DNA of 55,829 nucleotides. Source: a virus. Of the stretch, positions 1 to 55,829 are shown in pieces. The first letter of the stretch is position 1. Every line of letters begins with the position of its first letter. Under the pieces are notes generated by a model. That model worked only from the letters and a program-made list of their open reading frames with translations, had not been told where the DNA came from and did not search any database. The stretch lies in IMG/VR virus record IMGVR_UViG_3300017527_000200, positions 1-55,829 of that record; one strand, 5' to 3'. Both the position numbers and the translations under genes were made by a program.

Positions 1-99
1 CATCATCTATCCCAACCAGTGTCTTCATCATCTCTTGAAGCGCATAGGCAAAACTCGACGCTATGGCTAGTCCAGCAGCTCTACGCATGGCAATTGGAC
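1..99. repeat. left copy of 99-bp terminal repeat (circular contig overlap)
   Basis: These 99 bases are identical to the last 99 bases of the window. The giant minus-strand reading frame continues in phase across the junction. This indicates a circular assembly (circularly permuted, or circularised from terminal repeats) of about 55,730 bp. A length of exactly 99 suggests an assembler k-mer overlap rather than a biological terminus. Confidence 0.95.
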
Positions 100-3000
100 G
101 CATACCCGGGGTTTTCATATCCTTTGCCATGTATTTCACGATATTGATGGATGTGCGGATGATCTCAGCCGGGAATGAAACAAACGTACCAGCCAGCGGG
201 AATCTGCGTAGTGATTGCATGGCCTTCCCCACCATTGAATAGGTTGGGTAGGTGTTTCTGATTCTCTCTGCTGCCTCCTTTTTGGCCTCAGTCTCAGACA
301 TCCCAGCATGCTTCATCAGCAACCGTTTTTCATTCTCGAAGCCTATTATTTTCCAAAAATCATCACCATATTGATAGAATTGCCTGGCGTTTTTCAGCAT
401 AAACTCCACTGAAGACACGGCCTTGCCTTTCTTCCCCTTCAGCATGTCCTCTATACGGGAGTCATCCAGCAACCGCATCATCTCGCCGGCATAGGGGGTA
501 TCGTACACAACCCCTAACTGCTTCATTTCCCGAAGATACGCCAGCTTAGATCCTTCGCCCTGCTGTGTGAAATATTCCCTCAATCCTGATAACGATTTGG
601 ACGCATGGGAAATATCGAAATGCCCATTTGCTAAGGTAAAGAACATGGCCGACTGCCAGTTTCTCATGGCAGTAGTTGGGGATAGGATGGTTTTACCGAA
701 CTTCACCATGCCGTTCATCTGGACAATGGTACGATACCAGTTTGCCATTTGCTCTTTGCCAAGAGCATCCCGGAATGCCTGCTCTACTTCAGGGTATGTC
801 CATAGCCCGTTCAGTGGTGCATATGCTTCTGAGCCGTCTGCAGCGAACTGTTTAGTGGCCTCCGGCGGGCGATCAGTCCCTTCAAACAAGAACTCACCCA
901 ATCCGTGCTCACGAACACGATCCAGGAACTTCTGATTCCAGATTAACCGGCCCATCTTGGTAGCAGACTTAGCAAAGCCCATACGTGGATCAGTGTACTC
1001 TCCAAGCAAGGCCCGGATAGCTGGAGCGATCTGCTTCCGTTTCTTGAGTACAGATAGATCCTTGGCCCCTAGCTTGGATTCCTTAATAAAAGATTCCATG
1101 CTGTCATAGGCGGTGCCAGTCTTCACGATCTCATGCATGGTTACTTCAGCCAGCCTTGACGCCTCACCCGGAGTTTCGCCATTCTCTTCATACCTGGCAC
1201 GCAAGTATTCCCTAGCTGTATTCAGGACACCATCAGGAATCCGGCTAAACCAAGCCTTATCATCAAATGCGCGATATGACCGATTAACATATGTGCCAAT
1301 ATTTCCAGCGATGGTTTCTAAGAGTGTAGCTTTTGCCTCTGCTTCCGGTGATCCTTCTTCAGTCAATCGCCGGACATCTTCACTCAGGATGGCGGCATAC
1401 TGCCCTGACAGACGATCCACATACTGCCGCATAGCGTAGATTTCCTGCCGGGCGCCTTCTGGTATTGCTGAATCAACTTCACCGCCCAGCGCCCTTCCTA
1501 GAGCCTCAATGGTGCCAGTATCCAGATCCTCAAACCGCTTACCATAGGCTTTTTTAACTGCCCTCTCCAGTCGCCCCGTCAAATGTCTGACATCAAACTC
1601 AACCACCTCAAACTCTGAGTCACGGGCAACCTTCTCCTTGAACACCGCTTTTGGCAATAATCCACCAGGAGAAAAGTACCGCTTGAGAACCTTCTGGGCC
1701 TTATCCCAGAGCGGCATATCTTCTTCTCTCAGGCGCTGATTCTGTTCCTGAAAAGGATTAGCCTTCTGCTCCCCGCCATCCCCTCTGGCCTTCCGCGAGT
1801 ACTTCGCCTGAATCTCAACATCTTCATCTGAGAAGATTACATAGTTGTAGTTGCCTTCGCCCTTGCCTCTGCTTGTCCCATCCAGATACTTAATCCCGCG
1901 AATACCGAGAGAATGGAGATATTCTGATGCGGCTTTCGCTGATTCGGTTTTTCCTGAAGCTGGATCCCGGTCCACCAACTGCCAATATAGATCACCCATG
2001 GGTACAGTAATCTCACTAGATGGTGTGCTTCTATACATCTGATATTGGGCGTCCAGGGCCTTTGACGAAATGCCAGGATAGAACTTTGCATAATCTTCTT
2101 TTGATATATGGCCCTCGGTCAAAGTGAAAGTGCCACCCTCTAATTTTGATTTTGGTATCTGCCTGATTATCTCCTGTACCTTCTCGCTCTGTTCACTCAG
2201 CGGCTTATCCCACAAAAGGTACTCTTCCTCAGTCGGGGCTAGTTCTACTTGGTAGAGTTTTCCTGGTCGTACAGACAGGTCATTGAGAGATTTACCAGAG
2301 GCGACACGATCCTCAATGATTGATATAAAATTGCTGTAATCGGATGACTCTGACAGTCTCCCTTGATTTTTTAAGGATGATTCAGCCTCTTTTAATTGAT
2401 CAAGCGCATATTCAGCATTATGGCTATACCCGATCTCTTCGGTAAATTCCTGCAAAACATAATCTTTATAGTTTTTATTTTGATCTCCCATCCACTGCTC
2501 AACTAACTCCATATTTGAGTGTATATTCGCATTGCTCAAATTCTCACGATACCACTCAGCCACTTCCCTATTCCCGGCAAAGTACAGGCCGTAGCCATAC
2601 GCCTGTGCGCCCTCACCAGTGCCGATCTTTGATGAATCAAACTTGTTATGGTCATGCTGGGAACCGTGCCAAGCCACCATGTAGGCTGGTACAAACTGGC
2701 CATTCTCTTCCATAAACCCGGTGTAATTGGTTTCTGTGTGCTTTGCGGCCTTGACCAACATGCTTTCCAGCATAGCGTTGTCGAAGTTACCTAAGCCGTG
2801 TCTAGCCAGCCACATGCGGATTTTGGCCACGATCTTACGGACTAGATTAAACTCTGGGTTATTCTCAGCCAGGTGGGCCAGGATTTCCCGGGACTCCTGC
2901 GCTTCATCCAGGGTGTATTCGCCGTTCTCGTCCACGTAATTCTTCTTCAGCTCCGTAACAACAGCATTGATCCGCTTATTGCCCAGGCGCTTCATGTTCT

Positions 3001-6000
3001 GGATCTGTTTGGTCAGCTGGGTAAATGCTTTCTTTCCAAGAAGCGTTTCAAGGCCAAGATGGCCTACAACTTCATGGGCCAGGACGGTTCTGGCATCATC
3101 TTTAGTGATGTTGTCAGCTACCAGATAGACTTTTCCATCCACATAGATGCCGCGCACGTCTTCAGGATGCGTCCCCGGGACTTCGCTTACAGACTGGACT
3201 GTTTTAACTTTGACCCATTTTCCGAGTTTAGAGATTGGCTTTTCAAGCCATTGCTCTACTTGGGATTTAGTGGTGCCGGTAGGTGCCGGCCTTGGCTTAC
3301 GGGAAAAGAACGGTTTACTAGCAGAGCCTAAACTTCGCCCACCCTCAGCCATGCTATTGTAAACGCCGTTATCCTCTCTAATAGAATCCAATACTCGCAA
3401 ATCACTTAAGCGCGTTAAGTAATTGCCCAAATTATCCAAAGCGTTATCATGTTCGCCTTTGCCAAAAGTGATAACGGCAGCAGCATTAGTGCTGTCTAGG
3501 GTCTTGAGAATGCGATTAACCCGGCCCTCTTTGCGTAGAGCCTTCATTTCTTCTGGAGAAAGAGTTAGTACGCCAATAACATGGTGTTTATTGTCTAGCA
3601 ATAAAATGCCGCTCTCGCTATCAATCCCTTGAATATATTGTTTCGTCATTTCTGGCTGTGTAAGCTGCGGTCCCTTATCAACCCGTTTGCGCAACATGCG
3701 CTCAGTAATAGCTAATGACTTTTTGCGAATGCCTGGCTTGGCTTCAACATCTCTTATCTTGTTGCCATTGCTCCCCAAAAGCGAAAGCTGTTTCCCAGTA
3801 CCGGCAATTAGATGCCCGTGGACCCTGATATAACTACCATCCAGTGCGTCAGTAATTCGTTTCGTAATTCTTTGGTCGGCAGATGATGGAGTGGTATCAC
3901 CAGTAGGGTGATTATGCGCAAACCAAACACCCGCTGCGCCTTTAGTAGCGCCAATGGCTGCCGCAAGTTCCACTGGAGAAACATTGGAGGCATCCTTTAC
4001 GCCTTTGGTATGCCGAATTACATTCAATACCTTACCATCCGCATCGGTTACCACGGCCATCATGGTTTCTTGGCCATGCTTACGGATAGGCGCGACCAGA
4101 TGAGCCGCTTCTTCAGGAGTGGTTATTGCTTCAAATGCGGACCGGATTTCTCCGACTTCGACTTGCTTGTAACTGACATTGAAATTATCTTTGCTTTGGG
4201 TGCTTGCTGTTTCACCAGGTACTCCGCTGGGGGCGAATAAGTCCCCTTGTGCTGGGGTAGATGTATCAGGTTCCCGTACTTGGTTGGTGTCTCGCTCATT
4301 TACTTCGTACCCTTCGTAGACCGCTTCTTGTCCCTCTCGGCCAGCTTCTTGTCCAGTGTCTTTTGTAGTTGCGCCGCTGCCTCCCGCATCTCCTGTTTCA
4401 CCTCTGGAGTCCAATCTGGTATGGATGGATCGTAGTAATTCCTTGATTTTTTCTGCGTCTGCATCAGTTATGTCCTTCGCGTCTGTTAGTCTCTGCTCCA
4501 GCGCCTTTACGTCTTTTAGGGCTCCTCTGCCCCCAGAGAAGTGGTCGGTTAGTGTAATCTGTCCAGCGGCACAACCTATGCCTTTTCCCTTGTCGCAAGA
4601 TACACAGTCCCAACCTTTCTTTTTACCTGAGTCGTAAGGGCATACCTTATCTTTAAGCGTAGCAGGGATTTCGTTGATTGTCTCATCAGACGCGCCTAAA
4701 TCCTTAGTACCCATAACAGGTAACACAACTTGCACTCTATCTGCATGGGTGGTTAGAAGATCTTCCTCAGCTCCCCCATTCAGGTTCACAGCTAATGGGA
4801 GGGTATTACCCTCAACTATGTCCACGTTGGACCCGTCAACTGAAAGCATGAGCGCGTTTCTGGAATCAATTTGGCTAAGGAGTTCTGGCTTCTTGGAGAA
4901 AACGTGTAGGCGTACGTTGTACCTATTTAACTGCTTCATAAACTCCACATGCTTAGGAGTTATATCGCCTATATCAAACATTCTAAGCATGGTGGTGCGC
5001 CAAGCGCGTCCAGCTCCATAGGCTTTTGATGATCCACTACGGGCGGTTTTGAATTGCTTGAATGTTATAGAAGCTGCCTTCTTCGGGTTTTCCTGTACCA
5101 AGAGGTCCACCAACTCAGCCTTAGCCTTAGCGTTAGGCCATAAGTGCATGCCTGCGCATGCGTAGCAGAATTTGGCGCAGTCCTTCGATGGTTTGCAGTT
5201 TATTAGTGATGAATTAACAGCGTTCACAGGTTTGGACGCATGGCCAATCATACCTGTACGTTTCACGTACTCCCAGGCACCGTCCATCCCATTCTCAGCC
5301 AGCTCCTTCGCTAAGGTGCCGTTGTTACGAAGAGCTAGTGCCTTTTCTGGCTTTAGCTTTCCGCTTATAACATCCAGTATCTCCTGCCTGTATATAAGAC
5401 TCCGCATAGTCTCTCTGGCCCACGGTGTCCCTTTGTGTTCTTTCAGTAGATCCTTTAGCTCCTGGGTAGCGAACTTTCTCCAATGGCCTTTCCGTATTCT
5501 CTCGTTTACATGGGTGGTAGCAATACCATTCTCGTAGTCCTGGCTTTTCCTCTCCTCCACTCCTTGCTCTGGCTCTGCTGCAGCCTCGTTAAGGTATTCG
5601 ACTGATAGCCTAGTCCCTTCTTTAACCTCAAACATATCCGCTTCTAATGTACCCCCACTAGCAAACAGATCATCACCCGACTGGGCTTCGGCAGGACGCT
5701 CCCCAGCCGGTGAGCGCTTCTCGTCTTTCTCTTGGGATAGGTCGGCCGCGGCCTGGGTAGTGGTTGTATCATCTCCCAGGAGGTCAGTAGTTTTCTCCAG
5801 GGCAAAGGAAGAGTCGATCATACCTTGTTCTTCCTGATATATTTTCGCTGCTTCTACTTGAACCTCATCCCAGAACTTCCCATCCCTGGATCTGCCTTTT
5901 TGACGTGGCCCGCCATAGTATTTTCCTTCGGCCTTTAGACTTTGTATCTTATTCCCAGCCATTTGCCGCATAGCTTGAGCTTTCACCCATGGCTTGTCAG

Positions 6001-9000
6001 CATGTTCTGGATCTACCCTTGAAGCATCAAAGGTTCCTACGTTGTCTCTTGCCCATCTTGCACCCCCAGAAACAGAAACCCCACTCTCTGGCAGGGCCTC
6101 TTTTGGCGCAGTTTTTTCACTCAGCATGGACTCACTAACATTAAGCACCTGCTCAAGCGCGTTAACATGCCCAGCTTTTGCCTTTGGGATATTCAACAGT
6201 TTACGGATGATATCAACGAAAGCATCCCAGGCAGTTGTAGTCTCACCTTTTACTCCAACGTCACTCACCTTAATCTCTATCTCTTTAAGGCGGTTTTGAA
6301 ATGACTCATTGGAGAAAACTTCAGCAATAAACTCCTCTACATTAGTAAATCCGTACTCATCCCTGGCATCTAGCCCCGTCTGATCCATGATGAGTTTGCG
6401 CAAAGCGTCTAACTGGTTTCTTACTTCGCTTCCGCCCACCCACGTTTCATTAGCGGCAGCATGTATTGTCTCATGCATAAGAGTATGAGTAAGCGTAATT
6501 TTATGGGCCGTTGATTCAATGAAGGGCCTCATATTTACCATGATGTACGCTTTACTTCCTTTCTCACTGCTGACATATACGCCTAGTTCACCTTTCCGCT
6601 CCCTCATCTCTGTCTGAGTCATTGGCCGAATAGCTATATTTAGATTCAGAGCGCGAATCATTTTTGCTATGTGTTTTATGATCGGATTACTGGTTTTCGC
6701 AATAATTACATTTAGTACATCGTTTATCGTGGCTGAACTATCCTTTTCCATCACAAGGTCTATGAGAGCATCATCTACTGCATTACTACTTTCTTTTTCT
6801 CCTGCCGCCTGGCTCTCTGTCTTTTTCTCTGCTTGCTCTTTCGCTTCAAGTGGTTTCTCCTGTGTCTCTCGAATAATTTCCCGCTGAAAACGCACATGAT
6901 TTGCGTTTCTTTTCATCGTTCCATGCCGAATCACTACACTATCTGAAACTTCTTCTGTGTTCTCAATAGTGAAACTGTAGGCCCCTTCAGAGCGCCGGCC
7001 GTGTTCTGCGCCGTACTTCTTTAGCTTATCCATCATGTGCTTAGGCAGGTTGCCGGTAAATATCCATGATTCAACTTCAGCGCCATCTTCAGTAGATGTT
7101 GCACGCTCTGCTTTGTCCATCAGCCATTTAATAGCTGGTTGGTTTAATGCAGATTCATGTTTTGATTGATCAGCAACCTCCTCTTTCTTCTCTTTTGGCG
7201 CTATCTCTTTGGTTTTGCTGGGTTCTTTTGATTGACGAGTAATTGATTCCAACGCACCACGAACACTCTCAGCTTGATTCTTCCCAAACCGCAGCCCATC
7301 ACGCATAGGCAGGCCCTTGACCTCGATGCCGGCCTCTTTCAGCTTGGCTCGAATAGCCTCTTTGTCACCCTTTACGATAATGCCGTCATTTTTGGCTGGG
7401 GTGATTTCAAAGGCTCCACGTGATTCCTTGAATGCTTGTTGGATTTCTTCGTACAGCCGATCAATCGCACGGTTTCCAGGAATAGATTGATCAGCGCCTT
7501 CTATCCTTGGCCATAACTCGTTAAGGAGGTTTTCAAGATGATCTGGGTTGGTTTTATTATTCTCGAAATCAGCTCGTATATCACGCATGCCGCGCTCAGA
7601 CTTGCTTTTTGACTCCCCCTTTTTAGGTTGCTGATCGCGTTTCTTTTTCCCTTCTCTGGACCGTCTATCCCTTTCGGCAAATAATGGATCAGTCTTTACA
7701 GCCTCATATTCACGCCCGGTATCACTGCGATCAGTAAAAACTAGCCCAGCCTTACGCAAAGCCTGCTGTTCTTCAGGTGTAAAAATGTTTAACGGCGCTG
7801 AAAAAGTATCGCCGTAATCTGCTGCAGCAACCAATGCACCATCTGGTACTTTTTTGGCTGTTTTTTCTGCTATAGCATCGGTCTTTTTAGTCCGCCGATT
7901 GATAACATATTCATTCAACTCTTCATTGCGAGCGCCTATTTCCCCTCGCATGGTTTCATACTGCTCCCAATACGGATCAAGTGATGGGTCATTACCATCT
8001 ACACCAGAATCAATAGCTTCATTGATATATTTCTCTTTAAAGTCAATTAGTTCTTTTTCTAACGCATTAAGTTCTGCCGTCTTTTTAACAAACCATGGGT
8101 CAGACGCAACAATTTTTGCTGACTCAACCTTAGAAACAGAAACCCCACTCTCTGGCAGGGCCTCTTTAGGTATTTGTGGAAGATCGAATGGCTTCCCGAG
8201 TGGGGCTATTGTGGTTTTTGCTGGCGCTTCACCGGTTTGCGCCCCTCCTTCTTGTCCTGTCTCCACTTGTCCAGCACGCTCTTGGTCTCCTGGTTTGACT
8301 GCTGTTTCTGTTTGTTCTGCATTTACCTCTCCATACATGCGCCGATCGAGTTCCAGCATTACAGCCATGGGATCAGCGTTTTCAGTCTGAATTATTACGC
8401 GCTCTACTTCATCATAGCCCAGTTTCTGCTCGGCTTCCTCGATGATTTCGCGCAGTTGACGCTGCTGAATGTTCCATGTCTCATCATAAGCATCCTCCAT
8501 GAAGTTCTCACCGGTAACACTTTCCACCGGTGTACCAAAACCCGCCTCACGCATTCTGCGGTGCGATTCAAGCTTGTCCCGGGCAAAGTCCATGCTGTCT
8601 GGACTTGTGCGCTCTCCAGTAACCTCGTCCAGCATAGTGGTGACAATGCGCTGCTCACCTACTCCCAGCTTCTTACCGGCTAGGGCTTTCTCTACGGTCT
8701 TCTGTACTTTCTCTACTGTAGGCTTGTTCTCGGACCACTCCTTGAACCAGGCAGGGTTGATAGAAGGAAGTTTCCCTTTAACTTTTCCGTTTTCGTCATA
8801 CAACACCCCCAGGCCGCCACCCTTAGTCAAATCGCCGGCCATGGACTCAAGAGCCGCACGATGGCCTGCACGCTTCATGCGTGGATCCGTGAAGTTCTCA
8901 GGTAGCTTTACATCCCTCAGTTCGTCCTGAAGGGCGCCTATGCGCTCGTCCTGGTCTATTCGGCGATCTGCTTGTTGCTGAGTTTCAATATCAGTCGGGA

Positions 9001-10438
9001 GTGGTGCCGGGCCCTCTGGCACATAATCAATACCACCTTCGTATTGAGGCAAGCCAGCTGTAGCGCCCAACTCGGTACCAGGCTCCTGGATTGGGGGCCC
9101 AGCATAGTCGTATTCAATAGTTTCAGGACGTTGAGCGATCTGCTCTTGGGTAGGAATTGGCGGCCCTTCCACTGTAGGCGCCGGCTCTGTAAGTCCAGCA
9201 TCTGGATCTAGCTCACCCAGGATACCGCCAACTTGGGGGAGGCGTTCTTCGGTAGGTTGCTCTTTCTTAGGGTCTGGACTTGGCGCCTCTTTACCGCCGC
9301 TGAAAGGAGTGGCGATAATACCACCTGTCAGACCACCAAGAACGCCGCCCTCAGCCATGGCGCCGCCGATACCCTTTTCTGGATCAATAGATGGGTCGCC
9401 ATACTCTCGCACGGCCTCTTGAGAGAAATAATGCTCTGCGCCAGACTGCGGGGTTTCCTGCGCAGCCTCACCAGCAAAGCCTTTTACAAATCGTTTTGCA
9501 ACACCGCCCTTCATGCCGGCGCTAAATACCTTATCCCACATCGGGCCAACACCAGCACCAAACAGGAAGGTAAACGGCGCTACGTTAGCAGCGGCGTCAC
9601 TTGCTGCCTGCTCGGTAGTTTGCTGCCTGGCTTGGGCAAATGCTTGGCCATGGTCCATGCCCTGATCAAGAAGGGCTTGGTAATTCCGCTGGAATGGCTC
9701 TGTCTCTGCAATTGTCTCATCCGGCAGACGCTGCATCATGTCACGCACATCAATAGCGACACTGCCAGCAGTTACTGCGGTCTCTGCTGCACCATACCCC
9801 GCCATTGCCGCAACTCGGTTTGCTGCCTTAGTCTTCCTGGCCGCTGCTTCTGCAGCTGTTTTCTTTGCGACTTGCTTGTTTATCCCTTGAGCAACCAAAT
9901 CATCAACATGCTTTGCAGTCTGCTTGGCTATGGCCTGACCGGCAATCATCTTGCCGCCCTTGGTTATTGCTCCACCAGGTAACAACATATCTATTTGCAT
10001 ACCAGCGGTCTGGGCAAGTTTGCCAAGCCAGCTCTGCCAGTCTGTAGCGCCTTCGCCCAGGCTTACATCATACCAATCATCCCCGCCCTTGAAGAGTTCC
10101 TTCTCCATGGACTTCTTGAAGTCTGGGGACATGGTTTCGTATTGTTGGGCTTCTCTACCTGCTGCCCAGTCCCGGACACCTTCGCCAGCACCAAATAACT
10201 GCTCTGACGTTTCGGCTATACCCTTGATGCCACCATAGACGCCTCCCTGGAAAGCATCAACAACATTGCCAAAAGTGCCTTGATCTTCTGGTTGCACCGG
10301 ATAATTGGCCTGCAGTCCGTAACCAGTAGGCTTGACAGTTTGAGTCTGAGGCGCGACCGGCGCAGCATCCCACCAATTTTCTTCAGGAGCAACCGACTCT
10401 TCCGCTAATGGAGCGGATTCCCACCATTGTTTTGCCAT
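1..10438 (-). CDS. giant polyvalent virion protein, N-terminal 3,479 residues (continues across the circle junction)
   Basis: The frame is open from the ATG at 10438 to the left edge and continues at the right end to a stop at 54832, giving about 3,778 residues. Visible parts, in order: an N-terminal Trp-rich tail (MAKQWWES) and Gly/Ala-rich hydrophobic stretches; a metalloprotease-like HETIH (~1322-1326); a Cys-rich Gp88-like region with CKPSKDCAKFCYAC (~1748) and a distal Cys cluster to ~1945; a RadC/JAB-type domain with HNHPTGD (~2175); a second HExxH, HEVVGH (~2455-2460); an ADP-ribosyltransferase-like domain of polyvalent proteins (~2587-2870, ending YNYVIFSDEDV); and a C-terminal helical region typical of large polyvalent proteins. 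Phage proteins of this kind are usually carried in the virion and ejected with the DNA to modify host functions. It is the last gene of the leftward late operon, 11 bp after the preceding virion protein. The individual enzyme activities are inferred from motifs only. Confidence 0.9.
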   Translation of the reverse strand, partial: MAKQWWESAPLAEESVAPEENWWDAAPVAPQTQTVKPTGYGLQANYPVQPEDQGTFGNVVDAFQGGVYGGIKGIAETSEQLFGAGEGVRDWAAGREAQQYETMSPDFKKSMEKELFKGGDDWYDVSLGEGATDWQSWLGKLAQTAGMQIDMLLPGGAITKGGKMIAGQAIAKQTAKHVDDLVAQGINKQVAKKTAAEAAARKTKAANRVAAMAGYGAAETAVTAGSVAIDVRDMMQRLPDETIAETEPFQRNYQALLDQGMDHGQAFAQARQQTTEQAASDAAANVAPFTFLFGAGVGPMWDKVFSAGMKGGVAKRFVKGFAGEAAQETPQSGAEHYFSQEAVREYGDPSIDPEKGIGGAMAEGGVLGGLTGGIIATPFSGGKEAPSPDPKKEQPTEERLPQVGGILGELDPDAGLTEPAPTVEGPPIPTQEQIAQRPETIEYDYAGPPIQEPGTELGATAGLPQYEGGIDYVPEGPAPLPTDIETQQQADRRIDQDERIGALQDELRDVKLPENFTDPRMKRAGHRAALESMAGDLTKGGGLGVLYDENGKVKGKLPSINPAWFKEWSENKPTVEKVQKTVEKALAGKKLGVGEQRIVTTMLDEVTGERTSPDSMDFARDKLESHRRMREAGFGTPVESVTGENFMEDAYDETWNIQQRQLREIIEEAEQKLGYDEVERVIIQTENADPMAVMLELDRRMYGEVNAEQTETAVKPGDQERAGQVETGQEGGAQTGEAPAKTTIAPLGKPFDLPQIPKEALPESGVSVSKVESAKIVASDPWFVKKTAELNALEKELIDFKEKYINEAIDSGVDGNDPSLDPYWEQYETMRGEIGARNEELNEYVINRRTKKTDAIAEKTAKKVPDGALVAAADYGDTFSAPLNIFTPEEQQALRKAGLVFTDRSDTGREYEAVKTDPLFAERDRRSREGKKKRDQQPKKGESKSKSERGMRDIRADFENNKTNPDHLENLLNELWPRIEGADQSIPGNRAIDRLYEEIQQAFKESRGAFEITPAKNDGIIVKGDKEAIRAKLKEAGIEVKGLPMRDGLRFGKNQAESVRGALESITRQSKEPSKTKEIAPKEKKEEVADQSKHESALNQPAIKWLMDKAERATSTEDGAEVESWIFTGNLPKHMMDKLKKYGAEHGRRSEGAYSFTIENTEEVSDSVVIRHGTMKRNANHVRFQREIIRETQEKPLEAKEQAEKKTESQAAGEKESSNAVDDALIDLVMEKDSSATINDVLNVIIAKTSNPIIKHIAKMIRALNLNIAIRPMTQTEMRERKGELGVYVSSEKGSKAYIMVNMRPFIESTAHKITLTHTLMHETIHAAANETWVGGSEVRNQLDALRKLIMDQTGLDARDEYGFTNVEEFIAEVFSNESFQNRLKEIEIKVSDVGVKGETTTAWDAFVDIIRKLLNIPKAKAGHVNALEQVLNVSESMLSEKTAPKEALPESGVSVSGGARWARDNVGTFDASRVDPEHADKPWVKAQAMRQMAGNKIQSLKAEGKYYGGPRQKGRSRDGKFWDEVQVEAAKIYQEEQGMIDSSFALEKTTDLLGDDTTTTQAAADLSQEKDEKRSPAGERPAEAQSGDDLFASGGTLEADMFEVKEGTRLSVEYLNEAAAEPEQGVEERKSQDYENGIATTHVNERIRKGHWRKFATQELKDLLKEHKGTPWARETMRSLIYRQEILDVISGKLKPEKALALRNNGTLAKELAENGMDGAWEYVKRTGMIGHASKPVNAVNSSLINCKPSKDCAKFCYACAGMHLWPNAKAKAELVDLLVQENPKKAASITFKQFKTARSGSSKAYGAGRAWRTTMLRMFDIGDITPKHVEFMKQLNRYNVRLHVFSKKPELLSQIDSRNALMLSVDGSNVDIVEGNTLPLAVNLNGGAEEDLLTTHADRVQVVLPVMGTKDLGASDETINEIPATLKDKVCPYDSGKKKGWDCVSCDKGKGIGCAAGQITLTDHFSGGRGALKDVKALEQRLTDAKDITDADAEKIKELLRSIHTRLDSRGETGDAGGSGATTKDTGQEAGREGQEAVYEGYEVNERDTNQVREPDTSTPAQGDLFAPSGVPGETASTQSKDNFNVSYKQVEVGEIRSAFEAITTPEEAAHLVAPIRKHGQETMMAVVTDADGKVLNVIRHTKGVKDASNVSPVELAAAIGATKGAAGVWFAHNHPTGDTTPSSADQRITKRITDALDGSYIRVHGHLIAGTGKQLSLLGSNGNKIRDVEAKPGIRKKSLAITERMLRKRVDKGPQLTQPEMTKQYIQGIDSESGILLLDNKHHVIGVLTLSPEEMKALRKEGRVNRILKTLDSTNAAAVITFGKGEHDNALDNLGNYLTRLSDLRVLDSIREDNGVYNSMAEGGRSLGSASKPFFSRKPRPAPTGTTKSQVEQWLEKPISKLGKWVKVKTVQSVSEVPGTHPEDVRGIYVDGKVYLVADNITKDDARTVLAHEVVGHLGLETLLGKKAFTQLTKQIQNMKRLGNKRINAVVTELKKNYVDENGEYTLDEAQESREILAHLAENNPEFNLVRKIVAKIRMWLARHGLGNFDNAMLESMLVKAAKHTETNYTGFMEENGQFVPAYMVAWHGSQHDHNKFDSSKIGTGEGAQAYGYGLYFAGNREVAEWYRENLSNANIHSNMELVEQWMGDQNKNYKDYVLQEFTEEIGYSHNAEYALDQLKEAESSLKNQGRLSESSDYSNFISIIEDRVASGKSLNDLSVRPGKLYQVELAPTEEEYLLWDKPLSEQSEKVQEIIRQIPKSKLEGGTFTLTEGHISKEDYAKFYPGISSKALDAQYQMYRSTPSSEITVPMGDLYWQLVDRDPASGKTESAKAASEYLHSLGIRGIKYLDGTSRGKGEGNYNYVIFSDEDVEIQAKYSRKARGDGGEQKANPFQEQNQRLREEDMPLWDKAQKVLKRYFSPGGLLPKAVFKEKVARDSEFEVVEFDVRHLTGRLERAVKKAYGKRFEDLDTGTIEALGRALGGEVDSAIPEGARQEIYAMRQYVDRLSGQYAAILSEDVRRLTEEGSPEAEAKATLLETIAGNIGTYVNRSYRAFDDKAWFSRIPDGVLNTAREYLRARYEENGETPGEASRLAEVTMHEIVKTGTAYDSMESFIKESKLGAKDLSVLKKRKQIAPAIRALLGEYTDPRMGFAKSATKMGRLIWNQKFLDRVREHGLGEFLFEGTDRPPEATKQFAADGSEAYAPLNGLWTYPEVEQAFRDALGKEQMANWYRTIVQMNGMVKFGKTILSPTTAMRNWQSAMFFTLANGHFDISHASKSLSGLREYFTQQGEGSKLAYLREMKQLGVVYDTPYAGEMMRLLDDSRIEDMLKGKKGKAVSSVEFMLKNARQFYQYGDDFWKIIGFENEKRLLMKHAGMSETEAKKEAAERIRNTYPTYSMVGKAMQSLRRFPLAGTFVSFPAEIIRTSINIVKYMAKDMKTPGMRPIAMRRAAGLAIASSFAYALQEMMKTLVGIDD
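6068..6103. repeat. 36-bp direct repeat inside the giant gene, copy 1
   Basis: Exact 36-bp match to 8132-8167. The copies are 2,064 bp apart (688 codons), so both are read in the same frame and encode the peptide ALPESGVSVS. They flank the segment that contains the first HExxH motif, so they may mark a duplicated linker or a recombination boundary between modules. Confidence 0.85.
8132..8167. repeat. 36-bp direct repeat inside the giant gene, copy 2
   Basis: Second exact copy of the 36-bp sequence at 6068-6103. It is in the same reading frame and encodes the same ALPESGVSVS linker peptide. Confidence 0.85.
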
Positions 10439-10449
10439 GAATTACCTAC

Positions 10450-11763
10450 TTAAGGTTTGATACGGATGGAACCATCAGGAGCGGCGAACGGAGTACCGGA
10501 CGGCAGTTTGTCATAGTCTGCTTTTGTGCTTACTGACTGCGTTGTACGCCTTCCACTCCAGTTAAATTCCCTCTCGTTTTCTGGGTCTATCCCTCCACCA
10601 GCTTGCGGTGCGGGCGAACCTTTCTGCCTTACTCCCTGCCCTGGATAACGTGTTTCTCCTGTGACTGGGTCAAAGAAACCCTCTCTACTTAATGGATTAC
10701 CTTCACCATCTAATACGAGATTGCCTTCTTTATCCCTCTGTCCAGTTGGAACTGATGTCTTCTGATAATTTGGCTTGCTAGAAGCATTAGCCTTTAGAAA
10801 GTCCAACCCGAAATTACGATCTGACTCCATCGCATTACGAGCATACTCTTGCTGCCACTGATTCTGTCTAATCCCTTCCCGCGCCTCTGTAGCCTGCTGT
10901 CCCATCACGGCATTGTTACCTACCTGCATTGCTCCAGCCATCCCCATAAGGCCCTTGGCCTGAGCCATCATGCCCTTACGTTTTTCTCGGTCTCCCTTCC
11001 CGCCAAAAGGTAGATTTTTCAAGATACCCATGGCCTGCTCCTGAATATTGGATATCTTTTGCTGATGTTGCGCTGCTGAAATGCCACCATAATACTGCTG
11101 ATCTGTGCCCTCACCTCTTTTACTGTACTCTTCGCGTGACATGCTGCGTGTCTGGAACGCTCCGCCAGGGGTGGCCTGTTCTTGCCAGGTAACTGGCGCA
11201 CTCTCTCTTTTGTTTCTGAGCTCTTCGGCCTGTCTGTTGAGGCTGTCTGTTAGCGTCATATCATGCCCGTAGGCATTCTTTCGGCCACTACTGCCATGTT
11301 TGGCTATATCCGCATCAAATCCAGCCTCTGTAGCCCCGGCAGGGCCAGTATTACTGAATATGGCAGCGCCGTATTTGTCATGATCTACATTGGTATTCTT
11401 GTGAATAGTAGTGTCGCCATACTGCAACTGAGATATGCCACCATTTGGATCTGACTGGCTTGTAATCAAACCATCGTCTGCATGCGGCGTAGTTCTTGTA
11501 AGCTGAGTCCTTTGGTGAGGAGTAACCGGCTTGGGCATTCCAATATTGCTGGTATCTATTCCACCAGCCCGATTTATGCCATCACCATTCGACATAGCGT
11601 CAACCTGTGTTTTGGCAGCAGCCGGCATATTTGTTGCCCCATACGTCTGCCGCCCAGTCTTAACTTTTCGAGGTTTTGGTGTCCCTGGAGGTGCCATATT
11701 TTGAACTTGTGCAACCTCGGGCATCAGCCCTGAATAATCTTCTTCAGTCTTTCTTTTGACCAT
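10450..11763 (-). CDS. predicted internal virion (ejection) protein
   Basis: A 437-residue hydrophilic protein rich in Gln, Asn, Gly and Lys. It has a proline-rich N-terminus (PPGTPKPRKVKTG), a central Met/Gly/Ala-rich helical segment (residues ~270-310) and no recognisable catalytic motif. It lies between the tail-protein cluster and the giant polyvalent protein, which starts 11 bp downstream. This composition and position are typical of podovirus internal proteins that are ejected with the genome. The function is inferred from context and no family was recognised from sequence. The start is an ATG (MVKRKTEEDYSG). Confidence 0.7.
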   Translation of the reverse strand: MVKRKTEEDYSGLMPEVAQVQNMAPPGTPKPRKVKTGRQTYGATNMPAAAKTQVDAMSNGDGINRAGGIDTSNIGMPKPVTPHQRTQLTRTTPHADDGLITSQSDPNGGISQLQYGDTTIHKNTNVDHDKYGAAIFSNTGPAGATEAGFDADIAKHGSSGRKNAYGHDMTLTDSLNRQAEELRNKRESAPVTWQEQATPGGAFQTRSMSREEYSKRGEGTDQQYYGGISAAQHQQKISNIQEQAMGILKNLPFGGKGDREKRKGMMAQAKGLMGMAGAMQVGNNAVMGQQATEAREGIRQNQWQQEYARNAMESDRNFGLDFLKANASSKPNYQKTSVPTGQRDKEGNLVLDGEGNPLSREGFFDPVTGETRYPGQGVRQKGSPAPQAGGGIDPENEREFNWSGRRTTQSVSTKADYDKLPSGTPFAAPDGSIRIKP

Positions 11764-11790
11764 GGTTATACCTATATGAGCGAAATCTGG

Positions 11791-11868
11791 TTACTTTTTC
11801 TCTCCGCAATGCGGACGCTTGCGCTTGCAGTCACAATAAGCACGACCGCATTTTTTGCATAAAATCAT
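11791..11868 (-). CDS. 25-residue Cys-rich mini-protein
   Basis: The peptide MILCKKCGRAYCDCKRKRPH plus five residues contains CxxC, CxC and HC pairs that could bind one zinc ion, on a highly basic background. Its ATG overlaps the stop of the preceding gene (TAATG), as expected for translational coupling. It sits between the tail-protein fragment and the internal virion protein. It is below usual gene-calling length. The coupled start and conserved-looking Cys pattern support it, but expression is unproven. Confidence 0.5.
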   Translation of the reverse strand: MILCKKCGRAYCDCKRKRPHCGEKK

Positions 11869-12287
11869 TATGAGTACCCTACGAAACTAGGGCCGGTTAC
11901 ATCTGGTAAATTATCAGTCTTATCTTTCTCGCTACCACTGGGAGTCTTGTCGATATAGTGGCTTAAGAGGTTGGCAGATTGTTTTGCATTAACTACTGAC
12001 TCTGTTACAGGAGGATCAATACAGTTCCTGCCCGCCCAGAAAGTACCCCATCCAGCAAAATTTATACCGTCGTATACTGGCCCGGTGTATGAGTTAGTTT
12101 GAACATTTACTGGATCTGCGTCTTTGCCATGAAAATTCAATATAGCGTTTTCAACAAAAACAATCCCTGAAATCCCGTTTTCAGCAGTTAAATCTCCTCC
12201 CCCCCCAGCTATTTTTATGTTTTGAAAGGAAGCCCGCAACACAATAAGCAAAAGGAGGGCCTCCTCCAGGAGTCCACCACTGCTCAT
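11868..12287 (-). CDS. C-terminal segment of the 12181-14046 tail protein in a shifted frame
   Basis: This frame overlaps the end of the upstream tail gene and reads on through the G8 tract (12199-12206, minus strand). Removing one G would join the upstream frame (..KHKNSW) directly to this one (GGGDLTAENGISG), giving a single protein of about 724 residues. The overlapping N-terminal part (MSSGGLLEEALLLL) is therefore probably not real, and the coding part is about 11868-12206. The downstream segment is a soluble, Asn/Gly/Asp-rich domain of ~107 residues. Either a real +1 shift or slippage, or a sequencing or indel error, would explain the arrangement. Confidence 0.55.
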   Translation of the reverse strand: MSSGGLLEEALLLLIVLRASFQNIKIAGGGGDLTAENGISGIVFVENAILNFHGKDADPVNVQTNSYTGPVYDGINFAGWGTFWAGRNCIDPPVTESVVNAKQSANLLSHYIDKTPSGSEKDKTDNLPDVTGPSFVGYS

Positions 12288-14046
12288 ACCACTGCTTCTC
12301 TATCTCTAAAGAGTCACCTTCATAAGTGTTGTCTGTAGTGCCGGTTGTATTTGTTGTGTCCCTGGTGAATTTACCCAGATATGCAGCTTCTGCATTATCC
12401 CACGGAACTATTAACATTGAATGGTGATGTTCGTTGGTAGCAGTATATGAAAACAGTCTTGATTCTTTATCGCCCTTCCATACATCAATCTCATAGCCAT
12501 CCGCATTATTCAAATCTGCTTGGATTTGAACGTCAATACCTGGCATTGCTTCATCATAGGGATCACACATACGGTTGTAAGCAGAACCAAAACCATTCCA
12601 GTTAGGTGTATCAGCAGGGTTGTCACAATCGTTAAAGGTTGTTTGGGTTGTTATAGTTACGCTGGTATTCTTCTCCTGCCACGTACTCGAATTAGATGCA
12701 TAGCCTGAATAATCTACCCCTCCAAAAGAGAACCCATTCGTACTATGATCTCCCCCTCTCCATCTTCTGGTGTATGTTTCATTCCCCTCTCCGCAAACGT
12801 GTACTGTTCCTGTATAAGTATCCCCTTGGTTTGTACCCCCTGAATTACTCCATGTAACTGTTTGCAGTACATCATCACTATCATAATAACAATATATTGA
12901 AATACCTGAATAGGAGACTGTTTCATCAAAGTTATTAGGACAACATTCAAATACGTGTGTTATATGCCCTCCGCTGATATGATCTGGCACCCAGATAATG
13001 CCCCAGGTTTGTTTGGGAAATTTAAAAGATGAAGCACTCTCCGTTGTGACTTCAACCGTGAACTCATCATTCGCGAATGTGACATCCACATGCGCTATCT
13101 GAGTGGTGTGGTTGCTGGTGCAATTCTCTTTCGCCAGCACACAGGAAGCGCGGCTACCATCCCAATTGTACTTCCAGCCAAAAGCAATCGGCCCTGGCAT
13201 ATCAACTGGCAAGGTTATCGGGCAGGAACTTACCAACTCCCCTAGCTTCGCCTGACCAAATAGGTAGGCTTCGTGCTGTACCAACTCCTCAGCGGTCAAG
13301 CTACCGGAGTTTTCAACCAGCCAGGTTTGCAGTTCCGTACCTATGTCGCTGAACGTGATCTCATAAAAATCAAATGTAGTGGTTCCGCCAATGATAATGA
13401 AATAACGAAAATCAGAAGCCGAATATAGCCCAGCAGTCGAAGGCCAATCATAGCCCAAGATTATTCTACCAGTGGTGTCATTGCCAAAGGTCAGGTTGAT
13501 CTTTGTCGAGCCAGAGTACGCATAGTTAGGAGACTTACTCCCATACAAACACTGGACAAACAGTCGCAACCTGCCGGAGAACATGCAGGCCGGCACGGCT
13601 AACTGCGTGATCTTCCTCTCGCCGCCGCCAGGAACTGCCTCACTGGCCAAGCCGCTGGCATATGTCGCGCTAACCAGGCCTGTATCTCCTAGTTGAGCCA
13701 GCCGTTGTGGACCACCTGCATCATGTGCCGCTTGAATCTGATCTCCGTAGTAAAGGTATGCGGGAGTAGTAGATTGAACCTCTCCAAGATGAAGCAGTCC
13801 AGACTCCAGGTAGAGGGTATATACAAATTCCCCTTCTGGGGTCTCTATCTTTATGTAATTCCGACCATATAAAGACGCCACTTCAATGATAGTTCCATCT
13901 GCAAGAGTACGCCGCCATCTTAATGACTTTATGCGATGACGTTGCATTCTCTTTTGAAGAATACCAAGGAATTTACGGCCTAGATTTACATGCTCTTTAG
14001 TGGCATTACCAATCAGCTTTACGCCTTTCGGCCCTATATATCTCAT
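12181..14046 (-). CDS. predicted tail-associated structural protein
   Basis: A 621-residue, beta-rich protein with many Thr, Ser, Gly, Trp and Tyr residues and several Cys. The N-terminus is basic (MRYIGPKGVKLIGNATKEHV). It is packed head-to-tail with its neighbours (stop/start gap of 0 bp to 14047) inside the tail gene block, so a tail or baseplate-like role is likely. Its stop falls just after a run of eight G (minus strand). The alternative frame beyond that run encodes a plausible continuation, so the native protein may be longer. No enzymatic motif was recognised. Confidence 0.75.
   Translation of the reverse strand: MRYIGPKGVKLIGNATKEHVNLGRKFLGILQKRMQRHRIKSLRWRRTLADGTIIEVASLYGRNYIKIETPEGEFVYTLYLESGLLHLGEVQSTTPAYLYYGDQIQAAHDAGGPQRLAQLGDTGLVSATYASGLASEAVPGGGERKITQLAVPACMFSGRLRLFVQCLYGSKSPNYAYSGSTKINLTFGNDTTGRIILGYDWPSTAGLYSASDFRYFIIIGGTTTFDFYEITFSDIGTELQTWLVENSGSLTAEELVQHEAYLFGQAKLGELVSSCPITLPVDMPGPIAFGWKYNWDGSRASCVLAKENCTSNHTTQIAHVDVTFANDEFTVEVTTESASSFKFPKQTWGIIWVPDHISGGHITHVFECCPNNFDETVSYSGISIYCYYDSDDVLQTVTWSNSGGTNQGDTYTGTVHVCGEGNETYTRRWRGGDHSTNGFSFGGVDYSGYASNSSTWQEKNTSVTITTQTTFNDCDNPADTPNWNGFGSAYNRMCDPYDEAMPGIDVQIQADLNNADGYEIDVWKGDKESRLFSYTATNEHHHSMLIVPWDNAEAAYLGKFTRDTTNTTGTTDNTYEGDSLEIEKQWYEQWWTPGGGPPFAYCVAGFLSKHKNSWGGRRFNC
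12199..12206 (-). other. G8 homopolymer at a frame change
   Basis: Eight consecutive C on the plus strand (G on the coding strand) lie 16 bp before the stop of the 621-aa tail gene. A one-base contraction would fuse it with the following frame. Candidate site of transcriptional slippage, programmed shift, phase variation or assembly error. Confidence 0.8.
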
Positions 14047-14511
14047 TTAACTGGATGATACTCGCCTGGAACGGCCCTCAACCAAGACGTCTGCTTGATC
14101 CAGGGTCATGGTTCCACCATCCACGTTCTCAATCTTTACCTGAACGTGCCGGCTTTGAGACCCACGCGCCAGCTTTACAACCTGTTCGTGTAGATTCCCG
14201 GCCCAAGCAACTGCTGAATATACGTTATCAGTCTCTACACCTTTTTCTTCTGTGGTTATCGTGGCAGACAACCCATCAGAAGCGGTCCCGCCTAAGTACA
14301 ATCGCGGGTATCTTTTGATAGTCGGGTCATTCATATCCATCTTCCCTGTCTGGATATATGCGTCAATATCCGTTCCGTCATCATCAGAGCCGGTTAATTC
14401 CATCATCCCGCCCGTTAGAACGCCATAACACCTACCGTCAAGCACAGACAGCACAGACAGGGATAGCGAATACTCAGACACTGCTAAAGTTTTGGTATTA
14501 AGCGCATACAT
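14047..14511 (-). CDS. tail-region structural protein
   Basis: A 154-residue protein (MYALNTKTLAVSEYSLSLSV) with a beta-rich pattern. It is encoded immediately before the 621-aa tail gene and shares a 1-bp junction with the upstream coiled-coil gene (14511). Asp/Gly-rich turns (TGSDDDGTDIDAY) and the context suggest a small tail or adaptor component. No named family was recognised. The tight coupling and consistent strand support it as a real gene. Confidence 0.7.
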   Translation of the reverse strand: MYALNTKTLAVSEYSLSLSVLSVLDGRCYGVLTGGMMELTGSDDDGTDIDAYIQTGKMDMNDPTIKRYPRLYLGGTASDGLSATITTEEKGVETDNVYSAVAWAGNLHEQVVKLARGSQSRHVQVKIENVDGGTMTLDQADVLVEGRSRRVSSS

Positions 14512-15599
14512 TAGACGGTCTCATTAACCGATTGTGAGCCGCGACCAGATAGATTGTAATCGGCTGCTGAATATATAGCAGATGCCAATGAGCCAATTAT
14601 TTCTGCTGTCGTGTTTGAAGTTTGGCGCATTGTCTCCAGGATGTATTGAGATTTTTGGATTGCATGCGAGGTAGCTTTATCAGCTTCTTCCAGGGCAGTC
14701 TTCATTTGCAGTTCAGACCATCCACGCCGCTCTGCTTCTTCTGCTATTTCCACCCTCTTTTGCTCCAGGTAAATACCGTACCGCTTAGACTCTGCATCCA
14801 AATACCCAACAGCCCATTTCACTTGCGCATCAAAAGCAGAAGCCAGCCCACTGACAACAGACGCATATCCTTCCATGGCGGCGCCCTCTTGCGCCTTGAA
14901 GGCCTCTATTTCAAGTCCTTCTTCAGTCTTATAGCTTTCCAGGTCCATACCGGGTTTAAGAGGCCAGTTCTGAATATGCAGGCCATGCAGTACCTTCACA
15001 TCTTCACGCAGGAACTCACCCTCAGCTATAGCTTTGTCTTGCGCCACACCAGAGATATCTTGATTGGTTTGCTCTTCTGCCTCTTTGAGTCCAATGGCAA
15101 GGGCTGCACTTGCACCACCTATACCCATACTGGCGGCACGATAAACAGCGTCCCTCTCTCTCTTTTCCCCAACCTCTGTTATCCGCTCCGCTTCGCGGTC
15201 ATAGATATCATCGAATGTTGAGTCATCAATCAGTTTGGTGGTTGCTGCAGGAACCGTATGTGCGGCAGGCACTGCAGGTGCGGCGTCTACGGCAGCAAGC
15301 GTGCCAACAGTCGGTGCAGTTGGGAAAGTCGGCGCGACCGGACCAAGCGCCGAGAAATCAGGCATAACCGGAACTACGCCAGGGGCATTAAACGTATTAT
15401 CAATCCCATCTGTTCCAGGGGTATAGTCGATTCCCTGCATAGCGGCAATGCCGTCTGCCACATCAGCCTGAAGCGTGTCCAGTGATGCCAGAGCCAAATC
15501 CTTTGTTTCCGTTGCTGACTCACTCAAGTCATCGAGCGCCTGCATTACTGCGCATATTGTTTGATTGGAATATAACGTCGAGGAACAAATGTCGGTCAT
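14511..15599 (-). CDS. Ala/Glu-rich helical virion protein
   Basis: A 362-residue protein from the ATG at 15599 (MTDICSSTLYSNQ), whose ATGA overlaps the stop of the upstream gene. A Pro/Ala/Val-rich low-complexity stretch (~60-115) precedes a long helical, charged region (~135-330) rich in Glu, Lys and Ala with several EEA repeats, probably coiled coil. The position in the tail block and the composition suggest an internal core or tail needle-like component. This is inferred from context only. Confidence 0.7.
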   Translation of the reverse strand: MTDICSSTLYSNQTICAVMQALDDLSESATETKDLALASLDTLQADVADGIAAMQGIDYTPGTDGIDNTFNAPGVVPVMPDFSALGPVAPTFPTAPTVGTLAAVDAAPAVPAAHTVPAATTKLIDDSTFDDIYDREAERITEVGEKRERDAVYRAASMGIGGASAALAIGLKEAEEQTNQDISGVAQDKAIAEGEFLREDVKVLHGLHIQNWPLKPGMDLESYKTEEGLEIEAFKAQEGAAMEGYASVVSGLASAFDAQVKWAVGYLDAESKRYGIYLEQKRVEIAEEAERRGWSELQMKTALEEADKATSHAIQKSQYILETMRQTSNTTAEIIGSLASAIYSAADYNLSGRGSQSVNETV

Positions 15600-16819
15600 A
15601 CCAGACTCCACAATATCTGATTAAAATTGTCTTTCTCGCAATAAACGATACTTGCAGTCTTTCCTTCAACGTCCAGCCTGTGTTTATCATCAGTCAATGG
15701 AAGCAATGTACCATCAGGAAACCCAACCATTAGGCCGTTTTCTGAGACAAACAGGGCTATATTGTCCATCACTTTAAGTGCAGGTATCTTGCTACCAGGC
15801 AGCACCAGCACACCCGCCGCATATTTACGGTTGTCTTTCTGGCTAGTCCCCCACGAACCTGGTACTTCACCGGCTGTAAAGAACGCCCCACGCTCACAAA
15901 CGGTCCAGAATCCACCACGCAGACCGGCGCCGGCCAGGATGTCAGATGGCCTGCCCTCTGCCGTCTTATCCAGTTCGTAGAGGTGGACATTAGGACCAAA
16001 TGAAGGAAACAGGTATTGGCCAGAGAATGTAATCATCATGCCTTGATAGGAAAACATCCCATCCCCCGGAATAGGCGGGGAAAAAATATGAGTTCGGATA
16101 GGCTCTTTCGATACAGCCACATCACTGATAGTCACTGGAAGACTACCAACTGCGGACTGTCCAACATAGGACAACTGCTTTCCATTTGCCTTGGTAGCAT
16201 AAACCCTTGCTGTTACCGCATTAGGGTCAGAGCTGGTCAGATCGACAGTGATTGCCTCAGTACCATCCAAGGTAATGGCAGATGATTTGTCTGCTGCAGA
16301 CTCTACACCATTAGCGTCCACAAGAGTCACCGCCACAAGGTAGCGGCCTGCAGGCAGGGTGCCAACAGCTGTTCCCAGTGTTGGGCTCGGAGGAACAGTC
16401 ATGCCCCAGTTTGTCGCTGCTCCTGCTGCGGTTATTTGTCCGTTCTCTATTCCGTTAGTCCACCAGATTGCTCCATAATGCTCATGGAACACGACCTTGG
16501 CCGAAGCATTCAGCCCTGTAACCAGGTTGGTTGTAGAGAAGTCTGCAACAGTAATCTTCTTTATTGTACCCTGGTCCTGAAACAGCAATAAGCCAAGGGC
16601 AGAAAACACGGATAGCCCAGCGGTCGCGCTCACTCGCTCCGTGGTGCCATCTCTGCGTGGGTACCGGCCAGCATCATCAAAGTCTACGTTGACGGCGGCT
16701 ACGCACCTGCTAGGCGCTGTATAGCCATTCTGTGAGGCAACCGGGTTGAACACCTGGTCGTCTTCCGCGTGCAGAGAATCCATGCCCTCAATGAACTGGC
16801 CTATAGGGACATTAGGCAT
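15596..16819 (-). CDS. beta-rich tail structural protein
   Basis: A 407-residue protein (MPNVPIGQFIEGMDSLHAED). It contains an N-terminal segment with arginine-rich turns (GRYPRRDGT), an immunoglobulin-like middle (~140-230: GTLPAGRYLVAVTLVDANG) and C-terminal WD-like beta strands. This organisation resembles podovirus tail hub or nozzle proteins that follow the head-completion gene. The stop overlaps the start of the coiled-coil gene (ATGA) and the start is fused to the upstream stop, so this is a tightly coupled operon. The exact role is inferred. Confidence 0.7.
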   Translation of the reverse strand: MPNVPIGQFIEGMDSLHAEDDQVFNPVASQNGYTAPSRCVAAVNVDFDDAGRYPRRDGTTERVSATAGLSVFSALGLLLFQDQGTIKKITVADFSTTNLVTGLNASAKVVFHEHYGAIWWTNGIENGQITAAGAATNWGMTVPPSPTLGTAVGTLPAGRYLVAVTLVDANGVESAADKSSAITLDGTEAITVDLTSSDPNAVTARVYATKANGKQLSYVGQSAVGSLPVTISDVAVSKEPIRTHIFSPPIPGDGMFSYQGMMITFSGQYLFPSFGPNVHLYELDKTAEGRPSDILAGAGLRGGFWTVCERGAFFTAGEVPGSWGTSQKDNRKYAAGVLVLPGSKIPALKVMDNIALFVSENGLMVGFPDGTLLPLTDDKHRLDVEGKTASIVYCEKDNFNQILWSLV

Positions 16820-17223
16820 TATTCAGGCTCATCGGTAACAGGGCCATCAGGACGATCACGAAAGATTGTAAATTTCAGGTCGATCTTCAGCTTGGTTTTT
16901 CCATCTCTTTCCATCTTGGCGGCATAGAAGCGCGGCGTAACGGTCAGCGCAGAAGGCTTGTTGGTCAGATTCTTATACCACTCTTCACCCCTGGCAATAA
17001 AGGAGTACAGCACCTTCCTAGGATCTCCGGTAGACGGAGCTGCCAGTGCGGCAGTAAGCCCATGGTCGGCAAGTGCCGCTATCGGGATCACCAGATCAGT
17101 GCCATCCACCGTCATACCCGGAAACAGCGCATCTGGATCTGACTCATACCCCGAGGCTGGTTGCGGCCAAAAGAGCGCAACATCATGGCCCGGAATATTC
17201 CTGCCTGGTCCTATGCTGTACAT
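16819..17223 (-). CDS. small tail-region protein
   Basis: A 134-residue protein (MYSIGPGRNIPGHDVALFWP) with an acidic C-terminus (RPDGPVTDEPE). It sits between two beta-rich tail genes with 1-bp junctions on both sides. No family was recognised. Its content of short strands and Pro/Asp turns fits a small structural or fibre-attachment protein. It belongs to the same leftward operon as its neighbours. Confidence 0.65.
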   Translation of the reverse strand: MYSIGPGRNIPGHDVALFWPQPASGYESDPDALFPGMTVDGTDLVIPIAALADHGLTAALAAPSTGDPRKVLYSFIARGEEWYKNLTNKPSALTVTPRFYAAKMERDGKTKLKIDLKFTIFRDRPDGPVTDEPE

Positions 17224-17681
17224 CAGACGTCATCCACTGAGTAATCGCCGGTCTGCCATACGCTGTTTGTTCCAGCGAAGGCTTGGCCAGTCTCATTTAA
17301 CACACCTACCTTGTAATTCCCGTTTGGCAGTCGAACTCCTGCTGCCGTAAGGTTTCGCGCAGTTACTGCGGCATCCATCGGGAAGGTAACATCGCTACCA
17401 TCATCATATTTTGCGATGTAGTGCTTGGCTGTTATGAGAGTGGATGTATCGCCATAAGTGCCGTTTACTTCCGGTACAATCAGCAAAGATACAGGCTCAC
17501 TAGCGTCCCTGGCCGCTCCCTGAATACCAACCGCAATCAAGAAATTAGACAGCATATTCCTTTCTGCGGTGGCATCGTTAGATTGTGCTGGCCCCAATGC
17601 CGCTGTGTCATCTGCCAGCGTTGCAAGTCCGGATATGGAAACAGCTGCACCAGTTCCAGCCTCTGTGAATTTTGCAGTCAT
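17223..17681 (-). CDS. small structural protein
   Basis: A 152-residue protein (MTAKFTEAGTGAAVSISGLA) with Gly/Ala/Ser/Thr-rich beta segments and no catalytic motif. It is the first gene after the terminator at 17701-17725 and the start of the coupled tail block 17.7 to 11.8 kb. Its ATG follows a clear purine-rich site (GAGGAAAAGACAA). A virion role is inferred from position. Confidence 0.65.
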   Translation of the reverse strand: MTAKFTEAGTGAAVSISGLATLADDTAALGPAQSNDATAERNMLSNFLIAVGIQGAARDASEPVSLLIVPEVNGTYGDTSTLITAKHYIAKYDDGSDVTFPMDAAVTARNLTAAGVRLPNGNYKVGVLNETGQAFAGTNSVWQTGDYSVDDV

Positions 17682-17700
17682 TTGTCTTTTCCTCGGTCAT

Positions 17701-17725
17701 AAAAAACCCGCTGAGTTAGCGGGTT
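17701..17725 (-). terminator. rho-independent terminator (minus strand)
   Basis: 8-bp stem AACCCGCT/AGCGGGTT with a 5-nt loop, followed on the minus strand by a T6 run. It separates the head-tail adaptor gene from the next structural gene. Confidence 0.85.
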
Positions 17726-17757
17726 AAGAAATCTTAACTTTCGATTAACTTAATCGT

Positions 17758-18417
17758 TTAGAACTTTCTTGGTCGCACGGTCTGGTTGTTTGGCACTTCT
17801 TTTCTGCGTTGCATCTGCTTCGCAGTGGGCTTGGGGCCAAACCAGCGCTCAAACAACGCCATTTCTGTTGCTTCTCTTTGTGGATCATAGGTATCGGAAT
17901 CCTGATCCCCTAATACTTCGGCACAAACCCCATGAACCAGCCCCGGACGATACTCTGCAAGTACCTCTAAATCATCTGAGGTATCTTCTATTGTGGTGAG
18001 CGGGCGCCGAAACACCTCAAGATTGAGCGTGTCATCAGCTTCTGGAATGTAGACCAGGCGGATATTGTTCCCGTACTGGTAAAACCATTTCGGAGTATCT
18101 TCAAGCTCCTCCCAGTTATAAACATTAACATCAAGATCACGCTGGGTAATCTGGGTAAGCGGCAATGACTCTGCCGACAGCTTGGCGCGCATCACCTTAA
18201 TGATGTACGGACTTAACGCATAGGTATGAGTACCGTCCACAACTGACACCTGGCACACGCTGGCAGTAGTCTTATCATGAATAAGGAGAGCCCGTTCAGA
18301 GGCCTCTCTTTGTACATTATCCAGCGCCCTGCACAATACCGTGTCTGAAAATATATACGGCTTGACTATATCATCCAACCTGTCGCGCACCGCTTGGATT
18401 GTTTCTTCTGTGTCCAT
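17758..18417 (-). CDS. head-tail adaptor-like protein
   Basis: A 219-residue protein starting MDTEETIQAVRDRLDDIVKP. The helical N-terminus and the middle NIRLVYIPEADDTLNLEVFR strand pattern, followed by helices ending in a basic tail (NNQTVRPRKF), match the layout of podovirus head-completion/adaptor proteins (DUF6682-like). It is located between the fibre genes and the tail block and is followed by a terminator. The family assignment is by resemblance and is moderately certain. Confidence 0.65.
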   Translation of the reverse strand: MDTEETIQAVRDRLDDIVKPYIFSDTVLCRALDNVQREASERALLIHDKTTASVCQVSVVDGTHTYALSPYIIKVMRAKLSAESLPLTQITQRDLDVNVYNWEELEDTPKWFYQYGNNIRLVYIPEADDTLNLEVFRRPLTTIEDTSDDLEVLAEYRPGLVHGVCAEVLGDQDSDTYDPQREATEMALFERWFGPKPTAKQMQRRKEVPNNQTVRPRKF

Positions 18418-18426
18418 TATCTACCC

Positions 18427-18774
18427 TTAGTCTTTGGTGATGTCTTGCGTGAATTTCATGCTGCCATCAATAATGGTGAACTTTTCAGAATTGGGGTCAA
18501 TAACCTGTATGTCATAGTAATATTTGCCCGGCGTCTGGTCTGAGTCAGATAGTGTAAATGGAAACCCAACTTTACCGGCTGGACCATCTATCACCACGCC
18601 AGCAATTTGAAACAAATTGTTTGTATCATCGGTCGGATCTTTTTCGGGATCACAGGTCATCAGAAAGCTATATCCAGAGCTAATATCAACAATCACCTTG
18701 TTAGAGTTGTAGATATAGAATATCTCTCGCTTTGTGTCTCCGCGCCTGCGCTTCACGTTTATTTTCGTACTCAT
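18427..18774 (-). CDS. small beta-rich structural protein (BppU-like N-domain resemblance)
   Basis: A 115-residue protein from the ATG at 18774, which overlaps the upstream stop (ATGA) and has GAGG 8 nt before it. The sequence pattern (KRRRGDTKREIFYIYNSN, then DITKD end) with alternating strands resembles small phage proteins that sit next to fibre genes. The first two codons of the longer reading (from 18780) are unlikely to be used. The role in the virion is inferred from position. Confidence 0.65.
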   Translation of the reverse strand: MSTKINVKRRRGDTKREIFYIYNSNKVIVDISSGYSFLMTCDPEKDPTDDTNNLFQIAGVVIDGPAGKVGFPFTLSDSDQTPGKYYYDIQVIDPNSEKFTIIDGSMKFTQDITKD

Positions 18775-18980
18775 GAACAAGGCCTCAAAAAGTCATCATC
18801 TACTAATTCAGCAGTCAAATTGCCTTCCCTGGTGGCGGTCAAATCGCCTTCCCTCACAGCCCTTAGAAGACAAAACACTGTGGGTATTATTCCTTCCGCC
18901 TTTGCGGTGATTGTCAGCTTGATACCTATGGCAGAGATTGACGCGCCAATCCTGGTCTTTTGTGAACCAGATACAGCCAT
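18771..18980 (-). CDS. small hypothetical protein downstream of fibre gene
   Basis: A 69-residue protein, MAVSGSQKTRIGASISAIGI..., made mostly of short strands (AEGIIPTVF, then GDLTATREGNLTAELVDDD). Its start overlaps the stop of the fibre gene (TAATG) and its stop overlaps the next start (ATGA), so it is translationally coupled on both sides. No family was recognised. Confidence 0.65.
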   Translation of the reverse strand: MAVSGSQKTRIGASISAIGIKLTITAKAEGIIPTVFCLLRAVREGDLTATREGNLTAELVDDDFLRPCS

Positions 18981-21295
18981 TAGATCAACCTGGCATTATG
19001 GGAAGATGTTGGCGCAAAAGGTATTGCAGTGATGGTTGCATTATCGCTGCCGTCATAGTCGGTGATATCAGTTACAACTCCCTTCAGAGTGCCATCTGTA
19101 AATACCAACAGTCTGCCGTTATACTGATCTGCCGTTATGCTCGCAGCGGCTCCATCCACTTCATCAAGCACAGCATTAGTTGTAGTGCCCCCTGCGGTTG
19201 TAAACGTAACCGGCAGGCCAGTAGCAGCATTGGCCACGATATAAGCAAGCTGAGCGGCTGTAGGTGTCCTGGCTTCCATTTCTGCAACAGTAGGTACGTC
19301 AGCAATTGCAGCTGGCAAGGTGGTCCCAGTATCAACCAAGACGGCATCGACATTGGCATCAATAGTGGATAACGCGCCAGCATCTGGAAGGGCATCCGTA
19401 ACCAGCTTGATAGCGTCCACGATACCATCAATAGTTGCTAAGGTTGCTGGGAGAGTAGTACCAGTATCTTCCAAAACGGCCGCAATCTCTGTGTCCAGAT
19501 ACCCGGCAATCGTAGCTAAAGTAGCTGGAATATCGTCAGTCTGGAGCTCGGCGGTGTCAAGCAGAATGGTATCAACTATGCCATCAATGGTTGCTAGTGT
19601 TGCCGGCAAGGTTGAATCGGTGTCTACCAGGATCGCATCAACCACACCATCTATGGTGTCGATCAATGTCTTTAGTGCGCCCAGACCATCTACACCATTG
19701 CTAAGGTCCGTCTGAATGCCGTCAGCGACAGTATCAACCGTGTCCACTTTGCCTTCTATTGTTGAAAGAGTGGCTGGCAGGGTGGTTCCTGTATCGACCA
19801 AGATAGCATCTGCGATCCCGTCAATAGTAGCAAGCGTTCCCGGGATATCGTCTGTCTGAAGCTCGTTAGTATCTGCCAGTACATCAGCCACCTCAGATGC
19901 AACAACGCCAAAAGTACCTGCGCCCACATGGTCGGCTTGATCCTCATCCCACACTGCATCGGCAACTTGACCAGCAGTCGGCGCACTACCAGCAGACCCG
20001 AGAGGTGTCATGATATCAATGGTGTCGCCGGCAGCCATTGTGAATACAGCAGGATCTGCGGCAAGGGTAATTGTCTTAGTTGAGCCGGTATAGTCATCAA
20101 CCGTACCATAAGCCTTCTGTGTGGAGGTTGACTGGTCAGTAACAACCACAACAGCGCCATTGTAGGCGTCATCATCTGCACTACCGGCAGTTAATGTGAA
20201 TGATACCTGGCTGGCTAGTGTTGCGATGGTAGTAGATTGCAGCAACTGCGGTGGCGTGCCGCCTGCGCCAGTTGTCCAAGCTGCATCACCTCGATCTCTA
20301 AGCGCTTCCAGAGAATCAGTAGCCCCGCTAAAGGTTGCGCCCTTAACGTCAGTCAAGTGGCTCTCAAGAGTGGTTCCGGTATCAACCAGGATGTTATCTA
20401 CTATGCCATCAATAGTATCAACCTTGCCTTCAATAGTAGATAGCGTTGCTGGTAAGGTGGTCCCAGTGTCCTCCAGGATTGCTGCAATCTCAGTGTCAAT
20501 ATAGGCTGCAATTGTCGCAAGTGTTCCAGGTATATCATCGGTCTGAAGTTCATTAGTGTCCACTAGGATGGCATCAACAACTCCGTCAACTGTATCGACC
20601 TTACCCTCCACTGTCGAAAGAGTTGCAGGCAGCGTGGTTCCTGTATCAACTAGGATGGCGTCTACATTGCTGTCAACCGTTGCAAGACCAGCAGCAGTAG
20701 CAAGGCTGGCCGCAGTGATAGCGTCAGCGCACTCACTCTGTACTTCAGCATCCCAAGCAGCGTTCCACGGAACCGCGCTTAAACCAGCACCAGCAACTCC
20801 AATATCATCGGTCTGCCCTTCGATCACCATAAGGTCAGCAGCTATGGATGCACCTGCCGGTGCGCCTAATCTCGCGTAGTTATCGCCAGTTTGAGCAGTG
20901 TGTCCGTCCAAAGTGTCAACCTTAGTCAAATCACCATCACTCTCAACACTAAGAGTATTACCAGCAGTAATCTTGGGTCGGTACAATTCAATGGTTCTCG
21001 TCACAGGGGTCATGACCCCACCGCTGTCTTTGATGTGTAGTACCATCTCCTCAGAGTCATTCCCTGCTGCAATCGTCATGTCTTCATCAAGAAGCAGGCT
21101 GTACACTCCCGGCATATTGGTCGCATCGACCTCAGCAAAAGTGGGAGTTGTATATGCAGCTGATGCAGCACCATTGCGTGAGCGATAACAACTGAAATTG
21201 CCTACAGTTATGCCAGTCTCCCTGGTTGCGAAATCAGCAGCATCCACAGCCACGAAATAGACATATTGATCAGTGACCCCAGATGGGAATCTCAT
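18980..21295 (-). CDS. tail fibre/appendage protein with coiled repeats
   Basis: A 771-residue protein. An N-terminal globular domain (~1-110, MRFPSGVTDQYVYFVAVDAA) with a typical fibre-attachment beta pattern is followed by a long shaft of near-repeats of the motif VDTIDGIVDAILVDTGTTLP (~125-330 and ~460-690). These repeats are interrupted by a beta insert (~345-440). A short C-terminal domain (~700-771) ends the protein. The repeats have the heptad-compatible hydrophobic pattern of a trimeric coiled shaft. It is the largest fibre candidate and sits directly downstream of the FN3/LamG-like genes, so host recognition is the likely role. Confidence 0.8.
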   Translation of the reverse strand: MRFPSGVTDQYVYFVAVDAADFATRETGITVGNFSCYRSRNGAASAAYTTPTFAEVDATNMPGVYSLLLDEDMTIAAGNDSEEMVLHIKDSGGVMTPVTRTIELYRPKITAGNTLSVESDGDLTKVDTLDGHTAQTGDNYARLGAPAGASIAADLMVIEGQTDDIGVAGAGLSAVPWNAAWDAEVQSECADAITAASLATAAGLATVDSNVDAILVDTGTTLPATLSTVEGKVDTVDGVVDAILVDTNELQTDDIPGTLATIAAYIDTEIAAILEDTGTTLPATLSTIEGKVDTIDGIVDNILVDTGTTLESHLTDVKGATFSGATDSLEALRDRGDAAWTTGAGGTPPQLLQSTTIATLASQVSFTLTAGSADDDAYNGAVVVVTDQSTSTQKAYGTVDDYTGSTKTITLAADPAVFTMAAGDTIDIMTPLGSAGSAPTAGQVADAVWDEDQADHVGAGTFGVVASEVADVLADTNELQTDDIPGTLATIDGIADAILVDTGTTLPATLSTIEGKVDTVDTVADGIQTDLSNGVDGLGALKTLIDTIDGVVDAILVDTDSTLPATLATIDGIVDTILLDTAELQTDDIPATLATIAGYLDTEIAAVLEDTGTTLPATLATIDGIVDAIKLVTDALPDAGALSTIDANVDAVLVDTGTTLPAAIADVPTVAEMEARTPTAAQLAYIVANAATGLPVTFTTAGGTTTNAVLDEVDGAAASITADQYNGRLLVFTDGTLKGVVTDITDYDGSDNATITAIPFAPTSSHNARLI
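19330..20680 (-). repeat. degenerate tandem coding repeats of the fibre shaft
   Basis: Units encoding (I/V)DGIVDAILVDTGTTLPATL and close variants recur at irregular spacing. The DNA is also repetitive (for example multiple ACCATCAATAGT-like blocks), which would permit recombination-driven changes in fibre length. Confidence 0.7.
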
Positions 21296-21738
21296 TGTAA
21301 ATGCCCTCCTAATCTATGGGCGATAATTGTTGCAAATTGATTGTCTATGCCGTGCAGTGGAGGTGGGATCTCCGTTGCTGCACCAGCAGCATCAGTAGTA
21401 AACGATGAACTGCTCACCACATTTGACTCATTTGAAGCAGCATCGTCTTGAACATAATGTGCATAATAAACCGTATCAGGATCTAGCCCAGTAAACGATA
21501 CGTTTTGCTCACCTGACGCAGAGACTGCCTGCGACTCACCGCTTGCCTTAATCGTTGCAGCAGTTTCAGAAGCATTTGTTGAGGCATAGTAATAAAGGGT
21601 TCCGTTACCTTCATCAGTGCTAACCGTACCATCTGCTGTAGTCGATCCGGTCTTTGTTCCTGTAGGCGAACTTAATACCGGAGCTGTTACATCAGCCTCC
21701 GCTCCAAACCTTAATATGATTCTACTTGGTCTGGTCAT
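21292..21738 (-). CDS. fibronectin type III-like virion protein
   Basis: A 148-residue protein. Residues ~18-115 form an FN3-like beta sandwich (PTGTKTGSTTADGTVSTDEG, then GLDPDTVYYAHYVQDDAASN), followed by a short tail (EIPPPLHGIDNQFATIIAHR). The stop overlaps the fibre gene start by 4 bp. FN3 domains on phage virions commonly aid binding to surface glycans, and the context supports an accessory adhesion role. Confidence 0.75.
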   Translation of the reverse strand: MTRPSRIILRFGAEADVTAPVLSSPTGTKTGSTTADGTVSTDEGNGTLYYYASTNASETAATIKASGESQAVSASGEQNVSFTGLDPDTVYYAHYVQDDAASNESNVVSSSSFTTDAAGAATEIPPPLHGIDNQFATIIAHRLGGHLQ

Positions 21739-21741
21739 GGG

Positions 21742-22656
21742 TTAGGCCGGGATTAGGAATTGATATGGGTCAGCATTAAATGCCGCCGCTTCTATTGGAG
21801 ATAAAGCCCGATTCCATGCGGCAGCCATAGACATTGATGATCCATTTCCTCTTGTAGTTGGGTCTCCTATTCCTTGTACTCCATTCCTCCAATGATCCCC
21901 CACTGAAATCTCCCGTAAATAATATGGTCCACCACTATGAGAAGTGACATCCTGCTTAGATGCTCCACTACTTAAAAACAAACGGGCATCAGAATCACCA
22001 TACAATACTCCAACCATTGAAAACACATCCCCTGTAACTATTCCTCCATTCTCTGATTCTTCTAACTGGGGGCCTATAACAGCCGAACCAGTAAATCTAC
22101 GACCAAATTTTATCTCTCGTTGATTACTATTGGTATCACCATGTACCTCAAGTGTACTATATCTATAAGAAGAATTAGATGTTAGAGCAATAGGAACAAT
22201 CCAGTCACCACTTGCTGTTACATTTACAGGTTTACGCACTACCGCAGCCAGCGTATGTGGTAAAGTAATATCCCAATTATCTGCTGTATGAAACCCAGTG
22301 GTTGAATGCGCTCCGTTACTCGGAGTAAATTCACCTCCGCTACCAGAAAATCCATTACCGAATAAGCTTGTGTTGTCATGTGCAACAACATCTCCGGCTA
22401 AGAGGTTTGGATTTAATCCAGTTACCGCCCCTCCTGTAAGATCATAATATTGATGTGGTCCAGCTCCAGGCATATTAAAAAAGATCAACCCTCTAGCTAA
22501 AGGATGAGTCCAATCAATCTCTACCTTGCCAACAGGCTTCTTCCCCGGTATAAACAACTCCGGCATCTCAAACCGAGGATCAGGCAGGATTAGATAACCT
22601 GTCTCTTCTGCAGCAGCTTCTGGTGTCCAAATAAACGGCGGCTGGATAATCCTCAT
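21742..22656 (-). CDS. LamG/concanavalin-like virion protein, paralogue 1
   Basis: A 304-residue protein with an N-terminal signature PGKKPVGKVEIDWTHPLARG shared with the adjacent gene, then a jelly-roll-like region and a C-terminal end DPYQFLIPA. This is the usual layout of phage LamG-like receptor-binding proteins. Its ATG overlaps the stop of the paralogue upstream. Together with 22653-23387 it forms a tandem pair that probably arose by duplication and diverged in the central, ligand-facing part. Confidence 0.75.
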   Translation of the reverse strand: MRIIQPPFIWTPEAAAEETGYLILPDPRFEMPELFIPGKKPVGKVEIDWTHPLARGLIFFNMPGAGPHQYYDLTGGAVTGLNPNLLAGDVVAHDNTSLFGNGFSGSGGEFTPSNGAHSTTGFHTADNWDITLPHTLAAVVRKPVNVTASGDWIVPIALTSNSSYRYSTLEVHGDTNSNQREIKFGRRFTGSAVIGPQLEESENGGIVTGDVFSMVGVLYGDSDARLFLSSGASKQDVTSHSGGPYYLREISVGDHWRNGVQGIGDPTTRGNGSSMSMAAAWNRALSPIEAAAFNADPYQFLIPA

Positions 22657-23387
22657 GCTGGTTCCAGGAATTGGTAGGGGTCGTTAGTAATTTCCTTTTG
22701 CTCTACTGAACTCAAAAAACGATTATGTAAAAAGAAAGCTTTGTTCCCACCGCCATTATACCTAGCACCATCAGGCCGGTTCCCAATCATCATCCACCTG
22801 ACGACATTGTAAACGGGATAATCGAGGTTATCGTCTGCTATGTGTATAACCTCTGTCCCATCCACAACTAACCTACGTTCATTTACAGTATCAGTACTAA
22901 TCATATATACACCACCAGAGACGACATGCCGCTGATAATCCCACACATTTGGTACTGTATAAGCGGCACTCATAAAGTGCATGGATGTATCTGAATTATT
23001 ACGGAAAATCTGAGCCGTATCACTATCTCCCCGCTGAAAAATTCGCGGGAATCCGCCCCCGTAGGAACCCTTACGCTGATAAACTAACGTCCCTGTGTAT
23101 GTGTCAGTAATCCCCATCTCAAATGGATTAACACGAATATACTCACCACTCCCATCTAAAATACCAGAGTCGCCATCAAATGATTGATTTCCACCAGCAA
23201 CAGAAGGCTTTCCATGCGGTATTATATTCCGATACCCTCGTCTCGAATCCCATAAATATGCTGCGACTAAACCCTTAGCCAAAGGATGACTCCAATCAAT
23301 CTTCACCGGACCAATAGGCTTCTTCCCAGGAACCAATAAATTCGGCTCTCGGATAAGCTCAGATTGAGGGTTAACAACAATAGCCAT
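22653..23387 (-). CDS. LamG/concanavalin-like virion protein, paralogue 2
   Basis: A 244-residue protein from the ATG at 23387 (MAIVVNPQSELIREPNLLVP), whose start overlaps the upstream stop (TAATG). The longer reading to 23432 is unlikely. It shares PGKKPIGPVKIDWSHPLAKG near the N-terminus and DPYQFLEPA at the C-terminus with the next gene. The centre (TVNERRLVVDGTEVIHIADD, then NAFFLHNR-like strands) fits a LamG fold. Likely role: virion surface adhesion. Confidence 0.75.
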   Translation of the reverse strand: MAIVVNPQSELIREPNLLVPGKKPIGPVKIDWSHPLAKGLVAAYLWDSRRGYRNIIPHGKPSVAGGNQSFDGDSGILDGSGEYIRVNPFEMGITDTYTGTLVYQRKGSYGGGFPRIFQRGDSDTAQIFRNNSDTSMHFMSAAYTVPNVWDYQRHVVSGGVYMISTDTVNERRLVVDGTEVIHIADDNLDYPVYNVVRWMMIGNRPDGARYNGGGNKAFFLHNRFLSSVEQKEITNDPYQFLEPA

Positions 23388-23869
23388 TACGCATGTGGTC
23401 CATAGGTGACTGGAGTTACTTTTAGTCTCCACTCATTATCACCAGTACCCATCGTTACAGCCGTGTTATTGATAACGTAGAACTGATACTCCTGACTAGT
23501 TGCGAGCGTAGGCAAACCAACTGGACCAAGTGCTAGATATTGTGCGGCATCAGCATCGTCTGCAGTAAATGAACCCAGATAATGCCCAACGTAATCAGAT
23601 GCTGACCCCATCACTGGCTCATCATTTGCCCCATTGACACTAACGAGGGTACAGTAAAGATCAATTGTCTCACCGTCACCAGGAGCCGCAGACCAATCAT
23701 CTACTTCCAGCAAGAAAGCCACCAAAGCAGAATCATCGTCATTTGTCCATTCATCCAAATCAGACGCATCAGATGTTACAGTAGTCGCCAGGGTTGTTGT
23801 TGTGGCTGTCGTACTTAAATCATCAGCAGTACCAAAAAAGTAGACAGCAGCATTTGTACTAATAGTCAT
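23387..23869 (-). CDS. virion structural protein, beta-rich
   Basis: A 160-residue Thr/Asp/Ala-rich protein (MTISTNAAVYFFGTADDLST) with strand-rich pattern and acidic surface. It is encoded between the coat/decoration genes and the LamG-like pair and is coupled to the next start by TAATG. Possibly a head or fibre decoration protein. No specific family was recognised. Confidence 0.7.
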   Translation of the reverse strand: MTISTNAAVYFFGTADDLSTTATTTTLATTVTSDASDLDEWTNDDDSALVAFLLEVDDWSAAPGDGETIDLYCTLVSVNGANDEPVMGSASDYVGHYLGSFTADDADAAQYLALGPVGLPTLATSQEYQFYVINNTAVTMGTGDNEWRLKVTPVTYGPHA

Positions 23870-23871
23870 GA

Positions 23872-24177
23872 TTAGCTCCCGTAAATAGCGTCGACAGCGG
23901 CATTAACATTAGTCTGTATTGCGTTGTCGCTTGCCCCATAGATTGCTGAAACAGCAATGCTATCGTTACTACCTACTACATACCACACAACCCCATCACC
24001 AGCAGAAACCGGATTGGCTATAGTACCTTTAGCCCACGCCAAGACATCTGCGCCGGGGGTTACTGAATCAATAACTGCTGTAGCTTTTATTACTGCAGCT
24101 ACACGTACCTTTTCTAAAAACCCACCCCATGCGGTGTCATCACTTTTTATATTTGCTAATTCTGCATATGTTGCCAT
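23872..24177 (-). CDS. small hypothetical virion protein
   Basis: A 101-residue Ala/Val-rich protein (MATYAELANIKSDDTAWGGF) with a helical N-terminus and a beta-rich end. It starts after a good AGGAGATT site and ends 2 bp before the next gene. Its position among head genes suggests a small structural or assembly role. Not recognised by family. Confidence 0.7.
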   Translation of the reverse strand: MATYAELANIKSDDTAWGGFLEKVRVAAVIKATAVIDSVTPGADVLAWAKGTIANPVSAGDGVVWYVVGSNDSIAVSAIYGASDNAIQTNVNAAVDAIYGS

Positions 24178-24238
24178 TTTAATCTCCTAATGTTTAACCT
24201 TGGTAACTGGTGTAAAGATCGCGATGCCCTACCAATAG

Positions 24239-24517
24239 CTAACTGCCCTCCAGCAAATTACCTTTTTCGTCACATGGCTCCATCTCCTCATACTTCAAGA
24301 GCTGTGGAGTTACGGCATATACCCGGCCAGACATCTTGTTACGCAAAAACGCAGGCGCGCGATCTTCGGCCTCTTCCTTCTCCTCGCCATCGGATTCCAG
24401 TGCAGTCACCTGTTTGCGCAGCGCGTCGATCTTCTGGCGCTTGTCGATATCTACACCAAACTTCTCTTTGGCATATGCCTCAAGTTCATCTTTTGTCATG
24501 TCGTTAATTTCGGGCAT
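24239..24517 (-). CDS. small acidic protein with HeH/SAP-like N-terminus
   Basis: A 92-residue protein from the ATG at 24517 (MPEINDMTKDELEAYAKEKF), preceded by TTGGAGAAACC. The first ~40 residues form a two-helix HeH/LEM-like pattern seen in small phage head proteins. A Glu-rich linker (EEKEEAED) and a short strand-rich end follow. Located just after a terminator, downstream of the decoration-protein gene. Confidence 0.7.
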   Translation of the reverse strand: MPEINDMTKDELEAYAKEKFGVDIDKRQKIDALRKQVTALESDGEEKEEAEDRAPAFLRNKMSGRVYAVTPQLLKYEEMEPCDEKGNLLEGS

Positions 24518-24527
24518 TGGTTTCTCC

Positions 24528-24556
24528 AAAAAAGAGGCCCCCGAAGAGGCCTCTTT
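24528..24556 (-). terminator. rho-independent terminator (minus strand)
   Basis: 9-bp stem AAAGAGGCC/GGCCTCTTT with an 8-nt loop and T run on the minus strand (A-run at 24528-24533). It lies after the decoration-like gene. Confidence 0.85.
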
Positions 24557-24578
24557 GGTTTCACTTACACTGCTTTGC

Positions 24579-25004
24579 TTACATCGTTACCATGAGCGCA
24601 GATACAGTGATCTTGGCGCCGGTAAGACCGTCAGCGGTGACAGCCAGAAGGTCAATGGTGTCAGCTGCAGCGTAATACTTACCATTGGTATAACCACCAA
24701 CAGTATTAGGTGCGGCCTCTGCCAAAGCCAGGGCCATTGCTCCAGATGCAAGCGAATTAGCGGAGGTGGTTGGGACGAATCCATCTGTATCAGATCCATC
24801 ACCAATCGCGAAGTTACGCGCCCCGCCCTCAACAGTCTCAACTTCCCAGCGAACCATCAACACATAGGTATTGGCAGGAACGTCGATCAGTTGTGCGATA
24901 TCATTCTGAGCTAGATTGTCAACATTACAATCCAGTGTTTTCGTGACGACCTTTGGATCGCCAAGAGTGCCTTTTGAATCGGCAGTTCTATCAATAGTAG
25001 CCAT
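24579..25004 (-). CDS. capsid decoration/stabilisation-like protein
   Basis: A 141-residue protein from the ATG at 25004 (MATIDRTADSKGTLGDPKVV) with AGAAGGAG upstream. A longer reading to 25049 would run through the terminator and is rejected. It is a compact beta-rich protein with Gly/Ala/Thr strands (VPANTYVLMVRWEVETVEGG). It follows directly after the coat gene between two terminators, which suggests high, separately tuned expression. A decoration role is inferred from position and size. Confidence 0.7.
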   Translation of the reverse strand: MATIDRTADSKGTLGDPKVVTKTLDCNVDNLAQNDIAQLIDVPANTYVLMVRWEVETVEGGARNFAIGDGSDTDGFVPTTSANSLASGAMALALAEAAPNTVGGYTNGKYYAAADTIDLLAVTADGLTGAKITVSALMVTM

Positions 25005-25026
25005 TGTTTGACTCCTTCTAAAGATT

Positions 25027-25046
25027 AAAAAAGGGGCCGAAGCCCC
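25027..25046 (-). terminator. rho-independent terminator (minus strand)
   Basis: GGGGC-TTCG-GCCCC tetraloop hairpin on the minus strand followed by T6. It lies between the coat and decoration genes and probably attenuates read-through. Confidence 0.9.
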
Positions 25047-25059
25047 CAATTAGGTTAGA

Positions 25060-25917
25060 TTAGGACTTGGTTGCTGGCATGGAGACCAGGGCATCACCCT
25101 GAACTACCTTGAAGCCATACACATTCAGGCCACGGATAGCGTCGCCGAAAGTGTTTTGCAGCCGTACATCCTCCACCTTGGTTATCTGAGAGGCAAAAGC
25201 GGTGGCGTCTTTATGGCCAGCCATGCATTGCCAGGTGGTGCCGTTGTCAGAAATGTTGTTACTGACGTACAGAGTGGCATTACCAATCATACCTAGGCGC
25301 CCGTTACGCATAATTGACGTTGGGTCACCAGCAAGAGAAGCATCCTTCAGATCGGACTTCATCACCATGCCTGAGATCCAAGGCGGAATAACCACAAAGC
25401 GACCTTCGGTTGGCGCGTTGTATTCATCCAACTTAACCATGGCGTCAATGATCCAGTCCAATACGGTAGTCTTGAGGATCGCTGTACTGCTCAATGCGCT
25501 GGTTGCACTGGAGTAGATAGACCCAAGTACAGCTTGGTCTACAACAGTGGCAGATTGCCTGGCAGCGTCCTGTGAACACTCGTTCAGGATCTTGATATCT
25601 GCCTGCGCCTGGTCTACATCATCAACCTTAAAGGCGAAATACTTGGCCTGGTCAATCGTCAGCTCCACCTTTTCATCGGTGAGATCCTGGTAATTGATGG
25701 TTCCGTCCACGGAATAATCGCCAACAGTGATAGTTGGGCGTTTGCGGATCATCACCTTACTGCCCTGGCCTTTAATATCGCCTTCCCAGTTACGGTTGAC
25801 GATTTCATCCAGTACGGAGTTGGGGTAATACTTAGCGTTGATCTTTTTACTCCAAATTTCTGGAATAAAGTGACCATTCGGCAGATTGCTGCCAGCACGT
25901 GTCATTGAAGTAGGCAT
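25060..25917 (-). CDS. major capsid protein (P22 coat-like, small form)
   Basis: A 285-residue protein (MPTSMTRAGSNLPNGHFIPE). Features of podovirus coat proteins are an N-terminal arm, a long spine-helix pattern (IKILNECSQDAARQSATVVD) and a C-terminal P-domain strand block (IRGLNVYGFKVVQGDALVSM). It lies directly after the scaffold gene and before a strong terminator, in the order portal-scaffold-coat expected for this type. The sequence contains no frameshift and the start has an AAGGAGG site. Confidence 0.85.
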   Translation of the reverse strand: MPTSMTRAGSNLPNGHFIPEIWSKKINAKYYPNSVLDEIVNRNWEGDIKGQGSKVMIRKRPTITVGDYSVDGTINYQDLTDEKVELTIDQAKYFAFKVDDVDQAQADIKILNECSQDAARQSATVVDQAVLGSIYSSATSALSSTAILKTTVLDWIIDAMVKLDEYNAPTEGRFVVIPPWISGMVMKSDLKDASLAGDPTSIMRNGRLGMIGNATLYVSNNISDNGTTWQCMAGHKDATAFASQITKVEDVRLQNTFGDAIRGLNVYGFKVVQGDALVSMPATKS

Positions 25918-25938
25918 GATTGCCTCCTTATAAAGGGT

Positions 25939-26934
25939 TTAGTAAATCTCGCCCCTACTCAGAGCCTCATCAATGGCCGCCTCATTCTTCTGAAACTCTT
26001 CAGGAGACATGGCGTCTATCATCGCTCTGGTGAAGCGAGGCTTGCCCTGTATGGGCTGGTTACGGGCGCGGGGTGTGGCTGATGTTGTTGCATCCCGGGC
26101 CGCTTCTAACTTATCGGATAGGCCGACTGCCTCTTTGTACTGATTCAGCACCCAGATAACGTCATCTGCTGTGCCTTTCTGCACAATCTGCTGAACAGCT
26201 GCAGGCTGGCGGCTCATCCACCCATCGAAGTCCTGGCTCTTCGCAATCTTATCTACATCTGAATGAACCGCTCGGATTGTCGCCATGTGCAGCTCTTGGG
26301 CCGCCTGGCGTTTCTCTGCTTCCATCTCTTCTGTAGTGGTAGTAACTTTCCCTTCAAGCTGGTCTATCCGCTTGGATAGCTCTTGGTTCTGCTGTGCCAG
26401 CAATTCATTCTGCCGGGACAACGGACCAACCACTTCGGGGTAGTCTTCCATTGCAGTTTGCAGTTCCGCATCTTCAGTCTTCGCCGTGTCCGTCTTTTTA
26501 GACGGGGCCGCTGACTGAACCTGGTCCAACTGCTGTTTGATGGTTTGTAGTTCACCTTGTAGCTTGGCATTGCCCTCTTTCAGCTCAGCATTACTGGCTT
26601 CCAGTGGCTCCACCTTCTTGCGTAGTTCCGCTGCTTCCTGGGTTGCGCGTGTCATGCGAGCTTGAGCGTTTTTGATGCGCTCCTCTGCATTACTTACAGT
26701 GAGTCCTTCCAGTTCGTCTTGCGAATCGTCAGGGGCTGCTTCCGGTTTCTCTTCGGGCTTAGGCTCTGCTTTGGCTTCCGGTTTAGTTTCAGGATCGGCC
26801 TTCGCCTCTCCCTCTGCTTCCCCTTTCACCTCTTTCTCGGTATCCGGTTTAGCCTCTACCTCTGACTCCTCCGGCAAGTAAGCCTGCTTCCAAAGTTCAT
26901 CCGCTTCCTTATCTAATTGCTCTGCTGTTTGCAT
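25939..26934 (-). CDS. scaffolding protein
   Basis: A 331-residue, very acidic and coiled-coil protein. Residues ~20-70 are a Glu/Lys/Pro-rich low-complexity stretch (EAKADPETKPEAKAEPKPEE). Residues ~85-215 are heptad-rich (NAEERIKNAQARMTRATQEA and onward). The C-terminal ~60 residues contain a helix pair ending DEALSRGEIY that probably binds coat. Position between portal and coat and the composition are diagnostic for tailed-phage scaffolds. Confidence 0.85.
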   Translation of the reverse strand: MQTAEQLDKEADELWKQAYLPEESEVEAKPDTEKEVKGEAEGEAKADPETKPEAKAEPKPEEKPEAAPDDSQDELEGLTVSNAEERIKNAQARMTRATQEAAELRKKVEPLEASNAELKEGNAKLQGELQTIKQQLDQVQSAAPSKKTDTAKTEDAELQTAMEDYPEVVGPLSRQNELLAQQNQELSKRIDQLEGKVTTTTEEMEAEKRQAAQELHMATIRAVHSDVDKIAKSQDFDGWMSRQPAAVQQIVQKGTADDVIWVLNQYKEAVGLSDKLEAARDATTSATPRARNQPIQGKPRFTRAMIDAMSPEEFQKNEAAIDEALSRGEIY

Positions 26935-26965
26935 TTACGCACCTCTATTGTTGTGGGACTGGCAT

Positions 26966-26988
26966 AAAAAAACCGCCTTATCGGCGGT
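26966..26988 (-). terminator. rho-independent terminator (minus strand)
   Basis: Stem ACCGCC/GGCGGT with a 5-nt loop and T7 on the minus strand, in the gap between the small portal-overlapping gene and the scaffold gene. Confidence 0.85.
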
Positions 26989-27028
26989 CCTGTCAGCGTG
27001 TCCACTGGGATAATACCCGGGGGGATGG

Positions 27029-27268
27029 TTACCGTTTCCGGGTATCGAAAATCTTTTGTGCGTCCTCTCTTATATTGAGCATCAGGCGAAAAGCATCACA
27101 CCTGCCCTGCTCGTGTTGAATTCTCTCTTCAAGTACCTCTAACTGATCTCTACTGCGACTCCACTGCCTGGACAGGTAAGCCTTCAGAAGTGTCCATTCC
27201 GGGCTGGTTGTTAGCGCCAATACCGCCCTGGCTTCCAACTCCGTCAAGTGTTTGGAGTTCTTGTTCAT
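27029..27268 (-). CDS. small helical protein overlapping the portal gene
   Basis: A 79-residue charged helical protein (MNKNSKHLTELEARAVLALT) with the conserved-looking EWTLLKAYLSRQ segment seen in small proteins encoded near phage portals. Its first 119 nt overlap the 3' end of the portal gene in another frame. Both frames look coding: the portal C-terminus is Gly/Asn/Gln-rich and tolerant. Function unknown; an assembly accessory is possible. Confidence 0.65.
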   Translation of the reverse strand: MNKNSKHLTELEARAVLALTTSPEWTLLKAYLSRQWSRSRDQLEVLEERIQHEQGRCDAFRLMLNIREDAQKIFDTRKR

Positions 27269-29075
27269 TTATTTCCGGTACCGCCTTTTTTGCGTCAATA
27301 TCCATACTCTCCGCAATGGTGCGAAGCAGGTATTGACGATCAGTTAATTGAGCATCCACGGGGTTTGCGGTCATCTGAGCAAACTGTAACAACCGCTGGC
27401 TTTGAATCTCTTTCGCCACTAGGGTTGTAGATCCTCTTGCGATTATCTGCATATCGCCTTTAATGTTCTCGTCATCGCTCCATTTCATGTTCCAGTGATA
27501 CAGCGACTCAATAATCGGTTCTATCAGGTAGTCATCTATATTCTTAATAATGCCCTTTACCGCGACATTTGCTGCAGACATAAGCATGGACATTCCGCTG
27601 GCCGTCTTATTTAGGCCGGGCACCGACTGCCCATGCGTATAACTCGGCATGTTGGTTTCTTCATCTGTAAACCTGCGAAACAGATCAATAACCTTCTCTA
27701 AGCCAGCAGCATTACTATTTGGCTGGTACCACCTGATTAGTGGATATGAAGGATCACCGCCTTCGCGCCTGAATAATCTCCATGGGTGCATATCCTTTGC
27801 GTCTTCGCCAGGCGCCAACAGGTCCTGATTAACCTCACCCATAGGCCCGGATGATATAGCCAAATTATCCAGCATGGCACGTACCGCAGAATTCAATGTC
27901 GTTTGAGAATCTTTCATCTGTACCGGGACACCAACACCCCAGAACTGATGTGGCACCTTTTCGTATGGAAAGACGCGATATGGTATTTCTTCAGGGGTTT
28001 GTGGGCTCAATCGTCCCCGCAAAGCCCTGCCACCACACACCCACACATTAGCGTGATAGTCAGCAAGCGGGTCTTTTACTTCGCAACCACATGATTCCAG
28101 ATCCCTACCGGAGACATATCCCCAGTATTCCAATAGTTCATATCGTCCAGAATCTATTGAAGTGGAAGTAAATCCGGCAATCTGCCTGCGCTCCCGTTCG
28201 TGGTCTAGCTCCTGGTAATTTCCTTTTTCATAGTCAGTAAGCACAGCATCCAGAACCTGCTCGTCAAACTTCATTGTCGTGGCCAGGTCTCGCAGTTGCT
28301 GTCTGGTTGGTGTGTGTCGCTCAAAGCATCCGGAGGCATCGTCAATAGATGTCGCGTATGGATCTGGGTATAAATCGAAACAGGACACCAAAGAAATGAC
28401 AGGGATTGGCTTATCATCGGTCTCCTGCATTTCATGTATAGGCTGCATTGCCCATCCATTTTTACCTGGCATCCAGTGTTGTTTGGCTTTCACGCCGACA
28501 GTGATACCTTTGACAACACCTGATCCCAAGATGCAAGCCTCTCCGATGGCCTGTTTTACTGACTGCTCGTATTTTCCCTCGGATAATTGATCTTCCATCT
28601 CGCTTTCCATCGCTTTAACTCTGGGATCGACAGTCTCTTTCACCATCCCGCTTACATCGTCGCTCGATGGATTTGCACCGACTTCATACATTTCATATAA
28701 CTGCTGGCCTATCTCCGCCTGCGCTCCCGCTGGAACTTCGGGCTCTGGTGTCGCATTAATGCCCCAATGCTTATCATTGGACTGGAATAACAGATCCACA
28801 ATACGCGCATACGCGGCCTGAACCTTTGTCCTGGTTAGATGCACGAACACATCTGAGCGGCCTGCGTCTATCTTGGCTTGGGTCTCGTCATCATAAATTC
28901 CGTTATATGCGCGAAGAGCTTCAATCCATTCCTCTTCTTTGGCCCGGCGCGCCGTCTTCCATTCTTCAAACTTTCCGGACAGCTGCGACCCCAGATTATC
29001 CAAGACAACACGGGACTTATCTTCATCCTGCGCTATCTCGTCTGGGTTTCTGAAATCAGGCTTAATTCCTAGCAT
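27150..29075 (-). CDS. portal protein
   Basis: 641 residues from the ATG at 29075 (MLGIKPDFRNPDEIAQDEDK), which has GGAG 6 nt upstream. The further ATG at 29090 sits on the T-run of a terminator and lacks a ribosome site. An N-terminal helical segment, the portal core with conserved-looking YWGYVSGRDLESCGC, PYRVFPYEKVPHQFWGVGVP, then NTYTHG-like and GIIKNIDDYLIEPIIESLY segments, and an acidic, flexible C-terminus match podovirus portals (P22/Bcep22 type). Located between terminase and scaffold as expected. It forms the DNA-entry ring of the capsid. Confidence 0.85.
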   Translation of the reverse strand: MLGIKPDFRNPDEIAQDEDKSRVVLDNLGSQLSGKFEEWKTARRAKEEEWIEALRAYNGIYDDETQAKIDAGRSDVFVHLTRTKVQAAYARIVDLLFQSNDKHWGINATPEPEVPAGAQAEIGQQLYEMYEVGANPSSDDVSGMVKETVDPRVKAMESEMEDQLSEGKYEQSVKQAIGEACILGSGVVKGITVGVKAKQHWMPGKNGWAMQPIHEMQETDDKPIPVISLVSCFDLYPDPYATSIDDASGCFERHTPTRQQLRDLATTMKFDEQVLDAVLTDYEKGNYQELDHERERRQIAGFTSTSIDSGRYELLEYWGYVSGRDLESCGCEVKDPLADYHANVWVCGGRALRGRLSPQTPEEIPYRVFPYEKVPHQFWGVGVPVQMKDSQTTLNSAVRAMLDNLAISSGPMGEVNQDLLAPGEDAKDMHPWRLFRREGGDPSYPLIRWYQPNSNAAGLEKVIDLFRRFTDEETNMPSYTHGQSVPGLNKTASGMSMLMSAANVAVKGIIKNIDDYLIEPIIESLYHWNMKWSDDENIKGDMQIIARGSTTLVAKEIQSQRLLQFAQMTANPVDAQLTDRQYLLRTIAESMDIDAKKAVPEINEQELQTLDGVGSQGGIGANNQPGMDTSEGLPVQAVESQ

Positions 29076-29090
29076 CTTATCTCCGGGCAT

Positions 29091-29115
29091 AAAAAACCCG
29101 CCGTTAAGCGGGTTT
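29091..29115 (-). terminator. rho-independent terminator (minus strand)
   Basis: 8-bp stem AAACCCGC/GCGGGTTT with a 6-nt loop and T6 on the minus strand, between terminase and portal genes. The stem is near-identical to that at 17701-17725. Confidence 0.85.
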
Positions 29116-29144
29116 CATTTGTCTTTCCTGATTAGATCAGGCTA

Positions 29145-30689
29145 TTACTTCCCTCTCGGGACGGCTCGTAGCATCTCGCCGGCAATGGCCCTGGCCATCA
29201 CTCGATCGTCATAACAACCAGGAAGAGCGTTATAGCTACCGCTCTCATCAATTGCATATGTGCGAAACTCGCTCACTGTCTCACTACAGACTACTCCGGA
29301 TTCCTCGTCCCGAAGCTCTGCAGCCAGCTGGTCAATGATCTTGAATTTACTCTTACTTGTGGTCAGCCAACCAAACTTCTTGGTTTCGTGGCCGTCACTG
29401 CGCCGCTCAATATCCTGCTGGGCGTACACATTTGAATATTTGGTATTCCGCAGCGTGGTCAATGTCAGTAGACCATGGTTGTTTCGCTCTACTCCAATCA
29501 GGGCCCTGCTGTACCGCTTACCCAACCAGGAGAGAATCTTCCCGAATTGGTCTGGATCGACATGGCCATGCCATTGTGCCACTTGCTCACCACCTGGTAT
29601 CTCCAGCACATCAGCGCAAGAATAATCTCCATGCTCCAGTCCTTCCGCCACATCAGCGCCAATAACGTATCTCTTCCCCGGCTTAGGGTCATCCCACACC
29701 CGGAGCAGGCCGTCTTCACGCTTTACCAGCTTCCCGGTCGATACTTCCAAATCCGCCCGGTACTTTGGCGAGAAACACTCCTGTTCAGCCAGGTCCAGCC
29801 AAGCTGCATCAAATGCAGACCGTCCACTGTGAATAAATGCCTCTTCAGCCGTACAAGGGTATTCCTGCTTGAAAAGCTCCTTGCTCTTTAGTTCCCGAAT
29901 CTTCTCCCGGCGCCAAGCCAGCTGGCCTTTATTCAATCCGTAAAGTTTGGCCAGGCCCTTCTCTTCCTCTGTTGCCTTGAAGTGAGGTGGAGCCTTTATT
30001 GAATACTCAGGCTGCCAGAACCATGGAACAAATATCGCTATGTACTGGGACTCTCCTGCTTCAGCTTCTTTCCAAAGCTCATAAAAGACGCCACCAACGC
30101 CATTTGCGGTGGATTCTAATATAACCTCTGTGCCCGGTTCGTTTGGGACTGCCTGCAAGACACCGGCCAAATGCGTTTCTGCGTGAGGCCAAAAGGCAAC
30201 CTCAGACCCATGGAAATACTGGATAGTGCTGGAACGCCCCACTCCCTTGGTTCCCGCGGTACCTACTTTATAGCCAGAATCCAATCCGTTGAAATACAAC
30301 TCCTTCGCATTAGATGCGCTGGCCGTTGGCTTTACCTTTTCCGGGCAATGTTCGTGATAGCGTTGAGCCATCTCAAACAGGTTGTTGGTTGCATCTTGTT
30401 CGTGCGTCAGGATAAATGCACGAACACCTTTGCGATGCGTTACTTTCCAATAAGACCGGCCTTCAACATATGTCGAACAGCCCTGCTGGCGCCCCTTTAA
30501 AACCAGCACCCGAACCCAGCCAGCATGCTGAAGTTGATCCTCTATTTCCCTATGAATATGCTCCTGGGCCCGATTTAACGTAAACCTTATCTTCTTTCCG
30601 CTTTTGGCTCGAATAACCAAACACTTGTTTGCGTAATGCGGAAAGTCATCCTTTAGCTGCTGCCGAATTTCAAGCTCTCCTGGCATCAT
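29145..30689 (-). CDS. terminase large subunit
   Basis: A 514-residue packaging motor. The ATPase part has the adenine/Walker A-like KGRQQGCST (~66) and a Walker B-like stretch (~165-175, QYFHGSEVAFWP). The nuclease part has the metal-binding order GADVAEG (~345), GVERNNHG (~400) and CYDDRVMARA near the C-terminus (~490). It overlaps the small subunit stop by 4 bp (ATGA). It cuts and translocates phage DNA into the procapsid through the portal. Confidence 0.92.
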   Translation of the reverse strand: MMPGELEIRQQLKDDFPHYANKCLVIRAKSGKKIRFTLNRAQEHIHREIEDQLQHAGWVRVLVLKGRQQGCSTYVEGRSYWKVTHRKGVRAFILTHEQDATNNLFEMAQRYHEHCPEKVKPTASASNAKELYFNGLDSGYKVGTAGTKGVGRSSTIQYFHGSEVAFWPHAETHLAGVLQAVPNEPGTEVILESTANGVGGVFYELWKEAEAGESQYIAIFVPWFWQPEYSIKAPPHFKATEEEKGLAKLYGLNKGQLAWRREKIRELKSKELFKQEYPCTAEEAFIHSGRSAFDAAWLDLAEQECFSPKYRADLEVSTGKLVKREDGLLRVWDDPKPGKRYVIGADVAEGLEHGDYSCADVLEIPGGEQVAQWHGHVDPDQFGKILSWLGKRYSRALIGVERNNHGLLTLTTLRNTKYSNVYAQQDIERRSDGHETKKFGWLTTSKSKFKIIDQLAAELRDEESGVVCSETVSEFRTYAIDESGSYNALPGCYDDRVMARAIAGEMLRAVPRGK

Positions 30690-31150
30690 TTCAGCAAATC
30701 AAGTGCCTGCTCATGTGTAAGGTGCCCCTCCACCACCACTTTATCCGTGAACAACTTGAAATGCTTCCCTAAAAGCTCCAGGTGGCCTTTTGCTCCAGCT
30801 ATATCGATCTTGTAAACTTCCTCGCAATACGTATTACCTTCCTTATCCATGGAATAAACCAACAAAGGCTTTCTTCCTATGGCTATGTCAGCCATTTCCC
30901 TGATATCGTTCAGCACGTCATCGGCGGTAATACCGGTACGAATGGCCTGTTTTTTAATGTTATCCTGAATCATTGCCTGCACTTCAGGGTTGTTCAGCAA
31001 CTTATTAGCCTGCTGTGACGCTGCCTTCTTGGCATAGCCAGCCCGAATGGCTGCCTCCTTGGGCTTCATGTCAACCAGGTACTCATCCGCAAACTTGCGA
31101 CGCATATTCGCGTATCTGGCTTTAGTTCCGGGCATGCCACATTGGAGCAT
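30686..31150 (-). CDS. terminase small subunit
   Basis: A 154-residue protein. An N-terminal helix-turn-helix pattern (FADEYLVDMKPKEAAIRAGY, then AKKAASQQANKLLNNPEVQAM) matches the terminase small subunit (Terminase_2) family, which binds the packaging site. A starting Met at 31135 (MPGTKARYANMRR) is an equally good or better choice than 31150, as neither has a strong ribosome site. It overlaps terL by 4 bp, the classic order for these genes. Confidence 0.85.
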   Translation of the reverse strand: MLQCGMPGTKARYANMRRKFADEYLVDMKPKEAAIRAGYAKKAASQQANKLLNNPEVQAMIQDNIKKQAIRTGITADDVLNDIREMADIAIGRKPLLVYSMDKEGNTYCEEVYKIDIAGAKGHLELLGKHFKLFTDKVVVEGHLTHEQALDLLK

Positions 31151-31177
31151 AAAGGCAACTTGTAGAGTCTCTTGCCA

Positions 31178-31618
31178 TTATGCAACCTGCCTTCTATTGA
31201 CCGCGATGGTCTTTCCATCCAGGTGATCTATTTCATGCTGTACACAGAAAGCAGCCAAGCCCGTCAGCTTGCGCCGGATCTTCTCCCAGCTCCGGTTATA
31301 ACCCTCTACAGTGACGCTTTTGTAGCGGATCATCATAACTTCCATCCCGGGAAACGACAGACACCCCTCTTTGGAGCTGTCTTTTGCCTTGCCTCGTTTT
31401 ACTATTACTGGATTAATGATCTCCTGCTTTAGACCCTTGACATGAATAACAATACACCTCTTCAGTTCTCCAATCTGGTTGGCAGCTAGGCCTATGCCTT
31501 TGTGGTGGTACATCACGGCCCACAAATTATCTACCAAGAGACCCACCTCACTACCCACTTCGATAGGTTCAGCCACGCTGGTAAGCGCGGGATGGCTGTT
31601 TTTCCTGATCTCAAGCAT
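31178..31618 (-). CDS. def: peptide deformylase
   Basis: A 146-residue protein from the ATG at 31618, coupled to the preceding small membrane gene (TGATG). All three PDF motifs are present: GIGLAANQI, EGCLSFPG and QHEIDHLDG, with the Cys and two His metal ligands and the catalytic Glu. It removes N-formyl from nascent proteins. Phage copies are known and may speed processing of phage or host proteins during infection. It lacks a long C-terminal extension, as most phage PDFs do. Located in the lysis/terminase region. Confidence 0.92.
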   Translation of the reverse strand: MLEIRKNSHPALTSVAEPIEVGSEVGLLVDNLWAVMYHHKGIGLAANQIGELKRCIVIHVKGLKQEIINPVIVKRGKAKDSSKEGCLSFPGMEVMMIRYKSVTVEGYNRSWEKIRRKLTGLAAFCVQHEIDHLDGKTIAVNRRQVA

Positions 31619-31719
31619 CAGAACCACCCATGAAGAACCGCCAACACATAGCCAATAATGGCGGCTATCGTGGGGATTACAATGTGCATCAAGAAATCAT
31701 GCGTAACACTACCCGCCAT
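31618..31719 (-). CDS. 33-residue single-span membrane protein
   Basis: MAGSVTHDFLMHIVIPTIAA... is one hydrophobic helix (~10-30) ending in HGWF. It overlaps the 31709-32032 gene by 11 bp and its stop overlaps the peptide deformylase start (TGATG). Small membrane genes next to the endolysin region are candidate holins or anti-holins, but size alone does not prove it. Confidence 0.6.
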   Translation of the reverse strand: MAGSVTHDFLMHIVIPTIAAIIGYVLAVLHGWF

Positions 31720-32032
31720 TCTTTTCACAGCACGCCTCCACCTCTTCGCATTTCAGCTCCAACGATTGAATCCTGAAACCCAGCGCCCTAACCTCCGGCA
31801 TTGCTCTCGAATCTCGACCAAGCTCAAATCGCACATCATGTATGTGGTTTTCAATAGCACGGACCTGCTCCTTCAATGCTCGGCCTTCTGTGCCAGTGAA
31901 AGGATCAGGCCTGGGGTCTGTGCCCAGATTCAATCCTAAGCTGGCGCCTCCACCTCCAATCAAGGCGGCGATCAAGAGAGACATCAAATCTTTCGTTTTT
32001 TCCATGGGTGCATTTACCTGTTCCTTATTCAT
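31709..32032 (-). CDS. membrane-anchored coiled-coil protein (lysis region)
   Basis: A 107-residue protein (MNKEQVNAPMEKTKDLMSLL). One hydrophobic segment (~17-36, LIAALIGGGGASLGL) is followed by a charged helix that may form a coiled coil (~52-105, RALKEQVRAIENHIHDVRFE). This topology is spanin- or holin-accessory-like. A start at 32005 (MEKTKDL) is possible. Located between the DUF1353 gene and the small membrane protein. Confidence 0.6.
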   Translation of the reverse strand: MNKEQVNAPMEKTKDLMSLLIAALIGGGGASLGLNLGTDPRPDPFTGTEGRALKEQVRAIENHIHDVRFELGRDSRAMPEVRALGFRIQSLELKCEEVEACCEKNGG

Positions 32033-32054
32033 TGTTCATTGTTGTTTGTTATAG

Positions 32055-32456
32055 TTAAACGCCCCAGCCATCAAAATCATCAAAGTCATCATCCGGTTCT
32101 TTATTCCAGTTGCCCCGGCCACCTATACGAACAGCGGCATACATTAGCTTCCGTTGAAACCAGTTGATTCCAATCTCTTCCATAGCCTCAAGGAATATCC
32201 TATCGGCTTCTTTTTTAGTGAACCGGATAGTTAAATCAGTGTAAATATAATCATGGATAACAGCCGCTTCCCGGTACTTCCCACCAGGCGGGCTGAAATT
32301 CCACAAACCACGGGGCACGCTTGCAAGGTCGGTGTTATACCCTTCCGGCACGGTGATAGTGCTGCCCCGCTTAGTCACATAGACAAACGGCTTATAGATG
32401 ATCCTGAAAGGCGTCCCTCTGACTGACTCCATGATTAACGCGTTCTTGAACGACAT
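32055..32456 (-). CDS. DUF1353 family protein
   Basis: A 133-residue protein from the ATG at 32456. The motif VPEGYNTDLASVPRGLW followed by AAVIHDYIYTD and the aromatic end of the domain matches DUF1353, a small protein often encoded next to phage endolysins. The C-terminus is Asp-rich (DDDFDDFDGWGV). Its biochemical role is unknown. The longer reading from 32516 is less likely because of the ATG with upstream AAGG at 32456. Confidence 0.8.
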   Translation of the reverse strand: MSFKNALIMESVRGTPFRIIYKPFVYVTKRGSTITVPEGYNTDLASVPRGLWNFSPPGGKYREAAVIHDYIYTDLTIRFTKKEADRIFLEAMEEIGINWFQRKLMYAAVRIGGRGNWNKEPDDDFDDFDGWGV

Positions 32457-32461
32457 TCGCC

Positions 32462-32578
32462 TTACACTCCCGCACCGGTACAACCACCAGGCGCAGCTCC
32501 CCCCGGATCCATACACGGATCGTTCTGGATTTCAGGGTAGTATTCATGGTTTGGTGTCTTGGTTGATAGGATTTTCAT
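32462..32578 (-). CDS. 38-residue small protein coupled to endolysin
   Basis: The ATG overlaps the endolysin stop (ATGA) and the frame encodes MKILSTKTPNHEYYPEIQND plus a Gly/Ala/Cys end, stopping 5 bp before the DUF1353 start. No signal or lipobox is evident. A second frame starting inside it (MNTTLKSRTIRVW) is also open, so which frame is used cannot be told from the sequence. Confidence 0.4.
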   Translation of the reverse strand: MKILSTKTPNHEYYPEIQNDPCMDPGGAAPGGCTGAGV

Positions 32579-33366
32579 CAGACTCTCACCAGCTCTGATG
32601 TGCGGTATGATCTATTTTGCAGGACTAAAGCGGCTTCATGGTCCCTGCGTTTCAGTAGTCCCGGCAGGTTCTTTCCTCGCCATAATCGCTTCATTGAGGT
32701 GATTTGAGCGGCTATTCCCTCATAGTCCCGGTCCAGAACCAGCGGAGCAATGGCTTTCATTTCTCTTCGACTGCCTCCGCTTTTTCTGGTTCCCCGGTTA
32801 TATACCAGCGAAAGAATCGCGGCCTGGGCTCCTGGATGCAACTTATTCAGTTCCGGGTATGCTTTCAGTGCCATGGCCGCGTATCTGGGAAGCGTGGAGT
32901 TAAAAAACACCTCCTCTGCGGCTTCCAAAGGGATTGTGACAGCTTTAACCATCCCCAAGCGGCGCTTTGCTTCCTTCCCACTTTTTCCGGAAACCAGCAA
33001 CAAAAGCTCAAGACATCTGTCAGGAAGGTGTTTCCTCCAGTCTTTCTTGATTCTGGACTTGCTTTGCGCTCCAAGGTCATAACCAATGCCGATTGTCACC
33101 CCAGAGCTGCCGCCTGGCCAGACTGGGCGGGTTAGGCGCTTACGGTAGTATGACGCTGAACTGATTTCATGGCGTACCAGTTGCTTTAGCCCTCCCTGAG
33201 ATACCGTCAGGGAATGATTCGGCGCTTGGATGGGTGCTGCGATCTCACCAAACAGCTCGTTTTCCAGGGCCGTCAGCGTTGCAGGCCCAATCAGGCCGCC
33301 TGCGGTTAGTCGCAGATGTTTCTGAATACGCTTAATGCGTGCTGTGATTGATGGTTTAAACGCCAT
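32578..33366 (-). CDS. endolysin with N-terminal peptidoglycan-binding domain
   Basis: A 262-residue protein. The N-terminus (~1-45: ITARIKRIQKHLRLTAGGLI) has the repeat pattern of a peptidoglycan-binding domain. The C-terminal part (~60-255) has the lysozyme-like catalytic region with LVRHEISSAS and GVTIGIGYDLGAQ, in which E (in HEIS) is the expected proton donor, and resembles pesticin-type phage lysozymes. It degrades the murein at the end of infection. No signal peptide is seen, so a holin is needed. A terminator lies just upstream. Confidence 0.85.
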   Translation of the reverse strand: MAFKPSITARIKRIQKHLRLTAGGLIGPATLTALENELFGEIAAPIQAPNHSLTVSQGGLKQLVRHEISSASYYRKRLTRPVWPGGSSGVTIGIGYDLGAQSKSRIKKDWRKHLPDRCLELLLLVSGKSGKEAKRRLGMVKAVTIPLEAAEEVFFNSTLPRYAAMALKAYPELNKLHPGAQAAILSLVYNRGTRKSGGSRREMKAIAPLVLDRDYEGIAAQITSMKRLWRGKNLPGLLKRRDHEAALVLQNRSYRTSELVRV

Positions 33367-33386
33367 GATATTCCTGGGTGTTCAGA

Positions 33387-33424
33387 AAGAGAAAACCCGC
33401 ACCTGGGGCAGATCCAGGGCGGGC
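33387..33424 (-). terminator. rho-independent terminator (minus strand)
   Basis: Long imperfect stem ACCCGC-A-CCTGG / CCAGG-GCGGGC with a GGCAGAT loop and a T-rich tail on the minus strand. Located just upstream of the endolysin gene. Confidence 0.7.
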
Positions 33425-33525
33425 TTTGGTTGGCTAGAGGCAGTAATGGACACTAGACAAATGATGTATACCAAAAGGGCAAAAGTGTGTCAAATGTCAG
33501 AAGGCAGATAATTGGCGCCTTTTTC

Positions 33526-34101
33526 CTACTTCCGCCCTGCCATTTGCGCCAGGTCATCACAGATATTGTCCAGAACAACCCCAACATCCTCAGCCATGAG
33601 CTTTGCAAGCCGGGTAAGAATCGATATCTTTAGCTCGTAATCCCCAATCTCAACAGGCCTTAGTCGGCGCTCAAGGTCGTCCAGTTCCATTGAGATATTC
33701 TGTTTGGTAGCTGAAAATTTCATTTTAGTGTTAGCGGCTTCTATCGCGTCTTGGTCTGGCATGGGCTTTGTCTCCGGTTGAGTTATCTGCTTTGGTACCA
33801 TGGGTGCCTGTTTGGGCTTTGATCTTGGTTTAGGGGCTTTCCTGACCTTCTTGACCTCCGGCTTCTTGGGGGAGGGCCAATCTTTTACTCCCGCCCCATT
33901 GTGATACCCCTTGTGAACATACTTGCCTGGCTGCCATTCCCTGATCACTGCGTCCCGCTTCATGGCTTTTAGTGCCATGAGAATGATTTCCTCTGACTGC
34001 GGCATTTGTGCCCGTTCGCGGATTTCGGCGGCGGTTACCGGTGCGTTAAGACTTTTAAGCACATCCAGGAGCCGGCGGCGTATTGTTGATTCTATGGCCA
34101 T
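33526..34101 (-). CDS. helical protein with winged-helix-like N-terminus
   Basis: A 191-residue protein from the ATG at 34101 (MAIESTIRRRLLDVLKSLNA). The first ~75 residues form a helical winged-helix-like pattern (PVTAAEIRERAQMPQSEEII, then YVHKG). A basic Pro/Lys-rich linker (~80-120) and a C-terminal helix-rich domain (~130-190) follow. The N-terminal reading from 34173 is rejected: AAAGGGAAATAAC fits the 34101 ATG. Possibly a DNA-binding regulator of the late genes; not proven. Confidence 0.65.
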   Translation of the reverse strand: MAIESTIRRRLLDVLKSLNAPVTAAEIRERAQMPQSEEIILMALKAMKRDAVIREWQPGKYVHKGYHNGAGVKDWPSPKKPEVKKVRKAPKPRSKPKQAPMVPKQITQPETKPMPDQDAIEAANTKMKFSATKQNISMELDDLERRLRPVEIGDYELKISILTRLAKLMAEDVGVVLDNICDDLAQMAGRK

Positions 34102-34102
34102 G

Positions 34103-34222
34103 TTATTTCCCTTTGCTCCTCTTATCCCCACCCATAGCCCTATACGCCCAGATCGCGCAGCAGAAGAAAGCACCAGCTGCGCCGAGCACCACTCCGATTA
34201 GTAGATCCATGTTTAGTTCCAT
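34103..34222 (-). CDS. 39-residue membrane protein
   Basis: MELNMDLLIGVVLGAAGAFF... has one hydrophobic helix (~6-28) and a basic end (GGDKRSKGK). It follows an excellent AGGAGG site. It ends 1 bp before the next gene and lies upstream of the endolysin, so a holin-like role is possible. Too short for automatic callers. Confidence 0.6.
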   Translation of the reverse strand: MELNMDLLIGVVLGAAGAFFCCAIWAYRAMGGDKRSKGK

Positions 34223-34229
34223 ACCGCTT

Positions 34230-34275
34230 ACCTCCTCAATTGGACCTGCGGCCAATTAGCTCTTTGTTATGCCGA
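34230..34275. other. attC-like palindrome (degenerate)
   Basis: AATTGG and CC pair with GG and CCAATT around a TGC loop, with one unpaired A (34244). It ends in AGCTCTTTGTTATG, similar to integron attC ends. The opposite end is degenerate. Lies just after the stop of the 34278-34592 gene. Confidence 0.5.
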
Positions 34276-34277
34276 TA

Positions 34278-34592
34278 TCATGTCTTCTTCAACCTTGATT
34301 CAGCTTTAATAACTTCTTGTGCAAGCCAGTGGTATCCGTATACACCATCCAGCAGCGCACACTTGAACTCATGCAGCGCATCATTCCAGCCAGCGCGGTA
34401 TCCACTTACGTATGGAGCTTGCGTTTCATGTTGAGGGTTTGTCACTCCGTCGTAAACGGCCTTTTTTATGCGCGCGTCATCGTCAGCTTTCATGACCTGT
34501 AATAGGTAGTCCATCGCGTTATCAATGGATTGATATTCTTCTTCGGTTTTGTAAATATCCAGTGTTTGCTTTACCGCTTCTTGTACATTCAC
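34278..34592 (-). CDS. hypothetical protein in small-gene cassette region
   Basis: A 104-residue soluble protein (MNVQEAVKQTLDIYKTEEEY) with mixed helices and an aromatic-rich middle (APYVSGYRAGWNDALHEFKC). It is flanked on both sides by palindromes with TAAC/GTTA ends, so the gene may be a mobile cassette. No family was recognised. Confidence 0.6.
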   Translation of the reverse strand: MNVQEAVKQTLDIYKTEEEYQSIDNAMDYLLQVMKADDDARIKKAVYDGVTNPQHETQAPYVSGYRAGWNDALHEFKCALLDGVYGYHWLAQEVIKAESRLKKT

Positions 34593-34610
34593 CTGTATTC
34601 CTCCAAGTCA

Positions 34611-34676
34611 CGCCATAACAAGGCGCTCAAATTGGACGCACAAACAGCGTGCGCCATTTAGCTGGTCGTTATGGCG
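34611..34676. other. attC-like recombination site
   Basis: 9-bp perfect outer arms CGCCATAAC/GTTATGGCG enclose an imperfect inner stem (AAATTGGACGCAC with GTGCG_CCA_TTT) that leaves two extrahelical bases. The reading ATAACAAGGCGCTCAA ... TTTAGCTGGTCGTTATG closely follows integron attC organisation. It overlaps the stop codon of the 34669-34854 gene. Confidence 0.65.
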
Positions 34677-34854
34677 CCAAAAGACTTTCCTTATTGTCTT
34701 CTTCAAAACAACGCAAATCATCTTCTGCTTCTTTTAACTCGCCACGCTTTTCTTCTACTGCTTCCTTCAAGGCTAAGTGTTCAAATTGAAGCTCTTCTAA
34801 ACGCTCAAAAGCCTCTTCCATTTCTTCTTCACTGTGAAATTCTTGTATAGCCAT
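34669..34854 (-). CDS. small coiled-coil protein
   Basis: A 61-residue protein from the ATG at 34854 (MAIQEFHSEEEMEEAFERLE), after GAGAAGAGAGG. It is Glu-rich throughout with heptads (LQFEHLALKEAVEEKRGELK), so a coiled coil is likely. The stop TAA lies inside the attC-like palindrome (GCCATAAC). Function unknown. Confidence 0.65.
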   Translation of the reverse strand: MAIQEFHSEEEMEEAFERLEELQFEHLALKEAVEEKRGELKEAEDDLRCFEEDNKESLLAP

Positions 34855-34872
34855 CCTCTCTTCTCCAGTTCG

Positions 34873-34993
34873 CGTCATAACAAGCCTGTCATCACACAAT
34901 CCTCCAGTAACCCAATACCAAGAGCCCTGCCAATGCCCGTCCAAGGCAAACTTTCGTTAAAAACGGCAAGGCCCTTGGTGTTGGGCGCTATGT
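34873..34993. other. attC-like long palindrome
   Basis: A 121-bp element begins CGTCATAACAAG. Its 21-base inverted arms at 34911-34931 and 34965-34985 match at 18 positions, and the end is GGGCGCTATG. It lies between two small minus-strand genes. Less certain than 34611-34676. Confidence 0.5.
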
Positions 34994-35248
34994 CATTCGT
35001 TCGAACCAACACCAATAATCAACCTTGGTTTCATCCCCTTGTTCAGCCGGCCAGTGCCCAGCCGATTGAAATACTGTGCCGCAGGAACCGCACCACCCGT
35101 TGTTTGCTGAAAACTTATAGTCTTGCCCTGGCTTGCCGCACTCCGGACAGGTAAAGAGTCCATATTTACCACCTGCCTGCCTCACCAGCAGCGGTCGATC
35201 ATAAACATGACCATGAGGGTACTCGTCTATTTCATCCCTCGTTATCAC
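34988..35248 (-). CDS. zinc-ribbon-like small protein
   Basis: An 86-residue protein (MITRDEIDEYPHGHVYDRPL). A CPECGK and a GWCGSCG pair (~34 and ~52) form a probable zinc ribbon, and the C-terminus is acidic and aromatic (VDYWCWFERMT). The palindrome 34873-34993 starts at its stop. Role unknown; nucleic-acid binding is possible. Confidence 0.65.
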   Translation of the reverse strand: MITRDEIDEYPHGHVYDRPLLVRQAGGKYGLFTCPECGKPGQDYKFSANNGWCGSCGTVFQSAGHWPAEQGDETKVDYWCWFERMT

Positions 35249-35250
35249 CG

Positions 35251-35394
35251 TCAGATCAACCTGTCCTGCAGCTTCTTTGCTTCAACCACCGCCTTCTCCA
35301 GTCTTTGCACCAGCAGCCCCTGGCCTTTGGTGAATGGCACGGCGGCCGCGGTCAATTCTTTTAGTGCCCTTTTTAGTTTTTGGTTCTTGGTCAT
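35251..35394 (-). CDS. small helical protein
   Basis: A 47-residue helical, Lys/Leu-rich protein from the ATG at 35394 (MTKNQKLKRALKELTAAAVP), which follows GAGGAGAAAGAAAC and overlaps the stop of the preceding membrane gene (ATGA). Unknown function, probably a peripheral membrane or nucleic-acid-binding peptide. Confidence 0.6.
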   Translation of the reverse strand: MTKNQKLKRALKELTAAAVPFTKGQGLLVQRLEKAVVEAKKLQDRLI

Positions 35395-35561
35395 TGTTTC
35401 TTTCTCCTCACTGCCCACAAGCCGATCAAAGCGATCAGCACCGGTACCACCACACCAGTAGCCCAAAGATAGACCGGCGTGCCCGTATCTGGCGGAGGTG
35501 TCGGTTGGATAATCACTTGCTGTATCGGTTCTTCATAACCACCCGCATAGACTTTATTCAT
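35391..35561 (-). CDS. 56-residue membrane protein
   Basis: MNKVYAGGYEEPIQQVIIQP with a Pro-rich segment (PTPPPDTG) is followed by one hydrophobic helix (~31-50) and a basic end (VRRKKQ). Its start overlaps the upstream stop (ATGA) and its stop overlaps the next start. The topology suggests an anchored small protein, possibly a holin-like or spanin component. Missed by length-limited callers. Confidence 0.6.
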   Translation of the reverse strand: MNKVYAGGYEEPIQQVIIQPTPPPDTGTPVYLWATGVVVPVLIALIGLWAVRRKKQ

Positions 35562-35962
35562 CACAATATCCCCTTATATCTTTCCATTCCCTCTTTTCCG
35601 TCTGTTTTTTCCATAAGCAATAATTTTGCATAAGTTATATCTAATACCGGCCTCTTTAACTCCTCGATCGCCACTTCATACAATTCTTGATAAAACTCAT
35701 ACTGACCTCGCTCCCACTCTTGGTGCTGAAGATCAATTTCCATAAACACAGCATCTTCTAATGATCCGCCATGCCTCTCATGCATTTCTTTTTTATAAGC
35801 ATCACAAACACCTTGATTAGCCTCCAGCCACAAGAACGCCTCTCGCGAATTCACATCAACCACGCCATGCTCTCGCTTGTACAGAAATTGACATGCATAC
35901 GCTAATGCTCTTGGAGACAGAAAAGCTGGCGTACTACTTGGAAAACAACAAGTCATACTCAC
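35561..35962 (-). CDS. hypothetical helical protein
   Basis: A 133-residue protein with start codon GTG (GTGA overlap with the previous stop). It has an N-terminal Cys/Ser-rich segment (MSMTCCFPSSTPAFLSPRAL) and a strongly helical, charged remainder (YKKEMHERHGGSLEDAVFME). No family recognised. Coupled to neighbours on both sides. Confidence 0.6.
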   Translation of the reverse strand: MSMTCCFPSSTPAFLSPRALAYACQFLYKREHGVVDVNSREAFLWLEANQGVCDAYKKEMHERHGGSLEDAVFMEIDLQHQEWERGQYEFYQELYEVAIEELKRPVLDITYAKLLLMEKTDGKEGMERYKGIL

Positions 35963-36573
35963 AATATCCCCTTTTCCTGCAGCGCCTGGGTTAGTGCCAG
36001 GTCTGCGTTATCAAGCCAAAGATCAACATGCATCGCTATCTTGGCCGCATATGGATCCCACGACCGCCGGTAACAGCTCCGCGTTACGTTTATATTTCTG
36101 ATCATGGATGCCTTAGTCAAACGCCCCCCACCTTCCTGGCGCCGCTTCCCCTCGATCACCAGCAAGGCCAAAGCGCGCATCTTGGCTATGGTTCTCTGTC
36201 TCTGCTTCCCGGGTCCATCCCAAACCAAGTGGGCTAACTGGTCAGCTGTGTCCAGCGTGTACCTGTTTATCCCGTAAACGTGGCGGTAAAGAGCCCCAGC
36301 TGGATTCCTGACAGTAGACAAGGCGACCGATATGGTTTCCGCCAGGTCCAGCAACCTGGTGTTTGTAATCAGCTCGCCATTGGCATCAACACTTGGAGAG
36401 GTGGTTCGTCGGTTCCTGGCCCTGACTTCGCCTCCCAACTGGGATAGGTTGCGATCTCCCAAATGGATCAGGAAGCCATCAGCCCAACTGACAGCTTGGG
36501 CAGCACCAATGAAAGAGCGAGGCCACACCTCATCCTCAGTTGTTATTATTGCCAAACTCGTCCTCCGCTTCAT
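35959..36573 (-). CDS. hypothetical protein with basic DNA-binding-like centre
   Basis: A 204-residue protein from the ATG at 36573 (MKRRTSLAIITTEDEVWPRS). The C-terminal half contains a basic helical segment (KMRALALLVIEGKRRQEGGG, then LTKASMIRNINVTRSCYRRS) reminiscent of DNA-binding regulators. The longer reading to 36642 would fully overlap the preceding gene and is rejected. It might be a late regulator in the leftward operon; the evidence is weak. Confidence 0.55.
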   Translation of the reverse strand: MKRRTSLAIITTEDEVWPRSFIGAAQAVSWADGFLIHLGDRNLSQLGGEVRARNRRTTSPSVDANGELITNTRLLDLAETISVALSTVRNPAGALYRHVYGINRYTLDTADQLAHLVWDGPGKQRQRTIAKMRALALLVIEGKRRQEGGGRLTKASMIRNINVTRSCYRRSWDPYAAKIAMHVDLWLDNADLALTQALQEKGIL

Positions 36574-36754
36574 CACTGCCTGGCTCGTAATCAAAAAAAC
36601 AACACCCCTTGCCGATTGTAGGAAACCCCAGCGAATAGCCATGATCGGCCTGCACCTGGCACCAAACGCTCATTGTTGGCGGCGTAATCTCCTGCGCCCT
36701 GTATTTGCTGCAGGACTTACAGGAAAAGACATTGTTTAATAATTCAATCGTCAT
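36536..36754 (-). CDS. small Cys-containing hypothetical protein
   Basis: A 72-residue protein with a CKSCSKYRAQE motif and an acidic end (DEAEDEFGNNNN). It overlaps the methyltransferase gene by 11 nt and the following gene by 38 nt. Its N-terminus (MTIELLNN) resembles that of the neighbouring methyltransferase (NVELLNVD). The Cys pairs may bind a metal. Function unknown. Confidence 0.55.
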   Translation of the reverse strand: MTIELLNNVFSCKSCSKYRAQEITPPTMSVWCQVQADHGYSLGFPTIGKGCCFFDYEPGSDEAEDEFGNNNN

Positions 36755-37367
36755 GATCCAGCAGCGCCATTTGTCTGGTCTCTTGATCGAATCGGGCTTT
36801 TGCTGCTGCGTAGTAATCCGGGTCTATCTCGCAGCCCACGAAATCACAACCGAAGTAGTGAGCAGCTATCGCGCTTGATCCGCTGCCGAGGTGAGTGTCT
36901 AGGATTCGCTGGCCGGGCTTGGCGTAGTTGGTTAGCAACCATTCGTAGAGTTTTACGGGCTTTTGGCATGGATGAATTACATTTTCCTTTCTGTTTATAT
37001 TTTGCCATTTTATATGTACATAATCGACCCGCGCCAACCTGTCATAACTCGCAATCTCACAAATTGACATATTGCTTTCTCTAGGGACTTGCTTATTCCA
37101 TACGATAGCGCCGCCCCTTCCGTCCACAAAATTATAATAATTGCTCCCCCATATAATCCTGTGCTTAGATACTCTTACCAACTCCGTGAAGTATTCTGCC
37201 GACGGCGGGCTATCATTCCATGTGACAGGTTCACCCCGGACATTCCCTGTAGTTTGAACCCAATTCCCTATCCCATAAGGAGGATCAACAATCGCCAAAT
37301 CAAAGGCATTATCCGGCTGTGTTGCCATGTATTCCATGCAATCCACATTTAGTAATTCAACATTCAC
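36744..37367 (-). CDS. DNA methyltransferase (N6/N4 type)
   Basis: A 207-residue protein beginning with a GTG codon (GTGA overlap with previous stop). Motif IV DPPYGIG is near the N-terminus (~29-35) and a SAM-binding region DTHLGSGSSAIAA is near the C-terminus (~160), the order of the DPPY-first class. The HPCQKPVKLYEWLL stretch matches that class. It methylates adenine or cytosine N4 and could protect phage DNA from host restriction or act epigenetically. The target site is unknown. Confidence 0.88.
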   Translation of the reverse strand: MNVELLNVDCMEYMATQPDNAFDLAIVDPPYGIGNWVQTTGNVRGEPVTWNDSPPSAEYFTELVRVSKHRIIWGSNYYNFVDGRGGAIVWNKQVPRESNMSICEIASYDRLARVDYVHIKWQNINRKENVIHPCQKPVKLYEWLLTNYAKPGQRILDTHLGSGSSAIAAHYFGCDFVGCEIDPDYYAAAKARFDQETRQMALLDHDD

Positions 37368-37546
37368 TCGCCCTTATGCTCCTGGATTTCCTTGCGCAAA
37401 ACGCCTTTCTGGTAAAACTCCTCAACTGTCCTACCGCTCCTTTTCCACTCTTGATTGTCAGGATCCCAGACAAACAGAAAGTCACGAAGGCCGATTTTGT
37501 AAAAGAGCGTACCTATTCTCCGCTGAAAATCAGCCGGGGCATTCAT
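37364..37546 (-). CDS. small hypothetical protein
   Basis: A 60-residue protein (MNAPADFQRRIGTLFYKIGL), basic and helical (EWKRSGRTVEEFYQKGVLRK). It is coupled to the methyltransferase start (GTGA) and to the upstream membrane peptide (ATGA). No family recognised. Confidence 0.6.
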   Translation of the reverse strand: MNAPADFQRRIGTLFYKIGLRDFLFVWDPDNQEWKRSGRTVEEFYQKGVLRKEIQEHKGE

Positions 37547-37659
37547 TGCTGGATCCCCAGCAGCAGGAACAACACCCGGGCTATGATCAAAACATCAAAG
37601 ACAGCCAGGAAGTAGAAAATAAAACCGGCATCTTTCATTTGTCGCATAAATGAACTCAT
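37543..37659 (-). CDS. 38-residue membrane protein
   Basis: MSSFMRQMKDAGFIFYFLAV... has one strong hydrophobic helix (~13-36). The start at 37659 has AAAGGAGG upstream and is preferred over the longer reading. Stop and next start overlap by 4 bp (ATGA). Likely an inner-membrane peptide of unknown role. Confidence 0.65.
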   Translation of the reverse strand: MSSFMRQMKDAGFIFYFLAVFDVLIIARVLFLLLGIQQ

Positions 37660-37660
37660 A

Positions 37661-37942
37661 TCAACCCTCCTTTCCAATTGTGAGGCCCATACTCTCGGCC
37701 ACGTCCAGATGTTCCCCAAGGTGCTTTTCAAGGCCAATCACGGTCCTGATAGCCCTATCTCGGTCATCAGTGTAGATATCCCTCATTTTCAGCGTCAGCA
37801 GTGCGATATTGGCTTTGCAGATGATAATATCAGCCTTGACGCGGATTGCTTTCTTTGTCCGTAAATGCTTGGCCGCGCCCAAGCACCGCTGGATGATCTT
37901 CTCTGCCCTTGGATCCATTATTCTTGCTGCGTGCATTGACAT
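37661..37942 (-). CDS. hypothetical helical protein
   Basis: A 93-residue helical protein (MSMHAARIMDPRAEKIIQRC) with alternating charged and hydrophobic heptads (RVKADIIICKANIALLTLKM). It is the second gene after the YkgJ-like gene in the leftward operon. No family recognised. Confidence 0.6.
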   Translation of the reverse strand: MSMHAARIMDPRAEKIIQRCLGAAKHLRTKKAIRVKADIIICKANIALLTLKMRDIYTDDRDRAIRTVIGLEKHLGEHLDVAESMGLTIGKEG

Positions 37943-37970
37943 TAGTTTGCCGCTCCTTTGATTATTGTTT

Positions 37971-38312
37971 TCATTTCCGCATCAGTGCCATATATTCGCT
38001 GGTGAGGTTTTGGAGATCATTAGGTGACATAGGCGCTTTAGGCTTATATCCGTGTGGACATTTCAATCTTCCGCTATCTACCACCCCAAATACCCTGCAC
38101 AAATACGGCCTTTTGTCATAAACGGAACATTTGCCCTCACAGATAAAACTACAATCCATAGTTCCTGGCTTAAAAGGCGTTATTTGTTCGGCAAGCTCCA
38201 GCCTGTTTGCTTCATATTCAGTCATGGGCACTGGGCCACAACAGTCTGTACAACCCTCCTTGCATGTAAAAGCAGGTATTTTTTTATAAATCCTTCTGTG
38301 TGCGGCCCGCAT
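37971..38312 (-). CDS. YkgJ-family cysteine-cluster protein
   Basis: A 113-residue protein with CKEGCTDCCG (~17) and CSFICEGKCSVYDKRPYLCR (~54), the Cys spacing of the YkgJ metal-cluster family, whose members are thought to bind zinc or iron-sulfur. It sits in the replication region, adjacent to the helicase-loader-like gene. Biochemical role unknown. Confidence 0.8.
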   Translation of the reverse strand: MRAAHRRIYKKIPAFTCKEGCTDCCGPVPMTEYEANRLELAEQITPFKPGTMDCSFICEGKCSVYDKRPYLCRVFGVVDSGRLKCPHGYKPKAPMSPNDLQNLTSEYMALMRK

Positions 38313-38315
38313 TAT

Positions 38316-38768
38316 TTATCCTCCCGCCCTATTTATTTTGTTTCTCATTTCCACACAAGCCTCTATGCCCTTCTCTCGGTCAACTACCGGTTTGGGTAGC
38401 TTCAGAAAGTCCCTGTGTGCTGGGTGTTGCTTTGCTCCTTTGAGCCCTGCCTTGTAGAAATCCCCGGGAACTGGCGGCCATTCCATCTGCTTCTCGCACG
38501 CCTCCAGGCCTGCCTTGATCTGCTCTGGTGTCATCTTCGCCAGGAAATAGCCATAATCGGCTTTTGTTTCCTCGTATTCCTTAGTGCTCGATAGTTTTGC
38601 TGTCCACTTCTCCCGGTATATCTGTTTCATCCTGGCCATGAATGCCGCCAATGATTGCTCCAGGGCCAAAGCATCGCTCGATGTCTGCTTGGATGAGGGC
38701 TCTTGCAACTTGGTGTTTGTTTTTACCTGACCCATTGCCTTGGTTGCTGTGCGAATTGCCTTTTCCAT
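38316..38768 (-). CDS. replication protein P-like (helicase loader)
   Basis: A 150-residue protein from the ATG at 38768 (MEKAIRTATKAMGQVKTNTK), with TGGAGACAAGAA before it. The segment YFLAKMTPEQIKAGLEACEK followed by WPPVPGDFYKAG resembles the lambda P family that loads host DnaB. It overlaps the O-like gene by 188 nt in another frame. The assignment rests on the C-terminal motif and gene order. Confidence 0.72.
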   Translation of the reverse strand: MEKAIRTATKAMGQVKTNTKLQEPSSKQTSSDALALEQSLAAFMARMKQIYREKWTAKLSSTKEYEETKADYGYFLAKMTPEQIKAGLEACEKQMEWPPVPGDFYKAGLKGAKQHPAHRDFLKLPKPVVDREKGIEACVEMRNKINRAGG

Positions 38769-39561
38769 TTCTTGTCTCCAGGTAGCTCTTAACCGGCAGT
38801 TCCAGATATGCCGGGCCAAAGGTTTTGTTTTTGTCTCTCTGTCTGAGGGATTCCACCAGGTTGGTTAGTTCTTCTGGTTTGAGCTCTGCCTGTTCCCAGT
38901 TGGCTACTAAACCGATCACCTTGGGTGTATGAACCTGTTCTTGTCTAAAGCCCAGCGCAGCAAGTGTGGCTATTAGCTGGCGCCTTGGCTCTGGTTTTTC
39001 TTCTGGCTGAGTAGATTCCCCTGCTGTGCTGTGCTGTTCTGGTCTGGTCTGGTTAGGGTCTGGTAGGGTCTGGTAGGGTCTGTTATCAGGAACGTCTGCG
39101 GGAACCCTTTCGATACCGTTCCGGAACCCTTTCGATAGGGTTTCGATACGGTTTAAAAAGTCATCACTCCAATATCTCCCATTCTTCTGTAATGCTTTGA
39201 TTAGATTAGGATATATGGATATTGAGCTTGGGATTGCATCAAACTCCTTAGCCCTGGCCTTTGCGGAATTAGGGTTTGATATTGGATTCCATCGCAAAAA
39301 CTCAGGAATAAGGATATATTCAGACGGTTTATCGTACTCCAGGAAACCCTTTCGATACAGTTGGTCGAACCCTTTCGATACCGTTTCGATAGGGATACCA
39401 AGGTCTATTGAAATGTATCCAACAGGCATCCTGAAACACCCTATTCCGCTGGTATGCTGGCAGGTCAATAGGTATGCTCCTATTACCTTGACCTCAATGG
39501 GAAGAGGCTGGATGTCTGGATGAGTCCAAAACGCTGACTGTATTTGTCCGTATTCTCTCAT
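38581..39561 (-). CDS. replication initiator O-like protein
   Basis: A 326-residue protein with an N-terminal winged-helix region (MREYGQIQSAFWTHPDIQPL, then AYLLTCQHTSGIG, VSKGFDQLYRKGFLEY) typical of phage O/DnaT-like initiators. Gln/Asn-rich linkers and a C-terminal GRN-rich segment follow. The gene itself carries an iteron cluster (39103-39391), as lambda O does. It probably binds the origin and recruits the P-like loader encoded in the overlapping gene. Confidence 0.75.
   Translation of the reverse strand: MREYGQIQSAFWTHPDIQPLPIEVKVIGAYLLTCQHTSGIGCFRMPVGYISIDLGIPIETVSKGFDQLYRKGFLEYDKPSEYILIPEFLRWNPISNPNSAKARAKEFDAIPSSISIYPNLIKALQKNGRYWSDDFLNRIETLSKGFRNGIERVPADVPDNRPYQTLPDPNQTRPEQHSTAGESTQPEEKPEPRRQLIATLAALGFRQEQVHTPKVIGLVANWEQAELKPEELTNLVESLRQRDKNKTFGPAYLELPVKSYLETRNGKGNSHSNQGNGSGKNKHQVARALIQADIERCFGPGAIIGGIHGQDETDIPGEVDSKTIEH
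39103..39391. repeat. iteron cluster, predicted replication origin
   Basis: Four exact copies of AACCCTTTCGATA (39103-39115, 39125-39137, 39345-39357, 39368-39380) plus two partial TTTCGATA copies (39141-39148, 39384-39391). They lie inside the O-like gene in two pairs separated by an AT-rich stretch (39180-39330). This arrangement resembles iterons in phage initiator genes. Confidence 0.72.
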
Positions 39562-39563
39562 TT

Positions 39564-39770
39564 CTATCTTCTCTTGGCTTTATTGATTGACTTTTCTGCA
39601 GCCCTGTCTTTTAACGCCTTCACTGTCTTTAGGTGATTAATCACCCTCGCTTTCATATGCTCTGGAACTTCCTTTTCTACCGCCTTTTCCCTCTCCTCAA
39701 ATGTTTTAAATCTGCAGATATGGCCCTGCCATTGGCTTGCACACCACTTGCTTCTATCGTCAAATGACAC
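39564..39770 (-). CDS. small helical hypothetical protein
   Basis: A 68-residue basic, helical protein (MSFDDRSKWCASQWQGHICR) starting with GTG after TAGAGG. It ends 3 bp before the O-like gene. The basic end (ALKDRAAEKSINKAKRR) may bind nucleic acid. No family recognised. Confidence 0.6.
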   Translation of the reverse strand: MSFDDRSKWCASQWQGHICRFKTFEEREKAVEKEVPEHMKARVINHLKTVKALKDRAAEKSINKAKRR

Positions 39771-39781
39771 TGTTTAAACCT

Positions 39782-39847
39782 CTATTTAATGATTGCCTCT
39801 GCCACGCTGTCAGCACACACGTAAGGTTCTGGACCTTGTTCGTTCAT
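39782..39847 (-). CDS. 21-residue peptide, possible AlpA/excisionase-like remnant
   Basis: MNEQGPEPYVCADSVAEAII plus Lys ends after 21 residues. The pattern EPYVCADSVAEAI resembles the start of AlpA/excisionase helix-turn-helix domains but the rest is missing. CAGGAG precedes the ATG. Probably a remnant. Confidence 0.3.
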   Translation of the reverse strand: MNEQGPEPYVCADSVAEAIIK

Positions 39848-39893
39848 TGTTGTTCTCCTGTTGCGTCTATACCTGCCTGCTTGTTAATGGCTG

Positions 39894-40160
39894 TTACCCC
39901 TCCCTGGTGTTCCATGCTTCAATGGCATTGTCATCATTACTTCCAGCTCTGCTCATACGTGTTACCGAACACATTTCATTCGGACAAAACACATCGGTGT
40001 ACCCAAATTGATTATTACGCCGAACCGTTGGATTGCTTCCACAAAACGGGCAAGGTAACAAGGCCGGTGAACAAGACGATTCATTAAGCATTTTTAATCC
40101 TTCCTCATATACTTTGTCATAGCGCCTATTAGGACATGGGTCTATTAGTTTTTTTGCCAT
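39894..40160 (-). CDS. Lar-type anti-restriction protein
   Basis: An 88-residue protein. CPFCGSNPTVRRN and the later CPNEMC form a zinc-finger-like arrangement, followed by AIEAWNTR. This is the signature of the Lar (restriction alleviation) family. Such proteins reduce type I restriction of the phage genome. It sits in the early leftward region with the methyltransferase, fitting an anti-restriction theme. Confidence 0.8.
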   Translation of the reverse strand: MAKKLIDPCPNRRYDKVYEEGLKMLNESSCSPALLPCPFCGSNPTVRRNNQFGYTDVFCPNEMCSVTRMSRAGSNDDNAIEAWNTREG

Positions 40161-40359
40161 CGCTCGTTACCTCTCTCGTCATCAATACTCAGTGGTCAAG
40201 GGCTCTGGCTTTCTTATAACGCCGTACACCAGAATCCCCGGCTGGGGAATGTGGCCGCTTCACAGGTCTTTCCATCCACCGGGCGGCATACTCCCGACAT
40301 CACTTGGTAGCCTCCACGATGCCAACACCACACCCGCCCTTGCCACTGAATACTGGTTG

Positions 40360-40590
40360 CTATACATCCACTATCCCCATCTGCCTGCGTCGCCTGGCAC
40401 ACTCCTGGGGGCCCTGGTGTGCCTTACGCGCATTACCCTTGTAGTGGTGGATCAGCTTCAGCCTGCCGTGCTTTGTTCTCCGCTCATACCGCTTTCGGGG
40501 GTTATACTTATTTTTGAGAACGCTTATCTGGCCAGCACTGTTATTAGCCATAGCCATCAATGCTGATGCAATCAATGCTGCTTTTCTCAT
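40360..40590 (-). CDS. small basic protein with N-terminal hydrophobic stretch
   Basis: A 76-residue protein: hydrophobic MRKAALIASALMAMANN, then a very basic body (KYNPRKRYERRTKHGRLKLI) and a final RRRRQMGIVDV. The start has GGAAGGAAGCT. It could be an exported or membrane-tethered basic peptide, or a DNA-binding protein. No family recognised. Confidence 0.55.
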   Translation of the reverse strand: MRKAALIASALMAMANNSAGQISVLKNKYNPRKRYERRTKHGRLKLIHHYKGNARKAHQGPQECARRRRQMGIVDV

Positions 40591-40661
40591 AGCTTCCTTC
40601 CTTCAAAATTGGCTGCCCTGCCCCCCTTTGGTAAAGAGAGAGACAGGGCTTGTCTTATTAA

Positions 40662-40736
40662 CTATTTGGTCTTCTCGTCCATACACCCGCCGAATGAGTG
40701 CGGTTCGGGTTTTACGATAATCTCTGCGCTATACAT
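40662..40736 (-). CDS. 24-residue peptide coupled to the DUF2303 gene
   Basis: MYSAEIIVKPEPHSFGGCMD plus four residues. Its ATG overlaps the 3' end of the DUF2303 gene. No known family. The coding evidence is only the overlapping start and open frame. Confidence 0.35.
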   Translation of the reverse strand: MYSAEIIVKPEPHSFGGCMDEKTK

Positions 40737-41541
40737 GCAGAGTGCCCAGAAAGAATTCATTCACTGCTTGTAGCTTTTCGCGCAATATCCCCTCAAACTC
40801 CTCCACCATCGCATCAGTCAGCTGTTCAGGCCGGACCATTCTCAGGACCAGATTGGGCTTTTCGTGGCTGGTCAGGACGCCAAGTCGGAAAACGATGTCA
40901 TATTCCTTCAATCCATTGTAAGGATTGCACTTCAGAATAACCTTGGCCGGTAGCTTGCCAAAGGTTGAATTAGCCTCGACCTCCTCCATGGCTGATCTGG
41001 ATCCCCTGAATTCGTGGGTCTCATGCTCGGACTTGGCTTTTGATTCAATGGTGACGTTGCGCACCCCGGTAATGGCCTGTATCGCGTCAATAAAGCTCTC
41101 ATCACCTACTTGGAACGTCAGGGACTCGCGGTAATCTTCGAAGAACTCCGCCATTTTCTTCTGGCCCACCATACTTCCGTCCATGCTTTGTGCTTTTTTG
41201 TAGAGCTCGGTCTTTTCGAGTCTCAGGCCCGCTCGGTGCTTTCCATGCTCGGGGTGGGTCTCGGTGCCCAGATCAAATATGGTGGTTGCTGCCATACATT
41301 CTTTATCTAGGTAGCAATGATCGCCTTTATGCTCAGTGACATAGGCCACAAATGAATCGATCGAGGATGTCTTAAACTCAGCCTTGTAACGAAACTTGTT
41401 CTTACAATAAGGCTCCAGGCTGGTTAGTCCCATGTGGTTGGGTAATGACAGATAGGGGAAATCCGATCCGCCGCCTTCAGGCGTTTGAGCGGCCAAAGCA
41501 GTGTCTTGAATTAGTTGAATTGCGGTGTTATCCATACTCAT
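40729..41541 (-). CDS. DUF2303 (YfdQ-like) protein
   Basis: A 270-residue protein (MSMDNTAIQLIQDTALAAQT). It contains the family-like stretches FVAYVTEHKGDHCYLDKECM, KKMAEFFEDYRESLTF and LVLRMVRPEQLTDAMVEEFE. The family occurs in phage early operons near SSB and recombination genes. Its function is unknown. It is the fourth gene of the leftward operon. Confidence 0.8.
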   Translation of the reverse strand: MSMDNTAIQLIQDTALAAQTPEGGGSDFPYLSLPNHMGLTSLEPYCKNKFRYKAEFKTSSIDSFVAYVTEHKGDHCYLDKECMAATTIFDLGTETHPEHGKHRAGLRLEKTELYKKAQSMDGSMVGQKKMAEFFEDYRESLTFQVGDESFIDAIQAITGVRNVTIESKAKSEHETHEFRGSRSAMEEVEANSTFGKLPAKVILKCNPYNGLKEYDIVFRLGVLTSHEKPNLVLRMVRPEQLTDAMVEEFEGILREKLQAVNEFFLGTLHV

Positions 41542-41562
41542 AACTGTCTACTCCTGGTTTTT

Positions 41563-41937
41563 TTAATGGTCGTCTTTGGCGACTGGATTGCCTTTGGTGT
41601 CGAACAGCTGGCCCTGGTCTTCGCGCAACAAGGTCATGCGGCCGCGGCCACCTACATACATGGGCGTAGAGGTATTATCTTCCTCCATGCTCTTTCCCCG
41701 CTTTGTTGGGATGGCATAAACCAGTTTGTGCTTAATGTTCACCTGGTCTGATTCACCGATCGGATCAAGGTCAAACGTAACCACCACCTTCCCTGGCCTG
41801 CCATGAGTTGTTACCCCTAGCGCCGCATCAGAAAGGGCTCGCTCAATCTTGCCCTTAAAAACGCCGCCACCCAACTCCTCCATAATCTGAGTCATGTCAG
41901 TCAGGTTTTTCTTAATACCCGTTACATTGGTGTCCAC
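41563..41937 (-). CDS. hypothetical protein between SSB and DUF2303 genes
   Basis: A 124-residue protein beginning with GTG at 41937, with CAGGAG eight nt upstream. The longer reading to 41967 is less likely. Helical N-terminus and a beta-rich centre (GKVVVTFDLDPIGESDQVNI). Usually co-encoded with DUF2303 in phages. Function unknown. Confidence 0.65.
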   Translation of the reverse strand: MDTNVTGIKKNLTDMTQIMEELGGGVFKGKIERALSDAALGVTTHGRPGKVVVTFDLDPIGESDQVNIKHKLVYAIPTKRGKSMEEDNTSTPMYVGGRGRMTLLREDQGQLFDTKGNPVAKDDH

Positions 41938-42021
41938 TGTCTCTGCTCCTGTTGTTGATAAAATCACTAATTAGTGCCTATTTGGCGCCTAATTAGTCCC
42001 TATTTCAGTCTAAGGTGACCT

Positions 42022-42486
42022 CTAAAATGGAATATCATCATCAAATTGGCCGTCATCATTGGCCGGCGCTGGTGCTGATTGCTGCTGATTATGCTGAAAA
42101 GTCTGGGGCTGGCCATGGCCTGCTGATGATGCTCGCGCCGCACCCTCACCACGACTGTCCAACATTTGCATCTGGTCAGCCACAATCTCAGTTGTGTATT
42201 GGTCTTGGCCGTCCTTTTCCCATTTGCGAGTCTGCAGCCGGCCCTCGATGTAGACCTTGGAGCCCTTTTTTAGGTACTCGCCCACGATCTCAGCCAGGCG
42301 CCGGAAGAATACAACCCGGTGCCATTCTGTCTTTTCTTGGGGCTCGCCAGACTGCTTGTCTTTCCAGGTTTCGCTGGTAGCCAGGGTTACATTGGCTACA
42401 GCATTGCCATTTGGCATGTACCGTACCTCCGGATCCTGCCCCAGATTTCCAATCAGAATTACCTTGTTTACGCCTCTACTTGCCAT
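42022..42486 (-). CDS. ssb: single-stranded DNA-binding protein
   Basis: A 154-residue SSB. The N-terminal OB fold (~1-110: [50 protein letters not shown]) is followed by a Gln/Gly/Ala-rich linker and the conserved acidic tip DDDIPF. It coats ssDNA during replication and recombination and recruits partners through the tip. Second gene after the RuvC-like gene in the leftward unit. Confidence 0.93.
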
Positions 42487-42489
42487 TAT

Positions 42490-42918
42490 TTACACTCCGT
42501 AACAGAGCATGATCGCGTCCCGCGTATGCTCATTAGTTGGGCTTTTATAGCCGGTGATTTTTCTAACTTGGGCGGCATTGAGTTTGCCGGCCGGATGCTG
42601 GGTTATGACTGAATAGCCCACTCTTTTGAAATACTCGACTAGAAGCTCTGCCTCGCGGATCGCCGAGCCCACATTGACGCCAGTACGCTGAATAGCGCCT
42701 TTTGCTTTGGCTTCGTCATGCCAGACGGTTTTGGTGTTTGGAAGCTCGATTATGACCCGGTGCACGTGCTCTTGAGGATATCTCACAGATATGAATTCAA
42801 TCGCTTCCCAAAAGGTGGTTTTCTTCACGACAGGAAGCGTTTTCTCAACCCTGTTGTAGACGGCCAGGCCGGTATTTTTTCCAGGATCCAGACCAATTGA
42901 ATACCGTTTTTCTGCCAT
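42490..42918 (-). CDS. RuvC-like Holliday junction resolvase
   Basis: A 142-residue protein from the ATG at 42918 (MAEKRYSIGLDPGKNTGLAV). The first Asp lies in GLDPGKNTG, a Glu in VIIELPN, and a C-terminal HTRDA motif supplies the last acidic residues of the RNase H-like site. The longer reading to 42963 starts with GTG and lacks support. It resolves recombination or branch intermediates before packaging. It follows the repressor gene, so early expression is expected. Confidence 0.85.
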   Translation of the reverse strand: MAEKRYSIGLDPGKNTGLAVYNRVEKTLPVVKKTTFWEAIEFISVRYPQEHVHRVIIELPNTKTVWHDEAKAKGAIQRTGVNVGSAIREAELLVEYFKRVGYSVITQHPAGKLNAAQVRKITGYKSPTNEHTRDAIMLCYGV

Positions 42919-42982
42919 GCCGTTTCCCTGTGTGGTAAAAGGTGCCGTCTCTCCGGCTGTCACCGCGATAGGTGTATTCTAC

Positions 42983-43213
42983 TCATGCCGCCGCAACCTT
43001 TGGTGGCTTCCAGCCAGGATCCGGATAGATGTCAGGGCGCACCTCATAAGGCGTTACCTGCCCATCAGTAGCGTGGTAAAGAGGGATTACATGCTCCGGA
43101 GGGACTTGCTCGCCATTGTACCAATGAGAGATTCGCCCAGGAGTAACACCCAGTTTCTCGGCAAGTGAAGTCTGATTGTCAGGACCAGTATCTAAATATT
43201 TTATTAAGTTCAT
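42983..43213 (-). CDS. Cro/YdaS-like repressor
   Basis: A 76-residue protein with a helix-turn-helix (TSLAEKLGVTPGRISHWYNG) and the YdaS/Cro-like tail (VIPLYHATDGQVTPYEVRPD). Its promoter places the start of transcription at or next to the ATG at 43213, so the message is probably leaderless, as for lambda cI from PRM. It most likely binds the three ATAG-N5-CTAT operators at 43223-43328 and controls both divergent units. Confidence 0.85.
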   Translation of the reverse strand: MNLIKYLDTGPDNQTSLAEKLGVTPGRISHWYNGEQVPPEHVIPLYHATDGQVTPYEVRPDIYPDPGWKPPKVAAA

Positions 43214-43219
43214 TCTAGG

Positions 43220-43248
43220 ATAATAGATTTACTATTGGGGGATGTCAA
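43220..43248 (-). promoter_or_regulatory. leftward sigma70 promoter (repressor/early-left)
   Basis: On the minus strand, TTGACA (43248-43243), a 17-bp spacer and TATTAT (43225-43220). The start of transcription falls at ~43213-43214, exactly at the repressor ATG. Operator 1 lies in the spacer. Confidence 0.85.
43223..43235. promoter_or_regulatory. operator 1 (ATAG-N5-CTAT)
   Basis: 13-bp inverted repeat atagatttactat, within the leftward promoter. Same half-sites as operators 2 and 3, so likely repressor sites. Confidence 0.7.
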
Positions 43249-43280
43249 ATAAGAATTATGGAGCCGTATATATAGAGAGT

Positions 43281-43293
43281 ATAGAAACCCTAT
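43281..43293. promoter_or_regulatory. operator 2 (ATAG-N5-CTAT)
   Basis: 13-bp inverted repeat atagaaaccctat between the two promoters, upstream of the rightward -35. Confidence 0.7.
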
Positions 43294-43302
43294 TAATATT
43301 TC

Positions 43303-43331
43303 TTGACCTATTGCGATAGGTTCCCTATTAT
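43303..43331 (+). promoter_or_regulatory. rightward sigma70 promoter
   Basis: TTGACC (43303-43308), 17-bp spacer, TATTAT (43326-43331). It drives the recombination/accessory operon. A palindrome ACCTAT-TGCG-ATAGGT (43306-43321) lies between the boxes and operator 3 overlaps the -10. Confidence 0.85.
43316..43328. promoter_or_regulatory. operator 3 (ATAG-N5-CTAT)
   Basis: 13-bp inverted repeat ataggttccctat overlapping the -10 box of the rightward promoter, so occupancy would block it. Confidence 0.7.
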
Positions 43332-43391
43332 TGTTTTAGGCGCTCTGAGCAAGAGGGCTACCGGAACTTACAACTGACGGAGACAAATAAA

Positions 43392-43769
43392 GTGGAAGCT
43401 CATAAAACGGAAACGACTCACACCCGAGGACCATGGATTGCAAACCACACCCATGCCGATAATGGTAAGTTTAAGTATGGCGTTAGAAATCAAACAAGTG
43501 ATAACCCAGTCTTTGATTGGAAAACCAGTATCACCCGCAATGGCTCTCCATGCTACCTAGGAACACTGATCCAGGCAGGAGCAAGAGATCACGCAGAGGC
43601 AGAGGCCAATGCCAACCTGATAGCCGCAGCACCTGAATTACTAGAAGCCTTGGACGATATTATTGGGCTGGCAAAAGCTGGGCGTATTGTCCATATCGAA
43701 AACCGCGCCAAAGCCGCCATAGCCAAAGCCAAGGGCGAATCCATAGAAGATTTCGAGACCAGGCGATGA
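43392..43769 (+). CDS. phage hypothetical protein (early, rightward)
   Basis: A 125-residue protein starting with GTG after GGAG. It contains the frequent phage motif EANANLIAAAPELLEALDDI followed by a helical end (RAKAAIAKAKGESIEDFETR). It is the first gene of the rightward operon, right after the switch. Unknown function; its stop overlaps the next start (ATGA). Confidence 0.75.
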   Translation: MEAHKTETTHTRGPWIANHTHADNGKFKYGVRNQTSDNPVFDWKTSITRNGSPCYLGTLIQAGARDHAEAEANANLIAAAPELLEALDDIIGLAKAGRIVHIENRAKAAIAKAKGESIEDFETRR

Positions 43770-44164
43770 GCAAAATACAACGCATAGAGATTGATTTTCC
43801 CACTGCGGTAAGCCTTCCGGATGGGTTTGAAAAAACACTAGACGCTTTGATTGGCATGGTCTGTGAGCAGTACGAGCGCGAGAATCCGGCAAGGGTGATG
43901 TGGCCAGCCGGTTGCGGATCAAAGCCTCTATGGCGTGAACCCGAAGAACCAGAGTATGACGATACCGTGTACTTCATTGAGGTCGCTGAAAGAGAAGACC
44001 TGCACGGCAGGAATCAGCACAACCCAGACCGCGACCGATTAAGAGCGGAAGTACTTGCCCGCCGAAAAACCAAAAAAACACAAGGCAAGAACTATTTCGC
44101 AGAGGACGGCACGCTGATGAACGCTGATGGCACCCGTAGTATTTTTGACGATGTTGATCAGTGA
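43766..44164 (+). CDS. hypothetical protein
   Basis: A 132-residue protein (MSKIQRIEIDFPTAVSLPDG), acidic in the middle (EPEEPEYDDTVYFIEVAERE) and basic toward the end (RRKTKKTQGKNYFAE). Coupled by 4-bp overlap to the previous gene and by the next GTG/ATG start to the nuclease. No family recognised. Confidence 0.65.
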   Translation: MSKIQRIEIDFPTAVSLPDGFEKTLDALIGMVCEQYERENPARVMWPAGCGSKPLWREPEEPEYDDTVYFIEVAEREDLHGRNQHNPDRDRLRAEVLARRKTKKTQGKNYFAEDGTLMNADGTRSIFDDVDQ

Positions 44165-44193
44165 AAGCGGCACATAACGAGAGAGGCATTAAT

Positions 44194-45078
44194 ATGAACG
44201 AAACAGCAACCAAACCACCGGTTACCGGCATTATACAGGGACTATCCAATGCGGATTATCACGCTGATAAGTCCAGTTACAGCAGTACTCTCATTAAAAA
44301 AATGGCGATACCCGCAGAGGCCAGATACGCGATGGAGAACCCTGGTGAGTATAAGGAATCATATCGGATTGGCGCTGCGTGTCATGCTTTTATCCTTGAG
44401 CCAGATGTATTCAAAAAGGAATTCAAGATCGCTCCAAAGATCGCCAGGCGCAGCGGTGCCGACAAGATGGCTTGGATCAGCTTTTTTATAGATAATGGAT
44501 GGTGTGAAGCAGAGGAGTTTGTTTATTCAAATAAAGCAGCCGAATGGAATCCCGCATTCACTGCGGCCACAGGTATTAATTTCGTAGACAAGGAGGAGAT
44601 TGAGCGCATTAATTTAATGGCAAAGTCCATGCAGTCAAATCCCAACGCAATGCGACTCTTACAAAATAGCGTTTCGGAGGCTTCTGTTTATTGGACGGAC
44701 GAATCAGGCCTTAACCTGCGCTGCCGACCTGATGCTTTAAGCGACAGTTTCATAACCGACCTAAAGACCGCAGAGCGCCTGGATGACTACGCAGTAGATA
44801 GATCCATAGCTAATTTTGGATATGATCTGCAAGACGCAATGTACACCCATGGCTGCCAGGTAGCATCAGGCAAGTATCGCCCTTTTACATTCATTTTCGC
44901 CCAGCCAAAGCCGCCCTTCATGGTGAGAGTGATCGTACTCAATGAGTACGCAAAGGAAAAAGGATGGGATAAGTACCAGGCAAATAAGGCAAGGCTGAAA
45001 GAGTGCCTTGACTCTGGGGTCTGGGCCCCACTGCCCGATGATCTTGATCATGAACTGTTTGCACGAAAAGGTGATTGA
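44194..45078 (+). CDS. exonuclease VIII-like PD-(D/E)XK nuclease
   Basis: A 294-residue protein from the ATG at 44194 (MNETATKPPVTGIIQGLSNA) after AGAGAGG. The core of a DUF3799/RecE-type PD-(D/E)XK fold is visible: LNLRCRPDALSDSFITDLKT with catalytic D and K, and a later FGYDLQDAMYTHG. It likely degrades one strand at a duplex end to give RecT its substrate. It is immediately upstream of RecT, so the pair forms a phage RecET-like recombination module. Confidence 0.82.
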   Translation: MNETATKPPVTGIIQGLSNADYHADKSSYSSTLIKKMAIPAEARYAMENPGEYKESYRIGAACHAFILEPDVFKKEFKIAPKIARRSGADKMAWISFFIDNGWCEAEEFVYSNKAAEWNPAFTAATGINFVDKEEIERINLMAKSMQSNPNAMRLLQNSVSEASVYWTDESGLNLRCRPDALSDSFITDLKTAERLDDYAVDRSIANFGYDLQDAMYTHGCQVASGKYRPFTFIFAQPKPPFMVRVIVLNEYAKEKGWDKYQANKARLKECLDSGVWAPLPDDLDHELFARKGD

Positions 45079-45154
45079 AGGCGCCCACGCAGAATATTGC
45101 GAAGCGGCTAATAAATATTACGGCGAATTTGCCAACAACGGAGAACACAAATGA
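45050..45154 (+). CDS. 34-residue small protein between exonuclease and RecT
   Basis: MNCLHEKVIEGAHAEYCEAA plus 14 residues; helical, Cys-containing, ending overlapping the RecT ATG (AAATGA). Starts inside the 3' end of the exonuclease gene. Coupling on both sides supports it. Function unknown. Confidence 0.45.
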   Translation: MNCLHEKVIEGAHAEYCEAANKYYGEFANNGEHK

Positions 45155-46302
45155 GCAAAGAAATTACAACCGCACCAGAGGCGCAAGCCCAAGAAATGGC
45201 CCTGCCATCATCCCCAGGCGAGTTAATGTTTTCGCCGGGCATGTTTGAGCGCGTTGAGCGAATGGCCGATATCTTGGCCAAGAGTAAGGCAATGGTTCCC
45301 AGGTTCTTGCGCAATAACCCATCTGACTGCATGTCGATTGTGATGAAGGCGGCACAATGGCGCATGGATCCGTATGCAGTGGCCGGCAAAGCATACCAAG
45401 CCGTTGATGGTGGCCCAATTGGCTACGAAGCCCAGTTAATTAACGCTGTAATCATTAACAACGCACCAATCGAAGGCCGTCCGAAATATGATTTCTTCGG
45501 TGACTGGAGCAAGATCCAAGGCAATATCGCCACAAAAACCAGCCAGAAAGGCAAAAAGTATCAAGCGGCTAACTGGAAAGATGCTGACGAAGAAGGCGTA
45601 GGCGTGACTATCTCAGTCACCCTGTCAGATACCGGTGAAGAGTTAAGTATGCCGGTACTCCTCAAGCAATGTTACCCGCGAAACTCCACCAACTGGGCGA
45701 ATGATCCGCAGCAGCAGATATGCTACCGCGCCATTCAGATCCTGTCTCGTCGTCACTTCCCTGATGTGACACTCGGCCTTTATACAAAGGATGAAGTAGC
45801 AGCCATCCCCGAGCGCGATATGGGCACAGCCGAGGTGGTTACGGACGTTGAAGACCTTCTAAAAGGTAACGATACTGGCGTCACCATTGACCGGGAGCCA
45901 GAGCCCAAACAAACAGAAGCGCCGACAGACAAGAAGCCAGCTATGGCTTCCAGCGAACAGGTAGCGGCAACCCTGGATGCTTTTGCAGCTATTGGCATCA
46001 TAAAGAAACAGGTTGACGGCTATCTCGGCGGTGACGCCAATGCAATGACATGGGATCAATACGTCGATCTACGCCAGGTATATGGCAAGGTCACTGAAAA
46101 AGGCCTCCCCATGAACGACTTCTTTGAAATGCCAAAATCCACGGTTACGCCGAACCAAATCGAGCAGATGCTTAATAGCGCCGACTCGGGTGAAAGCCTG
46201 TCCGATATCGAGGTTCTGATTAATACCTTGAGCGACGCTGAAGCCAAGGACCGTCTGAATGGCATGCTGGCAGTACGCCGCATGGAACTGGAAAGCAACT
46301 AG
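45151..46302 (+). CDS. recT: RecT-family ssDNA annealing protein
   Basis: A 383-residue protein with the RecT signature segments CMSIVMKAAQWRMDPYAVAG and GGPIGYEAQLINAVII, a core RAIQILSRRHFPDVTLGLY, and an acidic variable tail (~230-383). RecT anneals complementary single strands and, with the upstream exonuclease, promotes recombination and repair of phage DNA. It is slightly longer than typical phage RecT because of the C-terminal extension, which may bind partners such as SSB. Confidence 0.92.
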   Translation: MSKEITTAPEAQAQEMALPSSPGELMFSPGMFERVERMADILAKSKAMVPRFLRNNPSDCMSIVMKAAQWRMDPYAVAGKAYQAVDGGPIGYEAQLINAVIINNAPIEGRPKYDFFGDWSKIQGNIATKTSQKGKKYQAANWKDADEEGVGVTISVTLSDTGEELSMPVLLKQCYPRNSTNWANDPQQQICYRAIQILSRRHFPDVTLGLYTKDEVAAIPERDMGTAEVVTDVEDLLKGNDTGVTIDREPEPKQTEAPTDKKPAMASSEQVAATLDAFAAIGIIKKQVDGYLGGDANAMTWDQYVDLRQVYGKVTEKGLPMNDFFEMPKSTVTPNQIEQMLNSADSGESLSDIEVLINTLSDAEAKDRLNGMLAVRRMELESN

Positions 46303-46311
46303 GGGATAGCA

Positions 46312-46890
46312 ATGGAATTTTCATGTGAACAAATTGGATTAAACCAAGAAGAACTTCAAGAACGTATAGTTGATGGGCTTGCAGAGAAATTGCTTTATAA
46401 ATATGTAGTAGATGAAGAAGGCGATTTTCAGGCAGACAGCCCAATCAAAAAGCGCTTGGATAAACTCATCCAAGAGACTATTGATGGTGAAGTCGAGCGG
46501 TTAGGCCAGAAATTCATCATTCCAAAGATTCAGGCCCTTATTGAAGGAGCTGCGATCCAGGCAACAAATCAATGGGGGGAAACCAAGGGTGAACCCAAAA
46601 CCTTCATTGAATATCTGGTTGACCGAGCTGACGCCTATATGCGTGAACCAGTCGATTATAACGGGAAATCTAAGAGCGAATTAAGCTCTTACGATAGCAA
46701 CCGATTCAAAAGATCCAGCACTCGCCTTACATGGCAGGTTGATAACAAACTTCAATATGCAATTGATGCTGCGATGAAAACCATTATCAAAGGCGCTAAT
46801 GAGTCTCTGGCAGATAGTCTCTCCAAAACTGTACGATTCCGCATAAAAGAAATCGCAGACTCGGTGAAGGTTGAAACCAAGATTAAATAA
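46312..46890 (+). CDS. hypothetical protein in recombination operon
   Basis: A 192-residue protein (MEFSCEQIGLNQEELQERIV) of mostly helices (VERLGQKFIIPKIQALIEGA, then YDSNRFKRSSTRLTW). Starts 10 bp after RecT and precedes the coiled-coil gene. No family recognised. Co-transcription with RecT suggests an accessory role in recombination or replication. Confidence 0.65.
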   Translation: MEFSCEQIGLNQEELQERIVDGLAEKLLYKYVVDEEGDFQADSPIKKRLDKLIQETIDGEVERLGQKFIIPKIQALIEGAAIQATNQWGETKGEPKTFIEYLVDRADAYMREPVDYNGKSKSELSSYDSNRFKRSSTRLTWQVDNKLQYAIDAAMKTIIKGANESLADSLSKTVRFRIKEIADSVKVETKIK

Positions 46891-46899
46891 GGAACCCCC

Positions 46900-48072
46900 A
46901 TGGAAAACACACAGAAAAAAGAAGTAGAAGCGGTAGAGCCAGAAGCAACCTATGAGCCAGGTACCGCCCTGATTACTGCCGAGGAGATTAACCCGGCAGT
47001 GGTATTCACCGCAGAGGGGATCCGGCCAATTATCGACCGTATCAAAGCGGTGGCGCAGGCCCATGTGCCTGATATATCTACTGCCCAAGGCAGGCAGAAA
47101 ACCATCAAGCTGGCTTACCAAGTAACAAGGTCAAAGACCCTGCTTGATGATATGCGCAAGAAACATACTGCGGCGATCAGGGAACAGATTACAGCGGCGA
47201 ATGCTGCAGGAAAGATGGCCGTGGAGGAGCTGAGCGAGACCAGTACCAAGGTTCGCCTGCCCGTTACTGAATGGGAAGCGGAACAGGTCAAGATCAAGGA
47301 AGAGGCGGAGCGTATCGAGCAGGAGCGGATATTAGATATTACCATCCGGATTAACACCAACTTCGCCCTGGACACCATACAAGGCTTGGAGGACAAGCCT
47401 TCCGTTATGATCCAAGCCAGGATCCAGCGAGTTACCGCTATCGAAATTCTGGCAAAGGATTACCAGGAGTATGTAACCGAGGCGGTCAACGCCAAGAACC
47501 TGCTGCTCGCTCACCTAAACACCCTCTACAGCACCAAAGCACAGCAGGAAGAGGCCGACCGGATCCAAAAGGAACAAAACCAGATCCGTGAGGCAGAAGA
47601 CGCACTGCGAAAGAAAGAAGATGAGCGCCTGGAAGCCGAGCGCAAAAAGCTGGCTGAAGATAAGGCAGCCTTTGAAAAGCAGCAGGCCGACGCCAAGAAG
47701 GAGCGGGAAGACAGAGAGAAAGCGGAGGAGGAGAAGCGCGAAGCAGACGCCAAGGCCCAGCGCGAAGCCGAAGAGGAAGAGGCTGCCCAAGTAGAGCCGA
47801 AACCGGTAGAGCCAGGCCAAGCTGGTGGTCTGGAACAGCCAAAACAAGACAGCACCAGTGAGGTCGTTGACTCGCTTATATCTAAGGTAGAGCCCGATTT
47901 CACTGCTGACATTGATAAAAATGCTCTTATGGCCTTCGCTATGCTGGTCCGTGGTTTTATCCAAGATAACGAACCAAGCGACATCCAGGGAGAGAACGAG
48001 CGGCTTGCACTCGACACAACAACCGGATCACTCCACCAGGCTTGCGACCGGCTTATTGCTTATTGCGAGTGA
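46900..48072 (+). CDS. coiled-coil recombination-associated protein
   Basis: A 390-residue protein. The N-terminal region (~30-190) includes the segment ITAEEINPAVVFTAEGIRPI and DUF1351-like helices. A long charged coiled coil (~215-305, AERKKLAEDKAAFEKQQADA and onward) and a C-terminal domain that ends LHQACDRLIAYCE follow. Proteins of this type are common beside RecT/SSB in phages. It ends only 8 bp before the interspaced-repeat array, so array RNA is likely made from the same transcript. Confidence 0.72.
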   Translation: MENTQKKEVEAVEPEATYEPGTALITAEEINPAVVFTAEGIRPIIDRIKAVAQAHVPDISTAQGRQKTIKLAYQVTRSKTLLDDMRKKHTAAIREQITAANAAGKMAVEELSETSTKVRLPVTEWEAEQVKIKEEAERIEQERILDITIRINTNFALDTIQGLEDKPSVMIQARIQRVTAIEILAKDYQEYVTEAVNAKNLLLAHLNTLYSTKAQQEEADRIQKEQNQIREAEDALRKKEDERLEAERKKLAEDKAAFEKQQADAKKEREDREKAEEEKREADAKAQREAEEEEAAQVEPKPVEPGQAGGLEQPKQDSTSEVVDSLISKVEPDFTADIDKNALMAFAMLVRGFIQDNEPSDIQGENERLALDTTTGSLHQACDRLIAYCE

Positions 48073-48079
48073 TTGGAAG

Positions 48080-48739
48080 AGTGGGTCATTTTTGCATAGA
48101 CAACCAGAAGTGCAGAGCGTGCCAAGTACCATTAGACAACCAAGTGGAGCAAGCGAGTCACCGTATAGTAGACAACCATAACTGTTAAGCGAACCAATAT
48201 TGTACGAGACAACCATACTCCAGGAGTGAGCCAAACCATGTTAGACACCCAGAGGTGTTAAGCGAGTCAGGCGATGAAAGACACCCGTAATGAGGAAGCG
48301 AGTCAGATGATGACAGACACCCGTGGCGAAAAAGCGAGCCACCGTATAGCAGGCAACCAATTGAAGTAAGCGAGTCATTTTGATACAGACAACCATTATA
48401 GTGAAGCGAGCCACGCGAGGAGAGACAACCACACTCATTAAGTGAGCCAATCACACCGAGACAACCAACGAAGCATCAGCGAGCCAAAGGGTGACAGACA
48501 ACCATGTGGCGAAAGCGAGTCAGGAATAGAAAGGCAACCATAAATACTAAGCGAGCCAACGGAATCCAGACAACCATGGCTACCGAGCGAGCCAATAGTA
48601 TCAAGACAACCAAATAGATAAAGCGAGCCATAAGAGGTAAGACCCCCGACATGATTACAGCGAGCCAATATCTTTTAGACAACCAAATAGAAAAAGCGAG
48701 CCAAGTTTGAGTAGACACCCATACACCAGGAGCGAACAT
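48080..48739 (+). ncRNA. TIGR-type tandem interspaced guide RNA array (18 units)
   Basis: Nineteen copies of a B-type 9-mer (consensus AGCGAGCCA; first 48080-48088, last 48731-48739) alternate with eighteen A-type 9-mers (consensus AGACAACCA; first 48098-48106, last 48713-48721). Thirty-three of the 36 spacers are exactly 9 nt and three are 10 nt, so the period is 36 nt with two variable segments per unit. Eleven of the 18 A copies are identical, as are 8 of 19 B copies. Spacers share no sequence except a few near-duplicates. The layout (two different short repeats, two ~9-nt spacers per 36-nt unit, array next to a Nop/IS110-like protein) is that of TIGR arrays, whose RNAs are cut into 36-nt guides. 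It is not CRISPR: repeats and spacers are far too short. The final repeat contains the ATG of the downstream gene. Confidence 0.9.
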
Positions 48740-49604
48740 GAACAGGAACAACCTTAGAACAGCAGTACGCGGAGCATACGATTTGCAAAAACTCAGGATC
48801 CAGATGGGCAACCGCATTGTTGGGAACTTCAAAGCCAAACTTGGCCAAGCCCCAAGCGATAAGGAAGAGAGCCTCGATGCGGAAGGAAAGGCCCTCCTCA
48901 AAAACCTGCGCATCCATTATACAAAAATAACGGATGGCATTAAGACGTTTCCACGCCAGAAGTCATTTAAAGGGGATGAGGTAATTTCCAATTATACAGA
49001 GCTGTGCTTGCTGGCTCAGTATGCTGATCTTGAAAGCAGCGAGACAACTCACTTTAAGCGACTAACGCAGATTCTGCGAGAGTTTCCTATCTATACAGAG
49101 TTTCTGGTAGACGTTAAAGGTATTGGCCCCGCCATGGCAGGAGTGATTATTTCAGAGATTGATATAACCCGAGCCGAATACCCATCTAGTCTATGGAAGT
49201 ACGCCGGGCTTGATGTTGCTGCTAATGGCGCAGGCCGAAGCCGCAAAAAAGAACATCTTGTCGAAATCGAATATACCGACAAAGACGGAAAACCAGCCAA
49301 GCGAGCTGGAATCACGTTCAACCCCTGGCTAAAAACCAAACTAATTGGCGTGTTGGCCTCATCCTTTTTGCGGGCTGGGGAAAATCCTTATCGCATAATC
49401 TATGATGATTACAAACATCGTCTTGAAAACCACCCCGCACATTTAGAAAAAACAAAAGGCCATCGCCACAACATGGCTATGCGTTACATGATTAAGCGTT
49501 TTCTAGTGGATCTATACAACGCGTGGCGCCCACTTGAAGGATTAGAAGTGGCGCCAGAATACTCGAAAGCCAAACTTGGCAAAACGCACAAGAAGGCTGC
49601 ATAA
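48738..49604 (+). CDS. Tas protein (nuclease-less, Nop/IS110 C-terminal-like; TasA type)
   Basis: A 288-residue protein that starts in the last array repeat (SD AGGAG at 48728-48732). An N-terminal helical region (~1-115) precedes a helix-hairpin-helix-type region (VDVKGIGPAMAGVIISEID, ~123-142) and the YPSSLWKYAGLDV motif (~145-158), with a basic GRSRKKE loop, a NPWLKTKLIG helix and the end helices MAMRYMIKRFLVDLYNAWRP. This is the IS116/IS110/IS902 C-terminal (transposase_20) signature, which corresponds to the Nop-like RNA-binding region of Tas proteins. The RuvC-like DEDD domain of IS110 and an HNH domain are both absent, so it should bind tigRNA and DNA but not cut it. An insertion-sequence remnant is a less likely reading because the array is attached and no IS boundaries are seen. 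Confidence 0.85.
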   Translation: MNRNNLRTAVRGAYDLQKLRIQMGNRIVGNFKAKLGQAPSDKEESLDAEGKALLKNLRIHYTKITDGIKTFPRQKSFKGDEVISNYTELCLLAQYADLESSETTHFKRLTQILREFPIYTEFLVDVKGIGPAMAGVIISEIDITRAEYPSSLWKYAGLDVAANGAGRSRKKEHLVEIEYTDKDGKPAKRAGITFNPWLKTKLIGVLASSFLRAGENPYRIIYDDYKHRLENHPAHLEKTKGHRHNMAMRYMIKRFLVDLYNAWRPLEGLEVAPEYSKAKLGKTHKKAA

Positions 49605-49632
49605 ATAACTTTCTAAAAAAGGAGAATATAAC

Positions 49633-49824
49633 TTGCTCATACTTACGAGAAGAATTGGTGAATCCCTGAAGATCGGGGATGAAGTAACCGTAACCATTCT
49701 GGGAGTGAAAGGGAATCAAGTACGCATTGGAACAGATGCGCCTCGTGGTATCTCGGTTCACCGGGAAGAGATTTACGACCGCATCAAGCAGGAAGGCAGG
49801 CAGGGAGGGAAAAATGGAAATTAA
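49633..49824 (+). CDS. csrA: phage CsrA-type RNA-binding regulator
   Basis: A 63-residue protein beginning with TTG after AAAAAAGGAG. It reads [20 protein letters not shown] and continues to [18 protein letters not shown]. It keeps the RNA-contact residues L4, R6 and R7 in strand 1 and the R44 of VHREE. CsrA binds A(N)GGA motifs around ribosome sites and changes translation or stability of the message. A phage copy could redirect host carbon metabolism or regulate phage genes. The TTG start may tune it down. Confidence 0.92.
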
Positions 49825-50017
49825 AACCAATGTGGCACTAATCAGCGCAGTGAAACAAAACGCTGTAATTCCAGGCAGCAGGATCGAGGATAGCAGGGGG
49901 GTGCATTTTATTAAGATGACCGACCAAGGAAAGGCACTCAGGACAGGTAATGGCGCAGTGGTGCTGACATCCTACCTAGCCTTCCCGGTAACGGTCACAG
50001 AACCAAGGGATGTGTGA
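49814..50017 (+). CDS. small hypothetical protein
   Basis: A 67-residue beta-rich protein from the ATG at 49814 ([20 protein letters not shown]) after GGGAGGGAAAA. It overlaps the end of csrA by 11 nt and its stop overlaps the next start (TGATG). The [18 protein letters not shown] segment suggests a small folded domain. No family recognised. Confidence 0.65.
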
Positions 50018-50097
50018 TGCTTCTATCCATATTCTTGTTGGGCGTAGCATGCGGGATAACCATCCCGATATTGTATGTCTGGTTGTCTGAGGATTGA
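50017..50097 (+). CDS. 26-residue membrane peptide
   Basis: [20 protein letters not shown] plus WLSED end; a single hydrophobic helix. The ATG overlaps the previous stop (TGATG). Function unknown. Confidence 0.45.
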   Translation: MLLSIFLLGVACGITIPILYVWLSED

Positions 50098-50100
50098 TGT

Positions 50101-50295
50101 ATGCCTGATATTTCAATGTGTAATCAGGACTGCCCGGTGCGGTTTAATTGCAAACGGCATTCTGCCAGCGGCACGCTGGCCAGTGACTACCAGTGTTACA
50201 CCATATTCACGGTGCCACCGCTCGGTGATCCAGATAAATGTGATGGTTGGTGGCCTAACCAGCCAAAGAGGCTAACAATTAAAGGAGAGGATTAA
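50101..50295 (+). CDS. small Cys-rich phage protein
   Basis: A 64-residue protein (MPDISMCNQDCPVRFNCKRH) with four N-terminal Cys/His positions and an aromatic Pro-rich end (GWWPNQPKRLTIKGED). The pattern (MCNQDC ... NCKRH ... YQCYTIF) resembles small metal-binding phage proteins. Its stop overlaps the next start (ATTAATGG region). Confidence 0.6.
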   Translation: MPDISMCNQDCPVRFNCKRHSASGTLASDYQCYTIFTVPPLGDPDKCDGWWPNQPKRLTIKGED

Positions 50296-51239
50296 TGGAT
50301 ATCAGGTATGGGCGGAAACGGTCGGGAATCAAGAGAGAGCTTATCAAGAAAATAGAGGCCTGGCTGGCCACTATTGATAACGTGGATGTGCAGATGCAGG
50401 CAAAAGAGGATGTGATTGTCACTGGGGGCTCTATAGCTTCAATGCTCTTGGGTGAGCCGATCAATGATTTCGACGTGTATTTCCGCACCAAAGAGACAGC
50501 CAAGGCAGTGGCTGGATATTACGTCGGGAAGTACAACGCAGCGCACCAGGTTGCTGTTGGTGAAGACGTAACCCCTTATCAGCCTGAAGTGAGGGAAGAG
50601 AGCATTGAGAACATTAAAGGCGATCTTGAGGACCGCATTGTAATCTTTTTGAAGTCTGCCGGGGTGGTTGGCGAAGACCAAGAGGAATACAACTACTTTG
50701 AGTCATTGAGTGCGGAACAAACTGCCGAGTTTGCAGAATCCTTGGTCAGTAGTGAGTCAGATAAAAAGGAGCCCTTTCGCCCTGTGTTTATGAGCCAGAA
50801 CGCCATAACACTAAGCGACAAACTTCAAATTATCACCCGCTTTTATGGTGAGCCGGACGAGATTCACAATAACTATGATTTCGTTCACGCGACTTGCTAC
50901 TGGGATCATGCCAAGAAAGTTCTGCATCTGCCATCAGAGGCCCTGGAGGCGCTATTGAGCCGGACGCTGGTATATCGCGGCTCACTCTACCCAATCGCCA
51001 GCATCTTCCGGATGAAGAAGTTCCTGGAGCGGGGATGGAGGATAACAGCAGGCCAGCAACTCAAGATAATGTGGCAGATCAGCGAGATTGATTTGACTGA
51101 CTATAGCGTATTGCGGGAGCAGTTGACTGGCGTGGACATGGCTTATATGTACGAATTGATTGATGCACTAAAGGGCGTGGATGCGGGAAAGATCGACAGC
51201 GCCTATGTTAGCACCATCATTGACCGTATTTTTGATTGA
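50295..51239 (+). CDS. nucleotidyltransferase-like protein
   Basis: A 314-residue protein with VTGGSIASMLLGEPINDFDVYF (~42-63), the GGS plus DxD pattern of the pol-beta nucleotidyltransferase superfamily. The remainder is helical. Phage members of this fold include tRNA- or nucleotide-modifying enzymes, but the substrate cannot be read. Coupled to the preceding Cys-rich gene and followed 8 bp later by the DHH gene. Confidence 0.7.
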   Translation: MDIRYGRKRSGIKRELIKKIEAWLATIDNVDVQMQAKEDVIVTGGSIASMLLGEPINDFDVYFRTKETAKAVAGYYVGKYNAAHQVAVGEDVTPYQPEVREESIENIKGDLEDRIVIFLKSAGVVGEDQEEYNYFESLSAEQTAEFAESLVSSESDKKEPFRPVFMSQNAITLSDKLQIITRFYGEPDEIHNNYDFVHATCYWDHAKKVLHLPSEALEALLSRTLVYRGSLYPIASIFRMKKFLERGWRITAGQQLKIMWQISEIDLTDYSVLREQLTGVDMAYMYELIDALKGVDAGKIDSAYVSTIIDRIFD

Positions 51240-51247
51240 GGTGAAAA

Positions 51248-52087
51248 ATGAAAGTCTTATACCATGCAAACTGTAACGATGGTTCCGGCGCCGCGCTTGC
51301 CGCCTGGATGCACTTAGGCGATAAAACCAGTACTGACGAGGATATCGAATACATACCGGTACAGTACGGCAGTGAGCCGCCAGATGTAAGCAACCAAGAG
51401 GTGTTTATCTTGGACTTTAGTTACCCGCGAGATACTATCTGCGAAATGGCGACCATCGCCAACCGCATAACGGTCATAGATCACCACAAAACAGCGGAGG
51501 TGGATTTATCAAAGCCATTTCCAGATATGTACGGCCAGGTTCCGCTTTGTGATGTGCGGGCTAACTTTGATATGGGAATGTCTGGTGCTGTTTTAACATG
51601 GGCCTTTTTCCATTCAGGGCCGGTGCCCGATTTGCTGTTATATATCCAGGATAGGGATTTATGGCGATGGGAACTAAAGGACACAAAAGCAATTCTCTCT
51701 GGTCTCAACTTAATTTCAGATTGGAGAGACTGGGAAAAGTTTATTCTGAAGCCGGCATTATTAGACACTCTGCAAGTAGGCGGCGAGGCTATTAACCTCT
51801 ATCTTCATATTCAATCTGACAAAATCACCGAAACAGAGCCGCAATTATGGGACATTGAGCCAGATGTGATCCCAATCTATAACCTGCCTGGATTCATGAT
51901 TTCTGACACTTTGCACATGGCACTTGAGAAGTATCCAAGTGCTCGCTATGCCGTTGGTTATTTTGATCTACCTGGAAAGCGGATCTATTCGCTACGCTCT
52001 CGGCAAGGATCGGAGGTAGATGTGTCGGAGATTGCTAAAAGGCATGGTGGAGGTGGACACAAACACGCGGCCGGCTTTTCTGTTTAA
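51248..52087 (+). CDS. DHH-family phosphoesterase
   Basis: A 279-residue protein with the DHH superfamily motifs [15 protein letters not shown] (~7-21), FILDFSYPR (~55), [11 protein letters not shown] (~75-85) and the C-terminal DHHA1 signature [13 protein letters not shown]. Likely a RecJ- or nanoRNase-like phosphodiesterase that degrades short oligonucleotides or cyclic nucleotides. The final codons overlap the frame of the second csrA copy (-1). Confidence 0.82.
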
Positions 52088-52257
52088 CGACTAAGGCAAA
52101 TAATGAGACCATCTGCATAGGTGATGACGTTACCGTGACCGTACTTGGCGTAAAAGGCAGCCAGGTACGGCTTGGCGTTAATGCCCCGCGTGAGGTAAGA
52201 GTGGATCGCGAAGAAATAAGGGAAAGAATTGAAGCCGAGCAGCAGAAGGCTTCGTAA
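52084..52257 (+). pseudogene. second csrA copy without a usable start codon
   Basis: The frame encodes ...[20 protein letters not shown], then [20 protein letters not shown] and a C-terminal [17 protein letters not shown]: clearly CsrA. The N-terminal strand is altered: L-T-T-K replaces L-T-R-R, losing R6. There is no ATG, GTG or TTG upstream before a stop in this frame, and H43 is D. It lies in the -1 frame of the DHH gene end, so a frameshift fusion cannot be excluded. A rare start (ACG at 52087) is also conceivable. Most likely a degraded duplicate. Confidence 0.75.
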
Positions 52258-52262
52258 CCACC

Positions 52263-52343
52263 AGCCTCCTGGGAGGGAGGCTACCGGCAAGGGTCTTGGT
52301 CGTCAGGGGAAAGCCGACGTAAATCCAGGGCTCTTGCCAGTAA
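52263..52343 (+). ncRNA. two stable hairpins with GGGA-bearing loops
   Basis: Hairpin 1 (52263-52282): 7-bp stem AGCCTCC/GGAGGCT with loop TGGGAG. Hairpin 2 (52286-52338): 14-bp stem GGCAAGGGTCTTGG with CCAGGGCTCTTGCC (three G-U pairs), then CGTC/GACG closing a loop that contains AGGGGA. GGA in hairpin loops is what CsrA recognises. Lies immediately after the csrA copy and before an AAGGAGAGGATT ribosome site. Could be a CsrA sponge or a leader switch; an attC-like site is the alternative. Confidence 0.55.
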
Positions 52344-52356
52344 CAAGGAGAGGATT

Positions 52357-52566
52357 ATGTATAAAGCATTTGAAGCTAAATATAAGGCTGGTGGATATCC
52401 ATCACCAACCTATACCGGAACCAAGAACTTCGGCATGAATGTGGATAAAAACACTGATGAAGAAACAATGCTGGCAGATGCTGCGCAAAGAGCAAGGCGG
52501 TTAGTGGCTAAAGATGGGTGTTTTGGGTTGGGGCTTGTGAAGATCATCGGTATCAAATTCGCATAA
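52357..52566 (+). CDS. small hypothetical protein
   Basis: A 69-residue protein (MYKAFEAKYKAGGYPSPTYT) with a helical C-terminus (TMLADAAQRARRLVAKDGCF). AAGGAGAGG precedes the start. It follows the hairpins at 52263-52343. No family recognised. Confidence 0.6.
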   Translation: MYKAFEAKYKAGGYPSPTYTGTKNFGMNVDKNTDEETMLADAAQRARRLVAKDGCFGLGLVKIIGIKFA

Positions 52567-52694
52567 TGAAACCAATAAATGCTTCACCGACCATGACCAG
52601 ATCCAGCCATACTGTTCTAGGGGTGTATTGGAATATCCCAGGATCGGTGGAGACTGCAAACACTATGAACGTGGAGGTAAGCAGCGATGAGTGA
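52566..52694 (+). CDS. 42-residue hypothetical protein
   Basis: MKPINASPTMTRSSHTVLGV... starts on the previous stop (TAATG) and ends overlapping the next start (ATGAGTGA). Ser/Thr-rich, no recognisable motif. Coupling on both sides is the only support. Confidence 0.4.
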   Translation: MKPINASPTMTRSSHTVLGVYWNIPGSVETANTMNVEVSSDE

Positions 52695-52953
52695 AAATCA
52701 AGATATTGAAAGCCCGCACAATGCCTGCCAGCACAGGGATTATTGCAGACGGCTCAAGAGTGAATCGTCTGCTTCACCGGCTGGTTATGTTTCGTTACAT
52801 GATATGAACGGGATGGAAATTAAACCCGGTATATTTTTGATTGGTAACCCAACACCTAGGCCCGACTTGGGGCCAAACAGTCTGGTGTGTTTAGCAAATG
52901 TAAATGGGGCGCTTTGTACTGTCGAACTGTCTATTAACCTGTTAGAAACGTAA
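52687..52953 (+). CDS. hypothetical protein, Cys/His N-terminus
   Basis: An 88-residue protein (MSENQDIESPHNACQHRDYC) with a C-x-H-x3-C pattern and a beta-rich middle. The stop codon TAA lies in the TAACG end of the following attC-like palindrome, as is usual for integron cassette genes. Function unknown. Confidence 0.6.
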   Translation: MSENQDIESPHNACQHRDYCRRLKSESSASPAGYVSLHDMNGMEIKPGIFLIGNPTPRPDLGPNSLVCLANVNGALCTVELSINLLET

Positions 52954-53064
52954 CGATCAGTGTTCAGTGGAAAGGGTGGCACATGCTGGCAACCTGCACT
53001 GTCCTTGGTAGTTGTGCAGCGGCTAATTTATACCAAGACCCTTTACCACTGGAACCACTGGTTA
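52951..53064. other. attC-like palindrome after the 52687-52953 gene
   Basis: The left arm (TAAC ... CAGTG-TTC-AGTGG-AAAGGGT at 52951-52977) pairs with the right arm (53038-53064: ACCCTTTACCACTGGAACCACTGGTTA) apart from isolated unpaired bases. The GTTA end is at 53061-53064. Size and bulges resemble an attC site. Confidence 0.55.
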
Positions 53065-53108
53065 TAACGCCCCTTAACTGGGGCTAAGTTGGTGAGGACG
53101 TTATAACG
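53061..53108. other. hairpin between two GTTATAACG copies
   Basis: GTTATAACG occurs at 53061-53069 and 53100-53108, enclosing GCCCC-TTAACT-GGGGC (53069-53084). It overlaps the end of the preceding palindrome. May be a second recombination site or a terminator-like hairpin without a T run. Confidence 0.4.
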
Positions 53109-53151
53109 GCCAAGATCACCGGCGCTTACACCAAAACTTGAGGATTTACCG

Positions 53152-53421
53152 ATGCAAGAAAAGAACACCAAGCCAGCCGAAGCCGCGCAGGCTGAGGCGT
53201 CCGAGTGTAGCGCCTTGTTAGCTGGCGACGAGGTGATGGAGATCATCTTCTGGCATTTTCGCCGCAACTTCCGAAACCAGAAAGAAGCCGGTGAGCACTA
53301 CGGATGCAGCAATGCGTTTATATCTGCTGTGCAATCTGGAAAGAAGCCACCAACAAAAAAGATGATGGCCGACATGGGGATAAACAGGGCGCGTGTCACC
53401 GCTTATGTGCGGGCCAGCTAA
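53152..53421 (+). CDS. helix-turn-helix small protein
   Basis: An 89-residue protein (MQEKNTKPAEAAQAEASECS). Residues ~50-80 form a Cro/C1-like HTH (NQKEAGEHYGCSNAFISAVQ, then SGKKPPTKKMMADMG). A second regulator for the accessory region is likely. The stop TAA is part of TAACGGC, the start of the next palindrome. Confidence 0.7.
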   Translation: MQEKNTKPAEAAQAEASECSALLAGDEVMEIIFWHFRRNFRNQKEAGEHYGCSNAFISAVQSGKKPPTKKMMADMGINRARVTAYVRAS

Positions 53422-53505
53422 CGGCTTTATTCACCAGCGCCCTGTATGCGGCCAGGGCAAGCGCCAAAGTTTCCGGCGTCTGGTGCAATTTTTTGTTAGC
53501 CGCTG
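53416..53505. other. attC-like palindrome after the 53152-53421 gene
   Basis: Outer arms GCTAAC/GTTAGC (53417-53422, 53495-53500). Inner arms CACCAGCGCC (53432-53441) and GGCGTCTGGTG (53475-53485) leave one unpaired T. Central arms are GCCCTG/CAGGGC. The gene stop lies in the left arm. Confidence 0.6.
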
Positions 53506-53517
53506 AGACTTTGAAAG

Positions 53518-53820
53518 ATGAGTGAGCAAGAGATTGAAAAAGAGATCCAGGACAAAGGATTGACCGCCCCGCGTGTTACTCCCGAGCGAGTGGATGAGGT
53601 GATTGCTGGTGAGGACTACCACATATTCCCTGGCAGTCAGTTGATCGTGTGCTGCTTGACCCTTGAAAACGGCTTTGCTGTGACCGGGGAAAGCGCCTGC
53701 GCCAGCCCTGAGAATTTCAACGCAGAACTGGGCCGCAAGATTGCCAGGAACAACGCCCGTGACAAGATCTGGGCGTTTGAGGGGTACGCACTGAAACAGA
53801 AGCTGCACGAGGCAGCGTAA
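53518..53820 (+). CDS. N4 Gp49/Sf6 Gp66-family protein
   Basis: A 100-residue protein matching the small N4_gp49/Sf6_gp66 family: PRVTPERVDEVIAGEDYHIF, then CCLTLENGFAVTGESACASP and GYALKQKLHEAA at the end. These proteins are widespread in phages, function unknown. The stop TAA is the first part of the next palindrome (TAACC). Confidence 0.8.
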   Translation: MSEQEIEKEIQDKGLTAPRVTPERVDEVIAGEDYHIFPGSQLIVCCLTLENGFAVTGESACASPENFNAELGRKIARNNARDKIWAFEGYALKQKLHEAA

Positions 53821-53903
53821 CCAATAGTCGCACACGGTGCTTGCTGTGTGCGGCTAACATAGAGATAGCGAGCCGTAGGTCTCGCTGATCGAGCTGTTAT
53901 GGC
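53818..53903. other. attC-like element after the 53518-53820 gene
   Basis: TAAC at 53818-53821 and GTTATGG at 53896-53902 enclose two short stems, CGCACAC/GTGTGCG (53829-53835, 53846-53852) and AGCGAG/CTCGCT (53867-53872, 53881-53886). Less regular than the other copies. Confidence 0.45.
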
Positions 53904-53948
53904 TCTACCCTCTCGCTTTCCCTGGCGCCGGAGTGTAGTCTTTGGGGT

Positions 53949-54647
53949 ATGGAAAATAAATTATCTGTTCCCGCGCGCTTTATGAGTTATGTCCTGATTG
54001 ATGAAAAGACTGGTGCCTGGTTGTGGCAAGGCGGAAAGACTAGCGCGGGATATGGTGGTTTCTGGATAGATGGCAAAACAGTCGGGGCTCATAGGTATGC
54101 CTATGAAATGAAACACGGCCCAATCCCTGATGGCCTGCATGTCTGCCATAAATATGAGGTACTAGGCCGGCATAACGTCAATCCCGATCACTTGTTTTTA
54201 GGAACCATCTCAGATAACAACAAGGATGCAGCTAAGAAAGGACGTACCGCCTATGGTGAAGCTAATGGGCAGCGCAAATTAACCGAAGCTCAAGCGACAG
54301 AAATACGCACATCCACTGAAACTGGAGCTATATTAGCCTCCCGTTATAATATTTCTGAAACAGTAATCAGCAAAATCAAACGTGGCACCGCATGGGTACG
54401 CACACAAGGATCTCCATTAGGAGCGGTTACTATCCACTCTCTTCGGAACAAGTCTGGTTATCGCGGGGTCTGCTGGAAAAGAGGGGCATGGGAAGCGTCT
54501 ATCACTGTCACCAGGGAAAAGAGGAAAAGCGCCATCTATCTTGGGAGGCATCAAGATCCAGCAGATGCCGCAAAAGCCTATGACAAAGCGGCGATTAAGT
54601 ACAAAGGCAACAATGCCAAATTAAATTTCCCAGAACAACTGCTATGA
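53949..54647 (+). CDS. HNH endonuclease with AP2-like C-domain
   Basis: A 232-residue protein: N-terminal HNH domain (IDGKTVGAHRYAYEMKHGPI, then GLHVCHKYEVLGRHNVNPDHL, with H-N-H residues), a HTH-like stretch (RKLTEAQATEIRTSTETG), and a C-terminal AP2-type DNA-binding domain (NKSGYRGVCWKRGAWEASIT, then AAIKYKG). It is a typical phage homing endonuclease and probably moved here with the surrounding cassettes. Not part of the tas gene. Confidence 0.85.
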   Translation: MENKLSVPARFMSYVLIDEKTGAWLWQGGKTSAGYGGFWIDGKTVGAHRYAYEMKHGPIPDGLHVCHKYEVLGRHNVNPDHLFLGTISDNNKDAAKKGRTAYGEANGQRKLTEAQATEIRTSTETGAILASRYNISETVISKIKRGTAWVRTQGSPLGAVTIHSLRNKSGYRGVCWKRGAWEASITVTREKRKSAIYLGRHQDPADAAKAYDKAAIKYKGNNAKLNFPEQLL

Positions 54648-54835
54648 CTTGGGACGATCACAGCAAAACCCGAGGCCCTCGCGCACCTTGGAAGATCAAG
54701 ACGGAGAAGACTATAGGGCAATCTGGAAAATGGATACTGTTCGCCGCCCTTATATGGTACTTCATTGTTTGGCCACTATTTTTCCCGCATAACCCACACG
54801 GAGAAATGCCTTCAGATTGGCCGGGGCTTCGTTAA
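54644..54835 (+). CDS. small membrane-associated protein
   Basis: A 63-residue protein (MTWDDHSKTRGPRAPWKIKT) with one hydrophobic segment (~30-48, WILFAALIWYFIVWPLFF). Overlaps the HNH gene stop by 4 bp (ATGA). Its stop (54833-54835) overlaps the stop of the converging giant gene (54832-54834). Confidence 0.55.
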   Translation: MTWDDHSKTRGPRAPWKIKTEKTIGQSGKWILFAALIWYFIVWPLFFPHNPHGEMPSDWPGLR

Positions 54836-55829
54836 CGTCCAAACGTCTTAACTTCTTGATACCTCTTCTTGAATCGCCCTGCAGTTTCCTTATCAAACAA
54901 CACATCAGCCTTCTTCAAGGCGTTCCGTAAGCTGGCTGCAGACGGCCTCCACACAGGAACTCGTCCACTCATCAGCGCAAAAGCATCCTTCTTAGTTATG
55001 CCGCTCTTCCGCAAAATCGACCGCACTTGAGCGGGAGATAGACCGCTTTTCCGTGCAGCATGAATAATCTTACCCATCTCGTCATATGCCTTGCCCCTTA
55101 GTTCAGCACTCAAGCCCCACGCATCCCTCAATTCATCCTGAGTTATGCGGTTCGGGTTACGGATCACGCGGTTGAGTTTCTTAGTGGCATCTCGTTTGGC
55201 GTCCTTGAAATCATAGCTCCGGTAATATAGAGACACCTTTGGATCTAGTGTAGAAACACGCCAGCCACCCCATGCCATAGCTTCATCAAAAGGTGTGTAC
55301 TTGCGCCCGGATGGAGATTTTTCACCCCTGATAGCCTTCAGCGTCCTCTCTATATTTGAGGCCAGCCCAGGCTGTAGATTCTTCCGCAGATGGCCTGCAA
55401 TATCCTTGGTAATCTCCCACGGCTTATCATGCTCACTGTATACCGGCGCACCAGACCCTTCCCGCTTATTTGATAGTATTTCAAAGATTGCGCCAGCCGC
55501 TATATCTGTACCAAGGAACGGACTCAGCGTTTCCTTAATTACATCATAAGCAGAGTCTTTCCAGTCCTGATCTCGTATCACCGCAGTAATTGGGCGCTTC
55601 CAGTAGTTGTATGGGTCAACAAAGCTGATATCAATATACTGCAGATCCCCGTTTGGTTTTCTGCCAGTAAAAACCAGGTTACTATTTCTCTGCCAAGGCG
55701 CTGCAAGCTGTCTTACGGCCTCCTCTTCAGCATCATCTATCCCAACCAGTGTCTTCATCATCTCTTGAAGCGCATAGGCAAAACTCGACGCTATGGCTAG
55801 TCCAGCAGCTCTACGCATGGCAATTGGAC
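54832..55829 (-). CDS. giant polyvalent virion protein, C-terminal ~300 residues (continuation of 1-10438)
   Basis: The frame enters from the right edge in phase with the left-end frame; the repeated 99 bp are identical. It ends in stop TAA at 54832-54834. This part holds the helical region MKTLVGIDDAEEEAVRQLAA, the segment VFTGRKPNGDLQYIDISFVD, and a C-terminal basic part (KKRYQEVKTFGR). The upstream portion (EIIRTSINIVKYMAKDMKTP in the left part) is typical of large polyvalent proteins. The stop overlaps the converging gene's stop. Confidence 0.9.
   Translation of the reverse strand, partial: PIAMRRAAGLAIASSFAYALQEMMKTLVGIDDAEEEAVRQLAAPWQRNSNLVFTGRKPNGDLQYIDISFVDPYNYWKRPITAVIRDQDWKDSAYDVIKETLSPFLGTDIAAGAIFEILSNKREGSGAPVYSEHDKPWEITKDIAGHLRKNLQPGLASNIERTLKAIRGEKSPSGRKYTPFDEAMAWGGWRVSTLDPKVSLYYRSYDFKDAKRDATKKLNRVIRNPNRITQDELRDAWGLSAELRGKAYDEMGKIIHAARKSGLSPAQVRSILRKSGITKKDAFALMSGRVPVWRPSAASLRNALKKADVLFDKETAGRFKKRYQEVKTFGR
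55731..55829. repeat. right copy of 99-bp terminal repeat
   Basis: Identical to bases 1-99. Together the two copies show that the contig is circular or circularly permuted. Confidence 0.95.

Follow-up and report, generated by a model that had tools for sequence, protein, structure and literature searches.

In a tailed phage we identify a TIGR-TasA locus, and are highly confident both of its membership of this group and of its RNA-guided binding of DNA. TIGR-Tas is a family of RNA-guided DNA-binding systems that was described in 2025 (Faure et al. 2025, PMC12045711). Membership rests on the array, on protein homology, on a conserved register, on covariation and on genome context, and the predicted fold of the protein also supports the initial annotation, which had assigned the array and an adjoining Tas-like protein to TIGR-Tas. 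The stretch of DNA that was analysed as a whole (the window) comprises 55.8 kb of a virus record, in which terminase, portal and capsid-like genes were read by eye from the list of open reading frames. The features of the locus and its surroundings are as follows:

44161–45078, + strand: RecE-like PDDEXK exonuclease, upstream of the array (context, not core)
45151–46302, + strand: RecT annealase, upstream of the array (context, not core)
48080–48739, + strand: TIGR array with 19 edge repeats, 18 loop repeats and 36 spacers
48080–48088, + strand: first edge repeat, AGTGGGTCA, degenerate rather than strictly truncated
48098–48106, + strand: first loop repeat, AGACAACCA (motif reading after PMC12045711)
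48728–48732, + strand: AGGAG, Shine-Dalgarno-like, spanning the junction between the last spacer B and the last edge repeat
48731–48739, + strand: last edge repeat, AGCGAACAT; its 3' end is degenerate, and the repeat overlaps the tasA start codon
48738–49604, + strand: tasA, encoding a 288-aa Nop-domain protein in which no nuclease domain was found; the reading frame abuts the array
49633–49824, + strand: csrA-like phage gene, directly 3' of tasA (context)

Array anatomy and the Tas protein

Parsing of positions 48080–48739 gave 37 repeats of two alternating 9-nt types, 19 edge repeats (AGCGAGCCA type) and 18 loop repeats (AGACAACCA type), with 36 spacers between them (33 of 9 nt and three of 10 nt). 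This bears out the 37 alternating 9-mers of the initial annotation, with the qualification that many repeats are inexact copies: AGACAACCA is exact in 11 of the 18 loop repeats, while AGCGAGCCA, the edge consensus, is exact in 8 of 19. The array parser, which chains two repeat types at steps of about 18 nt, scored the array at 189; in 200 dinucleotide-shuffled versions of the region its score never exceeded 16, and the remainder of the 55.8-kb window gave 11. A search of Rfam gave no match. Elsewhere in the window (39038–39082), a short tandem repeat, TCTGGTAGGG, occurs in about four copies.

Published TIGR arrays have a truncated edge repeat at either end, loop repeats with an A-rich centre and edge repeats with one extra base pair (PMC12045711). 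We take AGCGAGCCA to be the edge repeat and AGACAACCA the loop repeat because the ends of the array are of the AGCGAGCCA type and the centre ACAA lies in AGACAACCA, where it is flanked by a box D-like AG and a box C-like CCA; edge and loop repeats alike open with AG at the box D position and close with CCA (box C). The terminal edge repeats are degenerate or truncated, as in the published arrays, and the array as a whole shows the two distinct, alternating repeats of 8–12 nt and the spacers of about 9 nt that characterize TIGR-Tas. Alternation of repeats with variable spacers is also what a CRISPR-like array would offer, but the repeats here are only 9 nt long and of two alternating kinds and their neighbour is a Nop-domain Tas protein, so that the anatomy of the array rules this reading out and leaves it a negligible probability.

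By sequence, the tasA product matches the solved structures of TasR (9mty, E 1.9e-13) and TasH (21kl, E 5.1e-10), and a profile of 14 relatives strengthens both matches (4.9e-18 and 5.4e-14, respectively). In a fold search with the AlphaFold model of the 288-aa protein (mean pLDDT 73), ten TasH/TasR chains were the only PDB matches below E 0.001, and archaeal Nop5 (3pla), a weak fold match, ranked after them. The similarity to TasR and TasH, in sequence as in fold, falls in the Nop domain, which places a Nop-domain Tas gene directly beside the array. No RuvC or HNH nuclease domain was found in the protein by Pfam, and it was therefore assigned to TasA, the solo Nop form.

Pfam did return a partial match to Transposase_20 (residues 123–172, 1.3e-5) and the PHROGs family carries the label 'transposase', both of which would fit an unusual IS110-family transposase with a repeat-rich neighbour and no RNA guides. 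A DEDD catalytic domain, as such an enzyme would have, was however not found in the 288 aa, the protein resembles Tas proteins in both sequence and fold, and the array is conserved in 52 of 61 clusters of relatives; the Tas match and the conserved array rule the transposase out, and we regard it as very improbable. IS110 transposases and the box C/D snoRNP protein Nop5 share the Nop/RNA-binding fold with TasA, but they work with bridge RNA or snoRNA guides and other catalytic partners, and have no 36-nt dual-repeat array.

Among known systems, the locus is closest to TIGR-TasA (e.g., Flavonifractor plautii FpTIGR; PMC12045711). In both, a solo Nop protein is encoded next to an array with two kinds of repeat, each 36-nt unit holds two 9-nt spacers, the terminal edge repeat is truncated, and box C (CCA) and covarying pairs in the edge repeats are present. 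The phage locus differs in that the array lies upstream of tasA and runs into its start codon with no terminator, and in having 18 units where 5–15 are commonest. Box D starts with AG here, whereas it starts with UG in TasR arrays (PMC12045711). TasR of a Thermoproteota archaeon (9mty) has the homologous Nop domain and the same repeat logic, but carries an N-terminal RuvC nuclease that the phage TasA lacks. TasH of Salicola phage CGphi29 (21kl, 9w04) is likewise phage-borne and similar in its Nop domain (5e-10) and fold, but has an HNH domain and spacers that total 16 nt. Salicola phage CGphi29, the source of SpTasH (PMC12045711), and Microcystis phage Mvi-JY20 were the only annotated phages with a Tas relative in tblastn searches, and the plasmids searched contained none. 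The relative in Mvi-JY20 (PP438412.1, 21520–22056) is annotated as a hypothetical protein; as a cyanobacterial phage with a named host, Mvi-JY20 may be a culturable model for Tas.

The 9/9 register across related loci

From three rounds of searching in viral and genome contigs, 96 loci with a tas relative were assembled, the window included. Arrays were counted if they lay within 2.5 kb of tas, and clusters were drawn at 90% tas identity. An array with a 36-nt period stands beside tas in 85 of the 96 loci and in 52 of the 61 clusters, several of the loci that lack one being cut at the contig end. Loss of the 9/9 register where the Tas-like gene is kept, which the initial annotation had named as evidence against its reading, was looked for across these loci and did not occur. 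The 36 spacers that it counted also stand, but their number is not unusual among relatives, some of which have arrays of about 50 units (L094). In 57 of the 85 loci the array is found downstream of tas, in 24 upstream and in four on both sides.

Edge repeats vary between clusters (variants include AGCGAGCCA, AACGAGTCA and AGTGAACCA), and they do so in pairs. Positions 3 and 6 are CG in 97, TA in 27 and TG in 8 of 139 variants, i.e., standard pairs in 95%, while positions 2 and 7 are GT in 51, GC in 47 and AT in 30, with standard pairs in 93%. None of 5000 shuffles reached the observed pairing at 3–6 and 2–7, although related arrays enter the counts and the shuffle results are hence not strict probabilities. 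The highest mutual information among all pairs of edge positions was found for 3–6. Both covarying pairs agree with the base pairs of the edge repeat in PMC12045711, a box C/D pair and one further pair.

These data also bear on whether the array could be a protein-coding or satellite repeat with a period of 36 nt (12 codons). The period is divisible by three, and on the – strand open frames as long as 89 aa are contained entirely in the array; against this, the frame shifts at each of the three 10-nt spacers, the variable part makes up half of every unit while the repeats are constrained at RNA pairing positions, and the array is downstream of tas in most relatives. Register and covariation rule such a repeat out, and its likelihood is close to nil.

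Several relatives deviate in the protein or in the placement of the array. In L022–L025 the Tas match is limited to at most 69 N-terminal residues and an array was not found; these copies may be in decay, although L025 breaks off with its contig. The Tas proteins of L016, L019 and L021 carry long insertions after the GIGPAMAG...YAGLDV motif. In L074, arrays lie several kb from tas on both strands (17551–18378, and 7766–7995 on the – strand in reverse-complement coordinates), possibly acting in trans.

Genome context and proposed mode of action

The array and tasA sit within a recombination module, downstream of the RecE-like exonuclease and RecT genes. In relatives, DNA polymerase A, a PD-(D/E)XK nuclease, an SNF2 helicase, a YqaJ exonuclease, SSB, a Sak annealase and an Hjc-like resolvase are encoded near tas. 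A further gene in the window (53949–54647) matches PHROG HNH families and possibly encodes a homing endonuclease.

No sigma-70-like promoter was found at the array. At its end, no rho-independent terminator was found on the + strand, since the array runs straight into tasA; such a terminator follows typical published arrays (PMC12045711) and is a common but not a defining trait of TIGR-Tas. The sequence reads AGGAG-CGAAC-ATG, with AGGAG 5 nt ahead of the tasA start codon, for which it would serve as the Shine-Dalgarno sequence. Processing of the last edge repeat, if it takes place, would separate AGGAG from ATG, and tigRNA maturation could therefore lower TasA synthesis.

By analogy with the published system (PMC12045711), processing to 36-nt RNAs and targeting split between the two DNA strands would take place at this locus as the initial annotation supposed. 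As no promoter-like site was found ahead of the array, its + strand transcript would probably also cover tasA and the recombination genes upstream. TasA dimers would then bind the box C/box D repeats of this transcript, while cuts by a host RNase in the middle of each edge repeat would release 36-nt tigRNAs that bear spacer A and spacer B. The TasA-tigRNA complex may bind an 18-bp DNA site, with A pairing to one strand and B to the adjacent part of the other. For a TasA that lacks a nuclease, blocking or bending of the target is a more likely outcome than cutting, and tigRNA-guided DNA binding without cutting is thus the most likely role in the light of the published work on TasR and TasA. That this binding serves interference with other mobile elements is a tentative proposal to which we give somewhat less than even chances.

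The published cut positions leave 8-nt 3' overhangs (PMC12045711), from which we infer the target geometry used here: spacer A, then spacer B in reverse complement, with 0–2 nt permitted as a gap between them. Under this model no spacer pair of the window has a match with fewer than four mismatches in the phage's own 55.8 kb, and a control geometry behaved much alike. This speaks against a use of TIGR-TasA for the phage's own regulation, recombination or integration by bending DNA at sites in its own genome or the host's, to which the surrounding RecE-like and RecT genes, the polymerase, helicase, YqaJ, SSB, Sak and Hjc-like genes near relatives, and the suggestion that TasA bending might help integrases (PMC12045711) would otherwise point. 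Spacers, moreover, turn over between near relatives, which would not be expected if they regulated the phage's own genome; we consider own use unlikely.

Target searches and array turnover

The natural targets of TIGR arrays, and how the arrays gain and lose guides, are open questions of PMC12045711. The family supplies 1042 distinct guide pairs, a homogeneous set; together with arrays that share their ends and with one candidate target, they make both directly testable.

Against 1.2 Mb of related phage DNA, the 1042 pairs gave 1, 9 and 109 best hits at 0, 1 and 2 mismatches, compared with 0–2, 4–15 and 95–119 for shuffled pairings. Scans of the whole of IMG/VR with two guides of the window returned one independent hit each, which puts the number expected by chance at about one per scan. 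Overall, 2.2 Mb of phage DNA gave no clear excess of matches.

The candidate target belongs to the guide that is best conserved in the relatives (A TAGAGGTCA, B AGCGAACTA). In the geometry given above, this guide matches a phage AAA_25 helicase gene exactly and with a gap of 0:

L097, 1590–1607: helicase site of the TAGAGGTCA/AGCGAACTA guide, exact, gap 0
L098, 5985–6002: helicase site of the same guide, exact, gap 0

The site falls within the conserved LRGHSSL motif of the AAA_25 protein, and the three variant bases in this guide family all coincide with helicase polymorphisms (post-hoc probability of about 0.02). One of the helicase contigs comes from a sample whose number is adjacent to that of a relative with a variant guide. 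When all guides were compared with 80 helicase-bearing loci (1.0 Mb), 12 pairs matched with at most one mismatch, against 3–5 in shuffles; four of the 12 belong to the TAGAGGTCA/AGCGAACTA family, and the excess is small without it. Scans with two variants of the guide did not return the helicase: one gave no hit, the other a non-helicase sequence (two contigs, 2-nt gap). A motif search for further helicase guides found none beyond the level of shuffles. We treat the helicase match as a lead only, which the two follow-up scans did not corroborate, and it seems quite improbable that TIGR-TasA phages aim guides at conserved sites in the replication genes of competitors; if true, TasA would silence the replication of competitors with no cutting.

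Some units are common to many pairs of loci, and variant units with 1–4 base differences are common within and between arrays. The variable positions are distributed nearly uniformly along the spacer, with no seed-like mismatch bias, and no codon-phase signal was found in the spacer variants. Two closely related phages with similar tas genes offer direct material on how TIGR arrays change:

L006, 10715–11656: array, with units moved relative to L007
L007, 10833–11975: array, with units moved relative to L006

The first and last units of these arrays are common to both and the middle units differ, and the unit GAGGGTAAA/GAAAAGCGC is placed differently in the two.

What the first reader, a model, noticed from the sequence alone, without database searches (positions are those of the whole stretch)
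48738..49604. Nuclease-less Tas protein (TasA type) directly attached to the array
The 288-aa protein has the VDVKGIGPAMAGVI and YPSSLWKYAGLDV signatures of the IS110 C-terminal domain, the relative of Nop-like Tas domains, but no RuvC DEDD or HNH domain. A phage version that can only bind could act as a programmable repressor or block of rival mobile DNA or host genes.
Basis: partly seen in the sequence, partly recalled or inferred. Interest (0 to 1): 0.87.

Follow-up and report, generated by a model that had tools for sequence, protein, structure and literature searches.

The report
Phage RNA-guided DNA binder without nuclease
This phage carries a small RNA-guided protein with no DNA-cutting part next to a string of 18 guide units, a system type already described in 2025 (TIGR-TasA); relatives' guides hint that such systems aim at foreign genes rather than the phage's own genome.

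Summary
The 288-aa ORF at 48738-49604 is a solo Nop-domain protein: its model aligns with TasH and TasR only past their nuclease domains, and NCBIfam's TIGR-Tas model hits above cutoff. It abuts a TIGR dual-repeat array of 37 repeats (48080-48739), which runs into the tasA ribosome-binding site and start codon. Of 92 relative loci, 85 have such an array within about 115 nt of tas, on the same strand. It is therefore a new member of a known kind, TIGR-TasA.

What it targets is unproven. Comparing relatives' arrays gave three new points. The heritable unit is AGCGAGCCA-x-AGACAACCA-y (22 of 25 isolated shared spacer pairs). Homologous units vary with codon periodicity, the halves about 2 bp apart (p about 0.001). 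One unit, in three variants, spells a tRNA D-arm when its spacers pair with opposite strands (36 of 42 database occurrences lie in tRNA genes). No guide tested matched its carrier's genome. A binding-only block on foreign DNA is the best-supported reading, but function is inference. The window's own 18 units have no identified target.

The parts
48080..48739 (+). TIGR dual-repeat array: 19 edge-like repeats (AGCGAGCCA type; first and last degenerate) alternating with 18 loop-like repeats (AGACAACCA type), 9-nt spacers (three of 10 nt), i.e. 18 units edge-x-loop-y
   Evidence: unit phase
48738..49604 (+). tasA: 288-aa solo Nop-domain Tas protein, no nuclease domain
48728..48732 (+). AGGAG ribosome-binding-site-like sequence of tasA, formed by the end of the last spacer and the start of the last edge-like repeat
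   Evidence: sequence; role inferred

Best explanation
It is a TIGR-TasA system of a tailed phage. The array and tasA lie on one strand beside the phage's recombination genes and are probably one transcript. The array is cut into about 18 tigRNAs of about 36 nt, each half-edge, x, loop (AGACAACCA), y, half-edge. A TasA dimer holds one tigRNA; x pairs with one strand and y with the other strand of an 18-20 bp target, opening and bending it without cutting. The most likely role is a programmable roadblock to transcription or replication of foreign DNA (rival mobile elements or host genes), with the array re-shuffled unit by unit as targets change. Because the last unit overlaps the tasA ribosome-binding site, TasA-dependent processing may also limit tasA expression. 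Shown here: protein fold (predicted), array, linkage, unit phase, turnover, absence of self targets as far as tested. Known from TasR/TasH/FpTasA (PMC12045711): processing, tandem pairing, dimer, bend. Inferred: everything about function in this phage.
For: Fold: AlphaFold2 model (mean pLDDT 74) best matches TasH (Z 17.3, chain residues 66-297) and TasR (Z 15.7, residues 111-316), with IS621 at Z 11.5 and Nop5/Prp31 near 7. NCBIfam NF052498 TIGR_Tas 129.9 bits against cutoff 100. Array within about 115 nt of tas in 85 of 92 relative loci. Unit phase: 22 of 25 isolated shared spacer pairs are (after-AGCGAGCCA, after-AGACAACCA); 100 near-identical unit pairs in this phase against 60 in the other. 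Codon-like covariation across halves, 58 against 34 and 32, p 0.001 with column-preserving control; within halves p 0.016. tRNA D-arm unit in three variants. No self match: window units in their own record; a Moraniibacteriota genome, 13 units in 1.16 Mb. Window neighbours: RecT, exonuclease VIII-like, SSB.
Against: No target was found for any of the window's 18 units. Over 2.66 Mb of viral and other DNA (the 41 viral and 5 genome stretches fetched by the tRNA pattern left out) the expected orientation gave no excess over three control orientations. Only 9 of 58 unit families with two or more variable columns were fully synonymous in some frame, so coding targets are not general or the families are noisy. 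In 84 tRNA genes not fetched by the pattern the expected orientation had no excess (8 units within 3 mismatches against 4-9 in controls). No promoter-like site and no plus-strand terminator-like site were found at 47900-49900. Repeats begin with AG, not the UG (box D) of TasR. Expression, processing and binding were not measured.
Confidence: 0.7

Rival explanations
1. A regulator of host genes: TasA RNPs bind chosen host loci, tRNA genes included, to redirect expression during infection rather than to fight other mobile elements.
For: A tRNA D-arm unit exists in eight related contigs and tRNA genes are a host as well as a phage feature; codon-like covariation would also fit host genes.
Against: Large, fast turnover of units between near-identical Tas proteins (for example 7 shared adjacent spacer pairs of 42 and 60 between L005 and L007) is unlike regulation of stable host genes. 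No match in the 1.16 Mb of the one own genome tested, though that locus is a distant relative.
Confidence: 0.25
2. An aid to integration: TasA bends tRNA-gene attachment sites for the phage integrase, as Faure et al. suggested for TasA in general (aid to integrases).
For: One tRNA-gene unit in relatives; the DNA bend by TasR and the suggestion itself are from PMC12045711, Discussion.
Against: The matched stretch is the D-arm, not the anticodon, T-arm or 3' end that integrases usually use (recalled). It is one unit family among 995 units scored; the window array has none. Integrase genes were not searched for.
Confidence: 0.07
3. TasA recruits a separate phage nuclease to the bound site, so the system does cut in trans.
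For: A RecE/exonuclease VIII-like gene and RecT lie close by in the window; nuclease fusions (TasH, TasR) exist in the family (PMC12045711).
Against: No conserved partner: of 110 relative loci searched only 2 had a match to the window exonuclease and 12 to SSB. Published TasA also lacks clear protein partners (PMC12045711).
Confidence: 0.06
4. A degenerate IS110 transposase beside an unrelated repeat.
For: Pfam Transposase_20 and PHROG 'transposase' labels.
Against: IS110 model 29.3 bits against cutoff 140 while the TIGR-Tas model passes; no N-terminal DEDD domain; array linkage in 85 of 92 loci; Z 17 to TasH against 11.5 to IS621.
Confidence: 0.02

Closest known systems
TIGR-TasA (solo Nop Tas, e.g. 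FpTasA of Flavonifractor plautii; PMC12045711)
   Same: Solo Nop domain, adjacent dual-repeat array with 9-nt spacers and 36-nt period, phage context
   Different: Repeats AGCGAGCCA/AGACAACCA; array upstream of and overlapping the tasA start; no terminator seen. The FpTasA sequence itself was not compared here.
TIGR-TasH (Salicola phage CGphi29; PDB 21kl, 9vzx, 9w02-9w04)
   Same: Closest solved fold; phage-encoded Nop core; 29% identity in the phage record over 61% of the query
   Different: TasH has an N-terminal HNH nuclease; this protein starts where that domain ends
TIGR-TasR (PDB 9mty)
   Same: Nop core, tandem-spacer guide
   Different: TasR has an N-terminal RuvC nuclease; its repeats start with UG
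IS110 / IS621 bridge-RNA recombinase
   Same: C-terminal RNA-binding domain, family-level sequence similarity
   Different: IS110 has a DEDD RuvC-like domain and no guide array
Box C/D snoRNP Nop5 and Prp31
   Same: Nop fold at lower similarity (Z about 7)
   Different: They bind RNA with partner proteins; here x and y are expected on opposite DNA strands

Membership tests
TIGR-Tas | Nop-domain protein of the Tas family | tested here: met
   NF052498 129.9 bits, cutoff 100; phmmer to 9mty and TasH; fold match
TIGR-Tas | Adjacent array of two alternating 8-12-nt repeats with about 9-nt spacers | tested here: met
   repeated in 85 of 92 relative loci
TIGR-Tas | Both repeats carry box C (CCA) and box D (UG in TasR) motifs | tested here: inconclusive
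   Both repeats end in CCA or a close variant, but begin with AG, not UG; Faure et al. say the motifs diverge and covary
TIGR-Tas | Array processed to about 36-nt tigRNA bound by Tas | not testable with these tools
   needs expression and small-RNA sequencing
TIGR-Tas | Two spacers pair with opposite strands of one dsDNA target | tested here: inconclusive
   No target known for the window's units; in relatives one unit family fits a tRNA gene in this arrangement
TIGR-TasA subtype | No HNH or RuvC nuclease domain | tested here: met
   no nuclease family in Pfam; model aligns to TasH 66-297 and TasR 111-316 only
IS110 transposase | N-terminal DEDD RuvC-like domain; score above IS110 family cutoff | tested here: not met
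   29.3 bits against cutoff 140; aligned to IS621 residues 126-315
Box C/D Nop5 | N-terminal fibrillarin-binding domain and K-turn guide with L7Ae | tested here: not met
   Model aligns to Nop5 from residue 135 on only (3pla), so the N-terminal domain is missing; fibrillarin and L7Ae were not searched for

The most novel reading that the evidence does not exclude
TIGR-TasA arrays of phages are libraries of guides against foreign genes, chiefly protein-coding ones and in one clade a tRNA gene. They evolve by shuffling and point-mutating whole dual-spacer units so as to follow synonymous variation in the targets, with a roughly 2-bp gap between the half-sites, and they never aim at the carrier. 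This would be the first evidence of natural TasA targets that I know of, and would make TasA a cleavage-free weapon or shield in conflicts between mobile elements.
Probability: 0.3. Interest if true: 0.8.

Novelty: new member of a known kind. Interest (0 to 1): 0.5.

Why it matters
Faure et al. call the role of nuclease-less TasA unclear and say genuine spacer targets are hard to identify. About 1,000 distinct units from relatives of this locus, with a settled unit phase, give a data set in which targets can be sought. Codon-periodic covariation and a tRNA-gene unit turn 'what does TasA bind' into a direct binding test. The overlap of the array with the tasA ribosome-binding site suggests a testable feedback.

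Tried and rejected
Targets inside the phages themselves: joined targets of all units in expected and three control orientations, both unit phases, gaps 0-2, over 1.2, 1.8 and 2.66 Mb: no excess apart from the tRNA unit, whose matches lie in stretches fetched by that pattern (counted, left out).

rRNA as a target: in the E. coli rrnB operon one unit of L069 matched 23S with one mismatch in the expected orientation, but another unit did so in a control orientation; the exact sequence was absent from 61 and 101 genomes of two phyla. Not supported.

tRNA genes as a general target class: 84 tRNA genes not fetched by pattern, no excess. Only the single D-arm unit family stands; I noticed it by eye in a list of shared spacers before testing it.

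Rival DNA polymerase: unit (TTTAAGGCA or TTGAAGGCA, ACTTGGTCT) of L005-L008, L048 and L057. Its joined target had 9 stretches in viral contigs, 8 at gap 0, and 7 of the 9 lie at the same codons of one family-B DNA polymerase family. Weak: the stretch encodes a commonplace EGKTK run, an unrelated gene in L394 also encodes LEGKTK there, the local repeat also fits a control orientation, and only the L057 variant is exact. The tRNA target is absent from the 7 records at up to 2 mismatches.

Exact scan for two of the four variants of the most codon-like unit family (?AH?AYC): no viral match. One window unit, gaps 0-2: no viral match. Close relatives of the window phage: terminase at most 65% identical in the best segment, RecT none, no megablast hit in named phages. 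Plasmids: no TasA. PADLOC: no match. Fold search: families not listed are not excluded.

Full report
What is there. The ORF at 48738-49604 (+) codes for 288 residues. Directly upstream, on the same strand, lies an array of alternating 9-nt repeats, AGCGAGCCA-type and AGACAACCA-type, every 18 nt. A strict motif finds 35 repeats and 34 spacers, 31 of 9 nt and 3 of 10 nt; a chained scorer extends it to 37 elements, 48080-48739. No other part of the 55,829-base record shows comparable period-36 self-similarity. The record is a virus record with terminase, portal and major head genes; SSB, RecT and an exonuclease VIII-like gene lie upstream and a csrA gene downstream of tasA.

What the protein is. 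Pfam sees only the IS110 C-terminal domain. NCBIfam, June 2026, has a model named TIGR-Tas endonuclease that hits at 129.9 bits (cutoff 100), while the IS110 model stays at 29.3 (cutoff 140); the word endonuclease in that name does not fit this member. An AlphaFold2 model from 15 aligned sequences (mean pLDDT 74.4, pTM 0.63) matches TasH at Z 17.3 (214 residues, rmsd 4.1-5.0) from TasH residue 66 on, TasR at Z 15.7 from residue 111 on, IS621 at Z 11.5 from residue 126 on, and Nop5 or Prp31 at about 7. So the protein is the Nop core alone. This is TasA as defined by Faure et al. (PMC12045711; I read text parts 1-3, the sections on stem-loop arrays, Discussion, locus methods, parB, and figure legends). 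Their FpTasA bound 36-nt RNAs.

Linkage. From two viral scans and one genome scan I collected 110 related loci (one search kept the best 80 of 161). Leaving out 13 second copies of the same contig and the five truncated genes (L020, L022-L025), 92 loci were examined: arrays upstream in 22, downstream in 70, both in 7, none in 7. Of those seven, L014, L032 and L111 begin within a few bases of the contig edge. Distances from array to tas ranged from -11 to 114 nt. All chains were on the tas strand except one on the minus strand of L088.

Which spacers form one guide. Arrays of close relatives differ strongly and show which spacers travel together. Among maximal shared runs inside non-identical arrays, 28 of 37 begin with a spacer that follows AGCGAGCCA and end with one that follows AGACAACCA; for runs of exactly two spacers this holds for 22 of 25 (22 duplicate loci and the window's own copy L001 left out). 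So the edge is AGCGAGCCA and the loop the A-rich AGACAACCA, as in TasR, where the loop is A-rich (PMC12045711). The window thus holds 18 units, the first and last edge degenerate. Near-duplicate spacers within one array are frequent (150 of 50,445 pairs at most one mismatch; 11 after shuffling letters, duplicate loci included), and units are rearranged between relatives (L104/L105, L047/L065). Units are gained, lost, moved and mutated as whole pairs.

What the guides may aim at. From the published cut positions I derive the target as x followed by the reverse complement of y (inference). No set of units showed an excess in this orientation in the viral DNA held, including whole or nearly whole records of carriers. 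The window's units have no match within 2 mismatches in the window. In a Moraniibacteriota MAG with a TasA locus, 13 units against 1.16 Mb gave none within 1 mismatch, and 3, 6, 2 and 0 at 2 mismatches for the four orientations. So guides do not aim at their carriers, as far as tested.

Two results point outward. First, homologous units (at most 4 of 18 bases different; 75 families) vary with codon-like phase. For variable columns in the two halves, the class that fits a 2-bp gap (mod 3) has 58 pairs against 34 and 32; with column totals kept the mean is 41.6, p 0.001, or about 0.003 allowing for three classes; within halves, distances that are multiples of three are 47 of 149, p 0.016 (first seen). 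The clearest family, four variants in L045, L058 and L062, is fully synonymous with a 2-bp gap, but only 9 of 58 families are fully synonymous in any frame. Second, a unit in eight related contigs, as (CTAACCAAA, ATAGCTCAG), (CTAACCAGA, ATAGCTCAG) and (CTAACCAGA, ATAACTCAG), joins at gap 0 to ATARCTCAG-TYTGGTTAG. Of 42 exact occurrences in viral contigs 36 lie in ARAGORN tRNA genes, 18 of them tRNA-Ile(GAT); the third variant's exact combination occurred once, outside a tRNA call. In Bacteroidia, with one mismatch allowed, 5 of 149 genomes matched the first variant, 4 of the 5 in tRNA-Ile. Since one spacer has the tRNA sense and the other the antisense, a piece of a tRNA gene cannot give the unit by simple copying; it is what the tandem rule predicts for a dsDNA target. 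It was seen by eye first, so its weight is less than a planned test. Two further leads, 23S rRNA and a phage DNA polymerase, did not hold up or stayed weak (see Tried and rejected).

How it works, and confidence. That this is a TIGR-TasA locus is close to certain. That its RNP binds dsDNA through tigRNA without cutting is likely by homology. That it serves as a block on foreign DNA is the best-supported function but inferred. The array's last edge overlaps the AGGAG and ATG of tasA; if edges are cut where Faure et al. saw, processing would remove the tasA start region, a possible feedback.

Novelty. The kind is known; the instance is new. In the held library only PMC12045711 and a review (PMC12385481, search listing only) treat the system at length; four searches listed no paper that, by title or abstract, names natural TasA targets. 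Most subscription papers and preprints are not held, so this is no proof of absence.

Noticed in passing
window 49633-49824: A csrA-like gene (Pfam CsrA E 4.5e-24) with a TTG start lies directly downstream of tasA. The comparison with relatives used coordinates in the wrong frame for csrA, so its conservation near tas is untested.
   Followed up: partly
L022:5378-5581, L023:2976-3179, L024:5998-6201, L025:5998-6187 (contig end): Four contigs carry a tasA start of 62-66 residues and no array found, with an SSB-like gene just upstream; in L022-L024 the frame ends there, so these look like decayed systems.
   Followed up: partly
L016, L019, L021 (tas genes): Three Tas proteins carry an insertion of several dozen residues between the GLDV and GRSR motifs; L019 has DHIEPISGN in it. 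Nature unknown.
   Followed up: no
L005-L008: Identical or near-identical Tas proteins whose arrays share both ends but differ through the middle (L005 against L007): turnover is internal, not polar as in CRISPR.
   Followed up: partly
window 53949-54647: HNH_3 plus AP2 protein, like a phage homing endonuclease.
   Followed up: no
window 39034-39391: Short tandem repeats TCTGGTAGGG and TTTCGATACGG-like, not explained.
   Followed up: no
all parsed arrays: Spacer position 9 is A in about half and C in under 10% of spacers after both repeats, so repeats may really be 10 nt with a soft first base.
   Followed up: no
L031:7823-9327: A CPR (Moraniibacteriota) TasA locus has mostly 37-nt units with a different loop repeat, AACAGAAACA.
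   Followed up: partly
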